From: an uncultured Lachnospiraceae bacterium
GTDB taxonomy: Bacteria; Bacillota_A; Clostridia; TANB77; CAG-508
DNA: 17,551 nt
Direction: 5' to 3'
Assembly: GCA_947165105.1 (NCBI GenBank)
Contig: CAMUZC010000027.1
Location: forward strand, 1-17,551
Part shown: piece by piece, positions 1 through 17,551 of the stretch
Position numbering within the stretch: the stretch's first letter is position 1
Layout: each line of letters opens with the position of its first letter
Translations under genes and position numbers: made by a program
Notes under the pieces: model-generated
What the model saw: only the letters and a program-made list of their open reading frames with translations
What the model was told of the DNA's origin: nothing
Databases searched by the model: none

Positions 1-53
1 ACGAACAAGCTACAAAATTTAGAGAAAACTACAAACCAGAATTTAAAAAATAA
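1..53 (+). CDS. gatA: C-terminus of GatA, Glu/Asp-tRNA amidotransferase subunit A (partial)
   Basis: Only the last 16 codons are in the window, read in frame 3 and ending in TAA at 51-53: EQATKFRENYKPEFKK. A tail with 'EQAT.FR..YKPE' is typical of GatA, the amidase subunit that releases ammonia from glutamine to amidate misacylated Glu-tRNA(Gln) or Asp-tRNA(Asn). The gene directly downstream on the same strand is gatB, as in the usual gatCAB order. The identification rests on the short tail plus this context. Confidence 0.8.
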   Translation, partial: EQATKFRENYKPEFKK

Positions 54-64
54 AACTAACTAAT

Positions 65-203
65 GCAGAGTAATTTGAAGAAATATATTAACATGCAGTG
101 GAGCGCGCAGTTTGGCGCCCCTACCTAATGTCTTTATCGAGACTCCAACGTCAGTAAGCGAACGGAATGTTAATATATTTTTTCAAATGGCTACCTGCAA
201 AAG
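65..203 (+). ncRNA. Structured intergenic RNA element, copy 1 (gatA-gatB)
   Basis: Seen directly: GCAGAGTA (65-72) opens the element. Positions 73-94 pair with 167-188 as a 22-bp A/T-rich stem with one G-U pair. AGTGGAG lies at 97-103 and CGGAA at 163-167. The element closes with GGCTACCTGCAAAAG (189-203), where CTGC 195-198 can pair with GCAG 65-68. Inside the head, 100-106 pairs with 115-121 (one A-C mismatch) and GTCT 130-133 pairs with AGAC 140-143. The GC-rich head contrasts with the AT-rich surroundings. A second copy with the same end and head motifs but a different stem sequence lies at 13597-13848. There is no T-tract, so it is not a simple terminator. It ends 28 nt before the gatB start codon. 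Function unknown; I cannot match it to a named RNA family. Confidence 0.72.
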
Positions 204-231
204 TAAAAAATCAAAGAAAGGACTGAAATAA

Positions 232-1671
232 ATGTCAAGAGAAGATTATGAAGTTGTAATAGGCCTAGAAATACACGCAGAGTTAAAAACAAAAACAAAA
301 CTATTCTGCTCATGTAAAAACGAGTTCGGTGGAGATCCAAACACTCACTGTTGCCCTGTATGTATGGCTATGCCAGGAGCACTTCCAGTTATAAATAAAA
401 CTGCTGTTGAATATGCTGTTAAAGCAGGCTTAGCAACAGGTTGTTCAATCGAAAAAAATAGTAAAAATGATAGAAAAAATTATTTCTACCCAGATACGCC
501 AAGATCTTATCAAATTTCTCAATTCGACAAACCTTTATGTAATAATGGATTTGTTGAAATAGAAGATGAAGAAGGAAATAAGAAAAATATTGGAATCTTA
601 AGAATTCATATTGAAGATGATGCAGGAAAACTAAATCACAATGAATTTGGTGGAGGAAGTTTAGTAGATTTAAACAGAGCTGGAGTTCCTTTAATAGAAA
701 TAGTTTCAATGCCAGATATGCGTTCTGCAGTTGAAGCTGAAAGATATATGAGAAAAATCAAATCTATACTAGAATACATTGAAGTTTCAGATTGTAAAAT
801 GCAAGAAGGATCACTTCGTGCTGATGTCAATGTTTCTGTGCATAAACCAGGTGAACCATTTGGAACTCGTACAGAAATGAAGAACATGAGTTCATTTAGA
901 TCAATTGTTAGAGCAATTGAATACGAAGCACAAAGACAAATTGATGTAATTGAAAATGGTGGAAAAGTTCATCAAACAACAATAAGATGGGATGAAATTT
1001 CAGGAAAAACATTCCCAATGAGAGATAAAGAAAATGCAGATGATTACAGATATTTCCCAGAACCAGATTTAGCTGCAATTCGTTTATCAGACGAATATAT
1101 TGAAAAAGTAAGAGCAAGTTTACCAGAATTACCAGAAAGCAGAAGAGAAAGATATTTAAAAGAATATAATTTAACAGAAAAAGATGCAAGATTATTAACA
1201 GCTTCAAAATATTTATCAAATCTATTTGAAGGTGCATTAGAAAAATGTGGTAATGCTAAGGCTGTAGCTAACTGGATTTTATCTGATATTTCAAGAATCT
1301 TAAATGAAAAAGAAATGGAACCAGATCAAATTCCATTTACAGCAGATGAACTTGCTAAAACAATTGAATTAATTGATAAAGGAACAATCAGTTCTGCAAT
1401 AGCTAAAAAAGTTATTGAAGAATTATTTGAAAATCCACAAGACCCAGAAGTTATAATCAAAGAAAAAGGATGGATTCAAATTTCAGATGAAGGAGCTATT
1501 AGAGAAGTAGTTCTAAAAATTATTGAAGCAAATCCTCAATCTGTTGCAGATTATAAAGGTGGAAAAGATAGGGCAATTGGTTTCTTAGTAGGACAAGCTA
1601 TGAAAGAAACTAAAGGAAAAGCAAATCCTGGAATGCTTAATAAAATGTTTGTGGAAGAATTGAATAAATAG
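232..1671 (+). CDS. gatB: Aspartyl/glutamyl-tRNA amidotransferase subunit B
   Basis: GatB (479 aa, normal for the family) is the kinase/tRNA-binding subunit of cytoplasmic GatCAB. It activates the side chain of Glu-tRNA(Gln) or Asp-tRNA(Asn) with ATP and receives ammonia from GatA. Visible landmarks are the N-terminal EVVIGLEIHAEL, a metal-binding type Cys cluster (C26, C28, C40/C41, C44) in the CPVCMAMPGALP region, the KNYFYPDTPRSYQISQ segment, LRADVNVSV, and a C-terminal YqeY-like helical domain (about residues 330-479) ending NPGMLNKMFVEELNK. The ATG at 232 is preceded by AAAGGA. It follows gatA, but a 178-bp gap holding a structured element separates them, which is unusual for this normally tight operon. 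A strong hairpin terminator follows at once. Confidence 0.97.
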   Translation: MSREDYEVVIGLEIHAELKTKTKLFCSCKNEFGGDPNTHCCPVCMAMPGALPVINKTAVEYAVKAGLATGCSIEKNSKNDRKNYFYPDTPRSYQISQFDKPLCNNGFVEIEDEEGNKKNIGILRIHIEDDAGKLNHNEFGGGSLVDLNRAGVPLIEIVSMPDMRSAVEAERYMRKIKSILEYIEVSDCKMQEGSLRADVNVSVHKPGEPFGTRTEMKNMSSFRSIVRAIEYEAQRQIDVIENGGKVHQTTIRWDEISGKTFPMRDKENADDYRYFPEPDLAAIRLSDEYIEKVRASLPELPESRRERYLKEYNLTEKDARLLTASKYLSNLFEGALEKCGNAKAVANWILSDISRILNEKEMEPDQIPFTADELAKTIELIDKGTISSAIAKKVIEELFENPQDPEVIIKEKGWIQISDEGAIREVVLKIIEANPQSVADYKGGKDRAIGFLVGQAMKETKGKANPGMLNKMFVEELNK

Positions 1672-1672
1672 T

Positions 1673-1702
1673 AAAAAAGCTCTCAAGAATGAGAGCTTTT
1701 TT
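1673..1702 (+). terminator. Intrinsic terminator of the gat operon, probably bidirectional
   Basis: A perfect 13-bp inverted repeat (1673-1685 with 1690-1702, 4-nt loop AGAA) begins with six A and ends with six T. It can therefore stop transcription from gatB on + and from the convergent gene at 1713-2279 on -. Confidence 0.92.
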
Positions 1703-1712
1703 GATTGGCAAA

Positions 1713-2279
1713 TTAATTAATATTGATGTTTTTTGAATGAATGCCTCCTGAAAGTACATGAATGCTTACAAATTCATCATCGTAGCGACTTAAGCGTTCA
1801 AAACTGATATTGCCAGTAGATTCAATTCCGCTGCCAGCAATGATTTCTGCTGCGTCAACAATATCACCATTAACGTAGATACTGTCAAATGCTTTGATGC
1901 TGTACGAATTAAGCTGTTTTCCTACATAAATTGAGCCTTCACAAGCAATAAGATTTGAGATATCGACTGAACCGAGAATATGTATGTTTCCGCTATATGA
2001 CGTCATCGTGACACTGACAGAAGCATATTTAGAAATTTTGATATCTCCATCAACACTGATGTTATCACAGCGAAGACTATTACATTCCAAATTGCCGTGT
2101 ATGATGATATCACATCCATGTAAAGGTCCGTCAACCACAACATCTCCAAAAATCTCTATTGGGTTACAAGTGTAAATCACATCAAGATTTCCTTTTACAT
2201 AAATATTACCATGAAGATTTGTTTGACATGAAAGAGCTAATTTCCGGTTGCTGAAAACATCACATGTAATTGGTTTCAT
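1713..2279 (-). CDS. Bactofilin-like / beta-helix repeat protein, unknown function
   Basis: A 188-aa protein without signal peptide or membrane segment. Most of it is a run of short hydrophobic strands with glycine turns of the type 'G(N/D)I.V.G.(L/V)' (for example LHGNIYVKGNLDV, EIFGDVVVDG, ISVDGDIKIS, GNIHILGSVDIS, SIYVNGDIVD), repeating about every 16-20 residues. This is what a right-handed beta-helix looks like, as in bactofilins and other polymer-forming proteins. I see no catalytic motif. The start is ATG with AAAGGA upstream, and a good promoter lies at 2333-2361. The coding sequence is less A/T-biased in third positions than gatB, which may mean separate acquisition. It stands alone between terminator and promoter. 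The fold call is moderately sure; the role is unknown. Confidence 0.7.
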   Translation of the reverse strand: MKPITCDVFSNRKLALSCQTNLHGNIYVKGNLDVIYTCNPIEIFGDVVVDGPLHGCDIIIHGNLECNSLRCDNISVDGDIKISKYASVSVTMTSYSGNIHILGSVDISNLIACEGSIYVGKQLNSYSIKAFDSIYVNGDIVDAAEIIAGSGIESTGNISFERLSRYDDEFVSIHVLSGGIHSKNININ

Positions 2280-2332
2280 TTATACCAATCCTTTCATAAA
2301 TATTTATTCCTCTAGGGAATATTGATGGAAGA

Positions 2333-2361
2333 ATTATATCACAAATATATATAAAATGCAA
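2333..2361 (-). promoter_or_regulatory. SigA-type promoter for the beta-helix gene
   Basis: On the minus strand TTGCAT (2361-2356), a 17-bp spacer and TATAAT (2338-2333) preceded by TGA, an extended -10. The predicted start near 2326 leaves a leader of about 47 nt. That leader contains a 6-bp inverted repeat, TATTCC 2305-2310 and GGAATA 2316-2321, a possible small hairpin or operator. Confidence 0.75.
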
Positions 2362-2406
2362 TTTAGTAGTGCTCTATAGTTGAATTACCAATAATTACAT
2401 TTGATT

Positions 2407-2435
2407 TTGGTTAGTAAAACATGTTAACATATATT
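2407..2435 (+). promoter_or_regulatory. Possible promoter for the small membrane protein gene
   Basis: TTGGTT (2407-2412), 17 bp, TATATT (2430-2435). An overlapping alternative is TTGATT 2401-2406 with TAACAT 2425-2430 at 18 bp. The start codon at 2476 lies about 35 nt beyond the expected transcription start. Confidence 0.45.
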
Positions 2436-2475
2436 TAGATATTATTAATTCTAAAGATAAATAAGGAGGTTAATT

Positions 2476-2721
2476 ATGAACTTTCAAGAAATAAAAAAAC
2501 GTTTAAAACAATTAGATAAAAAAGTATTAACCATAGTAAGAAATGGACTAAAAGGTTCATTAATATTTTGTCTTATAGCAAGTTTTATTTTAGTTACATA
2601 TAACACAATAGGAGAACCAAACGCATATTACATAGGAATATCATTATTAAAATCTGGATTATTTTTCGTAGTGGGATTTCTAATTTGCGGGGTGGCTTTT
2701 AATAAGATAATGAGTGAATAA
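2476..2721 (+). CDS. Small membrane protein with two transmembrane helices, unknown function
   Basis: An 81-aa protein with a strong AAGGAGG site 6 nt before its ATG, so it is probably translated. Residues 1-27 are a basic amphipathic cytoplasmic stretch (MNFQEIKKRLKQLDKK...). Two hydrophobic segments follow, at about 28-44 (SLIFCLIASFILVTY) and 56-75 (LLKSGLFFVVGFLICGVAF), joined by a short loop. The topology suggests both ends are cytoplasmic. I do not recognise the family. It is convergent with rpsT, with only the palindrome at 2722-2789 between them, and that palindrome starts immediately after the stop codon. Confidence 0.75.
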   Translation: MNFQEIKKRLKQLDKKVLTIVRNGLKGSLIFCLIASFILVTYNTIGEPNAYYIGISLLKSGLFFVVGFLICGVAFNKIMSE

Positions 2722-2789
2722 ACCCAGAAGGGACGGTTCTCTTTGGGGACATCTAAAAATGTCCCCAAAAGGAATCGTCCCTTCTGGGT
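2722..2789. repeat. REP-like 31-bp palindrome with GGGACGGTTC core
   Basis: Arms 2722-2752 and 2759-2789 match at 28 of 31 positions around a 6-nt loop. Two of the three differences would still pair as G-U in + strand RNA. The left arm contains GGGACGGTTCTC and TTTGGGGAC; the same core recurs at 15384-15453 and 16121-16134. Neither side has a clean T-tract of terminator type, although it sits between convergent genes and could still slow transcription. A short interspersed palindromic (REP/BIME-like) element is the best description. Confidence 0.8.
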
Positions 2790-2823
2790 ACCGTAAAAAA
2801 CTGTGCACAATCTTTTACTTTAA

Positions 2824-3090
2824 TTAAGCATTAATAGCATTTAATTTTTTAGCTAAATTTGATTTTTTTCTAGCAGCTGTATTTTTAACAATAACACCTT
2901 TAGCGCAAGCTTGGTCTATTTTTTTAGTAGCTAATGAGAATAATTTTGTAGCTTCTTCTTTATTACCAGCTTCAACAGCTAATTCGAATTTTTTAACAGC
3001 TGATTTATATCCAGATTTAATCATGTTGTTTCTTAATGTTTTCTTTTCGATAACATCAACACGTTTGATTGCTGATTTGATATTTGGCAT
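2824..3090 (-). CDS. rpsT: 30S ribosomal protein S20
   Basis: S20 binds 16S rRNA early in assembly of the small subunit. The 88-aa product has the family's start [11 protein letters not shown], the basic helical body ([20 protein letters not shown]) and the C-terminal [19 protein letters not shown]. The ATG at 3090 follows GGAGGTG at normal spacing; an in-frame GTG 9 nt upstream lies inside that ribosome-binding site and is not the start. The gene is monocistronic, as usual in Bacillota, with its own extended -10 promoter. No convincing T-tract terminator is visible; the palindrome at 2722-2789 lies downstream. Confidence 0.97.
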
Positions 3091-3135
3091 GTTTTGCACC
3101 TCCGTTCAATTATTAAGTCATTTTTAACAAACAAT

Positions 3136-3164
3136 ATTCTAACACAAAAATCCATGATTTGCAA
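3136..3164 (-). promoter_or_regulatory. SigA-type promoter for rpsT
   Basis: On the minus strand TTGCAA (3164-3159), 17 bp, TAGAAT (3141-3136) with TGT directly before the -10 (extended -10). The leader is about 40 nt. It is divergent from the promoter at 3203-3231. Confidence 0.7.
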
Positions 3165-3202
3165 TAGGTAAAAGTAAAAAAAATAATTAGTAATAAAAAA
3201 CA

Positions 3203-3231
3203 TTGCATTTTTGTTTAGCACATGTTATTAT
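3203..3231 (+). promoter_or_regulatory. SigA-type promoter for the GNAT-M23 gene pair
   Basis: TTGCAT (3203-3208), 17 bp, TATTAT (3226-3231) preceded by TGT (extended -10). The leader to the ATG at 3266 is about 28 nt and carries the GAGGTG ribosome-binding site. Confidence 0.65.
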
Positions 3232-3265
3232 TTGCGTATAAACTTTAAATATTTGAGGTGAATTT

Positions 3266-4429
3266 ATGTTTCGAGATTATGATGTTATTGAAATTACAAA
3301 AGAAAATGAAAAAAAATATTTAAAAGGTGTAGTAGAATTAGAAGAAATTGTGTTAAACAAAATGGAACAAGAAGGAAAAGTTGGTCAATTGTTTATCACG
3401 GGGGAAGAAGGACTTAAAGAGTATATACGATCTGAAGACAACCATATTTTTGCTGCAGTGAAAAATGATGGATCTAATCAAGTTATTTCAGCAGCTTATA
3501 TAACAAGAGGGCAAAAGAGTTTTACATATAATGATATTACAAAATATTTCAAATGTGGTGAAAAGTATGATGAATACGTAAGAGACAATTTTGAAAATTC
3601 GCAACAATATTATAGAAAAATGATAGATATTTATCAAAAGAAGATTGAGGCATATCGATATGCAAGAGATAAAATTTTATTCGAAAAAAACAATATTCCA
3701 TTGCATAATATAAAAGAAGAAGATAGAAATGAAATGTTTATAAAAAAGGTGCAAGATGAATATCATGATAAAAATAATGGTTTTCATGAAAAAAGTGAGG
3801 TACGCGAAAATCTAAATAGATACATGACATCATATTTTCAAAAAAATTATAATAATGATATGAAAAAATACGAAAACTTTTATTGGATGAATTTTACAAC
3901 AATGATAAATTCTTTACCAGAAGATAAGCAAAAACAAACAAAAGAAGTGTTTGAAAACGTTGGACTAAATTCATCTATAAAGGCATATGATAAAATATTA
4001 GAGTATCAAAGGTTCAAAATTTACGATACAACTCAATGTCAAAATATTAGTAACTATTATGACGCAAATACAAATAATACAGTTGAGTTGGACACATATC
4101 TAACTCATCCAGATTACAGAAAAAATGGAATTGCTGAAATTCTAACATTTGAAGGAATAAAGAGAACAATAAATGAACTTAGCAAAGAAAATGATAAGGT
4201 ATATTTGGCTTCTACATTACATGAAGATAATTTTGCTTCAAAATACGTGTCAGAATTTTTCGGATTGAAAGATTACATCTTTGTAAACAGAAGAAACGGT
4301 AGAGATAGGCAGGTTCATATATTTGGTATGGATAAAAAAGAGATTCCAAATTATATAAATGGAATAGAGAAAAAATTAATTGACTTGTATAATTATAAAC
4401 AAAAGAATATAATTGAACATGAATTATAA
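3266..4429 (+). CDS. GNAT-like acetyltransferase with a large helical insertion, unknown substrate
   Basis: A 387-aa soluble protein. Its C-terminal part (about 265-355) looks like the second half of a GNAT fold: a beta strand VELDTYLTHP, then DYRKNGIAEIL, which fits the acetyl-CoA pyrophosphate-binding motif R/Q-x-x-G-x-G/A, then a helix, a strand VYLASTLHEDN and the late-strand region FFGLKDYIFV. The first 85 residues contain the matching early strands (HIFAAVKND, VISAAYITRG). Between them lie about 170 residues of highly charged, mainly helical sequence, far more than a standard GNAT of about 150-180 aa holds. The GAGGTG site precedes ATG 3266. The M23 peptidase gene begins 20 nt after its stop, so the two are probably cotranscribed. 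The GNAT call is moderate; the substrate is unknown. Confidence 0.65.
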   Translation: MFRDYDVIEITKENEKKYLKGVVELEEIVLNKMEQEGKVGQLFITGEEGLKEYIRSEDNHIFAAVKNDGSNQVISAAYITRGQKSFTYNDITKYFKCGEKYDEYVRDNFENSQQYYRKMIDIYQKKIEAYRYARDKILFEKNNIPLHNIKEEDRNEMFIKKVQDEYHDKNNGFHEKSEVRENLNRYMTSYFQKNYNNDMKKYENFYWMNFTTMINSLPEDKQKQTKEVFENVGLNSSIKAYDKILEYQRFKIYDTTQCQNISNYYDANTNNTVELDTYLTHPDYRKNGIAEILTFEGIKRTINELSKENDKVYLASTLHEDNFASKYVSEFFGLKDYIFVNRRNGRDRQVHIFGMDKKEIPNYINGIEKKLIDLYNYKQKNIIEHEL

Positions 4430-4449
4430 AAAACAAAGGAAGTGTGATT

Positions 4450-5055
4450 ATGGAAAATAGTATTGAATATAGTTGGCCAATAATTCCAAAATATAAAGTT
4501 TGTGAACATGATAAATATGGTATTAGAAAAAATCATTATGTTTTATTTAAGGAAAGAGCTCATTCTGGATTTGACATAACGGCCGATTATGGAACAGAAG
4601 TAAAAGCTATGGCAAAAGGTACAGTAATTTGTACAGGATTTGACGGAACTACAACAGAAGGTTTTGAACAATTTAATATGGGCTATGGAAATAGAATAGA
4701 AATCTTAAATGATGATGGAAGAAGATGTGTGTATGCACACTTAAGTGAAATTTTTGTTAAAGCCGGAGATGCTGTAGATAACGATACAATAATTGGCAAA
4801 ACTGGATGTTCAGGTGGATCAAGGGTTCCACACTTACATATTGAAATTAGAAAAACAAATACAGAAGAAACTGGATTAGATTATACAATTAATCCATTAG
4901 ATGTTTTACCAAAACTAGATTTCTCAAAAATAGATAAAGATTTTGAGACTGAACCATATTGTGAATTATGGAAAAAAATGTCTTCATCACAAACACCTTG
5001 GGATTTTTCTGAAGAAGATATATGGTATAGGGAAGACGAGCAATACATTAAGTAA
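4450..5055 (+). CDS. M23-family zinc metallopeptidase without signal peptide
   Basis: A 201-aa LytM/M23-like protein; family members usually cut peptidoglycan cross-bridges or stems. All key residues are visible: H38-x3-D42 (HSGFD), H97 (VYAHLS) and H128-x-H130 (PHLHIE), with the usual KGTVI, GYGN and GDAV..D..IG.TG strands. I see no signal peptide, lipobox or membrane helix: the N-terminus is MENSIEYSWPIIPKYKV. That is odd for an enzyme expected outside the membrane. ATG 4450 is chosen because AAAGGAAG (4435-4442) gives 7-nt spacing, while the in-frame GTG at 4444 abuts that site. It sits 20 nt after the GNAT-like gene in a probable operon. Possible roles are release by lysis, non-classical export or a cytoplasmic substrate. 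Confidence 0.85.
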   Translation: MENSIEYSWPIIPKYKVCEHDKYGIRKNHYVLFKERAHSGFDITADYGTEVKAMAKGTVICTGFDGTTTEGFEQFNMGYGNRIEILNDDGRRCVYAHLSEIFVKAGDAVDNDTIIGKTGCSGGSRVPHLHIEIRKTNTEETGLDYTINPLDVLPKLDFSKIDKDFETEPYCELWKKMSSSQTPWDFSEEDIWYREDEQYIK

Positions 5056-5071
5056 AAATTTAGTAAAAAGG

Positions 5072-5100
5072 TTGAAAAAAATAATAAAACAATATATAAT
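5072..5100 (+). promoter_or_regulatory. Strong SigA-type promoter for hpf
   Basis: TTGAAA (5072-5077), 17 bp, TATAAT (5095-5100). The start site near 5107 leaves a leader of about 103 nt before the hpf ATG, long enough to hold regulatory structure. Confidence 0.8.
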
Positions 5101-5117
5101 GAACTTAGAAGCTTAAA

Positions 5118-5171
5118 TTATGGAAATTTGCAATAGGGATGTTAATTAAAGCCAACTCTCTATCTCCATAA
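5118..5171 (+). promoter_or_regulatory. Foldable 5' leader of hpf
   Basis: TTATGGA 5118-5124 pairs with TCCATAA 5165-5171, and inside it ATAGGGA 5133-5139 pairs with TCTCTAT 5157-5163 (one G-U), with GTT 5141-5143 able to pair with AAC 5154-5156. The 8-nt versus 1-nt internal loop is asymmetric. No terminator tract follows. It could control translation or stability of hpf mRNA; this is inference from one sequence. Confidence 0.4.
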
Positions 5172-5209
5172 AACAAAAGAAAGACTAACGAGAAAAAGGA
5201 GTGATTTTT

Positions 5210-5743
5210 ATGAAAATAAAAATAACAGGAAAGGAATTAAAAGCAACTGAAGCAATTAAAGAATATGTGGAGAAAAAGTGTGAAAGACTTCAAAAATATT
5301 CAGAAGATGAAATTGATGTACAAGTAACAATCAAAACAGAAGGAATTAATCAAGTTGCAGAATTAAGTGCAGCAATAAATGGAGACATTTACAGAGCTGT
5401 AACAGAAAACAAAGACTTATATGCATCAATCGATAAAGATATAGATATAATAGAAGGTCAAATTAGAAAAACAAAAGCAAAAAAAGAAAAACAAAACATG
5501 AGTGGATCTATAAAAGAAGCATCTGAAATAATATTTGGTGCGGAAGATCACAAAGTTGAAAACGAAATTTTAAAAACAGCATATTATGATGTAAAACCTA
5601 TGTCAGCTGAAGATGCTAAATTAGTTTTATCAGATAAAAGAGACAGTTTCTTAGCATTCGTTAACATAGATACAAATAAAGTAAATGTTATATTCAAATT
5701 AAAAGATGGTAAAAACTTTGGTTTAGTTGAACCAGAAGCATAA
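5210..5743 (+). CDS. hpf: Ribosome hibernation promoting factor, long form
   Basis: Long HPF (177 aa; family about 175-190) binds the decoding region of idle 30S subunits and pairs ribosomes into inactive 100S dimers. The N-terminal S30AE domain (about 1-95) starts MKIKITGKELKATEAIKEYV and continues with strands VQVTIKTEG and AELSAAINGD. A charged linker leads to the C-terminal dimerisation domain (about 120-177), with KTAYYDVKPMSAEDAKLVL, FLAFVNIDTNKVNVIF and the closing KDGKNFGLVEPEA. ATG 5210 is chosen over the in-frame GTG 5201, which overlaps the AAAAGGAG site. It has its own promoter and a hairpin terminator, so it is mainly monocistronic. Confidence 0.95.
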   Translation: MKIKITGKELKATEAIKEYVEKKCERLQKYSEDEIDVQVTIKTEGINQVAELSAAINGDIYRAVTENKDLYASIDKDIDIIEGQIRKTKAKKEKQNMSGSIKEASEIIFGAEDHKVENEILKTAYYDVKPMSAEDAKLVLSDKRDSFLAFVNIDTNKVNVIFKLKDGKNFGLVEPEA

Positions 5744-5754
5744 AGTTAAAAAAT

Positions 5755-5785
5755 GGCGACAAATTATTTGTCGCCTATTATTTTC
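5755..5785 (+). terminator. Intrinsic terminator after hpf
   Basis: GGCGACAAA (5755-5763) pairs perfectly with TTTGTCGCC (5767-5775) around a 3-nt loop, followed by the T-rich TATTATTTTCT. Some read-through into ylmH is possible, because no clear promoter is seen before ylmH. Confidence 0.85.
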
Positions 5786-5827
5786 TACTTAAATATAAAA
5801 ATGATTATTGTAATAAGGGGAGAAGAA

Positions 5828-6628
5828 ATGGATAAAGCAAAAATATTTGAAAAATATAAAAAAGATGAGGATAGATTGTTAATATCTAAGCTATTGGACA
5901 AAATATCTTTAGTAGATAAAACAAATAAAATTCAATATACTGATTTTCTATCTCCAATTGAATTACAAGTTTTAAAAGATGTATTAAAAATATCCAAAAT
6001 AAATAATTATGAAATATTTGGAGGACTAGAAAATGCTCAAAGAAATATGATTATTATTTATCCAGAAAAGATGGAAGACCTATTTGAAAACGATTCTTTT
6101 GATTATAATAGTATTTGTGCTTGCATTCGTATTATAAACGATAAAGAACAATATGACCATAAAGTTTATCTAGGTGGATTAATAAAATTAGGAATAAAAA
6201 GAGAGAAAATAGGGGACATAGTTGTATTCGATAATGGCGCAGACATTATAGTTACAAGAGAACTTAGAAAATTTTTATTAACTAATTTAAGTGAGTTAAC
6301 AAGATTTCAAAAAAGTAAAATTGAAAGTATAGATTTAAGTGAAATAACAATTAAAGAACAAGAATATAAAGAGATGAAAATTATTGTTTCGTCTTTAAGA
6401 TTAGATAATATTGTTTCTGAACTTGCAAGAACATCAAGAAGCAAGTCAAACGAAATACTAAAGCAAGAGCGTGTATTTATAAATTATAAAAACGAAAATA
6501 AGCCAACTAAAATGGTAAATAATGGAGATATTATTACTATAAGAGGAATTGGAAAATTTGTTATAGGAAATACAGATGAGCAAACTAGAAGCGGAAAGAC
6601 AATTATTTTAATAAAGAAATTTGTTTAG
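5828..6628 (+). CDS. ylmH: YlmH-family S4-domain RNA-binding protein
   Basis: A 266-aa cytoplasmic protein. The N-terminal two thirds match the YlmH body: KYKKDEDRLLISKLLDKI, YTDFLSPIELQVL, a central EIFGGLENAQRNMIIIYP, and the KLGIKREKIGDI..FDNGADIIV block. The C-terminal 65 residues or so are an S4 domain (LRLDNIVSELARTSRSKSNEIL..ERVFIN ... VNNGDIITIRGIGKF). B. subtilis YlmH binds the large ribosomal subunit and is linked to ribosome-associated quality control. ATG 5828 follows AGGGGAG (5816-5822) at proper spacing; a longer upstream reading would run through the hpf terminator. In many Bacillota ylmH lies in the ylmDEFG-divIVA cluster; here it follows hpf instead. Confidence 0.88.
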   Translation: MDKAKIFEKYKKDEDRLLISKLLDKISLVDKTNKIQYTDFLSPIELQVLKDVLKISKINNYEIFGGLENAQRNMIIIYPEKMEDLFENDSFDYNSICACIRIINDKEQYDHKVYLGGLIKLGIKREKIGDIVVFDNGADIIVTRELRKFLLTNLSELTRFQKSKIESIDLSEITIKEQEYKEMKIIVSSLRLDNIVSELARTSRSKSNEILKQERVFINYKNENKPTKMVNNGDIITIRGIGKFVIGNTDEQTRSGKTIILIKKFV

Positions 6629-6648
6629 TAAAATTGTAATAAAAATAC

Positions 6649-6677
6649 TTGTATAAACGCAAAATATATGATATAAA
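6649..6677 (+). promoter_or_regulatory. SigA-type promoter for the response regulator gene
   Basis: TTGTAT (6649-6654), 17 bp, TATAAA (6672-6677). This leaves a leader of about 30 nt carrying AAGAGAGGTG before ATG 6715. Confidence 0.6.
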
Positions 6678-6714
6678 TAAAACGATAAACCTTAAAAAGA
6701 GAGGTGCTTTTTTA

Positions 6715-7470
6715 ATGGAAGAAATTTTAAAACCAAAACCAAAAAGAACAATATTAATAGTTGATGATGAAAAACCAATTGTTGATATTTTAGTATATAA
6801 CTTGCAAAAAGAAGGGTATGACACTTTAGAAGCAAGAGATGGAGAAGAAGGAGTTAGAATAGCTCTTGAAAAGAAACCTGATTTAATTTTATTAGATATA
6901 ATGCTTCCTAAAATGGATGGTTTAGCTGTATGTAAAAGAATTAGACATAGCTTAAATGTTCCAATCTTAATGCTATCTGCAAAAGATGAGGAAATAGACA
7001 AAATCTTAGGATTAGAATTGGGCGCAGATGACTATGTTACAAAGCCATTTAGTGTTCGTGAATTAATGGCGAGAGTCAAAGCTAATTTAAGAAAACTTGA
7101 TATAGCTAGTGAAAACGTAACAATTGAACAACAACCAAAGCAACAAGAAGATAATAAAAATAAAATTGAAGTAGGAGATTTATCTTTAGATTTAGATAAA
7201 TTTGAAGTAAAAGTAAGAGGAGAAGTAATAGATTTAACTTTAAGAGAATTTGAAGTTTTAAAATATCTTGCAAAACAACCGGGACAAGTAATTACAAGGG
7301 AAATTCTACTTGAAAAAGTTTGGGGATACGAATATTATGGAGATATAAGAACTGTTGATGTTACAGTAAGAAGAATAAGAGAAAAGATTGAATTAGATAC
7401 ATCAAATCCAAAAATATTGGTAACCAAGAGAGGTGTAGGATATTACATTTCCACAAATAAAGAAAAATAA
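6715..7470 (+). CDS. walR: OmpR-family response regulator, WalR (YycF)-like
   Basis: A 251-aa response regulator. The receiver domain (about 11-125) has the acidic pair D17-D18, phosphoacceptor D61 in LILLDIMLP, switch residue S88 and K110 in DDYVTKPFS. The winged-helix domain (about 155-250) has LSLDLDKFEV, LTLREFEVLKYLAKQPG, the VWGYEYYGDIRTVDVTVRRIR recognition region and the final VLVTKRGVGYYI. The DEKPIVDIL..NL.KEGY start and KD.EIDKI.GLELGADDYVTKPFS are close to WalR, the essential regulator of cell-wall hydrolases, though clostridial PhoP-type regulators are similar. A Q/N-rich linker (EQQPKQQEDNKNK) joins the domains. ATG 6715 is set by GAGGTG; upstream in-frame codons overlap the promoter. 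The histidine kinase follows after a 102-nt gap with a hairpin. Confidence 0.85.
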   Translation: MEEILKPKPKRTILIVDDEKPIVDILVYNLQKEGYDTLEARDGEEGVRIALEKKPDLILLDIMLPKMDGLAVCKRIRHSLNVPILMLSAKDEEIDKILGLELGADDYVTKPFSVRELMARVKANLRKLDIASENVTIEQQPKQQEDNKNKIEVGDLSLDLDKFEVKVRGEVIDLTLREFEVLKYLAKQPGQVITREILLEKVWGYEYYGDIRTVDVTVRRIREKIELDTSNPKILVTKRGVGYYISTNKEK

Positions 7471-7499
7471 TAAATATTTTAATAAATTAGATAAAGACG

Positions 7500-7550
7500 T
7501 TGGCACATTATGAGACAGAAACAGGAATTAACTGTCATATAATGTGCCAA
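7500..7550 (+). promoter_or_regulatory. Long intercistronic hairpin between response regulator and kinase
   Basis: A perfect 12-bp arm pair (7500-7511 with 7539-7550) continues inward through a G-U pair, one mismatch and GACAG 7514-7518 with CTGTC 7532-7536, giving about 18 pairs around a 13-nt loop. What follows, TTTAAATG, is a poor T-tract, so it looks more like an RNA processing, stability or partial attenuation site than a full terminator. It lies about 10 nt before the kinase ribosome-binding site. Confidence 0.65.
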
Positions 7551-7572
7551 TTTAAATGAAAGAGGGATTTAT

Positions 7573-8967
7573 ATGCAAAAATCAATGCAAAATAAATTAA
7601 TTACTATTTGCGTAATTATAGGAACAATTATAATTGGAGCAATCGGACTTATTTTTATTTCTAATATTTCAGGCATGAATAGTGTTAATGATGTTGTAGA
7701 AGTTACAAAAAAATATATTATTATTTCAATACTAATTTTCATTTTTACATCAGTTGTTTCAATTGTAATATTAAACAGAATGATAAAAAAATCAATGGTA
7801 AACATTATGAAAGATGCTGGAAAAATAGTTACAGGAAACAATTCAAAAGTAAAACTTTTACAGGATGGAAACAAATCTAGAGATGAATTTATGTCTGCAT
7901 TTGATGATGCAACATTAGAAATAAGAGAACATTTAAGAGATGTAGATAAACAGAAAAAACAAATAGAAACTATTTTACTTCATATGACGGATGGTATTTT
8001 AGCATTTAATTTAGAGGGAGAAGTTACACATAAAAATATAGCTGCTGAAAGATTGCTTAATTTATCAGAAGAAGATGATGATTTTGAAAAAATATTTTCT
8101 AAAATTAATGTTGATATAAATTTGGAAAAAATAATTTATTTAGAAGAATGGACATCGTCTGATAAAAAAGTAAGAATCGATGATAAATACTTAAATATTT
8201 TGTTTGTACCGTATAAAGATAATAATCAAAAAACTGCAGGTGTAATAGCTGTAATTCAAGATATTACTGAACATGTAAAATTAGACAATATGAGAAAAGA
8301 GTTTGTTGCAGATGTATCTCATGAGTTAAAAACACCTATTACATCTATAATGGGATATGCAGATACACTTTTAGAAGGGGAATATGATGATGCAACTAAA
8401 ACAAAATTTTTAAATGTTATTGCATCAGAAGCAAGAAGAATGGCAAAATTAGTAACTGATTTATTATCTTTATCAAGATATGACACTAATAAAAATAAAA
8501 TAGAAAAAACAGAGTTTGATTTAGGTGATTTAGTAAAAAAATGTCAAGAAAAACTACAAATAGAAATTGACAAAAAACATCATAAAGTTGAAAATTTGGT
8601 TACAGCAAATGTACCTCTTGTTTATGCTGATAAATCTGGAATTGAAAGAGTTGTATTAAATATTTTATCTAATAGTATAAAATATACAAAAGAAAACGGA
8701 AATATAAAGATATATGTTGGATTTGTTTACAATGATGCATATATAAAAATTATTGATAATGGAATTGGAATTCCTGAAGAAGATTTATCAAGAATATTTG
8801 AAAGATTTTATAGGGTTGACAAGGCACGTAGTAGAGAATTAGGAGGAACCGGACTTGGTCTATCAATTGCCAAAGAAATACTAAATGAAAATGGAGGAAG
8901 CATAGATATTAAGAGTGAGGTTGGAAAAGGAACAGAAGTTGTAATTAGAGTTCCTACAAAGAAATAA
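7573..8967 (+). CDS. walK: Sensor histidine kinase, WalK/PhoR-like
   Basis: A 464-aa membrane histidine kinase paired with the preceding regulator. Two transmembrane helices (about 9-31 and 47-67) enclose only about 15 extracytoplasmic residues, so there is no external sensor domain. Next come a HAMP-like linker, a PAS domain (about 130-235: ILLHMTDGILAFNLEGEV ... VIAVIQDITE), the dimerisation/phosphoacceptor domain with H250 in FVADVSHELKTPITSI, and the ATPase domain with the N box around N367 (NILSNSIKYT), G1 DNGIGI, F box IFERFYRVDKARSRE and G2 GTGLGLSIAKEI. RMAKLVTDLLSLSRYD is WalK-like, whereas ELKTPITSI.GYADTLLEG is more PhoR-like, so the exact orthologue is open. No yycHI homologues follow; lepB comes next with its own promoter. 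The ribosome-binding site AGAGGG precedes ATG. Confidence 0.85.
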   Translation: MQKSMQNKLITICVIIGTIIIGAIGLIFISNISGMNSVNDVVEVTKKYIIISILIFIFTSVVSIVILNRMIKKSMVNIMKDAGKIVTGNNSKVKLLQDGNKSRDEFMSAFDDATLEIREHLRDVDKQKKQIETILLHMTDGILAFNLEGEVTHKNIAAERLLNLSEEDDDFEKIFSKINVDINLEKIIYLEEWTSSDKKVRIDDKYLNILFVPYKDNNQKTAGVIAVIQDITEHVKLDNMRKEFVADVSHELKTPITSIMGYADTLLEGEYDDATKTKFLNVIASEARRMAKLVTDLLSLSRYDTNKNKIEKTEFDLGDLVKKCQEKLQIEIDKKHHKVENLVTANVPLVYADKSGIERVVLNILSNSIKYTKENGNIKIYVGFVYNDAYIKIIDNGIGIPEEDLSRIFERFYRVDKARSRELGGTGLGLSIAKEILNENGGSIDIKSEVGKGTEVVIRVPTKK

Positions 8968-9011
8968 ACTACAAAATAGGCTAATGTAAAGACATTTAGT
9001 TAGTTAAGTAC

Positions 9012-9040
9012 TTGAAAAAATAAAACATATAATGTATAAT
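9012..9040 (+). promoter_or_regulatory. Strong SigA-type promoter of the lepB-holB-ricT-ferredoxin operon
   Basis: TTGAAA (9012-9017), 17 bp, TATAAT (9035-9040). A second TATAAT at 9028-9033 is too close to this -35 to be the partner. The leader to ATG 9113 is about 66 nt. Confidence 0.8.
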
Positions 9041-9112
9041 TGGAATAATTATTTTAGTTAAATAAAAGAGGATATAAAAATATAAAATTATAGGAAGGAA
9101 GTTTTAGATACA

Positions 9113-9769
9113 ATGGAAGAAAAAAGCAAGAGTAAAGAAATATTAGAATGGGTATATTGTATACTTATTGCTGTAGTTATTGTAATATTAATAAAATCAT
9201 TTATAGGAGTACCTACTGTTGTAAAACAAAGTTCTATGCACCCAACTTTAATGCAAAATGAAAGACTATGGTTAAGCAGATGGGGAGCTACATTTGATAA
9301 AATGCCAAACAGAGGAGATATAATTACGTTTGAAGCTCCAACACAAAGATCTGTTGATAAAATGAGTGCTGATTTAGAAAATCCTGTTGCCGAGTATAAA
9401 TACAATCCTGATAATTTAATTGTTAAATTTGTTTATTATACATTAGAAGTAGGAAAAACAAGCTATATTAAAAGAGTTATAGGGCTTCCAGGAGATCATG
9501 TAGAAATAAAAGATGGTAGTGTATATTTAAATGGTGAAAAATTAGAAGAAAAATATTTACAAGATTATGTGGTTACAACAGACTTAGGTGGAGTATTTGT
9601 TGATGTTGTTGTTCCAGATAACACAGTATATGTTTTAGGTGATAACAGAGGTGAATCTGTAGACAGTAGAAGATTCGGATGCATTCCTGTTGAAAAAATA
9701 GAAAGTAAAGCAGTATTTAGATTTTGGCCACTTAATAAATTTGGTGGTATTTACAAAGATGTTAGATAG
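9113..9769 (+). CDS. lepB: Signal peptidase I
   Basis: A 218-aa type I signal peptidase that removes Sec/Tat signal peptides at the outer face of the membrane. One N-terminal transmembrane helix (about 13-31, WVYCILIAVVIVILIKSF) is followed by catalytic S41 in VKQSSMHPTL, the substrate-binding RGDIITFE strand, and the general base K120 in SYIKRVIGLPGD. The late box LGDNRGESVDSRRFG comes next, and the protein ends near FRFWPLNKFGGI. All family boxes are intact and the length is normal for a Gram-positive enzyme. AGGAAGGAAG precedes the ATG with slightly long spacing (about 11 nt). It heads an operon with holB 28 nt downstream. Confidence 0.95.
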   Translation: MEEKSKSKEILEWVYCILIAVVIVILIKSFIGVPTVVKQSSMHPTLMQNERLWLSRWGATFDKMPNRGDIITFEAPTQRSVDKMSADLENPVAEYKYNPDNLIVKFVYYTLEVGKTSYIKRVIGLPGDHVEIKDGSVYLNGEKLEEKYLQDYVVTTDLGGVFVDVVVPDNTVYVLGDNRGESVDSRRFGCIPVEKIESKAVFRFWPLNKFGGIYKDVR

Positions 9770-9797
9770 GTAAGTATAAAATGTTGGTGGTGGACTC

Positions 9798-10718
9798 GTG
9801 AGTTTCAATAATATAATTGGTAATAACAATGTAAAGAATATTTTAATTAAATCAATAAATAATGAAACAGTGTTACATAGCTATATGTTTATTGGAGAAC
9901 AAGGTATTGGCAAGAAATTGGTTGCAGAGCAATTTGCTAAAATGATTTTATGTGAGGCTTATGAAGGAAAAGAATGTGATAAATGCAAATCATGTGTAGA
10001 ATTTGATAGTGGAAATAATCCGGATTTTAAAATGATTGAACCTGATGGAAAGACTATTAAAATTGAGCAAATAAGAGAAATGCAAACAAAGGTTGCTGAA
10101 AAGCCTGTGAATTCTGGAAAAAAGATTTATATAATAGATGATGCGGATTTAATGACAAAAGAAGCACAAAACTGTTTATTAAAAACCTTAGAAGAACCAC
10201 CAGAATATATAGTAATTATACTAATAGTTAGTAATGAAAATAGAGTGTTAACAACAATAAAATCAAGATGTATGAAAATGCATTTCGAAAAAATAAGTGA
10301 TGAAGAAATAAAAAAGTATTTAAATGAAATTTGCGGAATACAAGATTTTAATAATAATATATTAAAAATGTGTGATGGAAGCATTGGAAAATGTTTAGAT
10401 GTAAAAGATAGATTAAATGAATATAAAGAAATCGAAAATTTTTTTTCAAATTTAAATACTAGTATTACAAAATTTATAAATAGTGCAGAGATATTATATA
10501 AAAATAAAGAATATATAAATGATTATTTGGAATATATAAATGTCATTTTATACAGCTATGCTAAAAAAGATGTTAATAAAGTTAAATATATAAATTCAAT
10601 TAGAATTGTTGAAAAGACTAAACAACGTTTATTAAGTAATGGAAATTATGATATGTGCATAGATTATTTACTTTTCAATATATGGGAGGAAATTAATGAA
10701 AAAAATAGTAGGGGTTAG
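9798..10718 (+). CDS. holB: DNA polymerase III delta' subunit
   Basis: Delta' (306 aa) is the fixed subunit of the clamp loader that opens the beta clamp for the replicase. The AAA+ module shows a Walker A-like loop GEQGIGKK (the usual final Ser/Thr is missing, as in many delta' proteins that do not hydrolyse ATP). It also shows a zinc-binding Cys set (MILCEAYEGKECDKCKSC), a Walker B region YIIDDADLM, the ..AQNCLLKTLEEPPE helix and the SRC sensor motif (TTIKSRCMKMHF). The start is GTG at 9798, preceded by GGTGGTGG, a weak ribosome-binding site. Its 3' end overlaps ricT by 23 bp. The holB-ricT (yaaT) order is conserved in Bacillota and supports both calls. Confidence 0.93.
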   Translation: MSFNNIIGNNNVKNILIKSINNETVLHSYMFIGEQGIGKKLVAEQFAKMILCEAYEGKECDKCKSCVEFDSGNNPDFKMIEPDGKTIKIEQIREMQTKVAEKPVNSGKKIYIIDDADLMTKEAQNCLLKTLEEPPEYIVIILIVSNENRVLTTIKSRCMKMHFEKISDEEIKKYLNEICGIQDFNNNILKMCDGSIGKCLDVKDRLNEYKEIENFFSNLNTSITKFINSAEILYKNKEYINDYLEYINVILYSYAKKDVNKVKYINSIRIVEKTKQRLLSNGNYDMCIDYLLFNIWEEINEKNSRG

Positions 10719-11619
10719 ATTTAAGAAACCTGGTAAGATATATTTTTTTGACCCAGAAGATTTAGAAATAAATATGGGTGATAAAGTAATAGTAGAAACA
10801 GCAATGGGAGAAGAATTTGGAGAAGTTGTAATTAATAAAAGAGAGTTACCAGATGAAAAAATAACAAATCCTTTAAAGAAAGTAATTAGAGTTGCCAATA
10901 AGCAAGATATAAAGAATATGGAATTCTATAAAAGCAAAGAACCGGAAGCACTAAAAATATGTGAGGAAAAAGTAAAAAAACATAATTTAGACATGCATTT
11001 AACAGATGTAGAATATAAATTTGATGGAAGTAAAATTTTATTCTATTTTACAGCAGATGGAAGAATTGATTTTAGAGAGTTAGTTAAAGATCTTGCAAGC
11101 ATTTTTAAAACTAGAATTGAATTAAGACAAATTGGCGTTAGGGATGAAGTAAGAAGAATTGGCGGAAATGGTGTTTGTGGAAGAGAATTATGTTGTTGTT
11201 CTTTCTTAGGAAATTTTGAAACAGTATCTATTAAAATGGCAAAAGAGCAAAATATATCTTTAAATCCATCTAAAATATCTGGAAATTGTGGCAGACTTAT
11301 GTGTTGTTTAAAATATGAGCAAGAGGCATATGAAGAAAAACTTAATAGATTACCTAAAATTGGTGCCATTGTTAAAACAGAAGATGGAGAAGGGGTAGTT
11401 GATAATGTTGAAGTTTTGAAAGAACAATTGAAGGTAAAATTTAAAGATGGTGATGAATATTTTTATAAAAAATATGATGCTAAAGATGTAAAAATAATCA
11501 AAAATGGAACGACAAGTAATAAATATGACCCAGAGGAAGCTGAACATATGAAAGAATTAAAAGAACTTGAAAAATTAGAAAAAATGGACAATAAAAATAA
11601 AACAGAAGATGAAATTTAG
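10696..11619 (+). CDS. ricT: PSP1-domain protein RicT (YaaT)
   Basis: RicT (307 aa) is part of the RicA-RicF-RicT complex, which carries Fe-S clusters and in B. subtilis affects RNA maturation by RNase Y, sporulation and biofilm formation. The start MKKIVGVRFKKPGKIYFFDP is typical, the PSP1 region spans about 60-145 (VEYKFDGSKILFYFTADGRIDFREL), and the conserved Cys sets are present: C161, C166-C168 (NGVCGRELCCCS) and C198, C203, C204 (GNCGRLMCC). The C-terminal 40 residues are charged (KELKELEKLEKMDNKNK). GGGAGG at 10682-10687, inside holB, sets ATG 10696. The overlap with holB implies coupled translation. A ferredoxin gene follows 49 nt downstream. Confidence 0.94.
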   Translation: MKKIVGVRFKKPGKIYFFDPEDLEINMGDKVIVETAMGEEFGEVVINKRELPDEKITNPLKKVIRVANKQDIKNMEFYKSKEPEALKICEEKVKKHNLDMHLTDVEYKFDGSKILFYFTADGRIDFRELVKDLASIFKTRIELRQIGVRDEVRRIGGNGVCGRELCCCSFLGNFETVSIKMAKEQNISLNPSKISGNCGRLMCCLKYEQEAYEEKLNRLPKIGAIVKTEDGEGVVDNVEVLKEQLKVKFKDGDEYFYKKYDAKDVKIIKNGTTSNKYDPEEAEHMKELKELEKLEKMDNKNKTEDEI

Positions 11620-11638
11620 TCGAAAGAGTTTAAAGTGA

Positions 11639-11839
<201 letters not shown>

Positions 11840-11847
11840 TAAAAAAG

Positions 11848-11887
11848 AAAAAGCTAAGGCAACATGTGTCTTAGCTTTTTTTGCTTT
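11848..11887 (+). terminator. Bidirectional intrinsic terminator after the ferredoxin gene
   Basis: An 11-bp stem (AAAAAGCTAAG 11848-11858 with CTTAGCTTTTT 11870-11880) is followed by more T on +. On the minus strand it ends in CTTTTTCTTTTTT, so it can also serve the convergent gene at 11896-12468. Confidence 0.88.
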
Positions 11888-11895
11888 TACATTGG

Positions 11896-12468
11896 TTAAA
11901 GCTGTCTGGCAATTCCGTCCAATCCTTTTGCTGCAATTTGTGAGTTTATGCACTGAACCATTACAGTGTAGATAAAATCTGCGTAAAGATTTCCAGTTTT
12001 ACGATTTATAACTCCCCAACGATTACCACTTCGAACAGCAACAAGTTCTTCTAAGTGTGCACCGTTGTTTATGTAGTCAGGGTTCGTAAAGGAAATGGAA
12101 TAATCTGATTTAGCAGAATAGGGTACAGCTTGAGGAGCTGATCCCATGAAGAAAAGAATACTGTCAAAGCCCTGGTTGAATACAGGTTGATTTTTTAAAT
12201 AGTCGATAATGTAGCACTGTCCCTGATTACTAGAAATTAGTAGTAAGTTATCTGACAGAAACAATGGATTTATCGCATTACAAAAAATTGGAGTGCCATC
12301 AAATAAATAGGAATCACATGTTCCATCAAAATTATGAGCAACAATGCCATATTTCTGGAATGTAATATCCTGATATACTAATGGTACAACTGCTTTGAAG
12401 TATCCGTCGTCAGCTAGGTCAATGACTCCGTACTTCCGGGTTTGAACAGAACATATGCTATTTAGCAT
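11896..12468 (-). CDS. WG-repeat-like protein, unknown function
   Basis: A 190-aa protein without signal peptide or membrane helix. Near the N-terminus QTRKYGVIDLADDGYFKAVVP and near the C-terminus GNRWGVINRKTGNLYADFIY resemble WG repeats (K.GVId..G....p..Y..I), short beta units found in many bacterial proteins of unclear role. Between them are further strand-rich units (YGIVAHNFDGTCDSYLFDG, NQGQCYIIDYLKNQPVF). ATG 12468 is chosen because an AGGGGG site precedes it and the upstream in-frame extension would cover the promoter at 12506-12534. Codon use is less A/T-biased than in the flanking operons, like the beta-helix gene at 1713-2279. Function unknown. Confidence 0.6.
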   Translation of the reverse strand: MLNSICSVQTRKYGVIDLADDGYFKAVVPLVYQDITFQKYGIVAHNFDGTCDSYLFDGTPIFCNAINPLFLSDNLLLISSNQGQCYIIDYLKNQPVFNQGFDSILFFMGSAPQAVPYSAKSDYSISFTNPDYINNGAHLEELVAVRSGNRWGVINRKTGNLYADFIYTVMVQCINSQIAAKGLDGIARQL

Positions 12469-12505
12469 GAAAATTGCCCCCTTTTTGTAAATATATTGTA
12501 AATTC

Positions 12506-12534
12506 ATTATACTATCTTTAATATTCAAATTCAA
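12506..12534 (-). promoter_or_regulatory. SigA-type promoter for the WG-repeat-like gene
   Basis: On the minus strand TTGAAT (12534-12529), 17 bp, TATAAT (12511-12506). The leader is about 31 nt to ATG 12468. Confidence 0.75.
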
Positions 12535-12570
12535 GAAATTTTATATCTTTTTATAAATGAAATTTATATG

Positions 12571-12610
12571 AAAATAAAAATAGTATTACTAATGCTTTAG
12601 TAATACTATT
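12571..12610 (-). terminator. Intrinsic terminator of the por operon
   Basis: A perfect 13-bp stem (12579-12591 with 12598-12610, 6-nt loop) is followed on the minus strand by TTTTTATTTT. It lies 7 nt beyond the porB stop codon. Confidence 0.9.
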
Positions 12611-12617
12611 ATGAAGA

Positions 12618-13571
12618 CTATTCTTTATTAGTCATTTCTTCTAAATCTAATAATTCTTGCCATCTTCTATCAACTTCTTTTTGGAATTCTTCAATCATCC
12701 ATTCGTTTCCAGGTTGGAACATGTGCTTAAATCTCCTTTGTGGTTTTAAAAATTCCTCAATTGGTTTTTTGTTAGCAGGTTTATATGTTATATGATATTT
12801 TCCATCAACAATTTCATATAAAGGCCAGTAGCATGTTTCAATTGCTAATTTATTAATTTCCATCAACATATCTGTTGGATATCCCCATCCTCTAGGGCAT
12901 GGTGTAAATACATTTAAAAATGTTGGCCCTTCAGTATAAATTGCTTTTTCAGCTTTTTCATATAAATCTTTGAAATTGTTTACTGCAATTGATTGAGCAA
13001 CATAAGGTAGGTGATGACCTGCCATAATTTGTGTTAAATCTTTTCTATTTTGCATTTTTCCAGGAATAACTTTTCCTGCTGGACTTGTTGTTGTGTCGGC
13101 AAATCTTGGTGTTGCACTTGAACGTTGAATACCTGTGTTCATATATGCACCATTGTCATAACATACGTATACCATGTCATGACCTCTTTCCATTGCACCA
13201 GATAAACTTTGAAGTCCTATATCATAAGTTCCACCATCTCCACCAAATGTGATGAATTTTGTGTTTTGATCTTGTGGTAATTTTCCTTGTTTTTTTAGTG
13301 ATTTATAAGCAGCTTCAACACCAGAAGTGTTAGCAGCAGCACATTCAAATGCTGTGTGAATAAATGAATCTGTCCAAGATGTGTAAGGGTAGATGAATGT
13401 TGATACTTCCATACATCCTGTTGCACATGATACAACTGCATGGTCTTCATTTTTTAGTGCTCTTAGGACTGTTCTTCCTACTATTGGAGCACCGCAGCCT
13501 GCACACATTCTGTGACCAGCTGTGAATCTTGCTGGTTTGTTTGCGATTATTTCTTTCATGTTATATGCCAT
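12618..13571 (-). CDS. porB: Pyruvate:ferredoxin oxidoreductase, beta subunit
   Basis: The TPP-binding subunit (317 aa) of the heterotetrameric enzyme that oxidises pyruvate with CoA to acetyl-CoA and CO2, reducing ferredoxin. TPP/Mg binding is shown by GDG 111-113 (TFGGDGGTYDIG) and the following YDNGAYMNTG. The proximal [4Fe-4S] ligands are C23 and C26 (HRMCAGCGAP), a Cys at 49/53 (SCATGCMEV) and C225 (FTPCPRGWGYP). The C-terminal ETCYWPLYEI and FLKPQRRFKHM segments are typical of PorB. AAGGAGA precedes ATG 13571. It is last in porC-porD-porA-porB, but an unusual 312-bp gap with a structured element separates it from porA. Other 2-oxoacid oxidoreductases are close relatives, so substrate specificity is probable, not proven. 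Confidence 0.92.
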   Translation of the reverse strand: MAYNMKEIIANKPARFTAGHRMCAGCGAPIVGRTVLRALKNEDHAVVSCATGCMEVSTFIYPYTSWTDSFIHTAFECAAANTSGVEAAYKSLKKQGKLPQDQNTKFITFGGDGGTYDIGLQSLSGAMERGHDMVYVCYDNGAYMNTGIQRSSATPRFADTTTSPAGKVIPGKMQNRKDLTQIMAGHHLPYVAQSIAVNNFKDLYEKAEKAIYTEGPTFLNVFTPCPRGWGYPTDMLMEINKLAIETCYWPLYEIVDGKYHITYKPANKKPIEEFLKPQRRFKHMFQPGNEWMIEEFQKEVDRRWQELLDLEEMTNKE

Positions 13572-13596
13572 TTTTAATTATCTCCTTTCAGGTTTG

Positions 13597-13848
13597 CTTT
13601 TGCAGGGGGCCGAACAATTTTGCTGATTATGTAACCGCTGAAATATATATTGTTTTATGAGTTCCGCCCCAACTGCGAACTAAGAGTAAGAATCTTTCGT
13701 GCAAGACTGAGTTCGTGCTTTTGGTTTTAGTGTTTTTTGCACGAAATCTTCTAACTCTTACTAGCTTGTCGGTCCCCACCTTAACTCCACTTCATAAAAC
13801 AATATATATTTCAGCAGTTACATAATCAGTAAAATTGTTCTACTCTGC
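13597..13848 (-). ncRNA. Structured intergenic RNA element, copy 2 (porA-porB)
   Basis: This fills most of the 312-bp gap between porA and porB. Read on the minus strand it opens GCAGAGTA (13848-13841) and forms a 49-bp A/T-rich stem (13840-13792 with 13660-13612, 47 of 49 matched). It carries AGTGGAG (13791-13785) and GCGGAAC (13667-13661) at the top of the stem and closes CCCCCTGCAAAAG (to 13597). A second internal hairpin pairs 13681-13704 with 13737-13760 (21 of 24). End and head motifs equal those of the copy at 65-203 while the stems are unrelated in sequence. It ends 25 nt before the porB start codon and has the same sense as the operon. There is no terminator T-tract and no coding potential. 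Function unknown. Confidence 0.75.
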
Positions 13849-13883
13849 GTATTTTTGATTAGATAGGGGAAAGCTGTGTTATA

Positions 13884-15065
13884 TTATTTACGTACTCCTA
13901 AATATCTATAGAAGTCATTTGTTCCGTTATTATTTGCAATTTCAGTTAAATCATTATAAACACTTTCAATGTCTTTTGCTGTTGTGTCACGTCCACCAAT
14001 TCCATAAACATAGTTTACAGTTGGTACTTGAACTTTGTTTACAAACATTGCTGATGTTACATCTTCGAATAAAGCCCCACCAGCACCGTTTAGTGAATCT
14101 GCTTTATCTAAAACTGCAACAGCCTTAACATTTGATAATGCTTTTGCAATTTCTTCAGCAGGGAATGGTCTAAACATACGAATTTTTAATAGACCAGCTT
14201 TAATTCCTTTTTTACGCAATTCGTCAACAACAAATTTTGTTGTACCAGCAGTAGAGTTCATACAAACTATTGCAATTTCAGCGTCATCTAGTTTATATTC
14301 TTCAAAGAATGAATATTTTCTTCCTGTTAATTCTTCAAATTCTTTAGAAACTTCTGCAATAACCTTTTTAGCATTTCTCATAGCTTGAGCTTGTTGATAT
14401 TTATGTTCAAATAAATAACATTGTACATCAAGAGGGCCAATTGCAATTGGTTCTTCTCTATTTAATAAGTAATGTTCTGGTTTATATGTTCCAACAAAAG
14501 CTTTAACTTTATCATCTTCTAATAATTCAATATTTTCAATTGAGTGAGATGTAATAAATCCATCTTGACATACCATTAAAGGTAGTAAAACATCTTTATG
14601 TTCAGCAATTCTATGAGCCATTAATAAATTGTCATATGCTTCTTGATTGTTTTCACTAAATAGCATAATCCATCCAGCGTCACGAACTCCCATCGCATCT
14701 GAATGGTCATTGTGTATATTTAAAGGGCCTGATACGGCACGGTTTACTAATGATAAAACTATTGGCAAACGTAAGCTTGATGCTATATAAATTTGTTCCC
14801 ACATAAATGATAAACCATTAGCAGATGTAGCAGTCATTGCTCTTGCACCTGCAGCTTCAGCACCAATACATGCAGTCATAGCACTATGTTCACTTTCAAC
14901 TGCAACAAATTCTGTATCAACTTGACCATTACTTACGAATGTTGAAAAGTATTGAGGTATTTCAGTTGATGGTGTAATAGGGAAGGCAGCAACAACATCA
15001 GGATTAATTTGTTTCATTGCAATAGCTGCAGCTTCATTACCACTTAAACGTTCTCTAATTCCCAT
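13884..15065 (-). CDS. porA: Pyruvate:ferredoxin oxidoreductase, alpha subunit
   Basis: PorA (393 aa) carries the pyrimidine-binding and CoA-side domains of the enzyme. The start GNEAAAIAMKQINPDVVAAFPITPSTEI contains T31 in the PITPST motif that contacts pyruvate in this family. ESEHSAMTACIGAEAAGARAMTATSANGL and VNRAVSGPLNIHNDHSDAM follow, the last with an Arg typical of the pyruvate pocket. The C-terminal domain (about 255-393) has KIRMFRPFPAEEIAKAL and GIGGRDTTAKDI. Its start is only 3 nt after the porD stop, so the two are translationally linked. Downstream comes the structured element and then porB. Confidence 0.93.
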   Translation of the reverse strand: MGIRERLSGNEAAAIAMKQINPDVVAAFPITPSTEIPQYFSTFVSNGQVDTEFVAVESEHSAMTACIGAEAAGARAMTATSANGLSFMWEQIYIASSLRLPIVLSLVNRAVSGPLNIHNDHSDAMGVRDAGWIMLFSENNQEAYDNLLMAHRIAEHKDVLLPLMVCQDGFITSHSIENIELLEDDKVKAFVGTYKPEHYLLNREEPIAIGPLDVQCYLFEHKYQQAQAMRNAKKVIAEVSKEFEELTGRKYSFFEEYKLDDAEIAIVCMNSTAGTTKFVVDELRKKGIKAGLLKIRMFRPFPAEEIAKALSNVKAVAVLDKADSLNGAGGALFEDVTSAMFVNKVQVPTVNYVYGIGGRDTTAKDIESVYNDLTEIANNNGTNDFYRYLGVRK

Positions 15066-15068
15066 ATT

Positions 15069-15362
15069 CTAATTCTCCTCCTTCATTTCAATTGCACCGA
15101 AAGGGCATACTCTAGCACATACGCCACATCCTTTACAATAATCATAATTAAAATCTTCTCTTTTTTGTTCACAATTTACAGGAATTGCATCATCTGGACA
15201 AACAGGGAAGCATAATCCACATTGTTTACATTTTTCACTTAAGAAAATAGGTTTAATACTTCTCCAATCACCAGTTTTAAACTCACGAGCGTTTCCTGCT
15301 GTATATATATTTCCACCAATAGTTAATTCACTTGCTGGTGTATTTTTGTTTATTTCTGTCAT
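15069..15362 (-). CDS. porD: Pyruvate:ferredoxin oxidoreductase, delta (ferredoxin-like) subunit
   Basis: A 97-aa subunit that holds two [4Fe-4S] clusters and passes electrons from the PorB centre towards external ferredoxin. The cluster motifs are C45-x2-C48-x2-C51-x3-C55-P and C76-x2-C79-x2-C82-x3-C86-P. The 40-residue N-terminal extension with DWRSIKPIFLSEKC is typical of PorD and distinguishes it from free ferredoxin. AAAGGAG (15377-15371 on minus) precedes the ATG. Two short palindromic repeats fill the gap between this gene and porC, one ending just 6 nt from this ribosome-binding site. Confidence 0.94.
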   Translation of the reverse strand: MTEINKNTPASELTIGGNIYTAGNAREFKTGDWRSIKPIFLSEKCKQCGLCFPVCPDDAIPVNCEQKREDFNYDYCKGCGVCARVCPFGAIEMKEEN

Positions 15363-15383
15363 TTTAATTTCTCCTTTCTAATT

Positions 15384-15453
15384 TGAGACATTTGGGGACG
15401 GTCTTTTTTTGTCTCATTTTTGAGACAATGGGGGACGGTCTTAATTTGTTTCA
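15384..15453. repeat. Tandem pair of 33-bp palindromic repeats with GGGGACGGTC core
   Basis: Unit 1 (15384-15416) and unit 2 (15421-15453) are each 33 bp, start TGAGACA, contain GGGGACGGTCTT and end TGTCTCA or TGTTTCA, separated by TTTT. Each unit can fold on its own ends, or the inner ends can form an 8-bp hairpin (15409-15416 with 15421-15428). They lie inside the por transcript, 2 nt after the porC stop codon. The core matches the palindrome at 2722-2789 and the fragment at 16121-16134. Confidence 0.82.
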
Positions 15454-15455
15454 AA

Positions 15456-16037
15456 TTAATTAACCTTTTTAACCTCGTTTAAAGCTATTTTTAAAGCATT
15501 CATATTACCTTCAATAACTTCAGGTTTTTTAGCAAATTTATGTTTAAATGATCCTTCCATATCATTTAATAATTCTTCATCACTCATAACTCCACTTACT
15601 TTAACAATTGCAGCAAGCATAGGAGTATTTGGAAAATATTTACCTAATGCTTCCATAGAAACTTTTCTAGCATCAATAGTGTAAATTCCTCCATTATAAT
15701 TTTTTAGTTTTGATTTTAAACTATCACCATCTTTTGTTGTGTTAATGATAATTGCACCTGATTCTTTTAATCCAGATGTTACATCAACTGCATCTAGTAA
15801 AGTATCATCTACTACAACTACATAATCTGGTTCATAAATATTACTATGGATTGTGATAGGTGAGTTACTAATACGGTTGTAAGCAGTTATTGGAGCTCCC
15901 ATTCTTTCTGGACCATATTCAGGAAATCCTTGAATAAATTTTCCAGTGTTGAAAGCTGCATCAGCAAGTAAAAGTGAAGCTGTTTTAGCACCTTGACCAC
16001 CTCTACCATGCCATCTGATTTCAATTAAATCTTCCAT
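15456..16037 (-). CDS. porC: Pyruvate:ferredoxin oxidoreductase, gamma subunit
   Basis: The gamma subunit (193 aa) corresponds to domain III of single-chain PFORs and contributes to CoA binding and assembly. The family signature is the start IEIRWHGRGGQGAKTASLLLADAA, followed by GFPEYGPERMGAPITAYNRIS and YVVVVDDTLLD. GKYFPNTPMLAAIVKVSGV is the conserved segment near the C-terminus. It is first in the por operon: AAGGAGGT lies upstream and a near-consensus promoter at 16077-16105. The gene order gamma-delta-alpha-beta matches four-subunit PORs of Thermotoga and archaea; many clostridia use the fused single-chain form instead. Confidence 0.93.
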   Translation of the reverse strand: MEDLIEIRWHGRGGQGAKTASLLLADAAFNTGKFIQGFPEYGPERMGAPITAYNRISNSPITIHSNIYEPDYVVVVDDTLLDAVDVTSGLKESGAIIINTTKDGDSLKSKLKNYNGGIYTIDARKVSMEALGKYFPNTPMLAAIVKVSGVMSDEELLNDMEGSFKHKFAKKPEVIEGNMNALKIALNEVKKVN

Positions 16038-16076
16038 TTGTATTATTACCTCCTTGGTTCGAAATTTTATGATTTT

Positions 16077-16105
16077 AGTATATGATTAAATAGGGGGAAT
16101 GTCAA
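16077..16105 (-). promoter_or_regulatory. Strong SigA-type promoter of the por operon
   Basis: On the minus strand TTGACA (16105-16100, perfect consensus), 17 bp, TATACT (16082-16077). The start near 16070 leaves a leader of about 33 nt with AAGGAGGT. A lone GGGGACGG fragment lies 15 bp upstream of the -35. Confidence 0.85.
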
Positions 16106-16120
16106 GGTAAAAATTCAATT

Positions 16121-16134
16121 TTGGGGACGGTTCT
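16121..16134 (+). repeat. Solitary TTGGGGACGGTTCT repeat fragment
   Basis: It shares the TTGGGGACGGT core with the repeats at 15391-15402 and, in two pieces, with 2722-2752. No palindromic partner is visible nearby, so it looks like a remnant of the same repeat family. Confidence 0.5.
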
Positions 16135-16173
16135 AAATGTTGAAAAATTTTCAATCAAATTGTCTAATTTTGT

Positions 16174-16211
16174 CAAAAAAGAGAATTAAATGTAATACAT
16201 TTAATTCTCTT
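16174..16211 (-). terminator. Intrinsic terminator of the membrane-anchored unknown gene
   Basis: A perfect 15-bp stem (16179-16193 with 16197-16211, 3-nt loop) is followed on the minus strand by TTTTTTGACA. It lies 11 nt beyond the stop codon of the gene at 16223-17158. Confidence 0.88.
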
Positions 16212-16222
16212 ACAAATGAATT

Positions 16223-17158
16223 TCAATTTTCCCATTTTGATATAATTGAAGTAGTTGGTTTGCCATGTATATCTTCCATTATTTCATTACCGTTTTTATC
16301 AATCCGCAAATTAATTCTATAAGTTCCGTCAATAGAATTAAAATTAACCCCGGAAGAATTGAAAAGCTCATATACATCTCGGAATATATAAGTGGCTTCT
16401 CCTGAACATATATTATACATATATAAAGATAAATCTTTTTCTATAAAATAAAATCCATTCAACATATTTGTGTATATTGGAATTTGGGAAAAGTTATTTG
16501 ATATGCCATAAGATTTATCTTCAGTTAACAAAATTAATGGTGCATTTTCATAGGAATTGTTTGTTATAAGTATGCGTTTTTCATTGAAATTAGCTCCTTC
16601 AAAAGAATATAATATTTTTGGATTTTCAATTGGAACTTTATATTTTGCTATTTCTTCTCCGAGATGCCATTCTACAATTTCATTGTTATTAATTGCAAAA
16701 GTGTTCCCTGATGCGTGTTTTGTGTCGTAACTGTCGTATTTTTCAGTTGAATGACAGTTGAAATCTAGGCACTTTGTCAGACATCTTTCCATACCTTGTT
16801 TGTTTTGAACATACAATTCACGATCTATGGCATCACGCTTAATAAAAATGGAATAGTTTTCATCGATAGGAACAGTGCCATAATTGTTTAACACGTCTTC
16901 GTGTTCCTTAACAAAAGCTTGGACTACAACTAATTCGTCATCTGTTAAAAAAGCGTGCGGGTTTGTCCATGCCCCATCGTTGTTAAGAATATCCATAACA
17001 ATTGCTCTTACGTCATCATTTTTAGTAGATTCTGATGTATTTGCTTTTGATTTGTTATCAAAATAAAAAGCAGTACATGATATTGCATAAACTATTATTA
17101 AAACAACACCAAACCATATAAATGGTAAATAAAATTGAAACCGTTTTTTGTCTTTCAT
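16223..17158 (-). CDS. Membrane-anchored extracytoplasmic protein, unknown function
   Basis: A 311-aa protein with a basic N-terminus (MKDKKR) and one hydrophobic segment (about 9-32, FYLPFIWFGVVLIIVYAISC), best read as a signal anchor. The AISC tetrad is a poor lipobox (Ala instead of Leu at -3), so a lipoprotein is less likely. The rest is polar and strand-rich, with short repeating phrases such as LILLTEDKSYGISN and FYFIEKDLSLYMYN that suggest a beta-propeller-like or WG-like layout, but I cannot name a domain. The tail YRINLRIDKNGNEIMEDIHGKP resembles one WG-type hairpin. AAGGAGGT before ATG 17158, plus promoter and terminator, make it a single-gene unit. Function unknown. Confidence 0.7.
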   Translation of the reverse strand: MKDKKRFQFYLPFIWFGVVLIIVYAISCTAFYFDNKSKANTSESTKNDDVRAIVMDILNNDGAWTNPHAFLTDDELVVVQAFVKEHEDVLNNYGTVPIDENYSIFIKRDAIDRELYVQNKQGMERCLTKCLDFNCHSTEKYDSYDTKHASGNTFAINNNEIVEWHLGEEIAKYKVPIENPKILYSFEGANFNEKRILITNNSYENAPLILLTEDKSYGISNNFSQIPIYTNMLNGFYFIEKDLSLYMYNICSGEATYIFRDVYELFNSSGVNFNSIDGTYRINLRIDKNGNEIMEDIHGKPTTSIISKWEN

Positions 17159-17240
17159 AATGAAAAACCTCCTTCTAATGTTAAAAATATTTAATCATAT
17201 ATATATAAAACAGCACCTTGGCTGGTATAAAATTTAATAT

Positions 17241-17269
17241 ATCATAACATAATCGGACATTATTGTAAA
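17241..17269 (-). promoter_or_regulatory. SigA-type promoter for the membrane-anchored unknown gene
   Basis: On the minus strand TTTACA (17269-17264), 17 bp, TATGAT (17246-17241). The leader is about 76 nt to ATG 17158. Confidence 0.6.
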
Positions 17270-17312
17270 CATTTTAAAAGCCTCAAATTAATCTATGCAA
17301 ATATTGGAAAAT

Positions 17313-17348
17313 CGTCAAAAATCTGGAAAAAATACTATTCCAGATTTT
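17313..17348 (-). terminator. Orphan terminator-like hairpin
   Basis: A perfect 11-bp stem (17318-17328 with 17338-17348, 9-nt loop). On the minus strand it ends in ATTTTTGACG, a short T-tract; on + the tail CTTTATC is weaker. No gene that would end here on either strand is visible, so the transcript it serves is unknown. Confidence 0.5.
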
Positions 17349-17480
17349 CTTTATCATAAAAAAATAAAAACAACAAATAATAGAATAGAACAATTTTTTT
17401 AAACTCCATTTAGAATTCATCTCGTAAAAATATTATAAAACTGATATTAAATATTAAATTTGTTTTTAGGAGGTTTTATT

Positions 17481-17551
17481 ATGAATAATGATATTGATAA
17501 GAAAAAAAGACAATTAGATAATTTAGAAAATCTAGCCCAGAACCATACTAG
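17481..17551 (+). CDS. Start of an unidentified gene (partial, runs off the window)
   Basis: ATG 17481 follows a full AGGAGG (17469-17474) with 6-nt spacing. The 23 codons visible encode a charged, probably helical N-terminus (MNNDIDKKKRQLDNLENLAQ...). No domain can be recognised from so short a piece. Confidence 0.65.
   Translation, partial: MNNDIDKKKRQLDNLENLAQNHT

Follow-up and report, generated by a model that had tools for sequence, protein, structure and literature searches.

Bacterial miniature inverted-repeat elements (MITEs) are short, carry terminal inverted repeats, are flanked by a target duplication of fixed length, reach high copy numbers, lie mostly between genes and are polymorphic for presence or absence. 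Insertion sequences of the ISL3 family make 8-bp duplications. Among other interspersed repeats, the available text on REP/RAYT palindromes describes intergenic units with a GTAG-like motif (PMC3733652), and that on bcr1 and related repeats of Bacillus cereus describes interspersed sequences of 100–400 bp with mobile traits (PMC6542083). We find that the 17,551-nucleotide stretch analysed here (the window) holds two hairpins which, with a probability of roughly 85%, are old copies of a MITE-like, i.e., non-autonomous and inverted-repeat, transposable element sharing all the MITE traits listed above. The reading draws on inverted repeats, 8-bp duplications and the occurrence of the gatA-gatB copy in one of ten relatives, while the membership of the window copies themselves is suggested by homology to intact copies. 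A literature search by titles and abstract openings returned no description of this element.

Two hairpins in the window and their relatives

The first hairpin (positions 65–203, forward strand) occupies the gap between gatA and gatB and the second (13597–13848, reverse strand) that between porA and porB; both lie in the operon sense, and no ORF of at least 80 aa overlaps either. As the earlier note had reported, both carry GCAGAGTA, AGTGGAG, CGGAA and CTGCAAAAG in this order. In copy 1, the left inner end motif GCAGAGTA (65–72; relatives carry GTAGAGTA/GCAGAGTA) is followed by the 5' arm of the stem (73–94), a type-A head (97–166, AGTGGAG ... AACGGA in alignment A1), the 3' arm (167–188) and the right inner end motif GGCTACCTGCAAAAG (189–203), which is similar to GGCTTATTGCAAAA in elements L299 and L309, both flanked by perfect 8-bp duplications. 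In copy 2, the 5' arm (13792–13840), a type-C head with an inner hairpin (13661–13791, supported by alignment A3 and near full-length relatives) and the 3' arm (13612–13660) succeed one another on the reverse strand; the adjoining 13849–13884 resembles by eye the TTAACACTTTTCACATAACAAAATT stretch of intact copies and is possibly a decayed left outer end. The outer terminal inverted repeats of copy 1 are no longer recognisable, and neither window copy has a target duplication or clear outer repeats.

The stems of the two copies differ in sequence, yet their arms pair, at 22/22 positions with one G-U in copy 1 and with 96% complementarity over 49 nt in copy 2, and the folds far exceed those of dinucleotide shuffles (z-scores of −5.8 and −11.7, respectively, with 0/200 shuffles as good in each case). 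Of the ends and head claimed to be common to the pair, the similarity holds for the end motifs and for the junction of stem and head, but the heads themselves are unlike: type A reads GCGCAGTTTGGCG ... CGTCAGTAAGCGAAC in copy 1 (most copies have CGCCAG), type C GGTGGGGACCGACAAGCTAG ... CGCAGTTGGGG. The earlier note could assign the pair to no known RNA class, and no Rfam family reached its gathering score in the window or in ten loci with further copies; at E-values up to 5, copy 1 had no match and copy 2 had two, both far below the cut-offs.

Two other repeats of the window were observed. Between ferredoxin-like and porG-like genes, positions 15382–15453 carry a 35-bp repeat twice in tandem (TTTGAGACA..GGGGACGGTC..TGTCTCA); each unit forms a hairpin whose loop is GGGGACGGTC. 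Another interspersed-looking palindrome, at 2722–2789, has 31-bp arms, 90% complementary, that contain GGGACGGTTCTC.

What had been taken for a two-copy family is a real family, but a high-copy one, interspersed in the genomes of related uncultured Clostridia from the gut. Counts of the head core GCGCAGTTTGGCG in the genomes of L033–L037 (1–2 Mb each) are 8, 3, 18, 18 and 14, and its reversed pattern is absent from all five. Covariance model R1 was derived from alignment A1, which comprises 22 heads taken from the same five genomes plus copy 1 of the window; it matches copy 1 with 118.8 bits at 75–190, a score that is not independent since copy 1 belongs to the training sequences, and copy 2 weakly (24.4 bits). 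In the five genomes it yielded 13, 25, 29, 32 and 21 matches, including weak echoes that the palindrome gives on the reverse strand. Among 96 genomes (G004 and its relatives), 13 were positive at an E-value of 1e-6, eight of these with at least 12 matches; five of the 13 had supplied sequences to R1 and the other eight had not. The proposed covariance-model scan of relatives thus recovered many further copies, with covarying stems.

The type-C core in its exact form is sparser (5/287 genomes drawn from the order). BLAST with the head of copy 2 found matches in 7 of 13 genomes, including 8 in G002 (7 near full length, 82–90%), 3 in G013 (1 near full length, 83%), 8 in G012 and 26, short and partial, in G014, where each of the 20 fetched regions contains the core with at most 3 substitutions. 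At PorB-related loci (40 examined of the best 80, all from MAGs titled Clostridia, Clostridium, Clostridiales, Clostridiaceae or Lachnospiraceae), one further copy was found in L035 and two in L036, one of them headless. G015 harbors 14 near-identical 161-bp units, each at a different site, which is recent spread. In viral contigs, the end pattern gave 32 matches, judged to be chance, the head pattern 87, none with the stem-base motif, and the C core 2, without hairpin context by eye; plasmids gave no match to the element, and phages a single weak one (query 48–103).

Ends, target duplications and orthologous sites

Intact copies elsewhere are mostly 161–230 bp long and have terminal inverted repeats beginning with GTTAC. 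The pattern GTTACARTTCA is found 149 times in G015 and 56 times in G014 (controls, 5 and 3), and GTTACTGTTTAA 41 times in G015 (control, 1). Several end types can be told apart, with GTTACTGTTTAA and GTTACARTTCAGGTGCCC accompanying type-A heads and GTTACAATTCACAG type-C heads. We collected 39 elements in which at least 9 of 14 end positions match, a few of them wrong end picks. Although picked by inverted repeat alone, 20 of the 39 are flanked by a perfect 8-bp duplication (22 at 7/8 or better), compared with 0/1482 perfect and 3/1482 at 7/8 or better when flanks were mispaired between elements; the picks were blind to the flanks, with pattern variants partly added after the results for the C copies had been viewed. 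Several of the 19 elements lacking a perfect duplication are plainly wrong end picks.

Separate counts were made for the subgroups. A perfect 8-bp repeat is present at both ends of 11 of the 14 G015 units. The scan with end GTTACTGTTTAA returned nine elements of 211–273 bp, six with perfect and three with one-mismatch duplications. L299 and L309 bear, besides their duplications, the inner motifs of the window, GTAGAGTA and TTGCAAAA. For the C-type copies of G014, 5/20 have perfect duplications adjoining GTTACAATTCACAG-like ends; the script tally was 7/38, from which L399 and L419 were dropped because their ends are not GTTAC-like. Elements with perfect duplications measure 161–230 bp, and one with a one-mismatch duplication 273 bp. 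None of the intact elements has room for a transposase gene, and a single genome can contain tens of them.

Two unusual elements were also noted. A 140-bp element (L351:3001-3140) has GTTACTGTTTAA ends, contains the motifs GTAGAGTA and TTGCAAAAG and is flanked by an 8-bp duplication with one mismatch; its tip is a GGGACGGTC loop and no head, so that the same ends carry different tips. Another (L342:1501-1711), flanked by a perfect 8-bp duplication, is a hybrid having one GTTACTGTTTAA-type end and a GGTGCCC-type arm at the other, which suggests recombination between subfamilies.

The orthologous sites point the same way as the duplications. GatB was located in 10/11 genomes, and inspection by eye of the gatA-gatB gap in these ten relatives showed the element in G002 only (L439). 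In G001, with a GatB fragment 96% identical, and in G003 and G014 the gap is short and plain, and the gaps of G013, G006 and G012 contain other repeat-like sequences. Window copy 1 is thus not a conserved leader, and the gap is perhaps a recurrent landing site. By eye, repeat-like sequences of the GGGGACGG and GCACATTGGGGACGTG types were seen upstream of gatB in L440, L445 and L447. Between porA and porB, two loci with PorB proteins of 96% identity differ: L033 has the same ends and outer stem with the head missing, and L034 has no element. Short headless hairpins with the same end motifs (L036:2279-2361 and L033:5922-5975) are probably internal deletions.

As for the mobilising enzyme, four Pfam families of DDE transposases were searched and no parent insertion sequence was found. 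PF00872 and PF12762 were each detected in 0/9 genomes; PF01609 was detected in 3/11, where a check with a narrow pattern revealed no pair of GTTAC ends around the gene, and PF01610 in 2/9, as one broken gene without such ends and one fragment. The former (L452 in G014) is a near-complete ISL3-like gene; the nearby GTTACAATTCA was considered as an element end and rejected, as it sits within the coding sequence of that gene. The parent transposon may be unassembled, because the draft MAGs are interrupted at these repeats, as in six contigs of G015 that stop 53–85 bp past the start of an end sequence.

Paired stems, conserved heads and orientation

Stems of the family differ between copies but stay paired. 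The A-type pair counts are based on 56 of 72 loci, after removal of 13 near-identical G015 copies, the odd or hybrid L342 and L354, and L206. The covariation score is 0.349 versus 0.098 in shuffles, and since none of the 500 shuffles scored as high, the customary criterion would accept the stem as RNA. An RNA helix is expected to change via G.U and, on the strand that is transcribed, to tolerate G.T better than A.C. Yet, in the proximal 20-bp stem of 52 distinct A-type copies, we counted 187 cells in which one Watson-Crick pair had replaced another, 2 G.U, 0 A.C and 2 other; the arms mismatch at 0.4% of positions within a copy and at 25% between copies. The corresponding values for the distal 36 bp are 0.7% and 43%, with slight offsets in length inflating the second figure, and 34/44 distal stems are identical over the 36 bp. 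C-type stems decay equally to G.T and A.C, with 31 G.T, 33 A.C and 173 other in P1 and 9, 13 and 67 in the inner hairpin (others include fixed junction positions). In A/B stems, 41 G.T stand against 26 A.C, with 163 other, a non-significant difference (p 0.086) between copies that are not independent. Given the near absence of G.U intermediates and the equal G.T/A.C decay of C-type stems, stem pairing is not evidence of selection on RNA, contrary to what the earlier note had held. The pattern fits homogenisation of the arms at the DNA level, i.e., their concerted evolution. The available text of PMC8604942 describes arms of yeast inverted repeats homogenised by template switching.

The tips behave differently from the stems: they comprise at least two unlike head types and are better conserved. 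Changes at type-A head pairs amount to 5 Watson-Crick, 19 G.U, 0 A.C and 1 other cells, and at the three core pairs of type C to 48 G.U and 1 A.C (21 sequences, alignment A3, out of 37 C heads), in pairs chosen by RNAalifold, which accepts G.U, and with few independent events. Compared by eye, copy 1 of the window and its ortholog in G002 differ at two positions of the helix, and both changes yield G.U on the head strand. These observations hint that the heads may fold as one strand, either RNA or single-stranded DNA. Sequence comparison relates heads A, B and D to one another. A circular permutation or inversion linking A and C found no consistent support, as the short matches (A5-C3, p 0.006; A5-C5, 0.0046; reverse-complement A5-C5, 0.0034; of 16 comparisons) support contradictory alignments.

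Placement was determined for the 70 of 76 A/B copies with enough flank, using a simple ORF finder (at least 80 aa). Only 1/70 lies inside an ORF. The genes flanking the other 69 are oriented relative to the head strand as −− in 36, −+ in 19, ++ in 9 and +− in 5 cases; for the C copies (n = 38) the counts are −− 25, ++ 8, +− 3 and −+ 2, and for those of G014 alone −− exceeds ++ only by 10 to 7. The head strand is thus usually antisense to the neighbouring genes, and the window copies, both in the operon sense, are in the minority orientation. Such a bias is unexpected for simple cut-and-paste elements; it could arise if sense transcripts are selected against or if replication biases insertion.

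A structured RNA family, cis-regulatory or trans-acting and selected as RNA, would account for the extreme folding of both window hairpins, the covariation and the preference for G.U over A.C in the heads of both types, including the changes in the G002 ortholog. It is difficult to reconcile with the 8-bp duplications flanking the elements, with their absence from orthologous sites of close relatives, with stems that nearly lack G.U intermediates and with a head strand mostly antisense to adjacent genes, and the head counts have the limits given above; we regard it as improbable. We see a slightly smaller chance for an element that moves as single-stranded DNA in the manner of REP/RAYT or IS200/IS605, with an HUH transposase that recognises the hairpin tip. 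The conserved tip, the high copy number and a GTAG-like motif at the stem base (GTAGAGTA) speak for it, as does the strand bias of 36 to 9 and 25 to 8, which replication-coupled insertion would give. Perfect 8-bp duplications in 20/39 elements speak against it, for HUH elements are not known to produce them, and so does size (140–273 bp here versus the 20–40 bp given for REPs in the available text of PMC3733652). That the hairpins are ordinary transcription terminators or recent DNA duplicates matching by chance agrees with their intergenic location but hardly with stems of different sequence, many copies with conserved heads and reversed-pattern controls of 0 in five genomes, and is barely credible.

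Under the preferred reading of a MITE-like element, a DDE-type transposase would act in trans on the inverted repeats and move the elements. Template switching or conversion at the DNA level would copy one arm onto the other, which would let each stem drift in sequence and length while staying paired. The head might fold as a single strand of RNA or DNA and perhaps aid persistence or movement. A bolder and rather doubtful extension is that the heads (at least types A/B/D and C) are compact, structured nucleic-acid modules of a new class, borne on the tips of palindromic transposons that differ in their ends, and needed for spread while the stems and ends of their carrier are freely replaced; such modules could, for instance, act in RNA or single-stranded DNA form by binding a protein of the host or of transposition.

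Comparison with described elements

The family looks like a clean case of strong covariation, normally read as functional RNA, arising at the DNA level, and the scarcity of G.U intermediates and the equality of G.T and A.C provide simple tests usable by RNA-discovery pipelines. Compared with ordinary MITEs, the element is inside out, with the tip conserved and the ends replaceable, and the question becomes what reads the tip. It has 8-bp duplications in common with the ISL3 family, yet the sole near-complete ISL3-like gene found (G014) is broken and has no GTTAC repeats flanking it. As far as the available text of PMC6542083 goes, the mobility of bcr repeats is tied to a TTTAT motif, whereas here GTTAC ends and 8-bp duplications are found. 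REPs, in the available text of PMC3733652, are units of 20–40 bp with stems of 5–13 bp; the present elements, with stems to 47 bp and more and with target duplications, depart in size and duplications from the REP/RAYT definition (a 20–40 bp unit with a GTAG tag and no target duplication). From bacterial MITEs they differ in their conserved tip, their long palindromic arms evolving in concert and their several end types, as well as in having no parent found, and the family is best filed as a MITE-like mobile palindrome variant.
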